A DNA stretch of 64,000 nt from Actinokineospora inagensis DSM 44258 (GTDB taxonomy: Bacteria > Actinomycetota > Actinomycetes > Mycobacteriales > Pseudonocardiaceae): contig NZ_AXWW01000017.1 of NCBI RefSeq assembly GCF_000482865.1, positions 50,761-114,760 of the forward strand, written 5' to 3'. Positions 1-64,000 of this stretch are shown piece after piece. The translations under genes were made by a program, and so were the position numbers. The notes beneath the pieces are model-generated. The model saw nothing but the letters and a program-made list of their open reading frames with translations. It had not been told where the DNA came from and did no database searches. Each line of letters starts with the position of its first letter. The stretch's first letter is position 1.

Positions 1-270
1 ATCTGGCGCCCGAGGCCGGCGTCGCCGAAGGCGACCAGGCCGAACCCCGAGGCGCAGCCAGGCCCAGAGCCCCCTCACACCAAGATCAACCGAGAACAAA
101 GCCCCCAAATACATACCCTAACCAAGCCCACCGACAAGATCGCCCCGCCGACCGACAACCATGATCAACCCGAACTTGAGCCCCTGAATACAAGCCTAGA
201 CGGACCCACCGACAGTCCACCCGGCTCATGATCAACCAGCAGCAAAGCCCCGAATACACAGCCTAGAACC
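1..270 (-). repeat. Composite intergenic repeat, locus A (modules Q and three P copies)
   Basis: Read on the minus strand this holds three copies of a ~42 bp module P (about 228-268, 161-200 and 80-121; each runs from a CTAGGCTGTGTATTC-like start to a GGTTGATCTTGG-like end), followed by module Q (about 1-75), which contains GTCGCC and a run ending GGCGCCAGAT at base 1. The same P then Q order occurs near 3.74-3.94, 41.05-41.25 and 47.87-47.99 kb. The left window edge cuts the locus, so any element M or T array beyond base 1 is not visible. No reading frame is supported here. Confidence 0.8.
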
Positions 271-442
271 CACCACCGACAAGATCAGCCACCCGGCAAG
301 ACCACCCCGCCAACCACCACCGTGGCGACCGTCTCGATGAGATCATCCCCCACAACCCCACCCCCTCCCCCTACACTGGGCCAGTTCGTCGAACGACCGA
401 CAGGAGTGCGGGTTCCGTGCGCGCGGTGCGGCAGAGAAGCCC
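271..442. other. Non-coding stretch upstream of the first CNNM gene
   Basis: The first part (to about 385) is A/C-rich on the plus strand, continuing the bias of the repeat block on its left, and then returns to ordinary GC-rich sequence. I see no convincing gene, promoter box or RNA gene. Confidence 0.4.
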
Positions 443-486
443 AGGCAGTCCGGGCGAGAGTCCCGGCCACCATAGCTGCCGGGCAC
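443..486 (+). promoter_or_regulatory. Structured leader of the CNNM operon (hairpin within a hairpin)
   Basis: An outer stem GGCAG (444-448) / CTGCC (476-480) encloses an inner stem CCGGG (450-454) / CCCGG (462-466) with a CGAGAGT loop. It ends only a few bases before the first usable start codon, where no Shine-Dalgarno sequence is visible. It could control translation of the ion-transport-related gene behind it. I could not match it to a known riboswitch class, so the regulatory role is inference. Confidence 0.3.
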
Positions 487-490
487 CCGG

Positions 491-1822
491 GTGGTTCCCC
501 CGGTGACCGGTCCCCTGTTCAGCGTCCTCGGCCTCGTCGCCGTGTGTGCGCTCACACTCGGTACGGCCGTTTTCGTGGCTGCCGAGTTCTCGTTGACCAC
601 GCTCGAACGCAACCAGGTCGACCGGCACGCCGAGCAGGTCGGTGATCGGCGGGCCTTGACGATCGCGCGGGCGCACCGGACGCTGTCGTTCCACCTGTCC
701 GGCGCCCAGCTCGGCATCACCATCACGACCCTGATCACCGGTTACATCGCGAAACCCGCGCTGGCCGCGCTCATCGAGCCCGCCGTGTCCTGGTTCTTGC
801 CGGAAGGCGCCGCTGACGTCGTCGCGCTCGTGTTGGCGTTGTTGCTGGCGACCGCGTTGTCGATGGTTTTCGGTGAGCTGGTCCCGAAGAACCTGGCCAT
901 CGCCCGGCCGTTGCCGACGGCGCGGGCGGTCGCGGGGATCCAGGCGGTGTTCTCGTCGGTGTTCCGCTGGCTGATCAACGGGCTGAACGGGTCGGCGAAC
1001 TGGGTCGTGCGCCGGTTGGGCGCGCAGCCGCAGGAGGAGCTCCGCTCGGCTCGGTCGCCGCAGGAACTGGGTGGACTGGTCCGGTCCAGCGCCGCGTCCG
1101 GCGCGATCGACACCGGGACCGCGACCCTGCTCAGCCGGTCCCTGCGGTTCGGCGACCGCACCGCGGACGAGCTGATGACGCCACGCATGCAGGTCCAGGC
1201 GCTACGGGCGGACGCCACCGTCGTCGACTTGGTGGACCTCGCCCGCCGCAGCGGGTTCTCGCGGTTCCCGGTGCACGGCGGCGACCTCGACGACGTGCAC
1301 GGTGTCGTGCACGTCAAGCAGGTGTTCGGGGTGCCGAGGGAGAAGCGGGCGAGCACCACCGTCGCCGAGCTGGCCCGCCCGGTCCCGACCGTCCCGGAGA
1401 CCCTCGACGGCGACGTGCTGCTCGACCGGCTGCGCGGCTCCGGCCTGCAGATCGCCCTGGTCGTCGACGAGTACGGCGGCACGGCGGGCCTGGTCACCCT
1501 GGAAGACCTGATCGAGGAGATCGTCGGTGACGTGCGCGACGAGCACGACCGGGGCGAGATCAGCCCGGTCCGGCCGCTGGGCCGCGACAGTTGGCTCGTG
1601 TCCGGCCTGCTCCGCGACGACGAGCTCGCCGACGCCACCGGGTTCCGGATGCCGACCGGCGAGTACGAGACGGTGGCGGGCCTGGTGCTGACCCACCTCG
1701 GCCGCATCCCCGAGGTCAACGACGAGATCCGGGTGGACGGCTGGCGGGTCACCGTGCTGCGGATGGACCGGCACCGGGTGGCCGAACTGCGGGTGGCGCG
1801 GGTGCCGGAGGTGGCGAAGTGA
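491..1822 (+). CDS. CNNM/CBS-domain membrane protein (hemolysin C / CorC family), first of a pair
   Basis: A 443-residue membrane protein of the DUF21 (CNNM) family, linked in other organisms to Mg2+/Co2+ efflux. Residues ~5-190 form the CNNM membrane domain: the family motif VAAEFSL lies near 30-36 and GELVPKNLAIA near 128-138. A CBS pair spans about 205-325, with VVDEYGGTAGLVTLEDL in the second CBS, and a C-terminal CorC_HlyC domain covers ~340-440. Length is normal. The start is a GTG at 491 with another in-frame GTG at 503, and neither has a clear ribosome site. The stop overlaps the next gene by 4 bases (GTGA), so the two paralogues should be co-translated. Cation export or sensing is family-based; the ion is not readable here. 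Confidence 0.9.
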   Translation: MVPPVTGPLFSVLGLVAVCALTLGTAVFVAAEFSLTTLERNQVDRHAEQVGDRRALTIARAHRTLSFHLSGAQLGITITTLITGYIAKPALAALIEPAVSWFLPEGAADVVALVLALLLATALSMVFGELVPKNLAIARPLPTARAVAGIQAVFSSVFRWLINGLNGSANWVVRRLGAQPQEELRSARSPQELGGLVRSSAASGAIDTGTATLLSRSLRFGDRTADELMTPRMQVQALRADATVVDLVDLARRSGFSRFPVHGGDLDDVHGVVHVKQVFGVPREKRASTTVAELARPVPTVPETLDGDVLLDRLRGSGLQIALVVDEYGGTAGLVTLEDLIEEIVGDVRDEHDRGEISPVRPLGRDSWLVSGLLRDDELADATGFRMPTGEYETVAGLVLTHLGRIPEVNDEIRVDGWRVTVLRMDRHRVAELRVARVPEVAK

Positions 1823-2865
1823 GCGACCTGCTGGCGCTCGGCGGGACCCTGCTGTTGCTGTTGGGCAACGCGTTCTTCGTCGGCGCCGAGTTTGCCATCA
1901 TCACCGCGCGCCGCGACCGGCTGGAGGCGTTGGCCCGCGACGGCGACGCCCGCGCGGCGGTGGCGGTCGAGGCGAGCAGGCAGCTACCGCTGCTGATCGC
2001 GGGCGCGCAGCTCGGGGTCACGGTGTGTTCGCTGGGCCTGGGTGCGCTGGCCGAACCCGCCGTGGCGGGCCTGCTGGAGGGCCCGTTCGGCGCGTTGGGG
2101 CTGCCCGAGGCGGTGATCCACGGGGTCGCGTTCGCGTTGGCGCTCGGGGTCGTGGTCACGCTGCACACGGTGCTCGGCGAAATGGTGCCGAAGAACTTGG
2201 CCATCGCGGGCCCGGAGCGGGCGGCGACCACGCTGGTCCCGGTCCACCTGGCGTTCTGCCGCCTGGTGCGGCCGCTGCTGGACATGTTCACCGCGATCTC
2301 GACGGCGGTGCTGCGGCTGTTCGGCGTCGAGCCGCGCGAGGAACTGGAGAACGTCTACACCTCCGACGAACTGGCCACCCTCATCGCCGAGTCCCGCCGC
2401 GAGGGCCTGCTGGACGACTCGGAGCACCGCAGGCTGACGAACACGCTGTCGTCGGCGGGGCGCACGGTCGCGGAGGTGCTGGTGCCGCTGGACCAGCTCA
2501 AGACCATCCCGCACCCGCCGACGGTGGGCGCGGTTGCCGACGCCGTCGCCGAGACCGGCTTCTCCCGGTTCCCGGTCCGCATGCCCGACGGCACCCTCAA
2601 CGGCTACGTGCACGTCAAGGACGTCCTGGACCAGGTCGATTCCGATCCCGCGACCCAGGTAGCGTGGTCCAGGGTGCGCGGCCTGCCCGAACTCCCCGCC
2701 GACTCCCGCCTCGACGAGGCACTCGCCGCGCTCCGCCGCACCCAGAGCCACCTCGCCAAAGCCGTCTCCGCCCGCCGCGAGGTCCTGGGCGTGGTCGCCC
2801 TGGAGGACCTCCTCGAGGAATACGTCGGCACCGTCCGCGACGGGACCCACATCGGTGACGCTTGA
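1819..2865 (+). CDS. CNNM/CBS-domain membrane protein, second of a pair
   Basis: A 348-residue paralogue of the preceding gene, starting at the GTG inside its stop overlap. The N-terminal DUF21 domain shows LLGNAFFVGAEFAIITARR and GEMVPKNLAIAGPE. A CBS pair follows (~200-345). There is no C-terminal CorC_HlyC domain, so the protein is about 100 residues shorter than its neighbour and ends shortly after the second CBS motif (VVALEDLLEEYVG). Tandem long/short CNNM genes are common in actinobacteria, and the pair probably forms a heteromeric membrane complex (inference). The 3' end overlaps the next gene by 11 bases. Confidence 0.9.
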   Translation: MSDLLALGGTLLLLLGNAFFVGAEFAIITARRDRLEALARDGDARAAVAVEASRQLPLLIAGAQLGVTVCSLGLGALAEPAVAGLLEGPFGALGLPEAVIHGVAFALALGVVVTLHTVLGEMVPKNLAIAGPERAATTLVPVHLAFCRLVRPLLDMFTAISTAVLRLFGVEPREELENVYTSDELATLIAESRREGLLDDSEHRRLTNTLSSAGRTVAEVLVPLDQLKTIPHPPTVGAVADAVAETGFSRFPVRMPDGTLNGYVHVKDVLDQVDSDPATQVAWSRVRGLPELPADSRLDEALAALRRTQSHLAKAVSARREVLGVVALEDLLEEYVGTVRDGTHIGDA

Positions 2866-3709
2866 GCACTTGACCGAACAGGACTGGCACGCCCGCCGCG
2901 ACGCGCACGTCGCCAGGGTCCGCCAGTGGACCGACCCGCACCAGGCCCGCCGCGCGCGGGGCGAGAAGCACCCGGTGCTGGACTTCCTGTTCACGTACTA
3001 CTCGTTCCGACCCGCGCACTTGGAGCGGTGGCACCCGGGGCCGGGGGTGGTGCTGACCGGTGATTCGGCGCGGTCGTACCTGCGTTGGTCCGCGTATGAA
3101 GAGGTCCCTGGCGGGGTGACGCTCGCGCCGATCTCGGAGTCACGTCGGCGGACGGCGTCGTTCGTGCGTGACCTGCTGTCGGCCACGGCATCGCGACCCG
3201 CCCGGTTGGGGTGTTTCGGGCTGCATGAATGGGCGATGGTTTATCGGGCGGCCGCCACTCGCCACGCGCTGCCGTTGCGGTTGGGACAGGGCGGGACGGA
3301 TTCAGTGGTCGAGGCCGCGACGATCAAGTGTACGCATTTTGATGCTTATCGGTTCTTCACGGAGCCCGCGCGGGGGCTGAACACTGTGCGGCCTGATCGG
3401 GAGTCGCAGTTGGCGCTTGAGCAGCCCGGGTGTCTGCATGCGAATATGGATTTGTTCAAGTGGGCTTACAAGTTGGCGCCTTATACGCCGTCGGGGTTGG
3501 TTGTGGACTGCTTTGAGCTGGCTGTTGATGTGCGGGGGGTGGATATGCGGGCCAGTCCTTATGATCTCAGTTCTTACGGGTATGCTGCGATTCCGATTGA
3601 GACGGAGCGGGGGCGGGCGGCTTATGTGCGGGCGCAGGCGGGGTTTGTTGGACGGGCGGAGCCGTTGCGGGGGCGGTTGATCGGGGTTTGTGGGGGGCTT
3701 TTGGGGTAG
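2855..3709 (+). CDS. Conserved actinobacterial protein, often labelled 3-methyladenine DNA glycosylase
   Basis: A 284-residue soluble protein starting at a GTG that overlaps the upstream gene by 11 bases. Features include HPVLDFLFTYYSFRPAHLERW near 40-60 and a His/Asp-rich core (LGCFGLHEWAMVYR, CTHFDAYRFF, CLHANMDLFKWAYKL). I recall relatives carrying a 3-methyladenine glycosylase label in databases, but I see no helix-hairpin-helix or AAG active-site motif, so the function is unproven. From about 3300 to the stop, codon use shifts towards G/T, unlike the first half. This matches the biased repeat block that follows and is a local strand-composition effect rather than clear gene transfer. Confidence 0.75.
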   Translation: MTLEHLTEQDWHARRDAHVARVRQWTDPHQARRARGEKHPVLDFLFTYYSFRPAHLERWHPGPGVVLTGDSARSYLRWSAYEEVPGGVTLAPISESRRRTASFVRDLLSATASRPARLGCFGLHEWAMVYRAAATRHALPLRLGQGGTDSVVEAATIKCTHFDAYRFFTEPARGLNTVRPDRESQLALEQPGCLHANMDLFKWAYKLAPYTPSGLVVDCFELAVDVRGVDMRASPYDLSSYGYAAIPIETERGRAAYVRAQAGFVGRAEPLRGRLIGVCGGLLG

Positions 3710-3740
3710 GTTGCCTGCGTGGGCTGTCGGTGGGGGCGGG

Positions 3741-3938
3741 TAGGTTGTGTATTCGGGGGCTCTTGTTTGGATTGATCTTGGTTCTTGGTCGGTGGGCGTT
3801 CTTGTCGGTGGGCTTGGGTAGGCTGTGTATTCGGGGGCTTTGTTCTCGGTTGATCTTGGTGTGAGGGGGCACTGGGCCTCGCTGCGCTCGGGGTTCGGCC
3901 TGGTCGCCTGGCGGCGACGCCGGCCTCGGGCGCCAGAT
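3741..3938 (+). repeat. Composite repeat locus B: modules P, P and Q
   Basis: Two copies of module P lie at 3741-3780 and 3819-3860 (both contain TGTGTATTCGGGGGCT and GATCTTGG). Module Q at about 3861-3938 contains GTCGCCTGGCGGCGAC and ends GGCGCCAGAT. The orientation is opposite to locus A and the same as the 41 kb locus. Confidence 0.85.
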
Positions 3939-3950
3939 TTTGCGGGCTGT

Positions 3951-4099
3951 GCCCGCTGGGGTGAAGTTGTTTTGTTTGGGGCCCCTAGCGGTGGCCTGGG
4001 TAAGGCTAAAAGCCGGGGCCACTGGAAAGACGTGGCCTTACCCGCCTGCCGGCTTAGGCCACCGCCTCCCCCAAACAAAACAACTTCACCCCAGCGGGC
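3951..4099 (+). mobile_element. Element M, copy 1: 149 bp MITE-like element with 31 bp terminal inverted repeats
   Basis: The left end (3951-3981, beginning GCCCGCTGGGGTGAAG and ending TTTGTTTGGGG) and the right end (4069-4099) are perfect 31 bp inverted repeats. The ~87 bp interior also pairs with itself (GCGGTGGCC/GGCCACCGC; GGGTAAGGC/GCCTTACCC), so the whole element can form one long hairpin. It encodes nothing. Relatives lie at 47708-47855 (inverted) and 48116-48263. A matching locus without M is at 41248-41256. A non-autonomous mobile element or a structured RNA/DNA module are both possible; no transposase is present in the window. Confidence 0.75.
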
Positions 4100-4108
4100 G
4101 GTTGGGAT

Positions 4109-4480
4109 CGGCGGGTTTCGAGGCGCGCGGTGCCGGTTGGTGGGCTTCGTCGATGGGCGGGGGGTTTGTTTTGAGGCGCGTGGGGTGGGTTGGCGGCCTT
4201 TGTCGATGTAGGCGGGTTTCGAGGGGCGCGGGGCGGGCTGGCGGCCTTCGTCGATATGGGGTGGGGGTTCGAGGCGCGCGGTGCGGGAGTGGGGCTTCGT
4301 CGATCTGGGCCGGCCTTTTGGGGCGCGTGGGTGGGAGCGGCACTTCGTCGATGTGGGGTGGGTTTTTGAGGCGCGTGGTGCGGGGGTGGTGCGTTGTCGA
4401 CGTTAGGCGGCCTCCTAGACGCGCGGTGCGGGAGTGGGGCTTCGTCGATGAGGGGCGGGGTTCGAGGCGTGCGGTGCGGG
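4109..4480 (+). repeat. T array, locus B: about eight imperfect ~48 bp tandem units
   Basis: Units run roughly GGCGGGTTTCGAGGCGCG, GGTGCGGGAGTGGGG, CTTCGTCGAT. The last ten bases are the best conserved part. Unit length varies from 44 to 55 bases, so no reading frame is kept and coding is unlikely. The plus strand is extremely G/T-rich: by hand count 49 of 60 bases are G or T at 4141-4200. Related arrays are at 41.26-41.47, 47.56-47.70 and 48.27-48.38 kb. About 100 bases of non-coding G-rich sequence, ending in a GGGTGGGGGT tract, separate this array from rnhA. Confidence 0.8.
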
Positions 4481-4588
4481 GTGGTCGCAGGGTGTTTTCG
4501 TTTGGTGGATTGTTGGTCGGGTGCGGGGCAAGTGTGGGGCGGCGGTGGGGGGCGGGGTGGGGGTGAGGGTGGGGGTGGGGGTGGGGCG

Positions 4589-5035
4589 TTACGTCTTGCC
4601 GACGGCTGCTTTTAGGCCGGCTAGGGCTAGGCGGTCGGCGAGTTCGTTGTTGGGGTTGCCGTTGTGGCCTTTGACCCAGTGCCAATTGATGGTGTGGGGG
4701 GTGGCCGCTGTAATTAGGCGTTGCCAGAGGTCGATGTTTTTGACGGGGGTTTTGGCGGCGGTTTTCCAGTTGTTGGCTTGCCAGGTGGTGATCCATTTGG
4801 TGATGCCGTTGCGGACGTAGGTGGAGTCGGTGTAGAGGTGGATGGTGGAGGGGCGGGTGAGGGACTCGAGGGCCTGGATGGGGGCCATCAGTTCCATCCG
4901 GTTGTTGGTGGTCTCGGTCGCCTCGCCGCCGGAGAGTTCGCGGGTGTGGGGGCCGTAGTGGAGGACGGCGCCCCAGCCGCCGGGGCCGGGGTTGGGGACG
5001 CAGGCGCCGTCGGTGTAGATCTCGACGATGGTCAT
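4589..5035 (-). CDS. rnhA: Ribonuclease HI
   Basis: A 148-residue protein of standard bacterial RNase HI length that cleaves the RNA strand of RNA-DNA hybrids. All catalytic residues are present at E. coli-like positions: Asp9 (YTDGAC), Glu48 (NNRMELM), Asp70 (YTDSTYV), His124 (VKGHNG) and Asp134 (NELADRLA). It starts at an ATG overlapping the stop of the upstream lipoprotein gene (ATGA), so it is probably the distal gene of that small operon. The coding strand is strongly A/C-rich, the complement of the G/T-rich repeat block next to it. An R-loop-removing enzyme beside a G-rich, potentially R-loop-forming array is suggestive only. Confidence 0.97.
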
Positions 5036-5526
5036 GAGCCGGTGATCTGGGTGGCGAGGTCCTTGGCGGACTGCTCGGTGAAGTTGCCGGAGATCTGCAG
5101 GGCGCCGCCGGTGATCGCGTCGGCGATCTTGGGGGCGGACAGCAGGGTGTGGTTGACCACGATGGCCAACTGGTCGCCGACGTGGGCGCCGGTCCAGGAC
5201 GCGACGACGGCGGCGGTGTCGCTGGGGAGCTTGATCGTCACCACCCAGCCGTAGTCGGTGTGCTCGGCGGCGACGGAGGTGAAGCTGGTGAAATCACCGA
5301 TCGACGGGCCTAAGGTGTACACGCCGTCGGGGCCCGCGAGTTCGTCGGGCGCGGTCGCGATGGTGCCCGGGTGCATGGACAGCACGGGGCGGAGTTCGAC
5401 CGGGACCTTGGCCTGCACGGCGGTGCCCCCGGGCTGACCGCTGGGCGCACCGGCCACGGACGAGCCGCAGGCGGCGAGCACCAGCAGCACCAAGGCCACC
5501 AGCACGCGGACGATCGGGTTTCGCAT
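5032..5526 (-). CDS. Lipoprotein with a SecDF P1-head-like domain
   Basis: A 164-residue exported lipoprotein. The ATG at 5526 begins a signal peptide with a hydrophobic run ([10 protein letters not shown]) and lipobox LAAC. The C-terminal ~70 residues ([20 protein letters not shown], then [17 protein letters not shown]) match the pattern of the SecD periplasmic P1-head subdomain, but no SecD membrane segments are present. The frame stays open for another ~270 bases upstream, but that part looks non-coding and holds a direct repeat. Small actinobacterial lipoproteins with this subdomain are known; the function is unknown. It overlaps rnhA by 4 bases. Confidence 0.85.
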
Positions 5527-5600
5527 GCCACAGATGGTAAAGCTAAGCCCCGACCCGGTGCGCGAAGTTGTCCACAGCCCTGGCCTGACCCGGGTATCGG

Positions 5601-5774
5601 CCTGTCCACGCCGTTCCTGGCAACGTGCCGGAACGGCCTCGTACTGGACGCCGTTTCGGCAACGCAACCAGCGGCGCGGGGCAGGCCGAGCCGCCAGTGG
5701 CTCGCCCCAGGGGTTGACCGGTCTCGACCTGTCCACGGCGTTCATGGCAACACACCGGAACGGCCTCGTACTGG
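5601..5774. repeat. Pair of ~47 bp direct repeats
   Basis: 5601-5647 and 5728-5774 are near-identical (CCTGTCCACG..., then CCGGAACGGCCTCGTACTGG in both), 127 bp apart. They lie between the starts/ends of two leftward genes. Part of the interval (near 5690-5740) resembles the hairpin at 30123-30185, including TCTCGACCTG. No gene is supported here. Confidence 0.7.
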
Positions 5775-5851
5775 CCGTACTTTGGCGTTTCGGCAACATG
5801 GCCAGGGACGTCGTCGGCAGACCGAGACCCGGCCAACCTGGAGGCGAGCCG

Positions 5852-7612
5852 CTAGTCCCGGGCGGTGACGGCTTGGCCGAGGGCGGCGACGATGCCCTGG
5901 GCGTCTGCCAAGGGCGAGAGTCTGCCGCCGGTGGAGGTTGCCAGGTCGCGGAGGGCGTCGCGGTCGGTGTCGTGGCCGATGGCGATTACGTTGATGGGGA
6001 CCGGCTTGTCCTTCTCCGCGGTGCGGCGGATCGAGGACTTGGCCTGGGACAACGACATCGCGCCGTCGCTGCCGCCGTCGGTGATGACGATGAGTTGGTT
6101 TCGCTTGCCGGGCACGAAACCCTGGACGGCGGAACGGTAACCGGCCACAACGGACTCATAGAGGTCAGTGCCGCCGTTGGGGGTAAGAGCCGTGACAGCG
6201 CTGTGCACCGACGCGCGTCGGTTGGCTACGGGACCCGTTGGTACCGCGACGACGTAAGGCTTGCTCTTGTTCAAGGCGTGCGAAAACGGCCACAGGCCAA
6301 CCGATCCCGACACCGTGTAGTCCGCGTAGTTGTTCAAAGCGTCTTTCACCCAGTCCAGCTTGCTGCGCCCACCGCCGCCGTCGTCGCCCATGGTGCGGGA
6401 CACGTCGACCATGATGGTCACGATGCCGCCGCCCTCCACGGCCGTGGACCACGTTGTCGCGATCCGCTGGGAGGTGTTCGCGTCCGACTTCGCCGCGCCC
6501 GGCACGATCTCGCCCCAGGTCATCCCGGGCGCGGGCGCGGGTCGGTCGGTCACGGTGGTGGCGCGCAGCCCGGCGTGCGCGAAGTCCCGCTGCTGCGCCG
6601 GTTCTTGCAGGTACTTGCGGAACTCGTCGGCCGCCTCGACCTGTGTCGGCCCCGACTCGCCGCAGGCGAGCGACACGAGGGGGAAGTCCGCGACCGGGGT
6701 CGGTCCCTTCGCCACGACCTCGGACAGCGCGTGCTTCGCGGCTGGTCGACCGTCGGTGCCGAGGTTGCGCCGGTAGAGGTCCACTTCGAGCGCCGGGACG
6801 GCACCGAACGGCGAGTCGGCCATGTTCTCCGTGTCGCCGAGGGTGGCCAGCGCGGCGCGGGTCGCGTCCGGCACGTCGGCGGGCTGCGACTGCGCCAACG
6901 CCAGCAGCGCCGCCGACACCGGTGGTCTGGCCAGCACGCCCTGGGTTACCGGGCTTTCCTGGGCCACCCCGATCAGCGTGGTCTGGACGGCCAACGCGCT
7001 GGCGGGGTTGGTCAGCGGGGTCGGGACGGCCACGGTCAACCGGCCCCAGCCCGGCTCGCCGAACCGGGTCCACCCGCTCGTGTCGGTGGTCAGCGCCGCC
7101 AGGTCGGCCCACCGGAACGCGGCCGACCGGTCCAGCACCCCGGCGGCGGGTTGCGGCGCGGCGAGCACGACCGGGCTGGTCGCGACCGACTCCGGCGCGG
7201 CGGCCAGCAGCGCGTCGTCGACGGCCGCGAGCCGGTCGGTCCACAGCGACGACTCCGGCAGCCACACGTCCGGCCGGTCGCCGAGTTCACGGGTGTTCCA
7301 CTGCCCGGTGAGCCCGGCGAACGCTTGCGCCGAGTCCACCGAGCTGACGTTGACCCGCACGCAGTGGTCGTCGACCACGGTGGGCCGCGCGTTCCACCGG
7401 TTCGCCGCGGCCCGCACCGGCTGTTCGACCGAGGGGGTGACCGCCACCCGGAGCACGGCCTGCCCGCTGGGGCAGCCCTGCTCGCGGGCGGCCTCCCGGT
7501 CGAGCCGGTCACCGACCCAGCCCCACCCCGCCCAGCCGAGGACCAGCAGGGACACCACGGCGACCACCACCGGCCCCCGGCCCACCCGCCTTCTCCCCCG
7601 ATGTTGTGACAT
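5852..7612 (-). CDS. Membrane-anchored substrate-binding-like and von Willebrand factor A domain protein
   Basis: A 586-residue protein. The ATG at 7612 has AAAGGA four bases upstream. A single N-terminal membrane segment (~13-33) follows an Arg-rich start. Residues ~50-380 resemble a bacterial extracellular solute-binding fold (VLRVAVTPSVEQPVRAAANRW, LPESSLWTDRL). The C-terminal ~190 residues are a VWA domain with a metal-binding MIDAS-like site: DVSRT near 402 (DxSxT instead of the usual DxSxS), GGTDLYES and ITDGGSDG. This architecture is common in actinobacteria; the ligand is not known. It probably acts on the outside of the membrane in protein-protein adhesion or assembly (inference). 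Confidence 0.88.
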   Translation of the reverse strand: MSQHRGRRRVGRGPVVVAVVSLLVLGWAGWGWVGDRLDREAAREQGCPSGQAVLRVAVTPSVEQPVRAAANRWNARPTVVDDHCVRVNVSSVDSAQAFAGLTGQWNTRELGDRPDVWLPESSLWTDRLAAVDDALLAAAPESVATSPVVLAAPQPAAGVLDRSAAFRWADLAALTTDTSGWTRFGEPGWGRLTVAVPTPLTNPASALAVQTTLIGVAQESPVTQGVLARPPVSAALLALAQSQPADVPDATRAALATLGDTENMADSPFGAVPALEVDLYRRNLGTDGRPAAKHALSEVVAKGPTPVADFPLVSLACGESGPTQVEAADEFRKYLQEPAQQRDFAHAGLRATTVTDRPAPAPGMTWGEIVPGAAKSDANTSQRIATTWSTAVEGGGIVTIMVDVSRTMGDDGGGGRSKLDWVKDALNNYADYTVSGSVGLWPFSHALNKSKPYVVAVPTGPVANRRASVHSAVTALTPNGGTDLYESVVAGYRSAVQGFVPGKRNQLIVITDGGSDGAMSLSQAKSSIRRTAEKDKPVPINVIAIGHDTDRDALRDLATSTGGRLSPLADAQGIVAALGQAVTARD

Positions 7613-7723
7613 CACGTCCTTTCCGCGCGACGGATGTGCCGATCCGTGAACGCGCCAGGCGTAACGCACTCTATTAGGGGAAGATCAAGCGTCAAGCCGG
7701 GTGACGTGGGGTGACAGTTACCG

Positions 7724-8548
7724 TCACCCGCCGAACTGGTCCGGGTGCGGCCCGGTCCGCCGCCCGGTGGCCAGGCCCGCCAGCGCGTCCAGGTCGGCCT
7801 GGTCCAGCTCGAAGTCGAAGACGTCGATGTTCGCGCGGATCCGCTCCGGCGTGACCGACTTGGGGATCACGATGTTCCCGAGCTGCAGGTGCCAGCGGAG
7901 GATGACCTGCGCGGCGCTCTTGCCGTGCTTGCCCGCGAGCTCCCCGATCGTCGCGTCGCCCAGCAGCTCCCCCGACGCCAGCGGGCTCCACGCCTCGGTG
8001 GCGATGCCGTGCTCGGCGTGGAAGGCCCGCAGCTCGTCCTGCGGCAGGTTCGGGTGCAGCTCGATCTGGTTGACCGACGGGATGATGTCGGTCTCGTCGA
8101 ACAGGCGACGCAGGTGCGGGATGTGGAAGTTGGACACGCCGATGGACCTGGCCCGCCCGTCCGCCTTGATCTTCTCCAACGCCCGCCACGTGTCGACGTA
8201 CGCGTCCCGCCCGGCGACGGGCCAGTGGATCAGGTAGAGGTCGACGTAGTCGAGGCCGAGGCGGGACAGGCTGGCGTCGAACGCGCGCAGCGCCGAGTCG
8301 TAGCCGTGGTCGGTGTTCCAGACCTTGGTGGTGACGTGGATCTCGTCGCGGGGCACGCTGGACTCGGCGATCGCCTTGCCGGTGCCGGACTCGTTGTTGT
8401 ACGCGGCGGCGGTGTCGATACCGCGGTAACCGGCTTCGAGCGCCGTGAGCACAGCCGAGGTCGCGACGTCGTCGGGGACCTGCCAGACACCGAGGCCGAG
8501 CTGGGGGATGGTGGTGGCGTCGTTCAGGGGGATGTGCGGGATAGACAT
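7724..8548 (-). CDS. Aldo/keto reductase
   Basis: A 274-residue NADPH-dependent oxidoreductase of the AKR superfamily, close in pattern to 2,5-diketo-gluconate reductases. The catalytic tetrad is complete: Asp45 and Tyr50 (GIDTAAAYNNE), Lys75 (TTKVWNTD) and His108 (LIHWPV). The C-terminal cofactor segment IPKSVTPERIRANIDVFDF is intact. The ATG at 8548 starts the canonical MSIPHIPLNDA; sequence before it is non-coding. It lies downstream of gcvP on the same strand but is separated from it by a strong hairpin pair, so is probably transcribed largely on its own. The substrate cannot be read from the sequence. Confidence 0.95.
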   Translation of the reverse strand: MSIPHIPLNDATTIPQLGLGVWQVPDDVATSAVLTALEAGYRGIDTAAAYNNESGTGKAIAESSVPRDEIHVTTKVWNTDHGYDSALRAFDASLSRLGLDYVDLYLIHWPVAGRDAYVDTWRALEKIKADGRARSIGVSNFHIPHLRRLFDETDIIPSVNQIELHPNLPQDELRAFHAEHGIATEAWSPLASGELLGDATIGELAGKHGKSAAQVILRWHLQLGNIVIPKSVTPERIRANIDVFDFELDQADLDALAGLATGRRTGPHPDQFGG

Positions 8549-8624
8549 GGGGCCATCTTGCCCGGTGCCGTCCCCCCGGCCGCAACTCGCACCGCGCACG
8601 TGGGATGTGTCTGAAGTGGACTCG

Positions 8625-8670
8625 CCACTCGCGGTGGAGACGTGCCCCACCGCGAGTGGCGGGGCACGTC
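8625..8670 (-). terminator. Two overlapping, mutually exclusive hairpins between gcvP and the reductase gene
   Basis: Stem 1 pairs 8625-8637 (CCACTCGCGGTGG) with 8647-8659, 13 perfect base pairs. Stem 2 pairs 8639-8648 (GACGTGCCCC) with 8661-8670, 10 perfect base pairs. They share bases, so only one can form at a time. This fits a gcvP terminator and could act as an attenuator for the downstream reductase. No long U-run follows, which is usual in high-GC actinobacteria. Confidence 0.65.
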
Positions 8671-8681
8671 CACGGCGGGCG

Positions 8682-11555
<2,874 letters not shown>

Positions 11556-11637
11556 GGGCGAACTCCTCGGGCTGGTGCGGGGGTCGGGCCGGACACCGGA
11601 TTTCGCCGGTGTGGCCCTCCCCCTCTGTCCGTGCCCG

Positions 11638-11840
11638 TGGGCGCCTGAGAGCTTCGTCGGACGGGTCCGGACCCGGGGCCGACTTGCACCTTCGGCGGGG
11701 CTCCCCGGTGGTGCCGGGTTGCCCGCTTTCCAGAGACGTCTCGCCCACGCGGTCTTTTTGCCTGAGAGATTCCGGGGAGGATTTGCTCCTTCGGCGCCGT
11801 GCCGGTCTGGTGGACCGGACGGACTCTCCCGCGCGGGTTC
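11638..11840 (-). promoter_or_regulatory. Tandem glycine riboswitch upstream of gcvP
   Basis: On the minus strand, aptamer 1 (about 11840-11760) contains GCGGGAGAGTCC, then GCGCCGAAGGAGCAA, and ends CTCTCAGGCAAAAAG. Aptamer 2 (about 11748-11638) contains GGGCGAGACGTCTCTGGA, GCCGAAGGTGCAAGTC, and ends CTCTCAGGCGCCC. These are the hallmark glycine-riboswitch elements, duplicated with a short linker. The riboswitch lies 80-280 bases before the gcvP start, so glycine very probably induces gcvP. Confidence 0.95.
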
Positions 11841-11919
11841 AGCGACGCCTGACGAGTCTAACCCGACACCGGGTGCAACTCGATTGCGGCCGGGCTGTGT
11901 TTTCGGTCCACTGGCGATC

Positions 11920-12696
11920 GTGCAGATCGATACCGTGCGTGCCGCCGTGGACACCCAGTTGCGCCGCGAGGTCGGGCCGTCGTCCGACTCGGGGGCGGTG
12001 GAGCGCACGGCCCGGTACACCCGTCAGATCGGGTCCGGGCCGCTGGGCTGGTCCGGGGTCGTGTGGTCGGACCTGGACGAGACCACGGCGGACGGGGTGA
12101 TCACCGCGGCCGTCGGCTGGTTCCGCGCCGCCGAGGGCCACGCGGAGTGGAAGCTCTACCACCACGACCTGCCGGTAGACCTACCGCGACGGTTGGCAGC
12201 GGCGGGTCTTGTCGCCGGACCGGTGGAGGCGGTGATGGTCGCCGAGGCCAACGCGGTACCGGATTTCGCGCCACCGGCCGGTGTTCGCCTGGTCGACGTC
12301 ACCGACGACGCGGGCGTGGACATGGTCGTGCACGTGGAAGAGGCCGCGTTCGAGGAAGACTCGGGAACGCTGGGCGCGCGGTTACGGGCCGGTTTGGCGC
12401 ACTCCGCGCGAGACTTGGAGGTCGTGCTGGCCATGGCCGGAGACGAACCCGTCAGCGCCGCGCGCACGGACTACCGACCGGGAACCGACTTCGCGGGCCT
12501 CTATGGCGGTGGCACCGTGCAGGCATGGCGGGGACAAGGGGTCTACCGGTCACTGGTCGGCTACCGCGCCCGCAAGGCCCGGGAGCGGGGGGTGCGTTAC
12601 CTGCAGGTGGACGCGTTGCCGACGAGCCGACCCGTCCTGGAACGGGTCGGCTTCACCTGCGTCGCGTTGACCACCCCGTACACCCTACCGGGCTGA
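11920..12696 (+). CDS. GNAT-family N-acetyltransferase
   Basis: A 258-residue acetyl-CoA-dependent acyltransferase. The GNAT fold is in the C-terminal half: acetyl-CoA-binding motif [23 protein letters not shown] near 205-228, then a late strand [20 protein letters not shown]. The N-terminal ~100 residues form the usual extra region of this subfamily. The chosen start is GTG at 11920; GTG at 11935 is an alternative. It runs towards the MerR gene and the two stops abut exactly (12696/12697). It is divergent from gcvP, with the riboswitch between them. Substrate unknown. Confidence 0.85.
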
Positions 12697-13257
12697 TCAG
12701 CCCGCGTTTCTGGCCTTGCGGCGCTGGGTGAGCTCGTCGTCCGGCTGGATCTCGACGCCGTCGGCGCGCTCGGCCGGGAACTCGTGGATGGTGCCGCTGA
12801 TCTCCCGGATGGCGCCGCTGACCGCGATGCCGAACACGCCCTGGCCGCCCTGCAGCAGATCGACGACCTCTTCCGGCGAGGTGCACTCGTACACCGTGGT
12901 GCCGTCGCTGAAGAGGGTGATCCTGGCCAGGTCGCGGACGCCGCGCCTGCGCAGGTGGTCCACCGCGACCCGGATGTTCTGCAGTGACACGCCGGTGTCC
13001 AACAGCCGCTTGACCACCTTGAGGACCAGCACGTCCTTGAACGAGTACAGCCGCTGCGAGCCGGAGCCCTGCGCGCTGCGCACCGTGGGCACCACCAGCC
13101 CGGTGCGCGCCCAGTAGTCCAACTGCCGGTAGGTGATGCCTGCGATCTGACACGCGGCGGGACCCCGGTAGCCGACCAGTTCGTCGGGCAGCGAGGCATC
13201 CGGGAACAGCTCGCCCTGCTCACCGGAGTCAGTCCCGACGGGACCTTCCTCGAACAC
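12697..13257 (-). CDS. MerR-family transcriptional regulator (Rv1830-like)
   Basis: A 186-residue regulator with an N-terminal MerR winged helix (ITYRQLDYWARTGLVVPTVR near 40-60), then a helical dimerisation region and an acidic C-terminal domain. Position between the DUF151 nuclease and gcvP copies the mycobacterial Rv1830 locus. I placed the start at GTG 13257 because GGGAGG lies five bases upstream; GTG at 13281 would add eight residues but has a badly spaced ribosome site. Rv1830-type regulators are linked to cell-cycle or antibiotic-tolerance control in mycobacteria; the target here is unknown. Confidence 0.9.
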   Translation of the reverse strand: MFEEGPVGTDSGEQGELFPDASLPDELVGYRGPAACQIAGITYRQLDYWARTGLVVPTVRSAQGSGSQRLYSFKDVLVLKVVKRLLDTGVSLQNIRVAVDHLRRRGVRDLARITLFSDGTTVYECTSPEEVVDLLQGGQGVFGIAVSGAIREISGTIHEFPAERADGVEIQPDDELTQRRKARNAG

Positions 13258-13557
13258 GCCTGCCTCCCCTCGTCCGGCCACTCCTGTGACCGGCGAACGA
13301 GACCGCCCGTTCCGCCCTGGGGAACGCCTCGGTCGAGCCGTACACGCGTGAACCGGCGGGCTTGCCCTGTGCGCGGTACCGAATCCGGTATGCCTACCCG
13401 GTGAATCTCCCCGGTACCGCTACCCGCGTCCACAACGCGTGTGGCTCGTCTGTGACGGTAAGACGGGCGCGCGGGGAGGTCAACGCGACGCGCGGGGACA
13501 CGGTGGCAGTCGATGTCCGACCCGGGGAGACCGGTTACCGCGGGTGACGCGGAACGG
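13258..13557. other. 300 bp gene-free stretch before the MerR gene
   Basis: It contains repeated CGGTACCG/GGTACC-type short palindromes (around 13373-13425) and probably carries the MerR promoter. I see no gene or clear terminator. Confidence 0.4.
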
Positions 13558-14031
13558 TCACGTGTCGGCGCCGCGGAAGTCTTCGGGGGACACCGAGTCG
13601 AGGAACTCGCGGAACTTCTCCACCTCGTCCTCCTGCTCGTCCGGGATGATCAGCCCGGCCTCCTGGAGCACGGCGTCCTCGGCGTGGATGGGCACCCCAA
13701 TCCGCAGCGCCAAGGCCACGGAGTCACTGGGCCGGGCGGAGACCCGGACGTCGCCGTCGAAAACCAGCTCGGCGAAGAACGTGCCCTCGCGCAGATCGGT
13801 GATCCGAACCTGTTCCAGCTCGCGGCCGAGCGCGCCGATCACGTCCTTGAGCAGGTCGTGGGTCAGCGGCCGCGCGGGCCGGACCCCCTGCTGCTCGAGG
13901 GCGATCGCGGTGGCCTCCACCGATCCGATCCAGATCGGCAGGTACCGCTCTCCCTCGGTCTCGCGCAGCAACAAGATCGGCTGGTTCGCGGGCAACTCCA
14001 CCCGCACCCCCACCACGCGCATCTCGCTCAT
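13558..14031 (-). CDS. Bifunctional nuclease family protein (DUF151, Rv1829-like)
   Basis: A 157-residue protein starting MSEMRVVGVRVELP at the ATG at 14031; the open frame before it lacks homology. It carries the DUF151 core: LLRETEGERYLPIWIGSVEATAIALEQQG is split between about 25 and 55, TFFAELVF near 92, and RPSDSVALALRIGVPI near 107-122. A plant relative has RNase and DNase activity; bacterial members are little studied. It is flanked by two MerR genes exactly as Rv1829 is in M. tuberculosis. The C-terminus is acidic (DEQEDEVEKFREFL). Confidence 0.93.
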   Translation of the reverse strand: MSEMRVVGVRVELPANQPILLLRETEGERYLPIWIGSVEATAIALEQQGVRPARPLTHDLLKDVIGALGRELEQVRITDLREGTFFAELVFDGDVRVSARPSDSVALALRIGVPIHAEDAVLQEAGLIIPDEQEDEVEKFREFLDSVSPEDFRGADT

Positions 14032-14178
14032 CGGGCTCGCCTCCCTCCGCTCGCTGGGGCACCGGCGTCCCATCGAGGATCGCTCATCGCCTACTTCGAC
14101 GCTACCCGCCATCCGGTCCCCACGCCCGCCTATCTCACGACCATTCGCCCAAGATCGGTTCACACCCGGCCCCCGCGA

Positions 14179-14886
14179 TCACCGACCGGTGACCCTGCGC
14201 AGCCCGGTGCGCACCAACAGCGAGTGCAGGGCGACCGCCAGCCCGGCGAGGTCGTCGGCGACCTCGTCGGCGCGGGTGTGCGCGGCCGGGTCGCGTTGCC
14301 GGTAGAGCGGGGCGACGAGCTGCTCCAGCAGGCTCACCTCGCGGTCGGCGGCGGCGCGGAAGGCGCGCAGGTGCCGGGGTTCGATGCCGTACTCGGCCAG
14401 CGCGGCCGCGGTCGCCGCGACGGCGAGCGCGTCGACGTCGAACCGGCCGTCCGGGGCGGCGGCGAGCAGGCCGTACTGCTCCAGGTCGAGCAGGGTCTGG
14501 TCGGTGACACCGGCGCGGTCGACTAGCTCGGCGCGGGTGAGCCGCTCCGGCGGCCCCGGCGACTCGACCGGGTCGGGCACCGGCACCAGACCGCGCGCCG
14601 GGCGGTCCACCGGGTCCGGTGGACCGCCCAGGCGGTCGAGCTGCTCCTTGATGACCTTCAGCGGGAGGTAGTGGTCGCGCTGCGCGGCGAGCACGAAGCG
14701 CAGCCGCGCCACGTCCGCCGCGGTGAACCGCCGGTACCCCGACGGCGTGCGATCCGGGCTGACCAGCCCCTCCGACTCGAGGAACCGGATCTTGGAGATG
14801 GTCACGTCCGGGAAGTCCGGCCTCAGTTGCGACAGCACCGCGCCGATGCTCAGCCCGGCGCGCGCCTGCCGACCGGCAGCCGTCAC
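14179..14886 (-). CDS. ftsR: MerR-type regulator, FtsR (Rv1828) family
   Basis: A 235-residue protein starting at GTG 14886. The N-terminal winged helix (LSIGAVLSQLRPDFPDVTIS, then IRFLESEGLVSPDRTPSGYR) is the FtsR/Rv1828 pattern. A Pro-rich linker (~92-115) leads to a second helical domain with its own HTH-like helix (LTRAELVDRAGVTDQTLLDLEQYGLL). In Corynebacterium glutamicum FtsR controls ftsZ expression; this role is carried over by family and position only. It sits 6 bases downstream of garA and is very likely co-transcribed with it. Confidence 0.9.
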   Translation of the reverse strand: MTAAGRQARAGLSIGAVLSQLRPDFPDVTISKIRFLESEGLVSPDRTPSGYRRFTAADVARLRFVLAAQRDHYLPLKVIKEQLDRLGGPPDPVDRPARGLVPVPDPVESPGPPERLTRAELVDRAGVTDQTLLDLEQYGLLAAAPDGRFDVDALAVAATAAALAEYGIEPRHLRAFRAAADREVSLLEQLVAPLYRQRDPAAHTRADEVADDLAGLAVALHSLLVRTGLRRVTGR

Positions 14887-14892
14887 GCGCCC

Positions 14893-15345
14893 CTAGGCCC
14901 CCGCGCCGGGGCCGGTGAGGAACACCAGGCGGAACTTGCCGATCTGCACCTCGTCGCCACCGGCGAGCACGGCCTGGTCGACCGGCTCCCGGTTGACGTA
15001 GGTGCCGTTGAGGCTGCCGACGTCGATCACCACGAACTCGCCGCCCTCGCGGCGGAACTCCGCGTGCCGCCGGGAGACGGTGACGTCGTCGAGGAAGATG
15101 TCGCTGTCCGGGTGCCGACCCGCGCTGGTGGTGTCCCGGTCGAGCAGGAACCGCGAGCCCGCGTTGGGGCCGCGCTTGACCACGAGCAGGGCCGAGCCGG
15201 TCGGCAGGGCGTCCACCCCGGCGACGGCGGGCTCGGGCGCGTGCTCCCGGGCGGCCTCGGGGTTGGTGAGGAAGTCGGCCCGGAAGACCGAAGTCCGCTC
15301 CGGAGACTGCTCCGGCGGGACGCCGGGCCCGTCGTTGGTGCTCAC
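14893..15345 (-). CDS. garA: FHA-domain regulator GarA/OdhI family, with an altered phospho-motif
   Basis: A 150-residue phosphothreonine-binding regulator that in mycobacteria and corynebacteria inhibits 2-oxoglutarate dehydrogenase and related glutamate enzymes unless phosphorylated. The FHA core is intact (GRHPDSDIFLDDVTVSRRHAEF near 76-97, GSLNGTYVNREPV near 108-120). The start is GTG 15345 with AGGAGGAG upstream. The N-terminal kinase site, normally ETTSVF, reads ERTSVF: only Thr18 is left and the first Thr is Arg. It lies directly between gcvH and ftsR, as in M. tuberculosis. Confidence 0.95.
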   Translation of the reverse strand: MSTNDGPGVPPEQSPERTSVFRADFLTNPEAAREHAPEPAVAGVDALPTGSALLVVKRGPNAGSRFLLDRDTTSAGRHPDSDIFLDDVTVSRRHAEFRREGGEFVVIDVGSLNGTYVNREPVDQAVLAGGDEVQIGKFRLVFLTGPGAGA

Positions 15346-15487
15346 CTGGACTCCTCCTGCTGGTCAGTTCCGCTGAACAGGTGCCAACGTACCGTGCGCG
15401 ATCAGGCACCGGGTCGGTGGTACCCCCTCGCCGGGCGCCGGGCGGGGCCCGGGGCCGACGAGCGGGTGAAGATCATCTCACCACCGG

Positions 15488-15868
15488 TCAGCCGGTGGTG
15501 ACCGCCTGGTAGGCGTCCGCGTCGAGCAGGCCGTCGAGCGCGTCCGGGTCGTCGACCCGGATCTCGAACAGCCAGCCCTCGCCGTACGGGTCGGAGTTGA
15601 GCAGGTCGGCCTGCTCGGTGACCGCCTCGTTGACCGCCACGACCTCGCCGGACAGCGGCGCGTACAGGTCCGAGACGCTCTTGGTCGACTCGACCTCGCC
15701 GATCGCGGCGCCCACCTCGACGCGGTCGCCGACATCGGGCAGCTTGACGTAGACCACGTCGCCGAGCTGGTTCTGCGCGTACTCGGTGATGCCGACGCGG
15801 ACCAGGTCGTCGGTCTTGGTCGCCACCCACTCGTGCTCGTCGGTGTAGCGGAGTTCTTCGGGAATCAC
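15488..15868 (-). CDS. gcvH: Glycine cleavage system H protein
   Basis: A 126-residue lipoyl carrier that shuttles the aminomethyl group from GcvP to the T protein. The lipoyl lysine is Lys63 in GEVESTKSVSDLYAP, preceded by the H-protein motif GITEYAQNQLGDVVYVKLP. Length is normal. It starts at GTG 15868 with GAAAGAGGG upstream. It lies 43 bases after the phosphatidyltransferase gene on the same strand. Its substrate enzyme gcvP is 4 kb away on the same strand but behind its own riboswitch; none is seen before gcvH. Confidence 0.97.
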   Translation of the reverse strand: MIPEELRYTDEHEWVATKTDDLVRVGITEYAQNQLGDVVYVKLPDVGDRVEVGAAIGEVESTKSVSDLYAPLSGEVVAVNEAVTEQADLLNSDPYGEGWLFEIRVDDPDALDGLLDADAYQAVTTG

Positions 15869-15911
15869 GCGGTGCCCTCTTTCGGACCGGGATCTGACGG
15901 TGGCGCAGAGC

Positions 15912-16511
15912 TTAAACGGCCGCGCCGCGCGGCATCGCCAGTGCTGCCCGTGTCTGCACCAGGTAGAGCAACCCGGACCAGAGGAAGAGGACGCCGCCCC
16001 AGATGACGAACGCGTACGCGACCGGGCGGGCCAGCGTGGCGGCGGTGGAACCGCCCTGCGCCAACAGCAGCAGCGGGAACGCGTACATGAGGTTGAAGGT
16101 GGCCGCCTTGCCGACGTAGGTCACCTCGGGCGGGGCGAAACCGGCGCGGCGCAGCACCAGGATGCAGCCCGCGACGAGCGCGTCCCTGGCCACCAGCAAC
16201 GCGGCCACCCACCACGGCACGATGTCACGCAGCACGAAGGCGACGATGGTGACGAGGGTGTAGAGCCGGTCGGCCGCCGGGTCGAGCAGCGCGCCGAGCC
16301 TGCTGGTCTGGTCCAGCCAGCGGGCGATCTTGCCGTCCAGCCAGTCGCTGAGCCCGCTGAACGCGAGCACCGCGAGCGCCCAGCCGTCGGCCTTGGGCAC
16401 CAGCAGCAGGTAGAGGAACAGCGGCACCCCGGCCAGCCGCAGCATGCTCAGGATGTTCGGGATCGTCCACACGCGATCCAGCGCCGCCCCCTCTTCCCGC
16501 ACGTCAGCCAT
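15912..16511 (-). CDS. CDP-alcohol phosphatidyltransferase (PgsA-like membrane enzyme)
   Basis: A 199-residue integral membrane enzyme of phospholipid synthesis, transferring a phosphatidyl group from CDP-diacylglycerol to an alcohol. The family motif D-G-x2-A-R-x8-G-x3-D-x3-D is complete in DGKIARWLDQTSRLG...LLDPAADR near 61-86. About five or six membrane segments follow. It starts at ATG 16511 (MADVREEG). The position next to gcvH/garA corresponds to mycobacterial pgsA2. Genes equivalent to Rv1823-Rv1825 that lie between them in M. tuberculosis are absent here. The alcohol acceptor (glycerol phosphate, inositol phosphate) cannot be told from the sequence. Confidence 0.93.
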   Translation of the reverse strand: MADVREEGAALDRVWTIPNILSMLRLAGVPLFLYLLLVPKADGWALAVLAFSGLSDWLDGKIARWLDQTSRLGALLDPAADRLYTLVTIVAFVLRDIVPWWVAALLVARDALVAGCILVLRRAGFAPPEVTYVGKAATFNLMYAFPLLLLAQGGSTAATLARPVAYAFVIWGGVLFLWSGLLYLVQTRAALAMPRGAAV

Positions 16512-16645
16512 GCGGGAAGAGTAGGGCAGGCGCGGGTTCGGTTCCCCAGGTCCCCAGTGCGTCGTGACGGTGTCCCGGTGTTCGACGGGTGTCGGTCCGG
16601 TTCGCGTCGCCCCCAGTCCCCCTGCGATTCCCCCCGGTCGGGGGG

Positions 16646-16864
16646 TCAGTCCTCGCGGTGGGCGGACCAGCCCTGCCGCTGGAGAGCGGCGGGGGTGAGC
16701 GACGTCGGCCGCCCGAACGCGTCCAGCCCGACCCAGCGGCCGCTGCCGCCGGTGTACTCGAGCACGAAGGCGTGCCCGTGGCTCCAGACGACGCTGCACG
16801 GCGCGGTGGGCAGGGTCGGCCCATTACCGGACCCGGCCTGTTGAGAGATCGTTTCGGTACTCAT
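16646..16864 (-). CDS. Small conserved-looking protein of unknown function
   Basis: A 72-residue soluble protein, ATG start at 16864 with GGAGGTAAGCCG just upstream, a good ribosome site. It is Ser/Gly-rich at the N-terminus, followed by WSHGHAFVLEYTGGSGRWVG and RPTSLTPAALQRQGW, which look like a compact beta fold. No membrane segment or Cys. I do not recognise the family. The strong ribosome site supports it being real. Confidence 0.65.
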   Translation of the reverse strand: MSTETISQQAGSGNGPTLPTAPCSVVWSHGHAFVLEYTGGSGRWVGLDAFGRPTSLTPAALQRQGWSAHRED

Positions 16865-17104
16865 CGGCTTACCTCCGTCCCGGACGTCGGCAGCCGGGGA
16901 ACGCTCGTTAGCCGTCCCGGCCGCTCATTTGAACTGAATCGAGGAACTCGCCGGTTAAGTCACCGCTGGGTAATTCCTTTGTCAGCGCTGTGTCACGGGT
17001 AGTTGTCCGTTGCTCAATGGTTGCCGAACGGGTGCCCAGCGAAGATCATCGGACTCTTCCGGGGTTGACCGGCGTTCCGGGGTGACTTAGGGGTTTATCC
17101 GGGT

Positions 17105-17665
17105 TCAGCCGCGCGCATCCGCGAAGATCTCCACCAACTTCGCACAAAAGGCGGGCAGGTCGCCGGGGTTGCGGCTGGTGACAAGGGATGTGGCCGCGGC
17201 GGTGTCGACCACGACCTGCTCGTCGACCCAGTTCGCCCCGGCGTTGCGCAGGTCCGTCCGCAGGCTGGGCCAGGATGTCATCTTCCTGCCACGCACGACA
17301 TCGGCCTCGACCAGCGTCCACGGGGCGTGGCAGATGGCCGCGACCGGCTTGCCCTGGTCGAAGAACGAGCGGGTGAAGGCGACGGCTTCCGGCTTGGTGC
17401 GCAGGAAGTCGGGGTTGGCGACGCCACCGGGGAGCACGAGCCCGTCGAACTCGCTCGCGTCGGCCTGCCCGGTGGTGCGGTCCACCGGGAACCTGTCGCC
17501 CTTGTCCAGGTGGTTGAACGCCTGCACCTCACCGGAGTCGGTCGAGACCAGCACGGGTCGTCCACCCGCGCGCTCGACCGCCTGCCACGGTTCGGTGAGC
17601 TCCACCTGCTCGGTGCCCTCCGGCGCGACGAGGAACGCGATCGTGCGGTCGGTGAGGGCTGCCAT
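17105..17665 (-). CDS. DJ-1/PfpI family protein (class I glutamine amidotransferase-like)
   Basis: A 186-residue protein of the PfpI/DJ-1 superfamily (members are deglycases, proteases or chaperones). The nucleophile elbow is intact: Cys112-His113 in AAICHAPW, with Glu16 (APEGTEQ) in the usual partner position and LPGGVANPDFLR near 78-89. It starts at ATG 17665. It is divergent from the FAD-dependent oxidase, with 58 bases between starts that must hold both promoters. About 240 bases downstream (16865-17104) hold no visible gene. Confidence 0.93.
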   Translation of the reverse strand: MAALTDRTIAFLVAPEGTEQVELTEPWQAVERAGGRPVLVSTDSGEVQAFNHLDKGDRFPVDRTTGQADASEFDGLVLPGGVANPDFLRTKPEAVAFTRSFFDQGKPVAAICHAPWTLVEADVVRGRKMTSWPSLRTDLRNAGANWVDEQVVVDTAAATSLVTSRNPGDLPAFCAKLVEIFADARG

Positions 17666-17723
17666 GGCGGTTTCCTTCCAGTCGGGTACACCGGTGGTGT
17701 TCCCATCGGGGACGATTTGAACC

Positions 17724-19100
17724 ATGACGCGCGCTGGAAGTGAGCTGTCCGACCTGCTGGCGGGGGTTGTCGGTGCCGGCCACGTGCTGACCGATCCGCA
17801 GGTAGTGGCTGGATACGCGACCGATTGGACCGGCCGGTTCCGCGGTTCGGCTCACCTCGTGGTCCGCCCGGCCGATCGGGACGAGGTCGCCGGGGTGTTG
17901 CGGGTGTGCCGGGACGCCGGGGTTTCCGTTGTGCCGCAAGGCGGGAACACGGGGCTCGTCGGCGGCGGCATCCCCTACCGGGGCGGGGTTGTGTTGAGCC
18001 TGACCAGGTTGACCGACCTGGGGCCGGTTGACCCTGTCACGCGTCAGGTGACAGCCGGGGCGGGCGTGTCCTTGGCGGCTCTTACCGCGCACGCCGCCGC
18101 GTCCGGGTTGGACTTCGCGATCGACATCGCCTCGCGCGACAGCGCTACCGTTGGCGGGCTGGTCGCGACGAACGCGGGCGGTTTGCGGGTGCTGCGTTGG
18201 GGATCTATGCGCGAGCAGGTGGCCGATGTGGAGGCCGTACTCGCCAACGGTCAGGTGGTCGGCGGTGTAACCGGTCTCGCTAAAGACAGTACGGGATATG
18301 ACCTGTCCCGGGCGCTGGTCGGGAGCGAAGGGACACTCGCCGTCATTACCGCGGTGCGATTGCGGCTCATTCCGTCGTTCACCGAACGGGCGACGGCGAC
18401 CCTCGCATTCGACAACACGACTGACGCCGTCGCGGCGATTGGCGCATTGCGGGCATTGCCGTCACTCACTTCCGCCGAGGTGTTCTACGCGGACGGACTT
18501 CGCCTGGTGTGCGCACACCGTGGCGTAACCCCGCCGTTCAGCTCGGAATACCCGGTTTACCTGTTGATCGAATGTACCGACGACGAAGATCCGACCGGGG
18601 AACTGGGCGCGGTCGTCGAGTCGCTTCCCCGGCTGCGCGACACGGCGCTGGCGGTCGACGGCGCGGCCCGGCGGGCGCTGTGGACACACCGGGAGGCGCA
18701 CGCCGAGGCGGTCAACGCGCTGGGGGCGCCGCTGAAGCTCGACGTCGGGGTGCCCCCGGACCAGGCGGCCGAGTTCGAGCGGGAGGTCCGCGCGATCACG
18801 GCGGAGACGGCGCCGTCGGCCACCCTCGTCCTGTTCGGACACCTGGCCGAGGGGAACTTCCACGTCAACGTGGTCGGCGCGGGCGCGGCGGAGGACGACC
18901 TGACCGACCGGGTGCTGCGCGCGGCGGCGGCCCGGGGCGGCACGATCTCGGCCGAGCACGGGATCGGCGTCGCCAAGGCGCGCTGGCTGGGGCTGACCCG
19001 GTCCGCAGCCGAACGCGGGCTCTACGCGGCGGTCAAGCGGGCGTGGGACCCGGACGGGACGCTCAACCCGGGTGTCCTTGTTGCCGAACCGGCAACATAA
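17724..19100 (+). CDS. FAD-binding oxidoreductase (GlcD / D-2-hydroxyacid dehydrogenase type)
   Basis: A 458-residue flavoprotein of the PCMH/VAO fold. The FAD-binding part (~35-215) contains VVPQGGNTGLVGGGIP and DSATVGGLVATNAGGLRVLRWG. The C-terminal FAD-oxidase domain has the catalytic/metal segment LFGHLAEGNFHVNV near 372-385 and AEHGIGVAKARWL near 412-424. This matches D-lactate, glycolate or D-2-hydroxyglutarate dehydrogenases; the substrate cannot be separated by eye. It starts at ATG 17724. The methyltransferase gene follows 37 bases after. Confidence 0.93.
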   Translation: MTRAGSELSDLLAGVVGAGHVLTDPQVVAGYATDWTGRFRGSAHLVVRPADRDEVAGVLRVCRDAGVSVVPQGGNTGLVGGGIPYRGGVVLSLTRLTDLGPVDPVTRQVTAGAGVSLAALTAHAAASGLDFAIDIASRDSATVGGLVATNAGGLRVLRWGSMREQVADVEAVLANGQVVGGVTGLAKDSTGYDLSRALVGSEGTLAVITAVRLRLIPSFTERATATLAFDNTTDAVAAIGALRALPSLTSAEVFYADGLRLVCAHRGVTPPFSSEYPVYLLIECTDDEDPTGELGAVVESLPRLRDTALAVDGAARRALWTHREAHAEAVNALGAPLKLDVGVPPDQAAEFEREVRAITAETAPSATLVLFGHLAEGNFHVNVVGAGAAEDDLTDRVLRAAAARGGTISAEHGIGVAKARWLGLTRSAAERGLYAAVKRAWDPDGTLNPGVLVAEPAT

Positions 19101-19137
19101 CTCGCCAGAACCGGTCGGCGGGCCGCACCATCGGGGC

Positions 19138-19845
19138 GTGACGAACACCGAACCACACCACCACGCGCACCACGGCGGGCATGGGCACCAGGGCAGGCCG
19201 TGGCCCGCGCCCGGCGAGCAGAGCCCGACCGAGTTCTGGGAGAACTTCTACACCGAGCGCGACCAGGTCTGGTCCGGCAACCCGAACGACCTGCTGGTCC
19301 GCGAGGTCGCCGACCTGCCGCCGGGCACCGTGCTCGACCTGGGCTGCGCCGAGGGCGGCGACGCCGTCTGGCTCGCCGAGCACGGCTGGCGGGTGACCGG
19401 CGTCGACGTGTCGGCGACCGCGCTGGCCCGCGCCGCCGCGTTGGCCGAGGCCCGCGGCGTGACCGGCTCGATCACCTTCGAGCGGCACGACCTGACCGCG
19501 ACCTTCCCCGAGGGCGACTACGACCTCGTGTGCGCCCAGTACTTCCACTCCCCCGTCGAGCAGGAGAACGAGCGGCAGGACGCGCTGCGCAAGGCGGCCG
19601 GGGCGGTCAGGCCCGGCGGGCGGCTGCTGGTGATCAGCCACGGCGGCTGGCCGACCTGGATGACCGAACCGCCCCGCGAGATCCACTTCATGGGCCCGCG
19701 CCAACTGCTCGACGCACTCCGGCTCGACCCCGCCCGGTGGCAGGTGGAACTGGAGGACGTCGTCGAACGGCCCGCCACCAGCCCGGACGGGGTGGAGGGC
19801 ACCCGCACGGACAACGTGCTGCGGCTGCTCCGGCTACCCGCGTAG
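19138..19845 (+). CDS. Class I SAM-dependent methyltransferase with a His-rich N-terminus
   Basis: A 235-residue protein. The GTG at 19138 begins VTNTEPHHHAHHGGHGHQG, a histidine-rich tail that may bind metal. The methyltransferase fold follows: motif I VLDLGCAEGGDAV near 70, acidic loop VTGVDVSATAL, motif II-like YDLVCAQYF, and a post-motif strand GGRLLVISHGG. The 3' end overlaps the convergent acyl-CoA ligase gene by 12 bases. Substrate unknown; it resembles TehB/thiopurine-type small methyltransferases in outline. Confidence 0.9.
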   Translation: MTNTEPHHHAHHGGHGHQGRPWPAPGEQSPTEFWENFYTERDQVWSGNPNDLLVREVADLPPGTVLDLGCAEGGDAVWLAEHGWRVTGVDVSATALARAAALAEARGVTGSITFERHDLTATFPEGDYDLVCAQYFHSPVEQENERQDALRKAAGAVRPGGRLLVISHGGWPTWMTEPPREIHFMGPRQLLDALRLDPARWQVELEDVVERPATSPDGVEGTRTDNVLRLLRLPA

Positions 19846-21546
19846 GTCGGGGAAGTCGTCCTCGGTGAACTCGCCGGGCGCGGTGGCGGTCGGGTCGGCG
19901 TGCCGCTCGTTCTCCCGGCCGCGCAACTCGACCCGGCGGATCTTCCCGGAGATCGTCTTGGGCAGGTCGGCGAACTCCAGCCTGCGCACCCGCTTGTACG
20001 GGGCCAGGTGCTCGCGGGCGAACGCCAGGATCGACCGGGCGGTCTCGGCGTTCGGCTCGTGGCCCGCGGTGAGCACGACGTAGGCCTTGGGCACCGACAG
20101 CCGGATCGGGTCGGGCGAGGGGACGACGGCGGCCTCGGCGACAGCCGGGTGTTCGATGAGGACGCTCTCCAGCTCGAACGGGGAGATCCGGTAGTCGGAC
20201 GCCTTGAACACGTCGTCGGCGCGGCCGACGTAGGTGATGTAGCCGTCCGCGTCGCGGGAGCCGACGTCGCCGGTGTGGTAGTAGCCGTCCCGCATGGCGT
20301 CGGCGGTGCGGTCGGGGGCGTCGGCGTACCCGGTCATCAGCCCGATCGGGCGCTGGTCCAGGACGACGCAGATCTCGCCCTCGTCGCCCGCCCCGCCGGT
20401 GGCCGGGTCGACCAGCGCGATGGTGAACCCGGGCAGCGGCCTGCCCATCGAGCCCGGTTTGACGTGCTGACCGGGGGTGTTGGCGACCTGCACGCTGGTC
20501 TCGGTCTGGCCGAAACCGTCCCGGATGGTCACCCCCCAGGCCCGGCCGACCTGCTCGATCACCTCGGGGTTGAGCGGCTCACCCGCGCCGACCACCTTCG
20601 TCGGCGGGGTGGCGAGCCTGGTCAGGTCGGACTGGATGAGCATCCGCCACACCGTGGGCGGGGCGCAGAAGCTGGTGACGCCGCACCGGTCCATCTGGGC
20701 CATCAGCGCGACCGCGTCGAACCGGGTGTAGTTGTGGATGAAGACCGTGGCCTCGGCGTTCCACGGCGCGAAGACGTTGCTCCAGGCGTGTTTCGCCCAG
20801 CCGGGCGAGGAGATGTTGAGGTGCACGTCGCCCGGTTCGAGGCCGATCCAGTACATAGTGGACAGATGCCCCACCGGGTACGACACGTGGGTGTGCTCGA
20901 CCAGCTTCGGTTGTGCCGTCGTGCCGGAGGTGAAGTAGAGCAGCAGCGGGTCGTCGGCGGAGGTCGGGGCGCCGGGGGTGAACTCGGCGGGCGCGTCGGC
21001 GGAATCGGCGTAGCTGAGCCAACCTTCGACGGGCTCGCCCACCGCGACGCGGGTGTAGTCGCCGGGGACGTCGTCGAACTTGGCCGCGTCGGCGGAGCGG
21101 GCGACCACGTGCCGGGCCTGCCCCCGGTCCACCCGGTCGCGCAGGTCGGCGGCGGCGAGCAGGGTGCTGGCCGGGATGATCACCGCGCCCAGCTTCATCG
21201 CGGCGAGGATCGTCTCCCACAGCTCACCCTGGTTGCCCAGCATCAGGATGAGCCGGTCGCCGCGCGCCACCCCGTGCCCGCGCAACCAGGACGCGACCTG
21301 GTTCGACCGATGGGACAGCTCGGCGAACGTCCACTTCCGCTCGGTGCCATCCTCTTCGACGATCCACAGCGCGGGCCGGTCGGCGGTCGGCTGGGTCGCG
21401 GCGACGACGTCGAACCAGTCCAGCGCCCAGTTGAACTCCGCAAGCTCCGGCCACCGGAACCCGTCGCGGGCAGCGGCGTAGTCCTCGCGGTGGTGGTGCA
21501 GGAAGTCCCTCGCCGCACGGAAAACGGCGGTCTCCGCCTCGCTCAC
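19834..21546 (-). CDS. AMP-forming acyl-CoA synthetase
   Basis: A 570-residue adenylate-forming ligase that activates a carboxylic acid with ATP and CoA. The P-loop YFTSGTTAQPKLVEHTH is near 209-225, the adenylate motif DGFGQTETS near 345, YHTGD near 425, and the catalytic Lys535 lies in TISGKIRRVEL. The pattern is closest to medium-chain acyl-CoA synthetases. Length is normal. It starts at ATG 21546. Together with the crotonase gene upstream on the same strand (82 bases apart) it suggests a fatty or aromatic acid degradation step. Confidence 0.94.
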   Translation of the reverse strand: MSEAETAVFRAARDFLHHHREDYAAARDGFRWPELAEFNWALDWFDVVAATQPTADRPALWIVEEDGTERKWTFAELSHRSNQVASWLRGHGVARGDRLILMLGNQGELWETILAAMKLGAVIIPASTLLAAADLRDRVDRGQARHVVARSADAAKFDDVPGDYTRVAVGEPVEGWLSYADSADAPAEFTPGAPTSADDPLLLYFTSGTTAQPKLVEHTHVSYPVGHLSTMYWIGLEPGDVHLNISSPGWAKHAWSNVFAPWNAEATVFIHNYTRFDAVALMAQMDRCGVTSFCAPPTVWRMLIQSDLTRLATPPTKVVGAGEPLNPEVIEQVGRAWGVTIRDGFGQTETSVQVANTPGQHVKPGSMGRPLPGFTIALVDPATGGAGDEGEICVVLDQRPIGLMTGYADAPDRTADAMRDGYYHTGDVGSRDADGYITYVGRADDVFKASDYRISPFELESVLIEHPAVAEAAVVPSPDPIRLSVPKAYVVLTAGHEPNAETARSILAFAREHLAPYKRVRRLEFADLPKTISGKIRRVELRGRENERHADPTATAPGEFTEDDFPDLRG

Positions 21547-21627
21547 GATGGCTCCCTCCAGGATCTGCTGGGCACCGGATGAGCCTGCCGCAGCCGGGTC
21601 CGGTTGACCAGCGTGGGTTGTCGAGCA

Positions 21628-22449
21628 CTAACGGCCGGTGAACTTGGGCGACCTGCGCTCCAGGAACGCCTGGACGGCCTCGCCGAGGTCCTTGCTGGGC
21701 AGGAAAGCGGCGTTCCACGCGGACACGTACCGCAGGCCGTCGGCGACCCGGCGCTCCCGCTCGTGGCCGAGCACGTCCTTGGTGCCCTGCACGACCAGCG
21801 GCGGGTTCGCGGCGATGGCGGCGGCCGTCGACCGGGCCTCGGCGAGGACGGTGTCCCGGTCGGGGTAGACGTCGTTGACCAGACCGATGCGCAGCGCGCG
21901 CTCGGCGTCGATGTCCTTGCCGGTGAAGGCGAGTTCGCGCAGGTGCCCCTCGCCGATGATCCCGGCGAGGCGCTGCAGGCTGCCCAGGTCGGCGACGATC
22001 GCGACCTTCACCTCGCGCAGGCTGAACTTGGCGTCCGCGCTGGCGACCCGGATGTCTGCGGCGGCGACCACGTCCAACCCGCCGCCGATGCACCAGCCGC
22101 TGACCGCCGCGATCACCGGCTTGCGGCAGGCGGCCACCGACGTCACCGCGTGTTGCAGGGCGCGGACCTCGTCGAGGAACTCCGCCCGTGGACCGGCCAG
22201 CGCGTCGCCGAGCAGGCCCGCCCAGGACGGCATCATCGCCGGGAGGTCGAGGCCGTAGGAGAAGTGCGCGCCGCTGCCGGTCAGCACGACCGCCCGGACC
22301 GCCGGGTCGGCGTCCAGTCGGGTGAACACGACCGGCAGTTCGCGCCAGAAGTCCGGTCCCATCGCGTTGCCCTTGCCCGGCCCGAGCAGGGTCACCTCCG
22401 CGACGTGATCGGCCACGTCGACCTTGAGCGACACCAGGTTCTCCGTCAT
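21628..22449 (-). CDS. Enoyl-CoA hydratase/isomerase (crotonase) family protein
   Basis: A 273-residue crotonase-fold enzyme. The oxyanion-hole segments are GAHFSYGLDLPAM near 60 and VSGWCIGGGLDVVAAADIR near 118-136. The acidic residues in SLREVKVAIVADLGSLQRL near 144-162 fit the dienoyl-CoA isomerase (ECH1) subgroup better than a simple hydratase. It starts at ATG 22449 and lies upstream of the acyl-CoA synthetase on the same strand, so the two may act in one beta-oxidation side pathway. Confidence 0.93.
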   Translation of the reverse strand: MTENLVSLKVDVADHVAEVTLLGPGKGNAMGPDFWRELPVVFTRLDADPAVRAVVLTGSGAHFSYGLDLPAMMPSWAGLLGDALAGPRAEFLDEVRALQHAVTSVAACRKPVIAAVSGWCIGGGLDVVAAADIRVASADAKFSLREVKVAIVADLGSLQRLAGIIGEGHLRELAFTGKDIDAERALRIGLVNDVYPDRDTVLAEARSTAAAIAANPPLVVQGTKDVLGHERERRVADGLRYVSAWNAAFLPSKDLGEAVQAFLERRSPKFTGR

Positions 22450-22574
22450 GCGTTCACATTACCCAGGAGTAACCACGGTGAGCACTTCCCCCGATCGTGT
22501 GGCGCCGTGATCACCGGGGGACGGCCGGTGGCGAGGTAGGTTCCTCGGCGAGTCAGAGGTGGCGAGGAGGACCG

Positions 22575-22748
22575 ATGGCGGACCAGGGTGTGATGTCCAC
22601 CCCGATCTTCGACCAGTTGCTGCGCGAGATGACCGAGGGCGCCGCGGCCGCGGAACAGGCCCGCGACGACGCGCAGTCGGTCGGCGGCACGGGCACGCCC
22701 GCGCCCAAGCCGAGCCAGGGCGGGCGGCGCCGGGCCAAGACGAGCTGA
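22575..22748 (+). CDS. Small hypothetical protein (57 residues)
   Basis: ATG 22575 has GAGGAGGA four bases upstream, a near-ideal ribosome site. The product MADQGVMSTPIFDQLLREM is followed by an Ala-rich helix and a basic Lys/Arg tail (QGGRRRAKTS). The tail could bind nucleic acid, but this is a guess. Not recognised. It stands alone between the crotonase (divergent) and the ArsR gene. Confidence 0.65.
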   Translation: MADQGVMSTPIFDQLLREMTEGAAAAEQARDDAQSVGGTGTPAPKPSQGGRRRAKTS

Positions 22749-22866
22749 GGCGCGACCGCGGCGTCAGCGGCACTGCGTCAGCGGCAACACGTCAGCGGCA
22801 CAGTGGTGCGTGGTCACTCGACCGTAGTCATTTGACACAGTGCGTCCACGTTCAGAGACTCGCTGT

Positions 22867-23391
22867 ATGAACATGGGGGATTCACACTCGACGCTGCACG
22901 GGATGCGCGCGCTCGCGCACCCGCTGCGGATGCGCATCCTGTCCCTGGTGACCGACCGCGCGATGAGCGCCGCCGAGGTGGCCAGGGAGCTCGGCGACAG
23001 CCAGCCCAACATCAGCTACCACCTGCGCAAGCTCGCCGACGCGGGCCTGGTGGAGATCGTCGCGGAGGTGCCCATCCGCGGCGGCATCGCCAAGCGCTAC
23101 CAGCACACACCGCCCACGGTCGCCGCGCCGCGCGACCCGGAGGACTCTCGAGAGACCCTGGCCAGGGCGCTGGCCGCCAGTCTCGGCACCCGCTCGGCGC
23201 AGCGGAAACCGGGCAACGCCGAGGCGCTCACCGACGCCGAGCTGTGGGTCGACCCGCAGGTCTGGCGGGACACGGTGGCGCACGTGCGCGAGGTGAGCCT
23301 GCGGCTGCGCGACGCGGCCCAGCCGCCGCGCACCCCCGGCACGGTGCGGGTCAGCACCACGATCTCCATGTTCGAGATGGACCGCTGTTGA
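22867..23391 (+). CDS. ArsR-type winged-helix transcriptional regulator
   Basis: A 174-residue regulator. An N-terminal helix-turn-helix (ALAHPLRMRILSLV, MSAAEVARELGDSQPNISYH) is followed by the wing (LVEIVAEVPIRGGIAKRYQ). The C-terminal ~90 residues are an effector or dimer region without obvious metal Cys. It starts at ATG 22867. Its TGA overlaps a TTG that could start the MFS gene downstream, so regulator and transporter form one operon, and the regulator probably controls the exporter. Confidence 0.92.
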   Translation: MNMGDSHSTLHGMRALAHPLRMRILSLVTDRAMSAAEVARELGDSQPNISYHLRKLADAGLVEIVAEVPIRGGIAKRYQHTPPTVAAPRDPEDSRETLARALAASLGTRSAQRKPGNAEALTDAELWVDPQVWRDTVAHVREVSLRLRDAAQPPRTPGTVRVSTTISMFEMDRC

Positions 23392-23405
23392 CCGGGTCGG
23401 CCGGG

Positions 23406-24605
23406 ATGCTCGCCCCGTTGCGGGCACCCGTGTTCCGCAGGCTCGCCGTCGGCAGGGTGACCACGTACATCGGCAACGCCGTCGCGCCGGTCGCGCTGGC
23501 GTTCGCCGTGCTGGACCTCACCGGTTCGGTGGTCGCGCTGGGGATCGTGGTCGGTACCCGGTCCATCGCCAACGTGCTCCTGCTGCTCATGGGCGGCGTC
23601 CTGGCCGACCGGCTCCCCCGGGCGGTGATCCTGGAGGGCGCGAGCTTCGCCGCGGCCGCCTCGCAGGCGGCCACGGCGCTCGCCGTGCTGTTCCACTTCG
23701 CCTCGGTGCCGCTGCTGGTGGTGCTGAGCGTGGTCAACGGTGCCGTCTCCGCCGCGTCGCTGCCCGCGGCATCCGCGCTGACCCCGCAGACGGTGCCCGC
23801 CACCGAGATCCGCCAGGCCAACGCCCTGGTCCGGATCGGCATCAACGGCGCCCTGGTCACCGGATCGTCGCTGGGCGGCATGCTGGCCGCCCTCGCCGGA
23901 CCCGGCTGGGCGATGGCGGCCACCGCGGTCGTGTTCCTGGCCGCCGCGCTCTGCTACGCCCGGGTCGACGTCCCCGAGGTCGACGCCGCCGCGCCCACCC
24001 GGCTGGTCGCCGACTTGCGCGAGGGGTGGACCGAGTTCACCGCCCGCGCCTGGGTGTGGTCGGTGGTGCTCGCCTTCATGGTCGTCAACGCGGCGGTGAC
24101 CGGCGGCATCCAGGTCCTCGGCCCCGCCATCGCCGACACCACCTTCGGCAGGCTCGCCTGGGGGTTCATCCTCGGCGCGCAAACGGTCGGCGCCCTCCTC
24201 GGCGGTGTCGTCGCCAGCCGTTGGCAACCCCGGCACGCGTTGCTGTTCGGCACCGCGTTGGTCGCCGTCGAGGCGGTGCCGTTGTTGGTCTTGGCGCACG
24301 CCCAGTACGTCATCCCGCTGCTGGTGGTGATGTTCATCGGCGGGGTCGCGACCGAGCAGTTCGGCATCGCCTGGGACGTGTCGCTGCAGGAGAACGTGCC
24401 CCAAGCCCACCTCGCCCGCGTCTACTCCTACGACGCGCTGGGTTCGTTCATCGCGCTGCCCCTCGGCGAGATCGCCGTGGGGCCGCTCGCGGCGCACTTC
24501 GGCACCGCGACCACCCTGACCGGACTGGCGATCCTGGTCGTGGTCGCCGTCGCGGCGGCGACGCTCGCCCCCAGCGTCCGGGCGCTCACCCTGCGGCCCC
24601 GTTGA
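23406..24605 (+). CDS. MFS transporter (EntS-like exporter)
   Basis: A 399-residue protein with about twelve membrane segments. N-terminal features: VGRVTTYIGNAVAPVALAFA and the loop GVLADRLPRAVIL, which is the MFS motif A region. The start could be TTG 23388, which overlaps the ArsR stop (TTGA), or ATG 23406; neither has a strong ribosome site and I chose the ATG. It belongs to the group of MFS exporters for siderophores and drugs; the cargo is unknown. Co-transcribed with the ArsR regulator. Confidence 0.92.
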   Translation: MLAPLRAPVFRRLAVGRVTTYIGNAVAPVALAFAVLDLTGSVVALGIVVGTRSIANVLLLLMGGVLADRLPRAVILEGASFAAAASQAATALAVLFHFASVPLLVVLSVVNGAVSAASLPAASALTPQTVPATEIRQANALVRIGINGALVTGSSLGGMLAALAGPGWAMAATAVVFLAAALCYARVDVPEVDAAAPTRLVADLREGWTEFTARAWVWSVVLAFMVVNAAVTGGIQVLGPAIADTTFGRLAWGFILGAQTVGALLGGVVASRWQPRHALLFGTALVAVEAVPLLVLAHAQYVIPLLVVMFIGGVATEQFGIAWDVSLQENVPQAHLARVYSYDALGSFIALPLGEIAVGPLAAHFGTATTLTGLAILVVVAVAAATLAPSVRALTLRPR

Positions 24606-24638
24606 CGCGCGATGGGTCACGCGCCAACGGAAGTGGGT

Positions 24639-25277
24639 CTAGCGGGTCGCGAAAGCCTTGCCGGTACTCGCGGCCAGGTCGTGCGCGGCCGCGGCGGACT
24701 GGTGCGACAAGGGGATCAGGTCGGCCATCGCCGGGTTGACCTCGGCCATGGTCAGTTCCGCGGTCACCTCGGTCACGTCCGCGCCGAAGACGTCGCGGAA
24801 GATCCGGACCAGCCAGGGCGTCGCGTGGTCCCAGCCCTCGCGGGGCGTGCCCGGACCGTAACCGCCGCCGCGCGCGACAGCGAGGGCGACGGATTTGCCC
24901 GCGAGCGGGGACTTGCCCGGCCTGAACCGCGGGTCGGTGATCAGCATGTCGATCCAGGCCTTGAGGTGCAGCGAGATCCCGAAGTTGTACAGCGGCGCGG
25001 CGATGACAGCGGCGTCGGCGGTGGCCAGTTCATCGGCGATCGCGGTGGCCAGGTCGACCGCGCCTGCCTGCTCGGGGGTGCGCTGGTCGATGGGCAGTTC
25101 CCGGCCTGCCAACGCCGCGGACCAGGCGGTGATCGGGACGGGGTCGGCGAAGACGTCACGGTGCCGCACGGTGCCGTCCGGGTGCTCGGCCCGCCACGCG
25201 CCGGTGACGGTGTCGGCGAGGGCACGGCTGACCGAACCACCGGCGCGGATGCTGCTGTCGACTCGGAGCAGGATCAA
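24639..25277 (-). CDS. FMN-dependent NADH:quinone reductase / azoreductase (AzoR family)
   Basis: A 212-residue flavodoxin-like oxidoreductase. The N-terminal phosphate loop is VDSSIRAGGSVSRAL; the family motif AAPLYNFGISLHLKAWID is near 93-110 and the second FMN loop ARGGGYGPG near 134. It uses a TTG start at 25277 with GGAGGAAGCC before it. It is divergent from a MarR gene, and a palindrome lies between them, which fits MarR control of quinone-stress defence. Confidence 0.93.
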   Translation of the reverse strand: MILLRVDSSIRAGGSVSRALADTVTGAWRAEHPDGTVRHRDVFADPVPITAWSAALAGRELPIDQRTPEQAGAVDLATAIADELATADAAVIAAPLYNFGISLHLKAWIDMLITDPRFRPGKSPLAGKSVALAVARGGGYGPGTPREGWDHATPWLVRIFRDVFGADVTEVTAELTMAEVNPAMADLIPLSHQSAAAAHDLAASTGKAFATR

Positions 25278-25294
25278 GGCTTCCTCCGGGATTT

Positions 25295-25319
25295 AGATCG
25301 TCTGTTCTGCAGATCATCT
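25295..25319. promoter_or_regulatory. Imperfect palindrome in the azoreductase/marR intergenic region (putative MarR operator)
   Basis: AGATCGTCTG (25295-25304), a 5 bp spacer and CAGATCATCT (25310-25319) form arms matching in 8 of 10 positions. It sits between the divergent starts at 25277 and 25369, where an autoregulating MarR repressor would be expected to bind. Confidence 0.6.
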
Positions 25320-25368
25320 TGCCCGCAGAAGGATTCCGCTGTCCACCTTGTGCCGTACGATTGCGACC

Positions 25369-25833
25369 GTGCCCACACCAGCCGTCGAGTCCGACCTGGG
25401 CTGGGCCTTGGGCGCCGTCTTCCGTGGCTATGTCCGCGCCGCCGAGCAGGTGCTCGCGGGCCTCCCCGGCGGCCCCCGCGGCTACCAGGTCCTCACCACC
25501 GCCATCGAGGGCGAGTCGTGCAGCCAGCAGACCCTCGCCCACCGCCTCGGCGTGGACAAAACGGTGATGACCTACCTCATCGACGACCTCGAACGCACCG
25601 GCCTCGTCGAACGCCGCCCCGACCCCACCGACCGCCGCGCCCGCCTCCTCTCCGCCACCGACGCGGGCCACCGCAGGCACACCGAGACAACCGCAGCCCT
25701 ACACGCCGTCGAGGCCGAAGTCCTCACCCCCCTAACCCCCACCGAACGCGAAACCCTCCGCGACCTCCTCCGCAAACTCGCCACCCACCAGGGCGACCCC
25801 ACCACCCACCCCTGCGCCACCAACCCCTGCTGA
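25369..25833 (+). CDS. MarR-family transcriptional regulator
   Basis: A 154-residue winged-helix regulator: CSQQTLAHRLGVDKTVMTYL is the recognition region (~50-69) and LVERRPDPTDRRARLLSATD the wing. It starts at GTG 25369. It is divergent from the azoreductase and probably represses it. The last third of the gene is strikingly A/C-rich on the coding strand (45 of 60 bases at 25741-25800 by hand count), unlike the first third, and it runs into the CRISPR array 84 bases downstream. Confidence 0.92.
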   Translation: MPTPAVESDLGWALGAVFRGYVRAAEQVLAGLPGGPRGYQVLTTAIEGESCSQQTLAHRLGVDKTVMTYLIDDLERTGLVERRPDPTDRRARLLSATDAGHRRHTETTAALHAVEAEVLTPLTPTERETLRDLLRKLATHQGDPTTHPCATNPC

Positions 25834-25916
25834 CACCCAGCGGTTTGTCGAGCCCCGGCAACCGTTTCGCGGGTTAACCAGCAGCCTCGCCACCACCGCA
25901 GCCGCTCACCCCTTCG

Positions 25917-26552
25917 ACAACAGCCCCGCGTACGGGGATGACTGGTTGATGTGGTTAGGCGGCCGGTGATTGTGGGGAACAGCCCCGCGCGTGCGGGGAT
26001 GACGCCCACGGAACCAAGGCATCCTTGGGGATGCCCGGAACAGCCCCGCGCATGCGGGGATGACCTGTTGGATTTGTTCGGCGTGCTTGATCTGCTGGGA
26101 ACAGCCCCGCGCGTGCGGGGATGACGCCCACGGAACCAAGGCATCCTTGGGGATGCCCGGAACAGCCCCGCGCATGCGGGGATGACCTGTTGGATTTGTT
26201 CGGCGTGCTTGATCTGCTGGGAACAGCCCCGCGCGTGCGGGGATGACTTGAACACGTTGGGGATCTTCATGACCCCGTCGGGAACAGCCCCGCGCGTGCG
26301 GGGATGACGCCGAGACCGTCGTCGCCATCACCCCCGCCTACGGAACAGCCCCGCGCGTGCGGGGATGACAAGGCCGATCAGGCAATCGGCGACGAGAGCA
26401 CAGGAACAGCCCCGCGCGTGCGGGGATGACAAGTCCACTCAGGATGGTGCGCAGGTTGGGCAGGGAACAGCCCCGCGCGTGCGGGGATGACAGGTCCGCG
26501 GCTATGACCTGCCGGAGGGTGTGCGGAACAGCCCCGCGCGTGCGGGGATGAC
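25917..26552 (-). CRISPR. Type I-E-like CRISPR array: 10 intact repeats plus 1 degenerate, 10 spacers
   Basis: 28 bp repeats (plus strand begins GGAACAGCCCC and ends CGGGGATGAC) start at 25976, 26037, 26098, 26159, 26220, 26281, 26342, 26403, 26464 and 26525. A shortened copy lies at 25917-25942. All spacers are 33 bp. On the minus strand the repeat reads GTCATCCCC, a GC hairpin, then CTGTTCC. This matches the type I-E layout (5 nt before and 7-8 nt after the hairpin), so the array is transcribed leftward, with the leader near 26553 and the decayed repeat at the trailer end. Spacers at 26004 and 26126 are identical, as are those at 26065 and 26187. No cas gene is in the window. Confidence 0.97.
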
Positions 26553-26639
26553 ACTTGATGACCAGGGGCGCTATAAGCCAAGCCCTCCGTTCTCATTCAC
26601 TTTCGCGGTCGGCTTGCCCATCCCCATCAGCAGAGCCCC
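26553..26639 (-). promoter_or_regulatory. Putative CRISPR leader/promoter between the array and the uvrB stop
   Basis: Only 87 bases separate the last intact repeat from the uvrB stop codon. On the minus strand GGCTTATAGCG lies about 20 bases before the first repeat and could be a -10 element. It is the only place a leader can sit, since the degenerate repeat marks the other end as the trailer. Confidence 0.5.
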
Positions 26640-28826
26640 TCAGCGCACGCCTGCGGCGTCCATGCCGCGGAGTTCGCGTTTGAGGTCGTGGATTTCGTCG
26701 CGGAGGCGGGCGGCTAGTTCGAACTGGAGGTCGCGGGCGGCGTTCATCATCTGGTCGGTGAGTTGTTGGACGAGGTCGGCGAGTTCGGCGCGGGGCATGG
26801 ATTTGGGGTCGCGGTCGGCGACGATGCCCGCGCTCTTGGCGTTGCCCGCCTCGCCGGTGGCGCGTTTGCCTCGGGAGGTGTTGCGGCCGGAGCCGCCGAT
26901 GGGGACCGCGGTGTCGGACTCGTCGGCCTCGGTGTAGACGCGGTCGAGGATGTCGGCGATCTTCTTGCGCAGCGGCTGCGGGTCGATGCCGCGTTCGGTG
27001 TTGTACGCGACCTGCTTGGCGCGGCGGCGGTTGGTCTCGTCGATTGCCTGGGCCATCGAGTCGGTGATCTTGTCGGCGTACATGTGGACCTGGCCGGAGA
27101 CGTTGCGGGCGGCGCGGCCGATGGTCTGGATCAGCGAGGTGGCGCTGCGCAGGAAGCCCTCCTTGTCGGCGTCCAGGATGGCGACCAGGGACACCTCGGG
27201 CAGGTCGAGGCCTTCGCGGAGCAGGTTGATGCCGATCAGCACGTCGTACTCGCCGATGCGCAGTTGGCGCAGCAGCTCGACCCGGCGCAGGGTGTCGACC
27301 TCGGAGTGCAGGTAGCGGACCCGGATGCCCAGTTCCAGCAGGTAGTCGGTGAGGTCCTCGGCCATCTTCTTGGTCAGCGTGGTGACCAGGACCCGCTCGT
27401 CGCGTTCGGCGCGGGTGCGGATCTCGTGCACCAGGTCGTCGATCTGGCCCTCGGTGGGCTTGATGACCACCTCCGGGTCGATCAGGCCGGTCGGGCGGAT
27501 CACCTGCTCGACGAACTCGCCGCCTGCCTGGCCCATCTCGTACGGGCCGGGGGTGGCCGACAGGTACACCGTCTGGCCGATCCGCTGGGTGAACTCCTCC
27601 CAGGTCAGCGGCCGGTTGTCGGTGGCGCTGGGCAACCGGAAGCCGTGTTCGACCAGGTTGCGCTTGCGGGACATGTCGCCCTCGTACATGCCGCCGATCT
27701 GCGGGACCGTCACGTGCGACTCGTCGATGACCAGCAGGAAGTCGTCCGGGAAGTAGTCGATCAGGGTGGCCGGGGCGGTGCCTGCGCCGCGGCCGTCGAT
27801 GTGCCGGGAGTAGTTCTCGATGCCGGAGCAGAAGCCGACCTGGCGCATCATCTCGACGTCGTAGCTGGTGCGCATCCGCAGCCGCTGCGCCTCCAGCAGC
27901 TTGCCCTGCTTCTCCAGGGTGGCCAGCCGCTCCTCGAGCTCCTGCTCGATGCCGCGGATGGCGCGTTCCATCCGCTCCGGGCCCGCGACGTAGTGGGTGG
28001 CCGGGAAGATCCGCAGTTCGTCGCACTCGCGGACGATGTCGCCGGTGAGCGGGTGCAGGTAGTACAGCTTGTCCACCTCGTCGCCGAAGAACTCGACCCG
28101 GATGGCCAGTTCCTCGTACGCCGGGATGATCTCCACCGTGTCGCCGCGGACCCGGAACGTGCCGCGGGCGAACGCGATGTCGTTGCGGCTGTACTGCACG
28201 TCGACCAGGGCGCGCAGGAACAGGTCGCGGTCGAGGGCCTCGCCGGTCTTGAGCCCGATCGAACGGTCCAGGTAGGACTGCGGCGTGCCGAGGCCGTAGA
28301 TGCACGACACCGAGGCCACCACGATCACGTCCCGCCGGGACAGCAGGCTCATCGTCGCCGAGTGGCGCAGCCGCTCCACGTCGTCGTTGATCGACGAGTC
28401 CTTCTCGATGTAGGTGTCGGTCTGCGGGATGTACGCCTCTGGCTGGTAGTAGTCGTAGTAGCTGACGAAGTACTCGACCGCGTTGTCCGGGAAGAAGTCG
28501 CGCAGCTCGTTGGCCAACTGGGCGGCCAGCGTCTTGTTCGGCGCCATCACCAGCGTCGGCCGCTGCACCCGTTCCACCAGCCAGGCCGTGGTGGCCGACT
28601 TGCCGGTGCCGGTGGCGCCGAGCAGCACCACGTCCTGCTCACCCGCCCGGATGCGCCGTTCCAGGTCGTCGATGGCGGCGGGCTGGTCGCCCGCGGGCTG
28701 GTAGTCCGCGGCCATCCGGAACCGCCCGCCCGCGCGCGGGATGTCGCTGACGGGGCGGTGCTCCGAGTGGGCCAGCACCGGCGCCGACTCGGCCTGCCTC
28801 TGAGATTTCTCGGTCGCGAAAGCCAC
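26640..28826 (-). CDS. uvrB: UvrABC excinuclease subunit B
   Basis: A 728-residue DNA-damage-verifying helicase-like subunit of nucleotide excision repair. Walker A is [11 protein letters not shown] near 70-80, and the beta-hairpin motif [20 protein letters not shown] is near 121-140. Helicase motifs include [25 protein letters not shown] and QTIGRAARN. The C-terminal UVR motif that binds UvrC is [21 protein letters not shown]. The GTG at 28826 is chosen because VAFATEKS aligns with the usual MAFATE start of mycobacterial UvrB; a TTG at 28856 would add 10 residues. No SOS box is visible upstream. The 3' end abuts the CRISPR leader. Confidence 0.98.
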
Positions 28827-28895
28827 GGACCCGAGGCTACGCCGACCCACCGACAATCCCCGGACGGCGGGTTGACGGCGGCCGGGTTCCAGCCA

Positions 28896-30077
28896 CTAGC
28901 AGTTGCAGTCGCACCCGTCGCAACAGCAGCCGTCACAGCAACAGCACCCGTCGCAGCCGTTGCAGTCACAACCGCTGCAGTCCGTGCAGTCGCAGCCGCT
29001 CTGGTGGCACCAGCCCGGCTTGGGTTGGCCGGTCCACGGGTCGAAGTACGGATCCGCGCAGCAGTACCGGCAAGAGCAGCACATGACGAGCGCGATGCCG
29101 CAGCCCCCTGCCGTCCCACGCTTCTTACCCCACTTCGGGCCGTCGTCATGAGGTTGCCGCGGCCCAGGAGTGAGCGGACGGTGCTGACCTGGTTGCTGTC
29201 GGCCAGGTTGCTCTCGACTCGTGGCGAGATGGCCGAAAGTGCGGTGCACGGCGGAATCGAGTTCGTGCACCAGCAGCGCGTGGACCAATTTCTGGTCGTG
29301 GAACTCGGCTTCCCGCAGAGCGAGCCGTACGCCCAAGACAGCGTCTTCGCACAACCGGCGTGCTTCGTCCAAGGTGGTCCCGGTTGCGGCGAGCGGGTTC
29401 CACGCGCCGGTGGTGGCGTCCTCGTCGAGGTCTTCGACCGCGTCGAGCAGGTGGGCCACACGCCCGAACATGCGTCCGGCCTCCGCGAGCGGCGCGGTGT
29501 TGCCGGGCCTACCGGACAAAACAGCGGTATGTGCGAAGGCGGCCGCGGTGGCTGTCTCGGTGGGCTCGGTGGCGAGCAGGACCGACGAGCCGGTGAGCAG
29601 GCCCGACTCCAGTTCACCCTGTCTGCCCACGGCGTCGAGGAGGACGGCCGTGGAGAACCCGATCCGCTCCCCCGTCGCCGCGCCCTGCCTGGCCCACCGG
29701 GACGCGACCCGGCGCGCAACGCCCGCCACCGGGGCCCGGCGGAACCCGCCGTCGCCATCATCGACGTGGTCGCGCATCTTCGCCGCCGCCAGCACCAGCG
29801 ACACGGCGGCGGCCAGCCGGGCACCCGAGCCCTCGGCAACCGGGGCGGTGCGCATGCCGCGGAGCGGGCACGGACCGGCGACCCGACGCGTGCCCACAAC
29901 CGGCGACTGGGCCTCCACCAGCGCGGACACCACCAGACCGTCGTAGTTGGTCACGGTTCGGGCGAGCTGGCCGTGGTCATCGCGCAGGGCGAGGCAGAGG
30001 CCGCAGAGGTGAGCCATCCACGAGGTCCGCAGCGTCACCGACAAGCGGTGCCTGCACGGCCGAAGGATTCCGAACAC
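28896..30077 (-). CDS. DUF5685-like helical protein with a cysteine-packed C-terminus
   Basis: A 393-residue protein starting at GTG 30077 (MFGILRPC). The N-terminal ~300 residues are mainly helical, with Cys8, a CGLC motif at 25-28, TNYDGLVVSALVEAQ and acid-rich MRDHVDDGD, reminiscent of prenyl-synthase-type all-helical folds but not assigned. The last 68 residues (326-393) hold 23 cysteines in CDC, GCD and CCCC runs, which suggests metal binding or heavy modification. I recall the family as DUF5685, with no defined function. It stands alone, 70 bases upstream of uvrB on the same strand. Confidence 0.8.
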   Translation of the reverse strand: MFGILRPCRHRLSVTLRTSWMAHLCGLCLALRDDHGQLARTVTNYDGLVVSALVEAQSPVVGTRRVAGPCPLRGMRTAPVAEGSGARLAAAVSLVLAAAKMRDHVDDGDGGFRRAPVAGVARRVASRWARQGAATGERIGFSTAVLLDAVGRQGELESGLLTGSSVLLATEPTETATAAAFAHTAVLSGRPGNTAPLAEAGRMFGRVAHLLDAVEDLDEDATTGAWNPLAATGTTLDEARRLCEDAVLGVRLALREAEFHDQKLVHALLVHELDSAVHRTFGHLATSREQPGRQQPGQHRPLTPGPRQPHDDGPKWGKKRGTAGGCGIALVMCCSCRYCCADPYFDPWTGQPKPGWCHQSGCDCTDCSGCDCNGCDGCCCCDGCCCDGCDCNC

Positions 30078-30122
30078 GCTGCCTGACCTCCACCGTCCGC
30101 ACGACCCGACCGGGGCGGGAGC

Positions 30123-30185
30123 CTAGTGGCTCGACCCAGAGGCGGACAGGGTCTCGACCTGCCCACCTCTGGGTCGAGCCACTAG
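30123..30185. terminator. Perfect 20 bp inverted repeat with 23-base loop
   Basis: The arms are 30123-30142 (CTAGTGGCTCGACCCAGAGG) and 30166-30185. The loop carries TCTCGACCTG, shared with the 5601-5774 repeat region. It lies between the divergent starts of the DUF5685 (30077) and DUF402 (30265) genes. A terminator would therefore not be needed for either, so a regulatory or repeat-element role is as likely. Confidence 0.55.
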
Positions 30186-30264
30186 CGAGTATTCACCCGT
30201 ACGGGTGGAGAAAAGACACCACAAGGTCTGGGCTTGCCGCGGGGTCGGTAGGCACGATGTGCCC

Positions 30265-30858
30265 ATGCGCGCCCATGTCGACGGTTCGGCCACCGAGGTG
30301 GTCGGCGACCTGCCCGTGCCACCGGCCCGCCGGGACGACACGGCCCACGAGGTCCACCCGCCCAAGGTGGAGTTGTTCGACCCGACCCGGATGACCAACA
30401 CGGACCCGAAGGGGTTCATCCGGCCGGTGGACGAGTACCGGCGAACCCCGCACGGGCTGTACATGTCCCGCCCGGTCGACGGTCACCCGAGGATCGCGCA
30501 CTTCGAGTCGCTGCTGCTGCCGCGCGCCGGGCTGCGGGTGTCCAAGTGGCGTGGGCGACCTGGGGTCGACCTGGGCCACGACTTCTACATCGACGTCGTG
30601 GACGTGACCGTGGCGGGCGGCGAGTGGCGGACGGTGGACCTCTACCTGGACGTCCTGGTGCGCACGCGGCGTGACCTCCGGGTCGAGGACAGCGACGAGT
30701 TGCTGGCCGCGTTCCGGGCCGGGCTGATCGATCTCGCGACCACCCAGCGGGCCATGGAACGCGCGCACGACACGGTCGACGGCATCGCCCGCACCGGGTA
30801 CGACGTGGACGCCTGGCTGGCCGGTCAGGACATCGCCGCCCCGTGGGCGTCCCGTTAG
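30265..30858 (+). CDS. DUF402 domain protein
   Basis: A 197-residue protein with the DUF402 core: LGHDFYIDVVDVTVAGGEWRTVDLYLDVLV near 110-140, then LRVEDSDELLAAFRAGLIDLATTQRAM and a closing YDVDAWLAGQ helix. DUF402 proteins include nucleoside phosphatases and RNA-linked hydrolases; activity here is unproven. The start is ATG 30265 or GTG 30259. The next gene downstream is a diverged relative. Its stop is followed directly by TGGCTCG, forming the 10-mer TAGTGGCTCG seen in the hairpin 5' of the gene. Confidence 0.85.
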   Translation: MRAHVDGSATEVVGDLPVPPARRDDTAHEVHPPKVELFDPTRMTNTDPKGFIRPVDEYRRTPHGLYMSRPVDGHPRIAHFESLLLPRAGLRVSKWRGRPGVDLGHDFYIDVVDVTVAGGEWRTVDLYLDVLVRTRRDLRVEDSDELLAAFRAGLIDLATTQRAMERAHDTVDGIARTGYDVDAWLAGQDIAAPWASR

Positions 30859-31003
30859 TGGCTCGCGGACCAGCGGGGTCAACTATCCGTGAGGACCCGG
30901 TCGGCCAATTCGCCTGAACGATATCGGAGCGCACACGATCCGTGACATAACGAATCGACCCCGGTAGTCACACAGCGCACGTTTCCGACTACCCTCTGGC
31001 CGC

Positions 31004-31528
31004 GTGGGCACGGCCATCACCCCGCAACTGGTCGACATCGTCGACACGGTCACCGCGGTTCGCAGCTACTCATCCGGGATGTCCCGGGTGCTCCGCACGT
31101 GCCAGGTCGAGCGGTGGGGCCTGCGCATGGAGTGCCCCACCCCGGAGGATCCGTTCTCCGACGCCGAGGTGACCTGGCTGCTGCCGCACCTCAACCTGCG
31201 GCTCACCCAGCGGAAACCGAGGTCCCGGCACGCGCGCGGCGGCCCCAGCGTGCTCACCGCGGTCCGGGTGCTGCGCGACGGCCGGACCTGGCGCACCACC
31301 GACCTGCTGCTCGGCCTGGCCGCCCCGGGCGGGACGACGGCGCGGATCGTCCGCTCGGAGGAGTTCGCCGCCGCGGTCGCGGGCCGGGTGCTGCGGGTCG
31401 GCGACGCGGACCTGGCGCTGTGCACGGTGCACCAGACCCTGGAGGAACTGAGCCGGTTCCGGCACGACCTGTCGTCCTGGCTGGCGTACAAGCACGTCTT
31501 CGAGGTCTGGCCGCCGTTCGGCGCCTGA
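31004..31528 (+). CDS. Hypothetical protein, likely diverged DUF402 relative
   Basis: A 174-residue soluble protein, GTG start at 31004. The second half tracks the upstream DUF402 protein: RTWRTTDLLLGLAA versus EWRTVDLYLDVLV, then an acidic helix (SEEFAAAVAGRVLRV) and a closing helix ending DLSSWLAYKH versus DVDAWLAGQ. The DUF402 acidic active-site residues are not obviously kept, so it may be a non-catalytic paralogue. The 145-base gap before it holds nothing I can name. Confidence 0.7.
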   Translation: MGTAITPQLVDIVDTVTAVRSYSSGMSRVLRTCQVERWGLRMECPTPEDPFSDAEVTWLLPHLNLRLTQRKPRSRHARGGPSVLTAVRVLRDGRTWRTTDLLLGLAAPGGTTARIVRSEEFAAAVAGRVLRVGDADLALCTVHQTLEELSRFRHDLSSWLAYKHVFEVWPPFGA

Positions 31529-31536
31529 TCCCCGCG

Positions 31537-32694
31537 CTAGCCCGCCCGCCAACCGGTCGCGTCCGCCCACGCCTGCGCGCGCTGGATGGCCTGGTCGAAC
31601 CACGGTTCCTTGGCCTGCGCGTACTCCGGGATCGCCGCGAAATCGCCCGCCAGCCCGCGCTTGACCTCCTGGTACTCGGCGCGCGCCGCGTCGTCGGCGC
31701 GCAGCCAGGCGGGGAACAGCAAGGTGTGCCGCGCGAACGGGCTGTCCCGGGTGCGGACGTGGACGTTCGCCCAGCGCAGCGGGTCGGCGGCGACGTGGGT
31801 CCGCTTGGGGAAACCGGACGAGTCGCTGACGAACTCGGGGTGGCGCGGGAAGCCCGCGGCGGCGAGGGGTTCGTCGAGCGAGTCGTCGAGGGTGGGGACG
31901 ACGACCTGGAAGTCGAGCACGTCCTTGGCGGCCAGGCCGGGCACCGAGGTGGAACCGACGTGGTCGACCCGGATCGCGCGGGGACCGACGGCGAGCCGGA
32001 GCCGTTCGAGCAGCCGTTCGGCCTGCAACGGCCAGGTCAGGTCGTAGTCGACGATGCGCGGAGCACCGCGGTCGACGTGGCGGCGGAGGCGGATGTTCTC
32101 CTCGTACGGCGCCAACCGGGTGGTCCACAACGCGTCTACGGCGGCATTGGTCCCGGCGGGGGTGCCCGCGTTGGACAGCCAGATGTCGCCGACGGCGCGG
32201 CGGGCGTCGTCGTCGGCCTGGGCGGCGACGCGGGCGCGCGCGTCGGACTCGGTAAGACCGCGCGAGGTCACCAGCCTGCGCACCCGCTCGTCGACGGGCG
32301 TGTCGACGATGACGACCAGGTGGTACAGCGCGCCCATGCCGTTCTCGACGAGCAGCGGGACGTCGTGCACCACGATCGCGTCCGCCGGGGCCTCGGCGAC
32401 CAACTCGGCGGCGCGTTCGCGGACCAGCGGGTGCACCAGGGCGTTGAGCCGCTGCCGGGCCGCGTCGTCGCTGAACACGATCTTCGCCAGCGCGGGCCGG
32501 TCGAGGGCGCCGTCGCCGGTCAGCACCCCGGGCCCGAACTCGGCGACGACGGCGGCCAGGCCGGGGGTCCCCGGTTCGACCACCTCGCGCGCCACCCGGT
32601 CGGAGTCGACCACGACCGCGCCGTGCCCGGCCAACCGACCGGCCACTGTGGATTTACCGGACCCGATCCCCCCGGTGAGGCCGACACGCAGCAT
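31537..32694 (-). CDS. coaE: Dephospho-CoA kinase fused to a UPF0157 (GrpB) domain
   Basis: A 385-residue fusion. Residues 1-200 are dephospho-CoA kinase, last step of CoA synthesis: Walker A LTGGIGSGKST near 6-16, LVHPLVRERA and VHDVPLLVENG. Residues ~205-385 are a UPF0157/GrpB nucleotidyltransferase-like domain (RVDHVGSTSVPGLAAKDVLDFQV). The same fusion occurs in mycobacterial CoaE, where the tail is reported to help folding or activity. It starts at ATG 32694. It is convergent with the DUF402 relative, with 8 bases between stops. Confidence 0.96.
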   Translation of the reverse strand: MLRVGLTGGIGSGKSTVAGRLAGHGAVVVDSDRVAREVVEPGTPGLAAVVAEFGPGVLTGDGALDRPALAKIVFSDDAARQRLNALVHPLVRERAAELVAEAPADAIVVHDVPLLVENGMGALYHLVVIVDTPVDERVRRLVTSRGLTESDARARVAAQADDDARRAVGDIWLSNAGTPAGTNAAVDALWTTRLAPYEENIRLRRHVDRGAPRIVDYDLTWPLQAERLLERLRLAVGPRAIRVDHVGSTSVPGLAAKDVLDFQVVVPTLDDSLDEPLAAAGFPRHPEFVSDSSGFPKRTHVAADPLRWANVHVRTRDSPFARHTLLFPAWLRADDAARAEYQEVKRGLAGDFAAIPEYAQAKEPWFDQAIQRAQAWADATGWRAG

Positions 32695-32832
32695 GGCCGC
32701 ATTCTTCCAGCAGCGAGTGGTTCGCGGGTGAACTGTTGACAACTGGCCCGCCGGACACGCCGTGCCGCTACCGGGATTTGTCACCCCGGCCGGCTACGGT
32801 GTGCCCAGGGATATCACCCAAGCGGAGGAACG

Positions 32833-33042
32833 ATGCACAACTCGCCGCGCCGAGGTCGGCACCGACTCGGCACCCCGGGTCTGGTGCACTGCACCGAGTA
32901 CCTGCCGGTCGCCGCTGCCCTGGCCGCCCGCCGCGCCTGGGCGTCCCTGCTGCCCGCCCGGCACAGCCTCGCCGGTCTGCGCCGCCGCGCCGCCTTGGCC
33001 GCCGCCGAACGCGCCTGGGCACCACAGGTCCGCGCCGCTTAG
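32833..33042 (+). CDS. Small basic protein of unknown function (69 residues)
   Basis: ATG 32833 has GCGGAGGAACG before it, a good ribosome site. The product is rich in Ala and Arg, with a single Cys in LVHCTEYLPVAAALAARRAW, and is predicted helical. Not recognised. It ends 17 bases from the convergent lipoprotein gene. High Ala/Arg content also arises in spurious GC-rich frames, so support rests mainly on the ribosome site. Confidence 0.5.
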   Translation: MHNSPRRGRHRLGTPGLVHCTEYLPVAAALAARRAWASLLPARHSLAGLRRRAALAAAERAWAPQVRAA

Positions 33043-33059
33043 CACTCCGCGCACCCGGG

Positions 33060-33635
33060 TCAGTGCTCGGTCAGCGCGAGATCGGCCAGCTTCGCCGCCT
33101 GCTCCGCGTTGACCACCGCGGGCTGCGCCGTGATCGCGACGGTGAACTTCCCCCGGGCCGCCAGGACCGTCCTGGTCGGTCCCTCCAGCAGGAAACCCTT
33201 GTCCGCCCCCACCTGGATCTCCTGCGGGGCGGTCCCCTTGTCCCGCTCCGCGTCGACGGTCTCCTGGATGCGGGTCCGCGCTGAGGTCTCGTCGGTGTAC
33301 CCGGCCAGCCCGACCGTGAGCACCGCCGCGGACTGCGGCTGACCGGCGGGAATGCCGTAGTAGCAGTCCACCCGCCCGGTCCGCCCGATCTTCGGCAACG
33401 CCACCCCCACCACCACGTCCGTGCGCCCCGTGATGACGGTGGTGACAACGCCGTCCAGGTCCTGCCGGGTGAGCACCTTCCCACAAGCCGTCGGCACCGA
33501 CCCCCGCGCGGGCACCGGCTTCGGCGCGGACGTCGAGAACTGCGGAACCGACGGCGCCTGCCGCGCACTCGTGGTCGGCGGCGCGGAGGTGCAGGCGGCC
33601 AGCAGCAACACGAGAGGCAGCAACAGTATCCGCAC
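33060..33635 (-). CDS. DUF3558-like lipoprotein
   Basis: A 191-residue exported lipoprotein: GTG 33635 begins VRILLLPLVLLLAAC with lipobox LAAC, then a Ser/Thr/Pro-rich linker. The globular part has two Cys (CGKVLTRQD and DCYYGIP), likely a disulfide, and ends in a helical stretch (NAEQAAKLADLALTEH). Small actinobacterial lipoproteins of this shape (for example DUF3558-like) are common; the family assignment is tentative. It is divergent from the VOC gene, 78 bases apart. Confidence 0.75.
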   Translation of the reverse strand: MRILLLPLVLLLAACTSAPPTTSARQAPSVPQFSTSAPKPVPARGSVPTACGKVLTRQDLDGVVTTVITGRTDVVVGVALPKIGRTGRVDCYYGIPAGQPQSAAVLTVGLAGYTDETSARTRIQETVDAERDKGTAPQEIQVGADKGFLLEGPTRTVLAARGKFTVAITAQPAVVNAEQAAKLADLALTEH

Positions 33636-33713
33636 GTCGCAGACGGTAGATCCCCACCGCCGGTTCGGAAAGTGGAAGATCCCAGCGGGTGAGGCAGGAA
33701 GGAAGCGACGATC

Positions 33714-34103
33714 ATGCGACTCGGAACGGTGGCCATCGTGGTGCGCGACTACGACGAGGCGATCGCGTTCTACTCGACGGTGCTCGGGTTCGAGTTGATC
33801 GAGGACACGCCGCTGGGTGACGGGAAGCGGTGGGTCGTGGTCGACGGCGGCGGGGTCAGGCTGTTGTTGGCGGAGGCCGCGTCCACCGAACAAAAAGCCA
33901 GGGTCGGCGACCAGACCGGGGGGCGAGTCGGGTGGTTCCTGCACACCGAGGACTTCGCGGGAGACCACGACCGGCTGCGACGAGCAGGGGTCGAGTTCGA
34001 GGAAGATCCGCGCGAAGAGGCGTACGGAACAGTCGCCGTGTTCAGGGACGTCTACGGCAATCGGTGGGATCTCGTGGAAAGCCGAAGGGCCCCGCACCGG
34101 TGA
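33714..34103 (+). CDS. VOC (glyoxalase/dioxygenase superfamily) protein
   Basis: A 129-residue protein with a single VOC module: VAIVVRDYDEAIAFYSTVLGFEL near 6-28, WFLHTEDFAGDHDRLRRAG, and FRDVYGNRWDLVE near the end. The C-terminal Asp/Glu could take part in metal binding. ATG 33714 has AGGAAGGAAG upstream. The stop lies inside the strong hairpin that also ends rpsA. Substrate unknown. Confidence 0.9.
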   Translation: MRLGTVAIVVRDYDEAIAFYSTVLGFELIEDTPLGDGKRWVVVDGGGVRLLLAEAASTEQKARVGDQTGGRVGWFLHTEDFAGDHDRLRRAGVEFEEDPREEAYGTVAVFRDVYGNRWDLVESRRAPHR

Positions 34104-34120
34104 GGTGCGGGGCCCTTCGG
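34082..34120. terminator. Bidirectional terminator between the VOC gene and rpsA
   Basis: Perfect 17 bp stem, 34082-34098 (CCGAAGGGGCC... type arm ending CCGCACC) with 34104-34120, and a 5-base loop holding the VOC stop. The rpsA stop is 17 bases away on the other strand, so the hairpin can serve both convergent genes. Confidence 0.9.
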
Positions 34121-34136
34121 GGAAGGACTGACTAGC

Positions 34137-35639
34137 TCACACGCCGCCCGAGAGCTTTTCGCGGAGGGCCGCGAGCTGCTCGTCGCTGGCGAGGGTGCCG
34201 CCGCTCTGGGCGGGCTTCTCACCACCGGTCGAGGAGTAGTTCTGCTCGCCACCACCGGCGGCACCGGCGACAGCGCCCTCGGCCTCGGCGGCCGCGTCGG
34301 CCTCCGCGGCCTTGGCGATCTGCTTCATGTGCTGCTCGTAGCGGGCGTGCGCGTCGGCGTACTGGCGCTCCCACTCCTCGCGCTGCTTCTCGAAGCCTTC
34401 CTGCCATTCCTGGGTGTCCGGGTCGAAGCCCTCGGGGTAGATGTAGTTGCCCTCGGGGTCGTACTCGGCGGCCATGCCGTACTGGGTCGGGTCGAACTCG
34501 GTCTCGGTGGTGAAGCCCTCGTTCGCCTGCTTGAGCGACAGCGAGATGCGGCGCCGCTCCAGGTCGATGTCGATGACCTTGACCATGACGTCGTTGCCGA
34601 CCTGGACGACCTGCTCCGGGATCTCCACGTGCCGCTCGGCGAGCTCGGAGATGTGCACCAGACCCTCGATGCCCTCGTCGACCCGGACGAACGCGCCGAA
34701 CGGAACCAGCTTGGTGACCTTGCCCGGCACGATCTGGCCGATCGCGTGGGTGCGGGCGAACTGGCGCCACGGGTCTTCCTGGGTGGCCTTGAGCGAGAGC
34801 GACACGCGCTCGCGCTCCATGTCCACGTCGAGGACCTCGACGGTGACCTCCTGGCCGACCTCGACGACCTCGGACGGGTGGTCGATGTGCTTCCAGGACA
34901 GCTCCGACACGTGCACCAGGCCGTCGACCCCACCGAGGTCGACGAAGGCGCCGAAGTTGACGATGGAGGACACGACGCCCTTGCGGACCTGGCCCTTCTG
35001 CAACTGGTTGAGGAACTCGCTGCGGACCTCGGACTGGGTCTGCTCCAGCCACGCGCGCCGGGAGAGAACCACGTTGTTGCGGTTCTTGTCCAGCTCTATG
35101 ATCTTCGCTTCCAGCTCGCGGCCGACGTACGGCTGCAGGTCGCGCACGCGGCGCATCTCGACCAGCGAGGCGGGCAGGAAGCCGCGCAGCCCGATGTCCA
35201 GGATGAGACCGCCCTTGACGACCTCGATGACCGTGCCCTTGACCGGCTCGTCCGACTCCTTGAGTGCCTCGATCGTGCCCCACGCCCGCTCGTACTGCGC
35301 GCGCTTCTTGGACAGGATCAGGCGGCCCTCCTTGTCCTCCTTCTGCAGGACCAGGGCCTCGACCTCGTCGCCAACGCTGACCACGTCGGCGGGGTCGACA
35401 TCGTGCTTGATCGACAGCTCGCGCGAGGGGATGACACCCTCGGTCTTGTAGCCGATGTCGAGCAGGACCTCGTCCCGGTCGACCTTGACGATCGTGCCCT
35501 CAACGATGTCACCGTCGTTGAAGTACTTGATCGTCGCGTCGATCGCGGCGAGGAACTCCTCCTCCGTCCCGATGTCGTTGATGGCGACCTGCTGCTTCGG
35601 CGTGGCGGCAGCCGGGACAATGGTGGTGTCGGTGGACAT
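34137..35639 (-). CDS. rpsA: 30S ribosomal protein S1
   Basis: A 500-residue mRNA-binding ribosomal protein with four S1 (OB-fold) repeats at about 35-105, 123-191, 207-277 and 293-362, as in other actinobacteria (six in E. coli). Clear repeat signatures: GAFVDLGGVDGLVHVSEL and GAFVRVDEGIEGLVHISEL. The tail is acidic, then Gly/Ser-rich, ending LREKLSGGV; in mycobacteria the C-terminal region of RpsA has been studied as a pyrazinoic-acid target. It starts at ATG 35639, and ~260 bases of promoter region lie upstream. Gene order with coaE, uvrB and polA is conserved. Confidence 0.98.
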   Translation of the reverse strand: MSTDTTIVPAAATPKQQVAINDIGTEEEFLAAIDATIKYFNDGDIVEGTIVKVDRDEVLLDIGYKTEGVIPSRELSIKHDVDPADVVSVGDEVEALVLQKEDKEGRLILSKKRAQYERAWGTIEALKESDEPVKGTVIEVVKGGLILDIGLRGFLPASLVEMRRVRDLQPYVGRELEAKIIELDKNRNNVVLSRRAWLEQTQSEVRSEFLNQLQKGQVRKGVVSSIVNFGAFVDLGGVDGLVHVSELSWKHIDHPSEVVEVGQEVTVEVLDVDMERERVSLSLKATQEDPWRQFARTHAIGQIVPGKVTKLVPFGAFVRVDEGIEGLVHISELAERHVEIPEQVVQVGNDVMVKVIDIDLERRRISLSLKQANEGFTTETEFDPTQYGMAAEYDPEGNYIYPEGFDPDTQEWQEGFEKQREEWERQYADAHARYEQHMKQIAKAAEADAAAEAEGAVAGAAGGGEQNYSSTGGEKPAQSGGTLASDEQLAALREKLSGGV

Positions 35640-35905
35640 TAGGTAGGTGGCTCCGGTACGGATTGGGGGTCGCTGGGTTCAGTTCTCGGGCGCCGCGGGA
35701 TCGTCGTCGCCGACGGACACCCGGATAACAGGAACCAACACCGCCAACGCCGCACCGTCCCGGGATCATTCCCCAGCGCTGGGTCAAACCCGGGGCAGCG
35801 CGATACCACCGCGCGGATGTATCCTACGCGGCCCCGCGAGAGCCGGGCAAACCCGGGGTGCACTCCCGCCGGTGCCGGTCGCGGCCGGGCTGACAGGATG
35901 GTCCG

Positions 35906-36730
35906 GTGGCGAGCGAGACCAGCGCGGAGCGGGCTCTGGGGACGACCGGTGTGGCCAGGGTGGCGGTGGGGTCGACCGAGTCGGTCGCGGCGAACATCGC
36001 CTGGTGGGACGCCGACGCGGACGACTACCACCGGGAGCACGGGGACTTCCTCGGGGTCAGCGATTTCATGTGGTGCCCGGAGTCGGTGCGCGAGGCGGAC
36101 GCGCGGCTGCTCGGCGACGTCGACGGGCGGGACGTGCTGGAGGTCGGCTGCGGGTCGGCGCCGTGCGCGCGGTGGCTGGCCGACCAGGGCGCGCGGGTGG
36201 TCGGGCTGGACCTGTCGAGCGGGATGCTGCGGTACGCGGCGGCGGCGAACACGGCGACCGGGACCCGGGTGCCGTTGGTGCGGGCGAACGCGGAGCGGTT
36301 GCCGTTCGCGGCGGGCTCGTTCGACCTGGCGTGCTCGGCTTTCGGCGCGGTGCCGTTCGTCGCCGATGTCGGCGCGGTGTTCCGCGAGGTGGCCCGGGTG
36401 CTGCGGCCGGGCGGCACCTGGACGTTCGCCGTCACCCACCCGATGCGGTGGATCTTTCCGGACGACCCCGGCCAGGACGGGTTGCGGGTGACCGGCTCGT
36501 ACTTCGACCGGACCCCGTACGTGGAGGTCGACGCGGACGGCACGCCGACCTACGTGGAGCACCACCGCACGCTGGGCGACTACGTCCGCGCCCTGCACGG
36601 CGCCGGGTTCGACCTGTTCGACCTGGTGGAGCCCGAGTGGCCGGAGGGGCACACGCAGGAGTGGGGGCAGTGGAGCCCGCTGCGCGGTGAACTGTTCCCG
36701 GGGACCGCGATCTTCCGCTGTCGCCGGTGA
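35906..36730 (+). CDS. Class I SAM-dependent methyltransferase
   Basis: A 274-residue protein: motif I VLEVGCGSAPCARWLADQGA near 77-96, VVGLDLSSGMLRYA, FDLACSAFGAVPFV and a post-motif strand RPGGTWTFAVTHPMRW. Starting GTG 35906 is reasonable. It is a UbiE/Methyltransf_11-type enzyme next to the rpsA promoter, on the opposite strand. A methyltransferase in this place between rpsA and coaE/polA genes is common in actinobacteria. Substrate unknown. The stop overlaps the GNAT start by 4 bases (GTGA). Confidence 0.9.
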   Translation: MASETSAERALGTTGVARVAVGSTESVAANIAWWDADADDYHREHGDFLGVSDFMWCPESVREADARLLGDVDGRDVLEVGCGSAPCARWLADQGARVVGLDLSSGMLRYAAAANTATGTRVPLVRANAERLPFAAGSFDLACSAFGAVPFVADVGAVFREVARVLRPGGTWTFAVTHPMRWIFPDDPGQDGLRVTGSYFDRTPYVEVDADGTPTYVEHHRTLGDYVRALHGAGFDLFDLVEPEWPEGHTQEWGQWSPLRGELFPGTAIFRCRR

Positions 36731-37647
36731 CCGCCCCGCTGGTGCGGGCGCAGTCGGTTCGGTTCGCCGGGCTGGACCCGCTGCTGCCCGCCGTCGTCGA
36801 GCCACCACCGGGGGACGTGATCACGGCGGCGCTGCCGGACGGTGACCGGGTGGCGGCGGTGATCACCAAGACCACCCCTGCGCCGGGCACCCCGCAGACG
36901 CTGTGGTCGGCGGCGCGGGTGTGGGAGATGCACCCGCTGGCCGGGGCGACCGGCGGTGCCGGGGTGGACGCGTTGCTGCGGCGGTGGCCGTCGGTGCTGG
37001 CGCGGGTCTCCCCCGGCCGGGATTCCTCGTGCGTGGTGTCGTGGCCCGCGCGGGACGTCGCGGCGACCAGCGCGTTCCTGGCGCACGGATTCGTCCCGCT
37101 CGCGGTGTTGGCCGTGCGGACGGGCGGTCCGACCGCGAGCGGCGGCCAGACGTCCGCGCGGGTGCGACGGGCGGTGGCGGGCGACCTCGACGCGCTGGTG
37201 GTCTCGGCGATGGCGGAACTGGAGTACTCGGCGCTGGTCGGCGGCGCGATCCCCCGCGCGGGGGCGGCGACCATCAAACGGGAGGCGCTGCGCCAACACC
37301 TCGCCCAAGGGGACCCGATCTGGATCGCCGAACTCGACGGCGTTCCAGTGGGCCACATCGAGGGTTGGCACACCGTGTCGACGGCGGGCTCGTGGGCGGA
37401 GACCCGGCTGCGGCACGGGCGGTGGGCGTACGTGAACTGCCTGTCCGTGCTGCCATCCGCGCGAGGTAGTGGCGTCGGCCGCGCGTTGACAGATGTGGCG
37501 CACGATGAACTGCTCGTCGCGGGTACGGCGGGCTCGTTCCTGTACTACAACCCGCCGAACCCGGTTTCACCGGTGTTCTGGGCCCGACAGGGCTACCGGC
37601 CACTGTGGACAGTCTGGGAGATCCGCCCCGCGAGCGCGCTCCGCTGA
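36727..37647 (+). CDS. GNAT-family N-acetyltransferase
   Basis: A 306-residue protein translationally coupled to the methyltransferase. The GNAT core is in the C-terminal half: RRAVAGDLDALVVSAM, WIAELDGVPVGHIEG, CLSVLPSARGSGVGRALTDVAH (acetyl-CoA site near 238-259) and a final VSPVFWARQGYRPLWTVWEI. The N-terminal ~130 residues are a less conserved region. Acetyl acceptor unknown. Confidence 0.87.
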   Translation: MTAPLVRAQSVRFAGLDPLLPAVVEPPPGDVITAALPDGDRVAAVITKTTPAPGTPQTLWSAARVWEMHPLAGATGGAGVDALLRRWPSVLARVSPGRDSSCVVSWPARDVAATSAFLAHGFVPLAVLAVRTGGPTASGGQTSARVRRAVAGDLDALVVSAMAELEYSALVGGAIPRAGAATIKREALRQHLAQGDPIWIAELDGVPVGHIEGWHTVSTAGSWAETRLRHGRWAYVNCLSVLPSARGSGVGRALTDVAHDELLVAGTAGSFLYYNPPNPVSPVFWARQGYRPLWTVWEIRPASALR

Positions 37648-37732
37648 CCCCCGGGTCCCGGCTTCACCCCATCGAGTCGTCCAGATCACCCCCTCCCCGG
37701 TTGCGCCGTGCCCCCGCCCGGCGCAGTATTTG

Positions 37733-37748
37733 AACTGACCAGTCAGTT
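37733..37748. promoter_or_regulatory. TetR-type operator AACTGAC-CA-GTCAGTT
   Basis: A perfect 7 bp inverted repeat with a 2-base centre, 31 bases before the first start of the operon that ends with its own TetR regulator. I recall this operator form (ACTGACCAGTCAGT) from TetR-controlled actinobacterial loci. Very likely the site of autoregulation. Confidence 0.85.
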
Positions 37749-37778
37749 TAAGAGCCAGCCGGCTCAAGGGGAGGTGTC

Positions 37779-38405
37779 GTGGACGTCTACGCGGACCGCG
37801 TCGTGGTGACCGGGGCGCACGGCCGCCTGCTGGAGCCGACCTCGCTCCGAGTCGGCCCCGGTGAACTCGCCGTGGTCGCGGGCGAACCCACCGCCGGTCA
37901 CACCGCCTTCGGCCTGGCGTTGACCGGCCGGATCGCCCCGTCGGAAGGGTCGGTCAGCCCGTCGGCGGCCGAACTGCGGGCGCACGCCGTCCTGGTCGAC
38001 GCGCCCGCCGTCACCGAGCCCGAGCCGAACCTGCGGGTCGCCGACGTGATCGCCGAGGAGCTCGTGCTGGCCGGGGCGCGACACCGGAAGTCGGCCACCG
38101 CCCGGCTCCTCGACGAGCACGGCCTCGCGCCGGGCACCCGGTTCGAGGACGTCCCCGGCCGGACCAGGGTCGCGCTGCTGACCGCGCTGGCCGCGAGCCG
38201 CCCCGGCGCCGAGCTGCTGGTGATCGACACGCCCGACCGGCACAGCAGCGACCCCGCCGACTGGCTGCCGACCGCGATGGCGCACGCGAAGGACGGTCGG
38301 GCGGTGGTCGTGCTGTGCGGCACGTCGACCGCGTTGCGCCTCCCCCTGACCCCGGCCCGGCTCGGCGAGTCGGACCAGCCCGCCCCCCTGGAGTCGTCGC
38401 TGTGA
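37779..38405 (+). CDS. ABC-ATPase-like protein with degenerate nucleotide motifs
   Basis: A 208-residue protein with the layout of an ABC ATPase, including the Walker A loop after VGPGELAVVAGEPT, but key residues are lost. Walker A is G-E-P-T-A-G-H-T (35-42), with His41 in place of the essential Lys. The LSGGQ signature is replaced by VPGRTR, and Walker B is LLVIDTPD, with Thr151 in place of the catalytic Glu. It probably binds nucleotide poorly or not at all and may have a structural or regulatory role. Start GTG 37779 with AAGGGGAGG upstream. The stop overlaps the YhgE/Pip gene (GTGA). Confidence 0.82.
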   Translation: MDVYADRVVVTGAHGRLLEPTSLRVGPGELAVVAGEPTAGHTAFGLALTGRIAPSEGSVSPSAAELRAHAVLVDAPAVTEPEPNLRVADVIAEELVLAGARHRKSATARLLDEHGLAPGTRFEDVPGRTRVALLTALAASRPGAELLVIDTPDRHSSDPADWLPTAMAHAKDGRAVVVLCGTSTALRLPLTPARLGESDQPAPLESSL

Positions 38406-40381
38406 GTGTTCTCCGCCTGGCCCGCAACGAGCTGCGCCGGGTCAGCTCGGGCACCCTGCCCAAGCTGGCCGTCGCGGCCCTCGTGCTGGTGCCGCTGCTC
38501 TACGGCTCGCTGTACCTGTACGCCAACGCCGACCCGTACAACCGGCTGGACAAGATCCCGGCCGCGCTGGTGGTCACCGACCAGGGCGTGCTGCTGGCCG
38601 ACGGGTCCAGGCTGGACGCGGGCGGCAAGGTGGCCGAGCAGTTGAAGTCGTCCGGGAAGTTCGACTGGCGCGAGGTGGACGCCAAGGCGGCGGAGGACGG
38701 GGTGCGGTCCGGGCAGTACACCTTCTCGATCACGCTGCCGGAGGACTTCTCCGCGTCGCTGGCCTCGTCAGCGGACTTCGCGCCGCGGCAGGGCATGATC
38801 ACGGTGACCACCAACGACGCCAACAACTACCTGGTCGGCACGATCGCGGACCGGGTGGTCAGCGCGGTCCGCGAGTCGGTGGCGGCGGCGGTCGGCACCC
38901 AGGCGGCGGACAAGTTCCTGGTCGGGTTCGGCACCGTCTACCAGCGCACCCAGCAGGCCGCCGACGGCGCGGCCCGGCTGACCGACGGCGCGACCCAGCT
39001 CGACACCGGCGCCACCCAACTGTCCGACGGTCAGCACAAGCTGCTCGACGGCGCCACCCAGCTCGCCGACGGTTCGACGGCGGCGGCCACCGGCGCGCGC
39101 AAGCTGTCGTCCGGTTTGGACACGTTGCAGGCCAAGACGAAGGACCTCCCGGCGCAGACCGCGCAGCTCGCCTCGGGCGCGCGGCAGGTGGCCAACGGCA
39201 ACGAGCAGGTCGCGACGACCGCGGAGCAGTTGTCGGCGGCGGCGCAGGGCGCGGTCGACAAGATCGGCGACCTCGACTCGGCCATCAGCGCCAAGCTGCA
39301 CGCCGCGGGCCTGTCCGACGCCGACGTCACCCAGGTCATGGGCCAACTGCGCACGCTGCGCGACCCGGTCAACCAGGCGAACAGCCAGGTGCAGACCGCC
39401 GCCGGGCAGTTGCGGACGCTGGCCAACGGCGCCGACCAGGTCGCCGACGGCGCCGAGACCCTGGCGGACGCCACCCCCGCGCTGACCACGGGCATCTCCG
39501 ACGCGGCGACCGGCGCCCGCGACCTGTCCACCGGCGTCGGCAAACTCCACGACGGCGCCGCGACCCTGAAGTCCGGCGAGGTCTCCGCCGTCGACGGCAC
39601 CGACAAGCTGACCGCCGGTTCGAAGCAACTCCTCGACGGCGCCACCCAGTTGCGCGACGGTCTCACCGCGGGCCTCGGCCAGATCCCGCACCCGGACAAC
39701 GCGACCCGCGAGGCCACCGCGAAAACCATCGGCGACCCGGTCGCCGTGCACACCGTCGGCGAGAACAGCGCGGGCAGCTACGGCGCGGGCCTGGCCCCGT
39801 TCTTCCTCGGCCTCGCCCTGTGGATCGGCGCGTTCGTGCTGTTCCTGCTGATCCGGCCGCTGTCCGCGCGCGCCCTTGCGGCCGGGCACTCGGCTCCCCG
39901 CACCGCGCTCGCCGGTTGGCTCACCCCCGCCGCGCTCGGCCTGGCCCAGGTCGTGATCATGTACGCCGCCGTCACCACCCTGATCGGCATCCACCCGGCC
40001 CGACCGATCGCCACCCTCGGTTTCCTGATGCTGACGTCGATCACGTTCGTCGCCGTCGTGCACGCGCTGAACGCCCTGCTGGGACCGGTCGGGAAGTTCG
40101 TCGCGCTGGTCGTCCTGATCCTGCAGTTGATCAGCGCCGGTGGCACGTTCCCCTGGCAGACCCTGCCGGGCGCGTTGATCCCGCTGCACAAGGCCCTGCC
40201 GATGGGGTACGTGGTCGACGGGCTGCGACACCTGCTCTACGGTGGCTCCGCCGACGGGGTGGGAGCCGACATCGGCGTGCTGCTGGCGTACCTGATCGGA
40301 GGACTCGTGCTGTCGACCCTGGCCGCGCGCAGGCAACGGGTGTGGACACCGGCGCGGCTGAAGCCGGAACTGGTCTTGTGA
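38402..40381 (+). CDS. YhgE/Pip-family membrane protein
   Basis: A 659-residue membrane protein related to the phage-infection protein Pip and to ABC-2 type exporters. One N-terminal membrane segment (~17-40) is followed by a large extracellular part with many short DGATQL/DGA.TL-type repeats (about 190-450, likely coiled coil). Five or six C-terminal membrane segments follow (~480-645). In actinobacteria such proteins are linked to cell-envelope or lipid transport. It lies between the degenerate ATPase and the TetR gene with 4-base overlaps on both sides, so all three form one tightly coupled operon. Confidence 0.92.
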   Translation: MSVLRLARNELRRVSSGTLPKLAVAALVLVPLLYGSLYLYANADPYNRLDKIPAALVVTDQGVLLADGSRLDAGGKVAEQLKSSGKFDWREVDAKAAEDGVRSGQYTFSITLPEDFSASLASSADFAPRQGMITVTTNDANNYLVGTIADRVVSAVRESVAAAVGTQAADKFLVGFGTVYQRTQQAADGAARLTDGATQLDTGATQLSDGQHKLLDGATQLADGSTAAATGARKLSSGLDTLQAKTKDLPAQTAQLASGARQVANGNEQVATTAEQLSAAAQGAVDKIGDLDSAISAKLHAAGLSDADVTQVMGQLRTLRDPVNQANSQVQTAAGQLRTLANGADQVADGAETLADATPALTTGISDAATGARDLSTGVGKLHDGAATLKSGEVSAVDGTDKLTAGSKQLLDGATQLRDGLTAGLGQIPHPDNATREATAKTIGDPVAVHTVGENSAGSYGAGLAPFFLGLALWIGAFVLFLLIRPLSARALAAGHSAPRTALAGWLTPAALGLAQVVIMYAAVTTLIGIHPARPIATLGFLMLTSITFVAVVHALNALLGPVGKFVALVVLILQLISAGGTFPWQTLPGALIPLHKALPMGYVVDGLRHLLYGGSADGVGADIGVLLAYLIGGLVLSTLAARRQRVWTPARLKPELVL

Positions 40382-40953
40382 CCGGGCGGACCAGCGCGAC
40401 CAAGCGCAAACTGTTCGACGCCACGCTGCGGTTGGCCGGGACGCGGGGGATGGTGGGCCTCACCGTTGACGAAATCGCGGCTGAGGCGGGGGTCGCGAAG
40501 GGGACGGTTTACTACAACTTCGGCAGCAAGGACGGGTTGATCGATGCTTTGCTGCGGTATGGGGTTGATCTGCTCGCTGCTCGGTTGAGGTCGGCCGAGG
40601 GGTCGGCTGCGGATACGTTGACCTTTTTGATCGACGGGATGTTGGGGTTCTTTGCGGAGTACCCGACGTTTGCGCAATTGCTGGTGAGCGAGCTTTGGCG
40701 GACTCCTGGGCAGTGGCAGCAGACGTTGACGTTGCTGCGGGAAGAAGTGACGTCGATTATTCGGGGGCAGTTGCAGCGGTTGGCTGATGAGGGGGAGATG
40801 CCGGAGGGGATTCGGGTGGAGACGGCTGCTTCGGCGTTGTTCGGGACGGTGTTGGTGGTGGCGTTGGATTGGCAGGTTTTTAATCGGGAGCAGACGGGGG
40901 TGGAGGTTCGGGAGTCGGTGCTGATGTTGGTTCGGGGGCTTCGGCGGGGATAG
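40378..40953 (+). CDS. TetR-family transcriptional regulator
   Basis: A 191-residue regulator. The helix-turn-helix is LTVDEIAAEAGVAKGTVYYN (residues ~27-46), followed by FGSKDGLIDALL. It starts at GTG 40378 within the YhgE stop overlap. It most likely represses its own operon through the palindrome at 37733-37748. The codon use drifts within the gene: the later part is strongly G/T-rich (45 of 60 bases at 40801-40860 by hand count), leading into the repeat locus at 41 kb. Confidence 0.93.
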   Translation: MTGRTSATKRKLFDATLRLAGTRGMVGLTVDEIAAEAGVAKGTVYYNFGSKDGLIDALLRYGVDLLAARLRSAEGSAADTLTFLIDGMLGFFAEYPTFAQLLVSELWRTPGQWQQTLTLLREEVTSIIRGQLQRLADEGEMPEGIRVETAASALFGTVLVVALDWQVFNREQTGVEVRESVLMLVRGLRRG

Positions 40954-41047
40954 CGCTTGGGGGGTGCTCCTGGGGGAGCCTTCTTGGGGTGTGTCCCTGG
41001 GTTTCTCCAGGTGGTCGTGGTTGGGGTGGACTGTCGGTGGGGTTGTC

Positions 41048-41466
41048 TAGGCTGTGTATTCAGGGGCTCAAGTTCGGGTTGATCATGGTTGTCGGTCGGC
41101 GGGCGGATCTTGTCGGTGGGTCGGTCTAGGCTGTGTATTTGGGGGCGTTGTTGGCGGTTGATCTTGTGTGAGGAGGCTCTGGGCCTCGGCTGCGCCTCGG
41201 GGTTCGGCCTTGTCGCCTGGCGGCGACGCCGGCCTCGGGCGCCAGATAAAACGGGCGGTTGGGATCGGCGGGTCCCGAGGCGCGCGGTGCAGGTTGGTGG
41301 ACTTCGTCGATGTGGGTGTTGGTTTCGAGGCGCGCGGTGCGGGGGTGGGGCTTCGCCGATGGGGCGGGGGTTTTGTGGCGCGCGGGGGGCAGGGGTGGGG
41401 CTTGGCCGATGGGGCGAGGGTTTTGTGGCGCGCGCGGGGGGCAGGGGTGGGGCTTCGTCATGCGGT
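41048..41466 (+). repeat. Composite repeat locus C: P, P, Q, no element M, then T array
   Basis: P copies are at 41048-41089 and 41126-41168, module Q at 41169-41247, and about four T units of ~47-52 bp at 41264-41466. The Q-to-T junction (41248-41263) lacks the ~149 bp M element found in the same place in locus B and in both halves of locus D, leaving only AAAA then CGGGC, the outer bases of an M end. The plus strand is strongly G/T-rich. Confidence 0.85.
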
Positions 41467-41585
41467 GGATTCGATTGTGGTGGTGCCGGGTGGGCGTGGT
41501 GGTTCTTGCTCGCGAGTGGCTGGTTGGAGAGGCGGGTTCTTGGCCTGCTTGAAGGCGCGATGTGAATGGGATAAGGGGAGAGTTG

Positions 41586-42074
41586 TCAGGGGTGGGTGAG
41601 GGCGCGGCGGGTGGCGTTGAGGATTTCTTCGGTGATTTCGGTGGGTGAGGGCCAGCGGGTGCGGCCTGCGTAGCCGACTGGGGCGAGGATGACCTGGTGG
41701 AGGGGGTGGCCTTTCAGCACTGTCGGCTCGGTGTGGTTGTGGGGGGTGCAGGCCTCGACCACGGGGGCGTGCGGGGCGAGGAGGGGGGCGATGGCGCGGA
41801 GGGTGGGGGTGCGGGTGTCGGCGTGGATCCAGGTGATGAGGAGGTCGGCGGGGGCGCCGAGGGTGCGGCGGGCTCGGGTGGCGAGGGTGCGGGGGTGGGC
41901 CCAGTCGGCCTCGACCCAGCGGGCTCGGCCAGATGTCGCCGTGTCGTGGTCGGCGGGGAGGGGGGCGTAGTGGCGGCTGGGGAGCACCACATACCAGCCG
42001 TTGGCCACCAGGCGTTCTACGCAGCCGGTGAGCATGCCGGTTCCGCTGAGCACCAGGGCACGTTTGGTTCCCAC
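41586..42074 (-). CDS. Rossmann-fold (SDR-like) protein of unknown function
   Basis: A 162-residue protein. GTG 42074 has GGGAGG five to six bases upstream and begins VGTKRALVLSGTGMLTGCVE. The glycine-rich turn GTGML near the N-terminus plus RWVEADWAHPRTLA suggest a dinucleotide-binding Rossmann fold without a usual SDR catalytic YxxxK. The C-terminus has HQVILAPVGYAG and ends EEILNATRRALTHP. It lies 14 bases after bluB and is probably co-transcribed. The coding strand is A/C-rich like the neighbouring repeat's complement. Confidence 0.75.
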   Translation of the reverse strand: MGTKRALVLSGTGMLTGCVERLVANGWYVVLPSRHYAPLPADHDTATSGRARWVEADWAHPRTLATRARRTLGAPADLLITWIHADTRTPTLRAIAPLLAPHAPVVEACTPHNHTEPTVLKGHPLHQVILAPVGYAGRTRWPSPTEITEEILNATRRALTHP

Positions 42075-42088
42075 GCCGCCTCCCGTTG

Positions 42089-42718
42089 TCAGGCGGGGCC
42101 CCGGGTGTAGCGCTCGTGGTGGATGACCTGGTCCACCGGGATGCGGCTCCGCCAACCGTGTCGTTCGAGGTCGGGGACCTCCTGGAGCCGCTCGACCGGG
42201 CCGAGGCAGAGCCAGGCCACCGGCCGCACCGACGCGGGGATGTGCAGGAGCGACCGGAGGTGGTCCTCTTGGTAAAAGCTTACCCAACCGACGCCCAATC
42301 CCTCAGCGGTCGCGGCGAGCCAGAGGTTCTGGATGGCCAGGCACACCGAGTACAGGCCCGCGTCGGCGATGGCGTGCCTGCCGAGGACGGCGGGGCTGCC
42401 CCGGTCCGGGTCGTAGGTGACGACGACGGACAGGGTCGACTCGAGGATTCCGTCGATCTTGATGCGGTCGAAGGCGGTGGCGCGTTCCCCGGTGAGGCCT
42501 GCGGCGAAGTGGGCGCGTTCGTCGTGCACGTGGCGGTGGAAGCGGGCCCGGGTGTCCGGGTCGCGGACGACGACGAAGTCCCACGGTTGCGTCATGCCCA
42601 CGCTGGGCGCGGCGTGCGCGGCGGACAGGACGCGGCGTAAGACCTCGTCGTCGATGGCGGCGCCGGTGAACTCGGCGCGCACGTCGCGGCGGCGGGAGAT
42701 GACCTCGTAGACGTCCAT
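42089..42718 (-). CDS. bluB: 5,6-dimethylbenzimidazole synthase
   Basis: A 209-residue nitroreductase-fold enzyme that destroys FMNH2 with oxygen to make the lower ligand of vitamin B12. Family motifs: SRRRDVRAEF near 8-17, AAPSVGMTQPWDFVVVRDP near 36-54, LGVGWVSFYQEDHLRSLLHIP near 141-161, and WLCLGPVE. The ATG start at 42718 and length fit BluB. No other cobalamin gene or B12 riboswitch is in the window. A small Rossmann-fold gene follows closely. Confidence 0.92.
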   Translation of the reverse strand: MDVYEVISRRRDVRAEFTGAAIDDEVLRRVLSAAHAAPSVGMTQPWDFVVVRDPDTRARFHRHVHDERAHFAAGLTGERATAFDRIKIDGILESTLSVVVTYDPDRGSPAVLGRHAIADAGLYSVCLAIQNLWLAATAEGLGVGWVSFYQEDHLRSLLHIPASVRPVAWLCLGPVERLQEVPDLERHGWRSRIPVDQVIHHERYTRGPA

Positions 42719-42732
42719 CCCGCCAGCGTAAA

Positions 42733-43143
42733 TCAGCCGGCGCGGTGCTGGGTCAGGCTGAAGGTGTTACCCGAGTCGTCGCGGAACATGGCTTCGATCC
42801 CGTAAGGACGGTCCGCGGGTTCGCTGAGGAACACGACGCCGCGCTCGCTGAGCTCGCGGTACGCCTTGTGGCAGTCGTCGGTGGACAGGACGCCGGGGCC
42901 GAGGGCGCCCTTGGCGATCAGGCCGCTGATGACCTCGGCGGTCTCCGGGTCGTTGCCCATCGACGGGTGCGCCAGGATCAACTCGCCGCCGCCACCGGGC
43001 GGGGCGACGGTGAGCCAGCGGGCGGTGCCGGGCTCGGGTCCCAGGGGGACGTCCATCCGCGCCTCGAACCCCAACTTCTCGGTGTAGAACGCCTTCGCCG
43101 AGTCCTGGTCGAGCACCCAGACGGTCGTGTGCGTCAACTTCAT
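42733..43143 (-). CDS. VOC-family protein (extradiol dioxygenase/glyoxalase fold)
   Basis: A 136-residue VOC protein starting at ATG 43143 (MKLTHTTVWVLDQDSAKAFY) with GGGAGAG upstream. Another possible start, GTG 43182, overlaps the AraC stop (GTGA). The second half has GVVFLSEPADRPYGIEAMFRDDSG, common in the antibiotic-resistance-like VOC subgroup. It is encoded right after an AraC-type gene, a frequent pair in actinobacteria, so the regulator probably controls it. Substrate unknown. Confidence 0.9.
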   Translation of the reverse strand: MKLTHTTVWVLDQDSAKAFYTEKLGFEARMDVPLGPEPGTARWLTVAPPGGGGELILAHPSMGNDPETAEVISGLIAKGALGPGVLSTDDCHKAYRELSERGVVFLSEPADRPYGIEAMFRDDSGNTFSLTQHRAG

Positions 43144-43178
43144 CTTCGCGATCTCTCCCTGCTTGTCGTCGCTGGGGG

Positions 43179-43610
43179 TCACGCTAGGCCCTCGTCAGGT
43201 CGGGTGCCTTCTCCTGGATTGCGGGCCCACAACATCGCGATGCAGCCGGGGATCGCGGGCGGCCCCCCGCGTTCGACGACGCGCCTGCGGTACTCGCTGG
43301 GCGGGCAGCCGACCAGTTCGGTGAACCGGGACGAGAACGACCCGAGGCTGCTGAACCCCACCACCTGGCAGATCTCGGTGACGGTCAGGTTCGCGTTCGC
43401 CAGCAGGTCTTTCGCCCGCTCAACCCGCCGCCTGCTCAGGTACGCCCCCGGCGGTTCGCCGTAGGCGCTCTTGAACTCCCGCGCGAAGTGGTACCGCGAG
43501 AACCCCGCCTCCGCCGCCATGGTCGCCAAGTCCAACGGCTCGGCGTAGCGGGCGTCGATCAGATCGCGCGAACGCCGCAGGTGTACGAGCACGTCAACGG
43601 CGGTCACCAC
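43179..43610 (-). CDS. AraC-family helix-turn-helix regulator (short form)
   Basis: A 143-residue protein made almost wholly of the AraC DNA-binding domain: LATMAAEAGFSRYHFAREFK (first HTH, ~28-47) and TVTEICQVVGFSSLGSFSSRF (second HTH, ~76-96). No N-terminal ligand domain is present; a short ~25-residue tail could sense a ligand. It starts at GTG 43610. The stop overlaps the VOC gene's alternative start. Confidence 0.92.
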   Translation of the reverse strand: MVTAVDVLVHLRRSRDLIDARYAEPLDLATMAAEAGFSRYHFAREFKSAYGEPPGAYLSRRRVERAKDLLANANLTVTEICQVVGFSSLGSFSSRFTELVGCPPSEYRRRVVERGGPPAIPGCIAMLWARNPGEGTRPDEGLA

Positions 43611-43666
43611 CCGAGTTTACGCCCGCGCCAAGCCCCGACCACGCCGACGATGTGGCTGGGTGTGGA

Positions 43667-44170
43667 TCAGCGGCGGCCGTGCCTCCCGTGCGAGGCGATC
43701 CTGGCGCGGTGCTTGCCCGGTGGGCGGTCCCCCGGCTCGCGGAACGAATCGAAGACCCACCACGCGGCGAGCACGAACAAGATCAAGGAGGCCAACAGGC
43801 AGAGGGCGAGTACCGCCACCAGGCCTGATTCGTTGGCGACGCCGTCCGCGACCAGGTTGTCCGGGTCGGTGCGGTCGTAGACGACGGTGATCGGGTCGCC
43901 CACTCCGAACCTGGCGTCCGACCGGGTGAGGTAGAGCGTGCGGACCCGCTCGACACCGGCGACGCTGAACCGGGCGTCGAGCGAGCCGTCTTCGCGCCCG
44001 GTGGGTTGCTTGACCCGCACCACGACGCCCCGGACGTGCACGGCGTTCGCCTGCAGCGACTGCTGCGCCGCGTCCACCGGCGCGGCCGCCGCGCCACCCG
44101 CCACGCCCGAGCCGACGCAGGCCACCAACGCGCACCCGGCCCAGATCAGCCTGGTCCGCCGGTACCCCAC
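43667..44170 (-). CDS. DUF3592-type membrane protein
   Basis: A 167-residue protein. An N-terminal hydrophobic segment (LIWAGCALVACVGSGVAGGA) may be a signal or membrane anchor. A beta-rich domain (NAVHVRGVVVRVKQPTGRE ... VYDRTDPDNLVADG) of the DUF3592 pattern follows, then a C-terminal membrane helix (VAVLALCLLASLILFVLAAW) and a basic tail. Function unknown. ATG/GTG start at 44170. It lies 92 bases beyond the polA stop on the same strand. Confidence 0.8.
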   Translation of the reverse strand: MGYRRTRLIWAGCALVACVGSGVAGGAAAAPVDAAQQSLQANAVHVRGVVVRVKQPTGREDGSLDARFSVAGVERVRTLYLTRSDARFGVGDPITVVYDRTDPDNLVADGVANESGLVAVLALCLLASLILFVLAAWWVFDSFREPGDRPPGKHRARIASHGRHGRR

Positions 44171-44262
44171 GTCAACGCCCCGGCCGGTGCATGATCCCCA
44201 CCCCCGTGGAGATCATCGCTCAGTGGCGGTGGGTGTTCCAGGAGTGGCGGGTCACGGGGGGA

Positions 44263-47010
44263 TCAGTGGGCGGCGTCGTTCCAGGAGTGGCCGAAGCCGA
44301 CGGAGATGTCGAGGGGGACGCGGAGGTGGAAGGCGGCGGCCATCTGGGTGCGGACGAGGGATTCGGCTTCGGCGCGCTCGCCCGCGGCGACCTCGAGGAC
44401 GAGTTCGTCGTGGACCTGCAGGAGGGTGCGGGTGCGCAGGCCGGTCTTGGTGAGCTCGCGGTGGACGTTGAGCATGGCGACCTTGATGATGTCGGCGGCG
44501 CTGCCCTGGATGGGGGCGTTGAGCGCCATCCGCTCGGCCATCTCGCGGCGCTGGCGGTTGTCGCTGGTCAGGTCGGGCAGGTAGCGGCGGCGGCCGAACA
44601 GGGTCTCGGTGTAGCCGTCCTTGCGGGCCTTGGCGACCACTTCGTGCAGGTAGTCGCGGACACCGCCGAAGCCCTGGAAGTAGTCGTCCATCAGGCCGCG
44701 GGCCTCCTCGGTGGAGATCCGCAACTGCTGGGACAGGCCGTAGGCGGACAGGCCGTACGCCAGGCCGTAGTTCATCGCCTTGATCTTGGCGCGCTGCTCC
44801 TGGCCGACCGAGGTGGGGTCGACGCCGAAGACGCGGGCGGCGGTGGCGGCGTGGAAGTCGAACCCGGAGTGGAACGCCTCGATCAGGGCGGCGTCCTCGG
44901 ACAGGTGCGCCATGATCCGCATCTCGATCTGGCTGTAGTCGGCGGTGAGCAACTCCGCGTAGTCGGCGCCGACGACGAACGCCTCGCGGATGGTGCGGCC
45001 CGCCTCGGTGCGGATCGGGATGTTCTGCAGGTTCGGCTCGGTCGAGGACAGCCGACCGGTGGCGGCGATGGTCTGGTTGAACGTCGTGTGGATGCGGCCG
45101 TCCTCGGACACCGACTTGATCAGGCCCTCGACGGTGACCCGCAGCCGGGTGGCGTCCCGGTGCTCCAGCATGTGCGCCAGGAACGGGTGCTGGGTGGTCT
45201 CGTAGAGCGTGGTGAGCGCCTCGGCGTCGGTCGTGTAGCCGGTCTTGGTGCGCTTGGTCTTGGGCATCTGCAGCTCGTCGAACAGCACGACCTGCAACTG
45301 CTTGGGCGAACCGAGGTTGATTTCCTTGCCGATCACGTCGAACGCGGCCCGCTCGGCATCGCGCACCCGGGCGGCGAACTCGGACTCCAGGACCTCCAGC
45401 CGCTCCGTGTCGACGGCGATGCCGACGGCCTCCAGGTCGGCCAGCACCCGCAGCAGCGGCAGCTCCATGTCGGTGAGCAGCCCGGCCTGCCCGGTCTCGG
45501 CGAGCGCCGTGTCCAGCGCGTCGGCCAGTTCGGCGATGGCGCGGGCGCGCAGGATCTCCCCCGCGGCCAGCTTGCGCTCGTCCTCGCCCTCCTCGTCGAG
45601 CAGGGACAACTGCTGCTCGCCGTCGCCGTCCTCGACCCGCAGTTCGCGCTGCAGGTACCGCAGGACCAGGTCGTCGAGGTTGAAGGTGCGCTGGCCGGGC
45701 CGGACCAGGTACGCGGCGAGCGCGGTGTCGGTGGCCAGGCCGTGCAGCGCCCAGCCGCGGTGCCGGATGGCGTGCAAGGACCGTTTGACGTCGTGCGCGA
45801 GCTTCGGGCACTCCGGGTCGTCGAGCCAGGCGCTGAACGCGGTCTCGTCCTCCTCGGTGAGCGCGGTGACGTCGACGTACACGCCCTCACCGCCCGCCGT
45901 GGCGAGCGCGACCGACTTGAGCTCCACGGCCTGACCGGACACCCCGGTCGGCGTGTCCCGGAACGAGAGCCCGATGCGGGTCCCGACGGGCGCGTGCCTG
46001 GCCAGCCAGCCGGGCAGCTCCCCCGCCGCGAGCGCGCCGCCACTGACCTCGAACCCCTCCTCGGCCTCCGGCTCGGCGGTGGACAGCGTCTGGAACAGCC
46101 GGTCGCGCAGCACCCGGAACTCCAGCTCGTCGAACAGCCGGTGCACCGCGTCCCGATCCCAGTCGCGCACCACCAGGTCGTCCGGGACGACACCGAGCGG
46201 GACGTCCCGGACCAGCTCGGTGAGCTGCCGGTTGAGCAGCACGTTGGCCAGGTTCGCCCGCAGCGAGTCGCCCACCTTGCCCTTGACCTCGTCCACCCGG
46301 TCCACCAGGTCGCCGAGCGAGCCGAACTGCTGGATCCACTTGGTGATGGTCTTCTCGCCGACGCCGGGGACCTTCGGCAGGTTGTCGCTGGGGTCCCCGC
46401 GCAGCGCAGCGAAGTCCGGGTACTGGGCGGCGGTCACCCCGTACTTCTCCAGGACCAGGTCCGGGGTGAACCGGGCCAACTCGGACACGCCCTTCACCGG
46501 GTACAGCACGGTGACGTCCTCGGTGACCAACTGCAGCGCGTCCCGGTCGCCGGTGCAGATCGAGACCCGGTAGCCCTCGGCGGTGGCCAGCGTGGTGAGC
46601 GTGGCGATGAGGTCGTCCGCCTCGTAGTTGTCCAGCGACAGCCGCTGGATGTTCAGCGTGGTCAGCACCTCCTCGATCAGGCTGACCTGCCCCTTGAACT
46701 CGTCCGGACTGGCACTGCGGTTCGCCTTGTACTCGGCGTACTGCTCAGTGCGGAACGTCTTGCGCGACACGTCGAAGCACACGGCCAGGTGCGTGGGGGC
46801 CTCGTCGCGCAGCAGGTTGATCAGCATGGAGGTGAAGCCGTAGACCGCGTTGGTGTGCTGGCCGGTGCCGGTTTGGAAGTTCTCCTTCGGCAGCGCGAAG
46901 AACGCCCGGTACGCCATCGAGTGGCCATCGATGAGCAGCAACCGACGGGCATCGGTCGCGGCGGTCGCGGCGCGGGTCGTCGTGGCGTGGGTCTCAGTCT
47001 TCGCGGGCAC
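44263..47010 (-). CDS. polA: DNA polymerase I
   Basis: A 915-residue repair and Okazaki-fragment polymerase. The 5'-3' exonuclease domain is at ~22-310 (LLIDGHSMAYRAFFAL, KGVSEL, GDPSDNLPKVPGVGEKTI). A central 3'-5' exonuclease-like domain (~330-520) lacks the usual DxE pair, as in other actinobacteria, so proofreading is probably absent. The polymerase domain has motif A DYSQIEMRIMAHL, motif B RAKIKAMNYGLAYG and motif C QVHDELVLEV (Asp868, Glu869). It starts at GTG 47010. It is divergent from the thioesterase gene, with 44 bases between starts. Confidence 0.98.
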   Translation of the reverse strand: MPAKTETHATTTRAATAATDARRLLLIDGHSMAYRAFFALPKENFQTGTGQHTNAVYGFTSMLINLLRDEAPTHLAVCFDVSRKTFRTEQYAEYKANRSASPDEFKGQVSLIEEVLTTLNIQRLSLDNYEADDLIATLTTLATAEGYRVSICTGDRDALQLVTEDVTVLYPVKGVSELARFTPDLVLEKYGVTAAQYPDFAALRGDPSDNLPKVPGVGEKTITKWIQQFGSLGDLVDRVDEVKGKVGDSLRANLANVLLNRQLTELVRDVPLGVVPDDLVVRDWDRDAVHRLFDELEFRVLRDRLFQTLSTAEPEAEEGFEVSGGALAAGELPGWLARHAPVGTRIGLSFRDTPTGVSGQAVELKSVALATAGGEGVYVDVTALTEEDETAFSAWLDDPECPKLAHDVKRSLHAIRHRGWALHGLATDTALAAYLVRPGQRTFNLDDLVLRYLQRELRVEDGDGEQQLSLLDEEGEDERKLAAGEILRARAIAELADALDTALAETGQAGLLTDMELPLLRVLADLEAVGIAVDTERLEVLESEFAARVRDAERAAFDVIGKEINLGSPKQLQVVLFDELQMPKTKRTKTGYTTDAEALTTLYETTQHPFLAHMLEHRDATRLRVTVEGLIKSVSEDGRIHTTFNQTIAATGRLSSTEPNLQNIPIRTEAGRTIREAFVVGADYAELLTADYSQIEMRIMAHLSEDAALIEAFHSGFDFHAATAARVFGVDPTSVGQEQRAKIKAMNYGLAYGLSAYGLSQQLRISTEEARGLMDDYFQGFGGVRDYLHEVVAKARKDGYTETLFGRRRYLPDLTSDNRQRREMAERMALNAPIQGSAADIIKVAMLNVHRELTKTGLRTRTLLQVHDELVLEVAAGERAEAESLVRTQMAAAFHLRVPLDISVGFGHSWNDAAH

Positions 47011-47054
47011 GGTTCGAGTCTAGGGTGGGGCACCGACACCTTTCGGAGGACCCA

Positions 47055-47483
47055 GTGAGCGGGATCGACCACAGCAGGCTGCCGGGAGCACGCCCGGAGT
47101 TCGCCGACCAATTCCTGCCGGACAAACTCGGCATCGAGATCACCGACTGGACCCCCGACCGCCTCATCGGGACCATGCCGGTCAAGGGCAACCTCCAGCC
47201 CTACGGCCTCCTCCACGGCGGCGCGAACGCCGTACTCGCCGAAACCCTCGGCTCAGTGGCCGCCACCCTCAACGCCCCCGAAGGCAAACTGGCAGTCGGC
47301 CTCGAACTCTCCTGCACCCACCACCGAGCCGCCCGCACCGGCCTCGTCACCGGCGTGTGCATACCGCTCCACCTGGGCCGCACCACATCGACATTCGAAA
47401 TCGTCATCACCAACGACGAAGGCAAACGAACCTGCACCGCCCGCCTGACCTGCGTGACGGTGAACAAAGCACCTGGGGACTGA
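47055..47483 (+). CDS. PaaI-type hotdog-fold acyl-CoA thioesterase
   Basis: A 142-residue hotdog enzyme. GTG 47055 has GGAGGACCCA upstream. The active-site region is LLHGGANAVLAETLGSVAA near 54-72, with the conserved HGG loop and catalytic-type Glu. Genes of this family often sit divergent to polA in actinobacteria (as in the Rv1627c-Rv1629 area). Substrate not known; probably an acyl-CoA. Its 3' half is A/C-rich on the coding strand, matching the adjoining repeat locus. An intrinsic terminator follows. Confidence 0.92.
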   Translation: MSGIDHSRLPGARPEFADQFLPDKLGIEITDWTPDRLIGTMPVKGNLQPYGLLHGGANAVLAETLGSVAATLNAPEGKLAVGLELSCTHHRAARTGLVTGVCIPLHLGRTTSTFEIVITNDEGKRTCTARLTCVTVNKAPGD

Positions 47484-47499
47484 AAGTCGCTCCACACAC

Positions 47500-47536
47500 A
47501 GCCCATCCGCAACAGCGGATGGGCTTTATTTCTTTA
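47500..47536 (+). terminator. Intrinsic terminator after the thioesterase gene
   Basis: AGCCCATCCGC (47500-47510) pairs with GCGGATGGGCT (47515-47525) around an AACA loop, followed by TTATTTCTTT. It lies 17 bases after the stop codon. Confidence 0.93.
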
Positions 47537-47557
47537 ACCCCCAACCACACACCCCTC

Positions 47558-47700
47558 ATCGACGAAGCTCCACTCTCGCACCGCGCTCTTCGAGACCCCA
47601 CGCAAATCGACGAAGCTCCACTCTCGCACCGCACCCCGAGAAACCCACCCCGAATCGACGAAGCCCCACCCCCGCGCCGCGCGCCTCGGGACCCGCCGAC
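47558..47700 (-). repeat. T array, locus D left arm (three units, inverted)
   Basis: On the minus strand there are three ~48 bp units of the T type, each ending CTTCGTCGAT or close to it. They are the mirror image of those at 48272-48380. The plus strand is A/C-rich here. Confidence 0.8.
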
Positions 47701-47707
47701 ACCAACC

Positions 47708-47855
47708 GCCCGTTGTGGTGAAGTTGTTTTGTTTGGGGGGAGCGGTGGCCTAAGCCGGCGGGCGGGTAAGGCCACGCTTTCCAGTGGCCCCGCCTTTTTG
47801 CCTTACCCAGGCTGCCGCTAGGGGCCCCAAACAAAACAACTTCACCACAACGGGC
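47708..47855 (-). mobile_element. Element M, copy 2 (148 bp, inverted relative to copy 1)
   Basis: Perfect 31 bp terminal inverted repeats, 47708-47738 and 47825-47855. Compared with copy 1, the outer part of the arms reads GCCCGTTGTGGTG instead of GCCCGCTGGGGTG, and the change is present in both arms. The interior is the reverse complement of copy 1's. Non-coding. Confidence 0.8.
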
Positions 47856-47867
47856 ACTACAGCTTTA

Positions 47868-48103
47868 ATCTGGCGCCCATGGCCGGCGTCGCCGAAGGCG
47901 ACCAGGCCGACCCCCGAGCGCAGCGAGGCCCAGAGACCCCTCACACCAAGATCAACCCGGACGAAAGCCCCCGAATACACAGCCTAGACGAACCCACCGA
48001 CAGTCTCGGGGGCATGAGGGCCCACGCAGGGACTCTGAGCCTCGGCTGCGCCTCGAGACTCGGCCTTGTCGCCTGGCGGCGACGCCGGCCATTGGCGCCA
48101 GAT
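47868..48103. repeat. Locus D centre: Q (minus), P (minus), Q (plus)
   Basis: Module Q on the minus strand at 47868-47940, one P copy on the minus strand at 47946-47990, then a second Q on the plus strand at about 48022-48103. These join two outward-pointing half-loci, so the region from 47.56 to 48.38 kb is one large imperfect palindrome. Confidence 0.8.
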
Positions 48104-48115
48104 AAAAGCGGTGGT

Positions 48116-48263
48116 GCCCGTTGTGGTGAAGTTGTTTTGTTTGGGGCCCCTAGCGGCAGCCTGGGTAAGGCAAAAAGGCGGGGCCACTGGAAAGCGTGGC
48201 CTTACCCGCCCGCCGGCTTAGGCCACCGCTCCCCCCAAACAAAACAACTCCACCACAACGGGC
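48116..48263 (+). mobile_element. Element M, copy 3 (148 bp)
   Basis: 31 bp terminal inverted repeats, 48116-48146 and 48233-48263, with one mismatch in the right arm (AACTC for AACTT). Same orientation as copy 1 but with copy 2's GCCCGTTGTGG arm type. It is 260 bp from copy 2, in inverted orientation. Confidence 0.8.
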
Positions 48264-48271
48264 GGTTGGTG

Positions 48272-48380
48272 TCGGCGGGTCCCGAGGCGCGCGGTGCAGG
48301 TTGGCGGACTTCGTCGATATGGGGTGGGTTTCTCGGGGTGCGGTGCAAGAGTGGAGCTTCGTCGATGGGGGCGTGGGTTT
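48272..48380 (+). repeat. T array, locus D right arm (two and a half units)
   Basis: Two full units and one partial unit of the T type, with GGCGGGTCCCGAGGCGCG and CTTCGTCGAT. The first unit is nearly identical to the first unit of locus C. No gene is seen between here and the livF terminator. Confidence 0.8.
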
Positions 48381-48425
48381 TGGGCGTGCGGTGCGTAGAG
48401 GTGTTGGGGAGCTGTAAAATGTAGA

Positions 48426-48459
48426 AAGGGCCGCGCCACTGGTGTGGCGCGGCCCCTTG
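48426..48459 (-). terminator. Terminator of the liv operon
   Basis: GGGCCGCGCCAC (48428-48439) pairs with GTGGCGCGGCCC, a 12 bp GC stem with a short loop. Read on the minus strand it is followed by TTTCTACATTTTAC. It lies 16 bases past the livF stop. Confidence 0.88.
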
Positions 48460-48474
48460 GGATCTGACAGAAAA

Positions 48475-49188
48475 TCAGCCTTCGCCGAGGTATGCGGCGC
48501 GGACTCGTTGGTCGGCCAGTAGGTCGCGGCCTGGGCCTTCCAGTGTGGTCCGGCCCAGGTCGACCACGTAGCCGCGGTCGGATAGGGCTAGGGCGGCTAG
48601 GGCGTTTTGCTCCACCAGGAGGATTGTGGTGCCCTGGGATTGGAGTTCGCGGATTGTGTCGAAGATGCGTTGCGTCATGATCGGTGAGAGGCCCATGGAG
48701 GGTTCGTCGAGCATGAGCAGGCGGGGTTTGGACATCATGGCTCGGCCGATGGCGAGCATTTGTTGTTCGCCGCCGGAGAAGAGGCCTGCTTTTTGGTGGC
48801 GGCGTTGGCCGAGGACCGGGAAAAGGTCGTACACCCTGGACATGTCCGCCGCGACGCCGTTGTCCTTGCGGACGTAGGCGCCGAGGTGGAGGTTTTCCTC
48901 GACCGTCATCCGGCCGAACAGGCGCCTGCCTTCCGGGCAGTGCGCGATGCCGCGGCCGAGGATGGTGTGGGCGGGGAGTTTCTCGATCGGCTGGTCCTCG
49001 AACCGGACGGTGCCGGATTTGGGGCGCAGCAGACCGGAGATGGTGCGCAGGGTCGTTGTCTTTCCCGCGCCGTTGCTGCCGATGAGGCTGACGATCTGGC
49101 CTTCGGCAACGCTGAAGGACACGTCGCGGACGGCTTCGATGGCGCCGTAGGCGACGCTGAGGTTGGTGACCTCGAGCAGGGGGCTCAC
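48475..49188 (-). CDS. livF: Branched-chain amino acid ABC transporter ATP-binding protein LivF
   Basis: A 237-residue ATPase. Walker A is IGSNGAGKTT (Lys43), the signature FSGGEQQMLAIGRAM near 138-152 and Walker B RLLMLDEPSMGLSP near 156-169. The TIL.RGIAHCPEGRRLFGRMTV stretch is typical of LivF. It starts at GTG 49188, overlapping the livG stop by 4 bases. Last gene of livK-H-M-G-F. Its 3' part is G/T-rich on the plus strand, continuing the bias of locus D. Confidence 0.96.
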   Translation of the reverse strand: MSPLLEVTNLSVAYGAIEAVRDVSFSVAEGQIVSLIGSNGAGKTTTLRTISGLLRPKSGTVRFEDQPIEKLPAHTILGRGIAHCPEGRRLFGRMTVEENLHLGAYVRKDNGVAADMSRVYDLFPVLGQRRHQKAGLFSGGEQQMLAIGRAMMSKPRLLMLDEPSMGLSPIMTQRIFDTIRELQSQGTTILLVEQNALAALALSDRGYVVDLGRTTLEGPGRDLLADQRVRAAYLGEG

Positions 49189-50045
49189 TGGTTGCCTCCG
49201 GTGTCCTTGACCTGGGTGTCCGGACCCGCTTCCTCGGTGTACTGGCGGACTTCCGCCTCCACCTCGTCCGGTGGTTTGCCGAGGTAGGCCTCGATGACCC
49301 TGGGGTCGTCGCGGACCACCTCGGGCGCGCCCTCGACCAGCAACTGCCCCTGGACGAGCACGGACACGTGGTCGCACAGCGAGAAGATGAACTTCGTGTC
49401 GTGCTCGATGACCACGACGGCGACCCCGGTCTCCCGGATGGCGAAGATCAACTGCCGGGTGGCCTCGGTCTCCTGCGGGTTCATGCCCGCGGTGGGCTCG
49501 TCGAGCAGCAGCACCGACGGGTCGGTGGCCAGCGCGCGGGCGATCTCGAGCCTGCGCTGGTCGCCGTAGGGCAGGTTGCGGGCGAGTTCGTCGTGGACCT
49601 TCGCGAGGCCGACGAACTCGAGCAGCTCCAGGGCCCTGGTGCGGGCGTCCGCCTCGCCCCTGCGGTACGCGGGGCCGTGGAACAGCGACGCCAGCGGCCC
49701 CTGGCTCATCCGCGCGTGCCGTCCAACCAGGACGTTCTCCAGCGAGGTCATGCTGGGGAACAACCGGATGTTCTGGAACGTGCGAGCCACCCCGGCGACG
49801 GTGACCGACGCCGGGTCGTGCGGCAGGACCCGCCCGCGCAACTGCACACTGCCGGTGGTCGGCGTGTACAGGCCGGTGAGGCAGTTGAAGAACGTCGTCT
49901 TCCCGGCGCCGTTGGGTCCGATCAGGCCGAGGATCTGGCCCTCACCGAGCTGCAGGCTGACGTTGGACAACGCGGTCAGGCCGCCGAAGACCATCGACAC
50001 CTCGTTGGCGACCAGCACCGGCGCCTTGGTGGCCGGGGCGCTCAT
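49185..50045 (-). CDS. livG: Branched-chain amino acid ABC transporter ATP-binding protein LivG
   Basis: A 286-residue ATPase with Walker A GPNGAGKTT (43-51), ARTFQNIRLFPSMTSLENV, the LivG-type signature LPYGDQRRLEIARAL and Walker B SVLLLDEPTAGMNP. A ~30-residue acidic extension at the C-terminus (EVEAEVRQYTEEAGPDTQ) is longer than in E. coli LivG. Stop and start overlaps with livF and livM are 4 bases each. Pairs with LivF as the motor of the importer. Confidence 0.96.
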   Translation of the reverse strand: MSAPATKAPVLVANEVSMVFGGLTALSNVSLQLGEGQILGLIGPNGAGKTTFFNCLTGLYTPTTGSVQLRGRVLPHDPASVTVAGVARTFQNIRLFPSMTSLENVLVGRHARMSQGPLASLFHGPAYRRGEADARTRALELLEFVGLAKVHDELARNLPYGDQRRLEIARALATDPSVLLLDEPTAGMNPQETEATRQLIFAIRETGVAVVVIEHDTKFIFSLCDHVSVLVQGQLLVEGAPEVVRDDPRVIEAYLGKPPDEVEAEVRQYTEEAGPDTQVKDTGGNQ

Positions 50046-51862
50046 CGGGTCGCCCCCTGCGGGCTGTCGGGCACGTTGAGCTCCTCGATGGGTACGCCGC
50101 CTTCGGCCTCACCGGCCAACTCGGCCCTGCGGTGCCGGTCGGGCACGATGCCCTGCGGGCGGAACCGCATGATCAGCACGAGCGCCAGGCCGAACAGCAG
50201 CAGCCGGTAGTCGGAGAAGTCGCGCAGTTTCTCCGGCAGGATCAGCAGCAGCGACGCGCCGATCACCGCGCCCGGGATGGTGCCCATGCCGCCGAGGATG
50301 ACCGCGGCGAGCAGGGTGACCGACTCGGGGAACTGGAAGCTGTCGTAGGCGACGGTGGACGTCTTGTGCGCGAAGACCGAACCCGCCAGTCCGGCCAGGG
50401 TCGCGCCGATGAGGAAGGCGAGGATCTTCGCCTGCCCGGTCTTGATGCCCATCGCCCGCGCCGCGTCCTCGTCCTCGCGGATGGCGATCCAGGCCCGGCC
50501 GATGCGCGAGTTCTTCAGGTTCGCGAACACCAGCATGACCACGGACACCAGCACGATGATCAGCACGTAGTACAGGACACCCGAGGGCAGTTGGACACCG
50601 CCGATGGTGAACGACTCGTCGAAGCTCGCGCCGAACCAACTGATCGGTGGGACGCCGGGGATGGCGTTGGCGCCGCCGGTCAGCCCGCCGATGTTGTTCT
50701 GCGCGGCCTTCTTGAAGATCTCACCGAAGGCGAGGGTGACGATGGCGAGGTAGTCGCCGCGCACCCGCAGCGTCGGCGAGCCGACGATCGCGCCGAACAC
50801 GCCCGCGACCGTCGCCGAGACCAGCGCGGCGACGACGAACGGCAAGTGGATGTGGAACTCGGCGGCCGCCGCACCGGACAGGTTCGCCGCCACGAACGCG
50901 CCGATGCCGAGGAACGCCACGTACCCGAGGTCGAGCAGCCCCGCCAGGCCGACGACGATGTTGAGGCCGATCGCGGTCGCGGCGTAGACGCCGATGTTGG
51001 CCGCGATGGTCATCCAGTAGTCGGTACCCGCTTCGGTGAACGGCAGCGCGAGCGCGGCCAGCAGCAGGACCAACACGCTGAACAGCTTGTGGTCGTCCGA
51101 GACCGCGGAGAGCCAGCCCGCGAAACCGATCGCGTGCAGCGCGCCGAACAGCCCCGCGAAGAACACGAGCAGGGACAAGAAGATGGGGCCGGAGTAGGTG
51201 GTCGAGCCGCCGCCGGAGTCGCTGCCCGAGTTGAGCAGGCGGGCCACGGCGAACAGCAGGACCAGGAAGGACACCAGCAGAGCCGCGTAGGCGACCAGGC
51301 GCGGGACCTTGGTGTTCCACCGCGGCAGCGGCTCCAGGTCACCGGCCTTGCTCACGAAGAACAGCACCAGCGACGCCACCAGGGTCACGATGCCGCCGAA
51401 CGCGAACGCGCCGTCGGCGGCGGTGATCGCACCGAACCCACCGCCGTCGATCAACGGGAAGATCGTGTTGACCAGCGCGACCCCGGCGAGGCCGAGGCCG
51501 AGCGCGCGCAGCACCCGGCGCACCGGGATCCTGGGCACGAAGCTCAACGCGATCGCGGCGACGCCGGTGATCAGGGTGAACAGCCGGAAGCCGGTCACCG
51601 CGAACGGGGCGTCGAAGAACTGCAGGGTGGCCAGGTCCGGGTAGGGACCGTCGTTCAACGGGAAGGTCACCCAGGGCAGCAGGGCACCGACGACCGCGAG
51701 CACACCGCCCGCGATGGCCAGCGGCCGCACCAGCCCGGGTCGGCCGCCGAGGAACCGGGCCAGCGCACGGTACCCGGTGACCAGCAACCAGATGACGAGC
51801 AGACCGGCCGCCACGTAGAGCAGGAACTGGCCGAGCCAGGACCAGCCAGGGGGAATGTTCAC
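50042..51862 (-). CDS. livM: Branched-chain amino acid ABC transporter permease LivM with extra N-terminal membrane region
   Basis: A 606-residue permease, much longer than E. coli LivM (~425). The conserved permease domain lies at about 285-580 (GLAGLLDLGYVAFLGIGAFVAANL; NSRIGRAWIAIREDEDAARAMGIKTGQAKILAF). The first ~270 residues add about six membrane segments, an arrangement known in some actinobacteria. The C-terminus carries an Arg-rich tail (RFRPQGIVPDRHRRAELAG). It starts at ATG 51862, overlapping the livH stop (ATGA). Forms the channel with LivH. Confidence 0.95.
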   Translation of the reverse strand: MNIPPGWSWLGQFLLYVAAGLLVIWLLVTGYRALARFLGGRPGLVRPLAIAGGVLAVVGALLPWVTFPLNDGPYPDLATLQFFDAPFAVTGFRLFTLITGVAAIALSFVPRIPVRRVLRALGLGLAGVALVNTIFPLIDGGGFGAITAADGAFAFGGIVTLVASLVLFFVSKAGDLEPLPRWNTKVPRLVAYAALLVSFLVLLFAVARLLNSGSDSGGGSTTYSGPIFLSLLVFFAGLFGALHAIGFAGWLSAVSDDHKLFSVLVLLLAALALPFTEAGTDYWMTIAANIGVYAATAIGLNIVVGLAGLLDLGYVAFLGIGAFVAANLSGAAAAEFHIHLPFVVAALVSATVAGVFGAIVGSPTLRVRGDYLAIVTLAFGEIFKKAAQNNIGGLTGGANAIPGVPPISWFGASFDESFTIGGVQLPSGVLYYVLIIVLVSVVMLVFANLKNSRIGRAWIAIREDEDAARAMGIKTGQAKILAFLIGATLAGLAGSVFAHKTSTVAYDSFQFPESVTLLAAVILGGMGTIPGAVIGASLLLILPEKLRDFSDYRLLLFGLALVLIMRFRPQGIVPDRHRRAELAGEAEGGVPIEELNVPDSPQGATR

Positions 51863-52788
51863 GCGCGGACCCTTTCCGGCTCACCGAACAGGCCCTGCGG
51901 CCGGAACACCAGTACGACGATCAGCAGGACGAAGATCCACACCAGGTCGTACTCGGTGCCACCGGGGAAGTACTGGCCCGCCATGGTCTTGATGACGCCG
52001 ATGGTGAACCCGCCGATCACCGCGCCCTTGATCGATCCGACTCCGCCGAGCACGGCGGCGGTGAAGGCGAAGATCCCGTTGAGGAAGCCCGCCTCCGTGT
52101 CGACCGTGTTGATGTGGATGCCGTAGAGCACCGCCGCCAGGCCCGCGAGCGCGCCGCCGATGACGAAGGTCAGCACGATGGTGCGGTTGGGGTCGACGCC
52201 CATCAGCCGGGCGGTGTCCGGGTCCTGCGCGGTGGCGCGCATGGCCCGACCCATCCGGGACCGGGTGATGTAGGTCTGCAACAGCACCGCGCCGATGATC
52301 GACACCACCACCAGCAGGATGCCGGTGGACTGGATGACGACCGTGCCGCCGGGGACGGCGAAGGTGATCGCCTTGTCCACGAACGCGCGCGGGACGCTGA
52401 CCGCCGCGGTCGCGCCGGGGAAGAAGTTCCGCACGAACTCCTTGAGCATCACCGACACGCCCAGCGCCGTGATCAACGGCGCCAACCGCGGCGCGTTGCG
52501 CAGCGGCCGGTAGGCGAAGCGCTCCATCAGCACCGCGAGCACCACGGCGACGAGCACCGCGCCGACGAGCATGCACGGCAGGGCGATCTGCCAGGTGCCC
52601 TGCCAACTCTGCGGGATGAACCACTTGTAGGTGGCGAGCGCACCGAACACGCTCACCATGAACACCTCGCCGTGCGCGAAGTTGATCAGTTGAATAATGC
52701 CGTACACCATCGTGTAGCCCAGGGCGATGAGCGCGATCAGCGCGCCCAGCACCAGGCCGCTAGTTAGCTGCTGTAGCAGCGTGGCCAC
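51859..52788 (-). CDS. livH: Branched-chain amino acid ABC transporter permease LivH
   Basis: A 309-residue membrane protein with about eight helices. Typical LivH features: GLVLGALIALIALGYTMVYG, LINFAHGEVFMVSVFGAL, RSRMGRAMRATAQDPDTARLMGVD and AAVLGGVGSIKGAVIGGF. I chose GTG 52788 because GGAGGTAGAA lies just before it. It is 85 bases downstream of the binding-protein gene, a gap that may allow the binding protein to be made in excess. Confidence 0.96.
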   Translation of the reverse strand: MATLLQQLTSGLVLGALIALIALGYTMVYGIIQLINFAHGEVFMVSVFGALATYKWFIPQSWQGTWQIALPCMLVGAVLVAVVLAVLMERFAYRPLRNAPRLAPLITALGVSVMLKEFVRNFFPGATAAVSVPRAFVDKAITFAVPGGTVVIQSTGILLVVVSIIGAVLLQTYITRSRMGRAMRATAQDPDTARLMGVDPNRTIVLTFVIGGALAGLAAVLYGIHINTVDTEAGFLNGIFAFTAAVLGGVGSIKGAVIGGFTIGVIKTMAGQYFPGGTEYDLVWIFVLLIVVLVFRPQGLFGEPERVRA

Positions 52789-52873
52789 TTCTACCTCCAA
52801 GAGTGGCGGGGGCAAGCCGCCTGCCTGCCCCCGCCACGGTCCAGCTGTGGGTCAACTACTGAAGTGGTGCGGC

Positions 52874-54103
52874 TCAGCCGCCGAAGGTGCCGGTCTCGTC
52901 AGCGGCCCACTTGCCGCCGGACACCTTGTAGACGGTCAGCAGCTTGTTGGTGCTGTCGCCGTACTGGTCGAACTTGACCTCACCGGTGGCGCCCTGGGCC
53001 GAGTACGACTGGACGTTGGTGATCAGGTCGGCGCGCTTGCCGTCGCTCCACGCGGTGCCGCCGGACAGGGTCTTGGCCAGCGAACCGATGATGGCGTTGG
53101 TGGCGTCGTAGGAGAAGGCGCCGTACGCGCTGAAGTCGTCCTTGTACGCCTTGGCCTTGTACGCGCTGACGAACGCCTTGGCAGTGTCCAGCGTGTCGGT
53201 CGGGGCGCCGACCGAGGTGGCCAGGTCACCCTCCTTGCCGCCGAGCTCGATGAACTTCGGGTCGTAGATGCCGTCGCCGCCCATGACCGGGACGTTGAGA
53301 CCGGCGTCCTTCATCTGCTTGGACAGCGGACCGGCCTGCGGGTACTCGCCGCCGTAGTACACCGCGTCCGGGTTGGAGCCGCGGATGGAGTTGATGACAC
53401 CGCTGAAGTCGGTGTCCTTCTCGCCGACCTTGGCGACGGCGGCGATCGCCGCGCCCTCCTTCACCGCTTCCTTCTTGAACTCCCCGGCCAAGCCCTCACC
53501 GTAGGTCTTGCCGTCGGTGATGACCGCGATGTTCTTCTTGCCCGCCTTGCCGACCAGGTACTTGGCCGCGAACGGGCCCTGCAGGTCGTCGGTGGCGCAG
53601 ACGCGGAAGTAGTTCGCGTATTCCCGCTTGGGGTTGGTGCCGTAGTCGGTACCGCGCGTCAACGACGGGTTCGTGTTGGCGGGCGAGACCTGAACGATGT
53701 TCTTGGCCTTGAGGATCGGCTGCACGCTCTGCGCGACCGACGAGTTCAAGGTGCCGACCACGCCGACCACGTTGGCGTTGGACGACAACCGGGTGGCGGC
53801 CTGGGCGCCGACCTGGGCGGTCGCCTGGTCGTCCTCGGTCTGCACCGACAGTTTGTAGCCGGGGACGGCGCATTTCTCGTTCGCCTGGTCCACCGCGAGC
53901 ATCGCGGAGTTCTTGATGCCGAGACCGAGGGCTGACAGACCACCGGACTGTGGCGCGATGACGCCGATGACCAGGGTGCCCTTGCTCTGGTCGCAGCTCT
54001 GGTTGTTCCCCCCTGAGCCCGACTCGGTCTTGTTCGTGCTACAGGCTGCGAGCAACAACGCGCCGGCGACCAGCACCGCGGCCTTCACCGTGTGGTTTCG
54101 CAC
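52874..54103 (-). CDS. livK: Branched-chain amino acid ABC transporter substrate-binding lipoprotein
   Basis: A 409-residue lipoprotein of the type 1 periplasmic binding fold. GTG 54103 begins VRNHTVKAAVLVAGALLLAAC with lipobox LAAC. The mature part has GTLVIGVIAPQSGGLSALG, VGVVGTLNSSVAQSVQPIL and YDATNAIIGSLAKTLSGG. First gene of the operon; it captures Leu/Ile/Val or related amino acids outside the membrane. The frame remains open upstream but lacks homology there. Confidence 0.95.
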   Translation of the reverse strand: MRNHTVKAAVLVAGALLLAACSTNKTESGSGGNNQSCDQSKGTLVIGVIAPQSGGLSALGLGIKNSAMLAVDQANEKCAVPGYKLSVQTEDDQATAQVGAQAATRLSSNANVVGVVGTLNSSVAQSVQPILKAKNIVQVSPANTNPSLTRGTDYGTNPKREYANYFRVCATDDLQGPFAAKYLVGKAGKKNIAVITDGKTYGEGLAGEFKKEAVKEGAAIAAVAKVGEKDTDFSGVINSIRGSNPDAVYYGGEYPQAGPLSKQMKDAGLNVPVMGGDGIYDPKFIELGGKEGDLATSVGAPTDTLDTAKAFVSAYKAKAYKDDFSAYGAFSYDATNAIIGSLAKTLSGGTAWSDGKRADLITNVQSYSAQGATGEVKFDQYGDSTNKLLTVYKVSGGKWAADETGTFGG

Positions 54104-54368
54104 GTGATGTCCCTTCTCCGCTTTCGTCCGGACAATGCGTGTAAGCATGCCGAACCTCGCCCTCATACCTGTTGGAGGGTTCCGCCGGAAAGTAGTGACC
54201 GAATGCGACGTAGTCACGCGCCTGGGCTGCCTGTGACCAGACTGCAATCAAACGACGGGTGGTGTTCGGGCTCCGGACATCTGAGGACGAACTTCGCGTG
54301 CTACACCGGACCCAGGTTTCACATCATGCGTGGACCTGGGCGCCGCCAAACGGGTTACGGTAGCGGGC
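54104..54368. promoter_or_regulatory. Intergenic region between divergent livK and the FnIII protein gene
   Basis: 265 bases that must hold the liv operon promoter (minus) and the promoter of the FnIII gene (plus). I see a partial palindrome around GCGTGTAAGCATGC (54134-54147) but no clear known operator. Confidence 0.4.
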
Positions 54369-56192
54369 ATGCGTCCGCGGACCCGGTTGCTGGCCTGCGG
54401 TTCCGCCGCGGCGGCCATCGCGGGTGCCGTGCTGGCGCTGCGCGGCGGGGACAGCGCGCCGCCGCCGGGCCCGGTTCCGCCGCCGCGGCCGCCACAGGTG
54501 ACCCGGTACGCGGCCGACGATGTCGTACTGCCCGCACCCGGCGAAGTGCCGGATACTCCGCGTGATCTCCGCCTACTCCCTTCCCCCGGTAGGTTGGTTG
54601 TTTCCTGGACCGGTTCCGTTCGAGCAACCGGTTACCAGGTGAACTGGGCGATCGGGGGACAGCGATCGGGTGGGCGGCTGGTGACCACTGAGGACACCCA
54701 ACTCGACGGACTCACCGACGGTCAGAAGTACCTGGTCGAGGTACGCGCGGTGGACGCGTTCGGCCAGGTGTCGACCCCCGCGTCGGCCACCGGCGTCCCC
54801 GGACCGGGCGACCCGGCCTGGCGGACCGGGTTGACCGGGTTGTTGGACGACTTCCCCGATGATTCCTCCCTTCGAGCGGACACAGTCGGGTCGTCGTGGC
54901 ACCTGTCCGGCTACCGAGGGTGCGTTGATCTGGGTGCGCGGGCGTCGACCGAGATCGGACTGCCGATAGATCTGGGTTGCGGCGCGGACGAGGCCGTGCT
55001 CCGCGCCCGCAGACCGATGACCCTCACGTCGTCCACATCGGACCCAATGTTGGGTCGGGTGGCGGTGCTGACCGACGCCGCGGGACCCGGCGGTCGGCTG
55101 ACCCTGGACTTGGTCCCCGGCCCCGCCGACCGGGTGGGGCCGGACTCGGCGCTGCCCGCCGGGACCATTCGGGGCGAACTGGACGACGGCGGCGCCCGAG
55201 TCCTGCCCGGTGGTTCGTTCGTCGCCGCGCCGGGCCCGCGCGGAGCCGGGGCACTGCACCTGGTGGAACTGACAGTTAGCGCTACCGGCGTGACGTTGTC
55301 GCAAGACGGCCGAGTGGTGGCGTCGTCGTCGGTAGTGCCTACCTGGCGGGATGCGTGGGTGTTGATTGGAGTACGTGGACCAGAAGGACGCCGCGTGCGG
55401 ATTCACCTCGCGTCGGCGGGATTCACCGGCCCTCCGGGCCCAGTTCCGCAGGTAGTGGAAACACCGGTAAGTCTTGCCACACGACAAGTATTGGATCCCG
55501 ACGCGATAGCACCATCTGCAGGCATTGTTCGTAGACCGCTAACGACAGCACTATCCGCACGGTTGATCGTCACCATGGCCGTCTCCCCCGGGATGGAAGT
55601 GTCCTCGACGCGGATTCAATTAGGCACGTATTCCTTGCCCGCGCGCCCAGCGGTGCTGTCGGACGGGGTGGTCACCGTCATCGCCGACGTTCCACGGGCG
55701 CTGCTGGGCGCGAACGGCCCGGACCCCCTCACCCCGCTCGTCGTACGAGCCGCAGGCGCGGGACCGGGCGCCCTCGTCCAGGAGAGCTACCTGGAACTGG
55801 TCCCCGCACCCGACGGCAGCCCCCGGACCACCACCCAACCCGCGCGCACCGACCGGCAGCGCCCCACCACCGACGCCCTGCCCACCGCCACCCTCACCCT
55901 CGGCGACTCCGCCGGTCACCCCGCGGAAACCCCCACCGAGGGACGACTGGTCATCACCGTGACCATCAGTGGCGTCACCGCCCAGTGGGACACCGGCGCC
56001 CTCGAACCCGTCGCAGGCTTCCAACTCTGGCTCGACGGCCGGATGGTGGCCGCCCTCCCCACCGGCGGCACCGCGGGCGGCCGCTACGCCATCCCCGTCA
56101 CCGCCACCCCCGGCGACCACAGTGCCGAGATCCGCGTCTTCGGCACCGCCACCGGCCGCGGCTCCACCCTCACCCAGTTCGCCGTCAGGTAA
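54369..56192 (+). CDS. Secreted or membrane-anchored fibronectin type III domain protein
   Basis: A 607-residue exported protein. An Arg-containing N-terminus and hydrophobic stretch (LLACGSAAAAIAGAVLAL) give a signal or anchor, possibly lipid-modified at Cys10. A Pro-rich linker is followed by an FnIII domain at ~55-145 (TPRDLRLLPSPGRLVVSW, DGLTDGQKYLVEVRAVDAFG). The middle part (~160-360) looks like a lectin/laminin-G-type beta sandwich (LSGYRGCVDLG, GVTLSQDGRVV). The C-terminus is a further beta-rich domain. No catalytic motif. Probably a cell-surface binding protein. It starts at ATG 54369. Confidence 0.82.
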   Translation: MRPRTRLLACGSAAAAIAGAVLALRGGDSAPPPGPVPPPRPPQVTRYAADDVVLPAPGEVPDTPRDLRLLPSPGRLVVSWTGSVRATGYQVNWAIGGQRSGGRLVTTEDTQLDGLTDGQKYLVEVRAVDAFGQVSTPASATGVPGPGDPAWRTGLTGLLDDFPDDSSLRADTVGSSWHLSGYRGCVDLGARASTEIGLPIDLGCGADEAVLRARRPMTLTSSTSDPMLGRVAVLTDAAGPGGRLTLDLVPGPADRVGPDSALPAGTIRGELDDGGARVLPGGSFVAAPGPRGAGALHLVELTVSATGVTLSQDGRVVASSSVVPTWRDAWVLIGVRGPEGRRVRIHLASAGFTGPPGPVPQVVETPVSLATRQVLDPDAIAPSAGIVRRPLTTALSARLIVTMAVSPGMEVSSTRIQLGTYSLPARPAVLSDGVVTVIADVPRALLGANGPDPLTPLVVRAAGAGPGALVQESYLELVPAPDGSPRTTTQPARTDRQRPTTDALPTATLTLGDSAGHPAETPTEGRLVITVTISGVTAQWDTGALEPVAGFQLWLDGRMVAALPTGGTAGGRYAIPVTATPGDHSAEIRVFGTATGRGSTLTQFAVR

Positions 56193-56349
56193 GGATCTTG
56201 CCCGTGGCGCGCGATCCCGGTTGGTTGTGCGACAACGGGTCACCGTCGGCCACCACCGGATCGGGGTGTGGCGAACCGGCGACGAACAGCGGGTGAAACA
56301 GGCTCGCGTCCGGGGTGCGAACAGGCCCGGTCGACCTAGCGTGCGGTGC

Positions 56350-58302
56350 ATGATCAGTGTGCGTCGCCTGGCGATGGCCAGTGCGTTGTGTGTGGTCTCC
56401 CTGCTCGTGTCGGTGAACCCGGCCGGAGCTGTGGGGAACGGGGTGGATCCGACCGTGACGGCGATCCGCGAGCCCGTGAGCGGTCAGCTCGTCGACGACT
56501 GGAAGCTCGCAGGTCGGGCCAGCGCGTCGGGGGTGCAGGTGGCGCCGCAGTGGGTGTTGACGACTCGGCACGCGCCCGGGGCGGTCGGTGGGAAGTTCAC
56601 CAACGCCTACGGAACCGCGACGATCGACGCGGTCACCTCCTGCGCCACCTCGAGCTGCGACCTCAGCCTGTCCCACCTGACCGCGCCCCTGTCCGCGCCC
56701 GCGTACCCCGACCTGCTCGACAACGGCCTCCCGCGCCTCGACGGCACCGTCGCCGGTTCCGCGCTCGTGGTCGGTATGGGCGGCGGCAAGCTCACCGCGG
56801 GGTGGACGACCCCCACCGGCATCCCCGAGCTGTCCACCCTGGGTGCCCCGCCGACGGCGATCTCCGGTGACAGCGGCGGTCCCGCCTTCTACCACCGCCC
56901 CGGCGACCCGACCGGGCACCTGTTCGGCCTGATGACCTACGCCTCGCCGGGCGTGATCAGCGGGGTGCCGCAGTTCAACGCCGACGCGAAGGCGTTCATC
57001 ACGGGCGTCGCCGGGACCGCGGTCCGCTGGACCACCTTCGACCAGCTCGGCCCCAAGCAGGTGCGGCCCGAGGCGATCACCGACTTCACCGCGACCGCCA
57101 CCGCGACCACGATTCGGCTCAACTGGAACGCGGTGACCGCCGCGCCGCCCGTCACCGCGTACACCGCCGTCTTGGTCAACCCGGACAACGCCGCCGACCG
57201 CAAGGTGGTGCGCACGACCGGGACCACGGCCGCCTTCACCGTGGCGACCGGCGTCAAGTGGGCGGCGTTCGTGCTACCGGAGAGCGTGAACGGGCAGGCG
57301 TTGGTCCCTGCGGGCATGAACTCGTCGGGCACGGTCGTGACCTACATCTACTCCCGGTACGTCGCCGCCGCGGCGGCACCCGCGAACGCGGTCCACGACG
57401 TCGTCGTCACCGCCACCCCGGACGGCTTGCGCGTCGAGTGGGAGCGCGGGGCGGGCGCGGTGGCGGACGTGAACCACACCGAGGTCCGGCTGTGCCGCGG
57501 CAGCGACATCCAGTGCGTGGCCCCGTTCTACCGCGTGGACACCGAGAACCCCGCCGTCGACATCACCATCCCGGACGTGGCCTACGCCGACCACTTCATG
57601 CTGTCGCTGACCGACCGGAACCTGGTCGGCGCGGCGTACCCGGTCACCACCGTCGCCACCTACCTGCCGCTGCGGGCACCGCTCCCGGCCCGGTCGGTCT
57701 CGGCGCACCTGACCGACACGACGTTGACGTTCGGCCTCGACCCGCGGGGCGACGACCCGATCACCATGTTCCCGCTCGGCCGCTACCGCCAGCACGCCAC
57801 ACCGGACATCTACATGGTCAGCTTCCTCGACCTGCAGGGCCGCAAACGCAGCCTCCCCACCGTCGACGTCGCCACCAGGCCGGCACTGGACGTCGTCCTG
57901 GCGTCCGCGAGGCTCACCCCGGGCCGCTACGACTTCACCTTCACCCCGTACAACTGGATCTGGGGCCAGGGCACCCCGATCACCCTGTCCGTCCCGGTCG
58001 GCACCCCCGGCGACTACTCGGTCGCGGCGAAGGTGCCGCCCACCCCGGTAATCACCGGCGCGAACCCGATCACCTGGACCCAACCCACGCCGACGGCCAC
58101 CCAGGCCCCGGTCGAGGGCTACCTGCTGGCCGAACAGGTCAGCGGTCAGGTCTACGAGGTCGGCCCGGACACCCGCGCGTTCGACCTGGGCTCGCTGCAC
58201 CTGCAGTCCACCCAGCGCTGGCAGGTGATCGCGGTCAACTACGACTCCGGCCAGTCCCTCCCGGCGACCGGCCCCGAGGTCGACGTCCCCATCCAGGACT
58301 GA
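56350..58302 (+). CDS. Secreted trypsin-like serine protease domain with C-terminal FnIII-like repeats
   Basis: A 650-residue exported protein. The signal peptide is at 1-28 (ALCVVSLLVSVNPAGA). The protease domain (~30-230) has the S1 triad His74 (TTRHAPG), Asp104 (SSCDLSLSHL) and Ser175 (SGDSGGPAF), with a likely disulfide Cys98-Cys103. Beyond it are three or four FnIII-like modules (ITDFTATATATTIRLNWNAV near 244; NAVHDVVVTATPDGLRVEWE near 358). ATG 56350 is the chosen start. It follows the FnIII protein gene on the same strand and may work on surface or extracellular proteins. Confidence 0.87.
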   Translation: MISVRRLAMASALCVVSLLVSVNPAGAVGNGVDPTVTAIREPVSGQLVDDWKLAGRASASGVQVAPQWVLTTRHAPGAVGGKFTNAYGTATIDAVTSCATSSCDLSLSHLTAPLSAPAYPDLLDNGLPRLDGTVAGSALVVGMGGGKLTAGWTTPTGIPELSTLGAPPTAISGDSGGPAFYHRPGDPTGHLFGLMTYASPGVISGVPQFNADAKAFITGVAGTAVRWTTFDQLGPKQVRPEAITDFTATATATTIRLNWNAVTAAPPVTAYTAVLVNPDNAADRKVVRTTGTTAAFTVATGVKWAAFVLPESVNGQALVPAGMNSSGTVVTYIYSRYVAAAAAPANAVHDVVVTATPDGLRVEWERGAGAVADVNHTEVRLCRGSDIQCVAPFYRVDTENPAVDITIPDVAYADHFMLSLTDRNLVGAAYPVTTVATYLPLRAPLPARSVSAHLTDTTLTFGLDPRGDDPITMFPLGRYRQHATPDIYMVSFLDLQGRKRSLPTVDVATRPALDVVLASARLTPGRYDFTFTPYNWIWGQGTPITLSVPVGTPGDYSVAAKVPPTPVITGANPITWTQPTPTATQAPVEGYLLAEQVSGQVYEVGPDTRAFDLGSLHLQSTQRWQVIAVNYDSGQSLPATGPEVDVPIQD

Positions 58303-58308
58303 GTCCAC

Positions 58309-58345
58309 GCCCGGGGCCCACGCGCACACGGCGTGGGCTCCGGGC
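58309..58345 (+). terminator. Hairpin terminator after the protease gene
   Basis: GCCCGGGGCCCACGC (58309-58323) pairs with GCGTGGGCTCCGGGC (58331-58345) with one mismatch and a 7-base loop, six bases after the stop codon. Confidence 0.88.
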
Positions 58346-58696
58346 ACGACACAGTGGACCCACGTGACGTTCCCGGGCCGCGCGAGACGGTTGGCGGCCA
58401 CCGCGAATAATCCACTAAGGACATTCGCCCGGACGTTCCACGGGAGGGGCAACGGTCGTTGGGTGTCGCAAGGCCGAGGCCCCCAAGACGCGCACACTCA
58501 CCCAGCGCTGAATTGCTCGCTCCCACCGCCATGACATTCTCGACTCCACGACGAAGCTCACCCGCGACGACGCGAACACGTCGACCAGCACGGTCCCGGT
58601 CCAACCGGCGGGCCGAGACCGGTCTTGATCTCGTCCCGGTGAGGAACCTTCCCGATCCCCGGGACGACGGCCGCACATTCACTCCATCGAGCGACG
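58346..58696. other. 350 bp gene-free stretch
   Basis: Between the protease terminator and the pdtaR stop. Codon structure looks random in all frames; no ribosome site, repeat or RNA gene is visible. Confidence 0.4.
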
Positions 58697-59296
58697 TCAG
58701 GTGATGTTCTCCACGACCGCCTCGGCGACGGCCTTCATCGTGGTCCGGCGGTCCATCGCCGTCCGCTGGATCCAGCGGAACGCCTCGGGCTCGGAGAGGC
58801 CCTGCTTGGCCATCAGCAGCCCCTTGGCCCGCTCGATCACCTTCCGCGTCTCCAACCGCTCGGTCAGCCCCGCGACCTCGTTCTCCAACGCCTGCAACTC
58901 GGAGAACCGGCTCACCGCCAACTCGATCGCGGGCACCAGGTCGTGCTTGGCGAACGGCTTCACCAGGTACGCCATCGCCCCCGCGTCCCGCGCCCGCTCC
59001 ACCAGGTCCCGCTGCGAAAACGCCGTCAACATCACCACCGGCGCGATCCGCTCCCCCGCGATCATGGTCGCCGCGTCGATCCCATCCATCTTCGGCATCT
59101 TCACGTCCAGGATCACCAGGTCAGGCCGCAACTCCCCAGCCAGCCGCACAGCCTCCTCGCCGTCCCCCGCCTCCCCCGCGACCTCATACCCCTCTTCGCG
59201 CAGCATCTCCACCAGGTCGAGCCGAATCAACGCCTCGTCCTCGGCCACCAGCACACGACGGGCAGTGGGCTGGGCCTCGGCAGCCACCTCGGTCAC
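58697..59296 (-). CDS. pdtaR: ANTAR-domain response regulator, PdtaR family
   Basis: A 199-residue response regulator. The receiver domain has AEDE near 18-21, phospho-acceptor Asp64 (VILDVKMP), LTAFS near 92 and Lys near 113 (LVKPF). The C-terminal ANTAR RNA-binding domain (~137-195) shows LETRKVIERAKGLLMAKQGL and EAFRWIQRTAMDRRTTMKAVA. Upon phosphorylation by a PdtaS-type kinase it would bind tandem hairpins in mRNAs and prevent termination. GTG 59296 has GAGGAGGAC upstream. Corresponds to Rv1626; the kinase gene is not in the window. Confidence 0.96.
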   Translation of the reverse strand: MTEVAAEAQPTARRVLVAEDEALIRLDLVEMLREEGYEVAGEAGDGEEAVRLAGELRPDLVILDVKMPKMDGIDAATMIAGERIAPVVMLTAFSQRDLVERARDAGAMAYLVKPFAKHDLVPAIELAVSRFSELQALENEVAGLTERLETRKVIERAKGLLMAKQGLSEPEAFRWIQRTAMDRRTTMKAVAEAVVENIT

Positions 59297-59439
59297 CGGG
59301 GTCCTCCTCAGATCACGACCAGAGCCTGCAGCCTACCGCCAGACCCCCACCCACCCCCGCCCCACCACACGTGACCGCGCCAACACCCAACCCCCACCCA
59401 CGCCCCACCCACCCACTCCCGTAAAGTCACACCCCGCAC

Positions 59440-59513
59440 GCCCCCGTAGCCCAACCGGCAGAGGCAGCGGACTCAAAATCCGTCCAGTGTGCGTTCGAAT
59501 CGCACCGGGGGCA
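59440..59513 (+). tRNA. tRNA with CAA (Leu) anticodon, short variable loop
   Basis: A 74-base cloverleaf. Acceptor GCCCCCG (59440-59446) / CGGGGGC (59506-59512) with discriminator A. Three-base D stem GCC/GGC with a GG-containing loop. Anticodon stem GCGGA/TCCGT with loop CTCAAAA, giving anticodon CAA, which reads UUG. Variable loop CCAGT, and T arm GTGCG-TTCGAAT-CGCAC. CCA is not encoded. The five-base variable loop is odd, since bacterial tRNA-Leu normally has a long variable arm. Confidence 0.88.
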
Positions 59514-60618
59514 CTCGCTCTGGGTGAACCGTGTTCGTGGAAAGCGCGAAGCGGGACGCTCGTCGGTTCTTTTGGGGTGCGACCCCAGGCCTGCCTGGAG
59601 GGCTGCGCCCCGGACCCCGACCGGTGGGCGTGTGGATGCGGTACGAGCCGCTCGGTCCGGCCGGTTGTTGTTCGATGAGGCTTGTTCAGCGGCGTAGGAG
59701 TAGAGGCCGATGACGGCCGAGATGGCCGTGGTGGGCCGCCGGTGGTCGGTGTGAAGGTGGATCAAGGTGAGGATGCCGGACCGGACATATCCCGTGTCGC
59801 CGAGCAAGTCCGCCGCAGATACGCCAATGTCACCACCACCGACCGGAACAAGCCCAGGATCGGCGGCCACCCGCCACTGTTCTCCACGGTCGCCCGGTGG
59901 ATGAGAACGCACAATCACACGCCGGACAACAGGTTCACCGAACCGCTTCGACGCAACCTGGCCGTCCCCGCGGTCTGCGTGCCCTCGCCCGACAGCAGCG
60001 CCCGACAGCACTGCGACCGCTGCTCACGCGTCTGTCCGCCACCCGCGTCCACGCTCATCAACTCTTCCGTTCCCCTGCTGTACGAGCCCTGAGCTTGACC
60101 TCCACCCAGTGACCTTGAGCGTCCGGTCCAGCAACCAAAGTGATGATCATTCATCGATGGTCACGGCGAATCCGAGTCGGTCTCTCCTTCGGGTGGTGGG
60201 TCTTGGGTTGGGTCGCCGTGGGTGTTCGGCGTTGCTAGGTTCGGCACGGCAATGCCTGCTTGGCGGTTCGGCGGCGGGGGCGTTCCGCTGTGCCGATCCG
60301 TGTGGACGGCGTCTGGGAGGCGCGTTCGGATGTGTGCGGCGATCGGTTCAGGGTGCGCGGTGAGCACCGCAGGGAGTCTGCTTCCGGCCGGTCGACGAAG
60401 AGCATTCCCCAGAGCAGGACGGTAGGACGCCACGGCCCAGGTGTGAGTTCCTGCTTGCCGTCGCGATTCCGCCTGCTCCACCGTGGCTTGCGTGGAGTGA
60501 TGTTGTCGGGACCACGCGTGCGACTGGGGCGACGTTCCCACCTGCACCGCGAAACGCCTCCCTACATGAAGTCTTCTCCTGACCCCCACCGGAACCGAAA
60601 CACCGACCAAGGAGAGAC
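59514..60618. other. 1.1 kb gene-poor stretch after the tRNA
   Basis: No frame here has a convincing ribosome site, protein-like composition or recognisable motif, although several frames stay open by chance. The part near 59580-59625 (GGGCTGCGCCCCGGACCCC) resembles common GC-rich actinomycete spacer repeats. It could be decayed DNA behind a tRNA 3' end, but no integrase, direct repeat of the tRNA end or other island mark is seen. The promoter of the secreted-protein pair presumably lies near its right end. Confidence 0.45.
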
Positions 60619-61011
60619 ATGTTCAGGAAGATCCTCGCGACGGGGTCGATCGCCGTCGCCGTCGTCGCGCTCACGGCAGGGACCGCCACGGCCGCGATCC
60701 CGGACAACGTGGACGCGCCCTATGCCCGAGCGGCGGTGATGGTGAAGGCCGACGGGACCGTCCTCAAGGCGAAGGGGGTGGACTCGGTCGTGCGCAAGGA
60801 CGTGGGCAGGTACTGCGTCACGTTCACCGACAGCAGGCTGGTGCCCGGAGAGGTCATCCCCACGACCGCGGCGCTGACCTGGGACCGCTTCATCGCGGTC
60901 CCGACATACGCGACCGCCTTCTGCGACAACGACCGCCGGGTGTTCGCCGTCGGGACCAGCGACAACACCAAGGCGTGGGCCGACAGCGGGTTCACCCTCG
61001 TCATCAACTGA
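60619..61011 (+). CDS. Small secreted protein, first of two paralogues
   Basis: A 130-residue exported protein. ATG 60619 has AAGGAGAGAC before it, a strong ribosome site. The signal peptide (SIAVAVVALTAGTATA) is cut after about residue 25. The mature part is ~105 residues with two Cys (GRYCVTF and AFCDNDRRVF), likely forming a disulfide, and a closing strand WADSGFTLVIN. No catalytic motif. The next gene encodes a clear relative with the same two Cys. Family not recognised. Confidence 0.8.
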   Translation: MFRKILATGSIAVAVVALTAGTATAAIPDNVDAPYARAAVMVKADGTVLKAKGVDSVVRKDVGRYCVTFTDSRLVPGEVIPTTAALTWDRFIAVPTYATAFCDNDRRVFAVGTSDNTKAWADSGFTLVIN

Positions 61012-61020
61012 GAGCAACAG

Positions 61021-61449
61021 ATGGGAAGTCAGATGCCGGGAAAGACCCGAGTCATCGCGTCGTTGGTGGCGACGCTCGCGACGGCAGGCCTCACGACGGT
61101 CGCCGCGGCGGGTACCGCCGCCGCCGATGATCCGGCGGTCGCACCATACGCGTCGTACGCCGCTGTGGTGGACAAGGACGGCAAGCTGTTGCGCGGCAAG
61201 AACGTCGAGCAGGCGAAGCGTACCGACACAGGCCGGTACTGCGTGAAGTTCAAGGCCCCCTTCGACGCGAACACCGCCATCGTGTCCGCGACGCTGAACT
61301 TCTTCGCATTCCCGGGGTCCATCCGGGTTAGCCCCGGGGCAAGCAAGCGCTGCGACCACGATGCCCGCTCGGTGTACGTCGCCGCGGTGAAGCTGGATAA
61401 CGGCGCGTTCGTCTGGAGTGACGCCGGATTCACGGTGGTCGCCTCCTGA
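61021..61449 (+). CDS. Small secreted protein, second of two paralogues
   Basis: A 142-residue exported protein nine bases after its paralogue, clearly co-transcribed. Start ATG 61021, or ATG 61033 with GGGAAG before it. The signal peptide is ALASLV-like (IASLVATLATAGLTTVAAAG). The mature part aligns with the first protein: YAAVVDKDGKLLRGKNV versus AAVMVKADGTVLKAKGV, GRYCVKF versus GRYCVTF, RCDHDARSVYV versus FCDNDRRVFAV, and WSDAGFTVV versus WADSGFTLV. Function unknown; an extracellular binding or structural role is likely. Confidence 0.8.
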   Translation: MGSQMPGKTRVIASLVATLATAGLTTVAAAGTAAADDPAVAPYASYAAVVDKDGKLLRGKNVEQAKRTDTGRYCVKFKAPFDANTAIVSATLNFFAFPGSIRVSPGASKRCDHDARSVYVAAVKLDNGAFVWSDAGFTVVAS

Positions 61450-61460
61450 TACCGCGCACC

Positions 61461-61494
61461 GACCGCTCGGCCCGACCCGTCGGGTCGAGCGGTC
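61461..61494. terminator. Bidirectional hairpin between convergent genes
   Basis: GACCGCTCGGCCCGAC (61461-61476) pairs with 61479-61494 with one G-T position and a 2-base loop, between the stops at 61449 (plus) and 61507 (minus). Confidence 0.85.
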
Positions 61495-61506
61495 GGCATC
61501 GCCGTA

Positions 61507-62397
61507 TCAGCCCGTCGGGTCGTCGGTTTCGCGGCGGGCTTGGCGGAGCCAGGCCAGGGACGCCAGGGACATGCAAATGGCGACGGTGAGCAGGGCCCAG
61601 AAGAAGACGATGAAGTCGCTGAGGGTGCCGACGGGTGGGGTGTCGGGCATGGAGTTGCGGATGCCGGGGATGGCGAACAGGAGTGCGGCGAGGGAGGCGA
61701 GGGTGGGGAAGCCGATCTTGTGGGTGGCGACGGCGCGGGTGACCATGCCGACGGTGACCACGACCAGCAGGACGAGCACCAGCATCAGGCCGAGGGCGAA
61801 GGTGATGATGGGTGCGGAGCGGGTGGCGGTCATCTCCAGGCGGACGTCGCCGATGTGGGTGTCGGGCAGTGGTGTCGCGGTGGCTTTCCAGTCGTGCAGT
61901 CCGGCGCGCAGGTCGATGGTGATGGGTACCGGGTCGCCCTTGGGGTCGGTGATGGCGACTTCCAGTGGGATGTGGTGGGTGTCGAACGGGTAGAGCGAGG
62001 TGTCGCCTTCCGCGGTGAGGGTGGCCTCGCGCAGGGGCATCCACTGGCCTTCGGCGAGTTCGGTGGTGTGGTTGCCGCCGATCTCGTCGAGGGTGAAGCG
62101 CAGCGGGGTGGCGAGGCTGCCGTCGGGGTTGCGGTAGCGGCCTTCCGGGCGGGCGTCGACGCGGACCTTGTAGGCGTTGTCGTCGGCGTTGATCGTCAAC
62201 AGCGTGACCTTGACGCTGACCCGGTCCGCGGTGGTGCTGGGGTCGGAGGTGATGATCTGGCCGCGGCCGGTGTCGCTGCTGAGGAAGGTGAACAGGATCA
62301 CCAGGTAGGCGGCGGTGAAGGCGATCAGGATGCCCAGCGCGAGGCCGATCCTGGTGCGCCGCTTGGGTTGTGTGGTGCTGGTGGTTCCCTCAGTCAC
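61507..62397 (-). CDS. DUF4436-type membrane protein
   Basis: A 296-residue protein. One N-terminal membrane helix (IGLALGILIAFTAAYLVILF) is followed by an exported beta-rich domain (SVKVTLLTINADDNAYKVRVD, YPFDTHHIPLEVAITDP) and three C-terminal helices (~190-285). This layout and the YPFDxH motif fit DUF4436, an actinobacterial family without known function, outlined like ligand-gated-channel beta domains. Starts at GTG 62397. Confidence 0.82.
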   Translation of the reverse strand: MTEGTTSTTQPKRRTRIGLALGILIAFTAAYLVILFTFLSSDTGRGQIITSDPSTTADRVSVKVTLLTINADDNAYKVRVDARPEGRYRNPDGSLATPLRFTLDEIGGNHTTELAEGQWMPLREATLTAEGDTSLYPFDTHHIPLEVAITDPKGDPVPITIDLRAGLHDWKATATPLPDTHIGDVRLEMTATRSAPIITFALGLMLVLVLLVVVTVGMVTRAVATHKIGFPTLASLAALLFAIPGIRNSMPDTPPVGTLSDFIVFFWALLTVAICMSLASLAWLRQARRETDDPTG

Positions 62398-62543
62398 GCC
62401 CGATGTCCTTTCCGGATTCCCGTTTTCGCGAACACGGTCTACCGGTTCCCCGCCGGGTGGGGGCGCAACGACAAGCGCGGATCAGCCGACCGGGCGGGAT
62501 TTCACCCGACCAGGTGGCTGGTGAGAGCGGCCGGGCGGTGGGA

Positions 62544-62691
62544 TCAGGCGCCGACGGTGAAGGCGACGGTGTAGCGGCCGAGAGGGGACGTCCGGATCGG
62601 ACCGCAACACGGCGTCGGCCTCCGCGAGCGACGCACGGGCGATGCGCAGGGCTGCCACTTGCTCGTCCTTCACCTGGAACGTCCACCGCAC
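62544..62691 (-). pseudogene. Possible frameshifted small gene
   Basis: On the minus strand one frame reads VRWTFQVKDEQVAALRIARAS then LAEADAVLRSD, protein-like and amphipathic. Near 62585-62600 the protein-like reading moves to another frame and ends LGRYTVAFTVGA followed by TGA at 62544-62546. Together they look like one small protein split by a frameshift, but no good start codon or ribosome site is seen and chance cannot be ruled out. Confidence 0.3.
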
Positions 62692-62810
62692 ACCGACGAA
62701 GTGCCGCCGCCAGCCCGGGAGCCCGGTCAACGTCAGCCGTCCGCGCTCTGCTCGGTCACCACGAGAAGGTGATCTCCCCGGCCGAACGGGCCCGGTGGCA
62801 GGTGGACTGG

Positions 62811-64000
62811 TCAGGTGAGGGCGTCGGCGAGGCGGCGCAGGGAGGTGCGGCCGTTGCGGCGGTACATCTCGGCGCCCATCTCGACCCAGTCGCCGACCTT
62901 GTTGAGGCTGCCGTGGCCGATCTCCAGACCGGTGCCGGTGTTCTCGGCGACGTCGACCGCGTCGTCGTCGACGGCGAGGCCGACGGCGGTCGGGATCTGG
63001 GTGGCCAGGTCCACGGTGCCTTTGATGATCTTGGCGGCGGTCTTGCCGTGCTTGGCGCCTGCGCCGACGAGCTTGGCCGCGCGGGGGCCGAGGTACCCGG
63101 CGATCTTGCCGACATCGGCCGAGGACTTGGCCGACGCGGCGAGGAACGCCCGGCCCGCGGCCTTGGAGGCAACGGACACCTTGCCGACGGACTTCATGGC
63201 GAGCTTGCCCGCCTTGGCGGCCTTGCCGACGGCACCGATCACCGGGAGCGCCCCGAGCAAGTCGGCGCCCAGGCCCGCGATGGTCCCGGCGTCCCAGTCG
63301 CCCTTGAGCGCGGCGTCCACCGTGTGCGCGGCCAACGCACCGGCGGCGGTGATCAACGCGACCGGTCCCATGATCGGCGCGAGCACCGGGATCATGGCGA
63401 GCACACCGGACACCGCGGAGACAATGCCGAGGATGTCGCCGAGGATGCCCCAGCCGGTGGACGCCGCGGCCTCCGCGGCGGCCTTGGCGAGCAGGTAGTC
63501 GTACTCCGCGCCGCGGGTGTCGATGAGCCGGTCGAACTCGCGGTCGATCAGCAGCGACTGCAACTGGTACTCGGCCTGCACCGCCAGCACCAGGTCCACC
63601 AACGCGCGTACCGCGTCGTGCGGGATGCGCTCGGGACCGTAGCCGACATCCTTGAACCGCCACATGTCACAGGTGAAGGAGTACCCGCCCCGGGCGAGAG
63701 ACCCGACGACCCCGAGGTTGCGGGCGACTTCCGGGTCACCGAAGTCGATGATCGCGCCGCTGTTGTACTGCACGAGGGACGGGCCGACCGAACCCATCAT
63801 GCCCCAGCCGTCATCGCCGAGTTCGTCCAGCAGCTTCTGCCGCTCGGCCGCAGCTTCCGCCGCCCGCGCGTTCCACCCGTCGGTCAGGCTCTGGGTGAAG
63901 GCGTCGATCGCCTCGGCCGCCTCCGTCGACGATTTCCGCAGTGCGGCGAAGTCGGCGTCGAGGCGACGCAACGCGGCGAGGATGCGCTCCTCCTGGTAGA
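62811..64000 (-). CDS. Large Ala-rich protein with N-terminal coiled coil, 5' end outside the window
   Basis: At least 396 residues are visible; the frame is open to the window's right edge and continues beyond, so the start is unknown. The visible N-terminus is a long helix typical of WXG/coiled-coil proteins (LRKSSTEAAEAIDAFTQSL). Next is a region with CDMWRFKDVGYG, then hydrophobic helices (ILGIVSAVSGVLAMIPVLAP) and an Ala/Lys-rich stretch (~230-310). The last part (GHGSLNKVGDWVEMGAEMYR) is compact. The shape recalls the pre-toxin part of polymorphic toxin or type VII-exported proteins, but no toxin domain is recognised. Confidence 0.7.
   Translation of the reverse strand, partial: YQEERILAALRRLDADFAALRKSSTEAAEAIDAFTQSLTDGWNARAAEAAAERQKLLDELGDDGWGMMGSVGPSLVQYNSGAIIDFGDPEVARNLGVVGSLARGGYSFTCDMWRFKDVGYGPERIPHDAVRALVDLVLAVQAEYQLQSLLIDREFDRLIDTRGAEYDYLLAKAAAEAAASTGWGILGDILGIVSAVSGVLAMIPVLAPIMGPVALITAAGALAAHTVDAALKGDWDAGTIAGLGADLLGALPVIGAVGKAAKAGKLAMKSVGKVSVASKAAGRAFLAASAKSSADVGKIAGYLGPRAAKLVGAGAKHGKTAAKIIKGTVDLATQIPTAVGLAVDDDAVDVAENTGTGLEIGHGSLNKVGDWVEMGAEMYRRNGRTSLRRLADALT

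Follow-up and report, generated by a model that had tools for sequence, protein, structure and literature searches.

The 64,000-nt stretch analysed here, hereafter the window, comes from Actinokineospora inagensis (contig C13:50761-114760 of a 7.28-Mb genome, called G000 below), a soil bacterium of the Pseudonocardiaceae, a group of antibiotic producers. It carries three copies of an imperfect palindrome, all of them between predicted convergent genes: copy 1 is flanked by a predicted gene without family match and an RNase H gene, and copies 2 and 3 by a thioesterase-fold gene and an ABC transporter gene (five of the six window proteins examined match Pfam). The copies and their flanking modules are as follows, with bit scores from R2, a covariance model of 49 sequences (alignment A4).

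1..290 (outer limit approximate), minus strand: left module belonging to another copy, with its hairpin immediately outside the window on the upstream side (C13:50472-50619; L061 6473-6620)
3743..3950, plus strand: left module of copy 1, made of two ~78-bp units (GTGTATTCGGGGGCT...), a short hairpin GTCGCC..GGCGAC and GGGCGCCAGAT
3951..4099, plus strand: hairpin copy 1, CTGG type; family-model strand minus; R2 124.5 bits on minus, 64.2 on plus
4100..4484, plus strand: right module of copy 1, an array of ~48-bp units (TRF 4110-4484, period 48 x 7.6)
41050..41457, plus strand: left and right modules fused without hairpin (empty or emptied site), junction near 41248-41258
47550..47707, minus strand: right module and 48-bp array of copy 2 (TRF 47550-47682, period 48 x 2.8)
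47708..47855, minus strand: hairpin copy 2, TTGT type, inverse orientation; model strand plus; R2 127.6 bits on plus, 62.7 on minus
47856..48115, no strand assigned: left modules of copies 2 and 3, head to head (from the sequence and a left-module profile match, locus L164)
48116..48263, plus strand: hairpin copy 3, TTGT type; R2 127.4 bits on minus, 58.6 on plus
48264..48430 (outer limit approximate), plus strand: right module of copy 3 (from the sequence and a right-module profile match)

The original prediction of three units of 148-149 bp with 31-bp inverted arms holds at these positions: copies 1, 2 and 3 measure 149, 148 and 148 bp, with arms complementary at 31/31, 31/31 and 30/31 positions, and copy 2 is inverted relative to the other two. 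The single arm mismatch, in copy 3, is a G-U on the minus strand. The matched difference between the arms of different copies, CTGG against TTGT, is present as described. All three copies fold far below shuffled energy (z = -10.6, -9.6 and -10.6 against dinucleotide shuffles, with 0/200 shuffles as good), but an asymmetric internal loop interrupts the hairpin, which is no plain palindrome. According to our structural model, a single strand would form a P1 stem of ~18-31 bp, an asymmetric loop that carries AGGGG on one of its sides, a P2 stem and a branched head starting with TAnnCT; the palindrome forms the centre of the element and spans 112-157 bp in the copies read.

The left module (~78-bp units with GTGTATTCGGGGGCT, followed by a short GTCGCC/GGCGAC hairpin and GGCGCCAGAT) recurs beside the hairpin, as does the right module, which corresponds to the first unit of the 48-bp array. 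At copy 1 the left units start at 3743 and 3821 and are conserved across 55 aligned copies, and the first array unit on the right is conserved in flank alignments. Because the sequence on both sides repeats along with the hairpin, the 31-bp arms are not the ends of the repeated unit. Among 51 left modules in the G000 stretches, 44 are full, two have both modules but no hairpin, and five are split, cut or broken. Both hairpin-less sites (window 41248-41258 and L060:7357-7273, minus strand) retain a single C[GA]GGC that is duplicated in some filled sites and not in others, and they fit a deletion as well as a pre-insertion state. Lone left modules were considered as additional empty sites; the three checked (C14, C17, C31) bear diverged or contig-cut hairpins.

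Flanks are also shared in sister species, where two left-flank types account for 71 of 91 copies; the remaining 20 are unclassed, some with quite other flanks. The sister genome G003 also has runs of two to five tandem hairpins, and in several of these runs the terminal one or two are inverted; an inverted pair within 500 bp, like window copies 2 and 3, is found at 7/20 loci of other species. Some sister arrays (left flanks of L083, L129 and L137; L183 near 2100) have a tandem unit that includes the opening 11-13 nt of the hairpin arm (GCTCGATGGGGCG or nearly so), as though this site gave rise to hairpins or were their target. A DnaA-box-like TTGTCCACA occurs near sister hairpins (L077-L155), 140 times in one orientation and 6 in the other within 700 bp of 91 hairpins, overlaps possibly being counted twice; near 62 G000 copies the counts are 3 and 1.

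The expectation of further copies in the host and its relatives was amply borne out. A 22-nt arm core has 135 forward and 139 reverse matches in G000 at up to two mismatches (control 0) which, at an expected two matches per copy, corresponds to ~135 copies. An interior pattern has 97 + 95 matches in G003, or ~190 copies, and 72 + 89 pattern matches were obtained in G005, with controls of 0 in both. The arm-core pattern also matches Actinokineospora diospyrosa, A. globicatena and A. terrae, and a G005 copy used as query has a perfect counterpart (100% identity) in A. diospyrosa. The draft assembly apparently breaks at the repeat: four G000 contig ends (C2:103, C8:187457, C13:165538 and C15:129536) fall inside a hairpin copy or less than 500 bp from one. 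In two G000 hairpins (L037:8400-8860 and 11450-11900) other DNA that by eye resembles an insertion sequence, and that contains N runs, splits the copy. Two further ideas about the distribution were abandoned: the tandem arrays of G003, among the matches listed, appeared grouped at 3.0-4.5 Mb near the contig midpoint, which is not the expected terminus because dnaA lies at 1.386 Mb; and the core pattern occurs in five viral contigs, but their stretches gave no R2 match at E 0.01.

With genes predicted by a home-made codon model, and with G000 copies split by an insertion sequence or N run counted as two pieces, none of the 53 placed pieces in G000 and none of the 88 in sister loci overlaps a gene; six and 23 of these, respectively, lie at stretch ends and were left unclassed. 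Convergent gaps hold 27/47 classed pieces in G000 and 45/65 in the sisters, compared with 94/546 and 77/413 gene intervals taken from the same element-centred stretches (Fisher 5e-9 and 9e-16). Divergent gaps, by the same comparison, hold 3/112 pieces versus 169/959 intervals, and 37/112 pieces lie in tandem gaps. There, the model strand is sense in 9 and antisense in 9 cases in G000 (by hand) and 9 and 10 in the sisters, hence 18 to 19 in total. A role in 3'-UTRs was discarded, there being no orientation bias to neighbouring genes. Avoidance of genes, convergent gaps and indifference to orientation are as expected of a non-autonomous mobile element.

Presence also differs between species. The gap of window copies 2 and 3, bounded by 4HBT thioesterase and ABC transporter genes, was compared with its orthologues: it contains two hairpins in G000, one in G003 and none in the nine other genomes where both genes were detected (G004, G005, G006, G008, G009, G010, G011, G013 and G014); in the last five genomes, where the stretch yielded no left gene, there was no hairpin either. 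At this same gap, four sister genomes (L165, L166, L167 and L168) carry another intergenic repeat, AGTCTACCGG..GATCTTG..CACATGTGGACAACTTCTGTCG-like, which occurs twice in G005.

Two covariance models delimit the family. R1 was built from 24 minus-strand copies, and A4, the alignment behind R2, was hand-picked: five sequences come from G000, seven from sisters and 37 from 15 other genomes, the latter being 34 of the 60 distant matches plus three second copies in the same loci. With the best eight candidates per genome scored, R1 at E 1e-6 matches 26/386 family genomes, that is 15/16 Actinokineospora (G006 being the sole one without a match at this threshold) and 11 genomes of six other genera. 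R2 at 1e-5, scored likewise, matches 14/397 genomes of the order; 13 belong to the same family, adding two genera, and a single match lies in another family (E 1.6e-7). Together the models reach eight other genera of the family beyond Actinokineospora, matches in G080, G490, G383, G226 and G218 being counted by model score rather than read as sequence. On 718 kb of G000, full copies reach R2 scores of 102-134 bits when read as minus and 55-69 as plus, and no match outside known copies is better than E 0.29. For the hairpins, Rfam provided no family at gathering score in the window or in 12 distant loci; the only match on them, mir-4776, is below cut-off.

The copies share a common plan (long stem, AGGGG loop, second stem, TAnnCT), with arms altered yet complementary. 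In A4, double changes occur at 35/37 pairs, and 94.5% of 1735 cells are paired, versus 68.3% in shuffled and 40-44% in slid alignments. The A4 counts of pairing, polarity and motifs carry a bias in this direction, since the distant copies were found by a model that rewards paired bases and was made from minus-strand sequences. The motif [TC]AGGGG(C/T)CCC is present in 50/60 distant copies, and the AGGGG loop is unpaired in all ten single folds shown. Homology of the most distant copies rests on the shared plan and is less certain. In G147 (genus g10), one copy matches copies of Actinokineospora G009 at 84-86% identity; against copies of the 15 other genomes compared it reaches 51-71% (at most 70.5%), and shuffled sequences give ~49%. 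Its likeness to the G009 copies suggests transfer. In L225, a distant-genus hairpin lies ~250 bp from a tmRNA gene (1052-1185 and 1442-1815).

Arm evolution was followed in two sets found by BLAST, 62 copies in G000 and 91 in the sisters (at least 125 bp, 74% identity), four of the latter being dropped from the mismatch count for more than eight arm mismatches, which leaves 87. Nearly all of the sister copies lie in loci, at least 79 stretches, fetched with an arm pattern that fixes left-arm positions 18-24 and 28-31, with 25-27 partly free, so left-arm states are narrowed and the right arm is free. G000 arm positions 6 and 9 are matched in 59/62 and 61/62 copies; on a tree of hairpin interiors, which ignores recombination between copies and was read for the positions listed, a mean of 5.8 and 6.0 of six independent pairs go the same way. 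Sister position 17 behaves alike, with 4/4 pairs going the same way (53 TT, 32 CC, 1 GG and 1 GT copies), while sister positions 9, 25 and 27 are mostly uncoupled on the tree (means of 0.1/6, 1.3/5 and 0.0/6). The matched arm change proposed originally is supported at the first three positions, and independent drift of the arms is in part borne out at the last three; yet the one-sided states at sister positions 12, 14, 25 and 27 leave a G-U (G-T) on the minus strand by 149 to 2. Sister position 9 is the exception, with C.C in 20/87 copies.

Arm mismatches amount to 24 G-U on minus, 3 on plus and 3 others in the 62 G000 copies, and to 152, 4 and 35 in the 87 sister copies. Pooled over these 149 copies, which were not found by covariance models, 176/183 wobble-type mismatches give a minus-strand G-U (G-T) when counted by copies; counted by hand as distinct position-and-type events, the minus type leads 10 to 5. 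With wobbles going one way, folding of one strand looks selected. RNAalifold gives -149.7 for minus and -129.3 for plus over 81 distinct sister sequences, and the sister consensus fold contains 375 G-U and 28 A-C cells on minus against 25 and 85 on plus. In G000, 20 of the 24 minus-type mismatches are at position 14 alone, RNA energy slightly favours plus (-108.6 vs -106.6, minus being better in 18/62), and consensus folds contain 188 G-U and 39 A-C on plus, 76 and 17 on minus, at nearly equal energies (-159.8 and -161.5). With DNA energies, the model strand folds better in 85/91 sister copies, 34/62 in G000 and 39/60 elsewhere. Strand-specific folding is well supported in the sister species; in G000 the case is weak, and the fold results there, together with a partly paired promoter-like motif described below, speak against use of one particular strand in the genome that holds the window.

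The genomes record a high copy number, placement in convergent gaps, presence or absence at an orthologous gap, flanking modules, covarying arms and, in the sisters, conservation of one folded strand. Selfish-looking placement, gain or loss at the species level, possible transfer and a version of its own in each species lead us to regard the hairpin, with somewhat better than even confidence, as a high-copy, non-autonomous, ERIC/BOX-like mobile intergenic element of the Pseudonocardiaceae. The one-directional intermediates of the sisters point to a strand that is read in folded form. Such an element would depend for its movement on a trans-acting enzyme that recognises the folded strand, either as ssDNA or as RNA; convergent-gap placement would then reflect tolerance, not a job, and arms would stay complementary through selection for the fold, perhaps aided by arm-to-arm copying. 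Counting against mobility, neither a target site duplication nor an autonomous partner nor a mobilising enzyme was found, and the flanks recurring outside the arms blur what the moving unit would be. In the G000 stretches examined for a transposase with the same ends, partial matches are split or cut copies. A genome-wide protein search for the RAYT-type Y1 transposase (PF01797) gave no match in 14/16 Actinokineospora genomes, including G000 and the sisters, and matches in G001 and G012; mobilisation by RAYT is ruled out for those 14. A simple MITE bounded by its arms, as first suggested, finds no support: flanks recur, with neither target site duplication nor matching transposase found. The initial choice between transposon, structured RNA and cruciform now leans to a mobile element with one folded strand, and away from a symmetric cruciform in the sisters. 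What began as a three-copy curiosity has become a repeat found across the family, one whose structure is conserved and whose paired changes form a natural record; the covariance models make this family searchable, and RNA versus single-stranded DNA is directly testable.

To our knowledge, few ERIC- or BOX-like repeats, themselves elements without an established mode of spread, offer a comparable clue to the folded strand. The nearest known kinds are ERIC (also called RU-1) and BOX; features of a MITE proper, or of the REP palindromes that RAYT reads as a folded single strand, are not all present. ERIC is likewise an interspersed palindrome, usually located between genes and close in length at 127 bp (PMC2759123, in the part available, as RU-1), with 30 to 711 copies per genome (from an excerpt of PMC10969869), and the present family too is a high-copy, intergenic long palindrome. 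ERIC belongs to another phylum, and our family is set apart by description: long, species-divergent outer arms, the AGGGG loop, flanking arrays and one-strand conservation in the sisters. The consulted sections of PMC3049150 describe BOX, RUP and SPRITE of Streptococcus pneumoniae as stem-loop repeats over-represented between convergent genes, BOX as built of modules, among them a boxB unit that can be missing or present several times, and one of these repeats as wanting an easily comparable empty site; unlike in BOX, the variable tandem units here flank the hairpin instead of lying inside the stem-loop. The 31-bp arms are terminal inverted repeats as in MITEs, but modules recur where unrelated flanks would be expected, and full G000 copies have a G+C of 0.57-0.66 whereas MITEs are described as AT-rich (same sections of PMC3049150). 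Correia/NEMIS elements of Neisseria are small TIR-bounded hairpins, cleavable by RNase III once transcribed (PMC10969869, same excerpt); our GC-rich family differs in its recurring flanks beyond the arms and in having no target site duplication shown. REP/REPIN are extragenic palindromes as well; REPs being 20-40 bp (PMC3733652, as far as available), our hairpin is several times longer, and PF01797 occurs in only 2/16 Actinokineospora genomes. Titles and abstract openings in the literature on Actinokineospora repeats and palindromes, Pseudonocardiaceae MITEs and actinobacterial palindromic intergenic repeats contain no account of the element, and in the accessible part of PMC6273641 'palindrom' denotes CRISPR only; this suggests a family of small mobile elements so far undescribed within the literature searched.

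An unlikely alternative, though the strongest, is that the minus strand of each copy is transcribed into a structured non-coding RNA. Its long hairpin would be the functional product, as such or after processing by RNase III, and the copies would have spread either as an RNA gene present many times or as hairpins at the 3' ends of mRNAs. The near-exclusive G-U intermediates on one strand in the sisters are a classic sign of RNA, motifs and plan are conserved across genera, and Correia and ERIC elements act in mRNA (PMC10969869, excerpt as above). However, there is no bias of orientation to transcribing genes (18 sense vs 19 antisense), a hairpin resembling an intrinsic terminator separates the gene end from copy 2 in the window sequence, Rfam provides no family, and a promoter-like motif, noted in a scan limited to the hairpin, lies within it such that transcripts would miss the 5' arm.

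This motif leads to another reading, which we consider doubtful and less probable than an RNA. Frpo and sso are long strand-specific hairpins with promoter-like motifs, and the element could be a folded ssDNA promoter or primer origin of this kind, scattered by a mobile element with a single-stranded DNA stage. In A4, read on the model strand, T is found in 49, T in 34 and G in 33 of 49 sequences (-35-like TTG), then T in 39, A in 47, C in 43 and T in 44 of 49 (-10-like TAnnCT), the latter lying at the P2/head junction, unpaired in the consensus fold. TT[GC]-N18-20-TANNNT occurs in the first 75 nt of 89/91 sister and 35/60 distant copies, against letter-shuffle means of 2.8 and 1.9, the copies being related and hence not independent. 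In Mycobacterium tuberculosis, 73% of primary starts have TANNNT as their -10 motif (PMC3898074, in the part available), and Frpo is used only as a single strand (PMC7736820, from an extract). It is equally doubtful that up to ~190 hairpins per chromosome would, when single-stranded, mimic an open promoter (duplex -35, exposed TANNNT) within an undescribed ssDNA mobile system, with arms that vary freely yet in step and each species having its own version. Against these readings, the motif, present in sisters and many distant copies, is found in only 5/62 G000 copies (shuffle mean 2.1); in some single folds (L207, L266) its AAGC pairs with a downstream GCTT; DNA energies favour the model strand clearly in sisters only; and no carrier element was seen around the chromosomal, dispersed copies. 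Frpo and sso are parts of conjugative or rolling-circle elements, whereas the present family has more than 100 dispersed chromosomal copies.

That the hairpin is a DNA-level cis element between convergent genes, such as a cruciform, a bidirectional terminator or a chromosome-structure site, appears improbable. The strong preference for convergent gaps and the recurrence of inverted pairs (window copies 2 and 3, 7/20 loci, G003 arrays) would suit such a role, but presence varies between species at the orthologous gap, a cruciform is strand-symmetric where sister copies are not, no T-run follows the hairpins in the window sequence, and 37/112 classed pieces are in tandem gaps, with 3 in divergent ones. 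Least of all do we believe that the palindrome stays complementary through arm-to-arm copying (template switching) alone, with the fold unused: matched blocks do differ among copies of one genome (G188 L222, L253, L254) and the single CGGGC of a hairpin-less site could mark slippage, but copying would yield A-C as often as G-U per strand, against the 176/183 seen one way and the 149 to 2 at sister positions 12, 14, 25 and 27, and the AGGGG loop stays unpaired in ten single folds.

Two other features of the window lie apart from the hairpins. A CRISPR-like array, which we take to be type I-E, occupies 25975-26553, with repeat GGAACAGCCCCGCGCRTGCGGGGATGAC and a 122-bp stretch repeated exactly 2.2 times (TRF). 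A glycine riboswitch is located at 11740-11841 on the minus strand, upstream of a glycine dehydrogenase gene (8682-11555).
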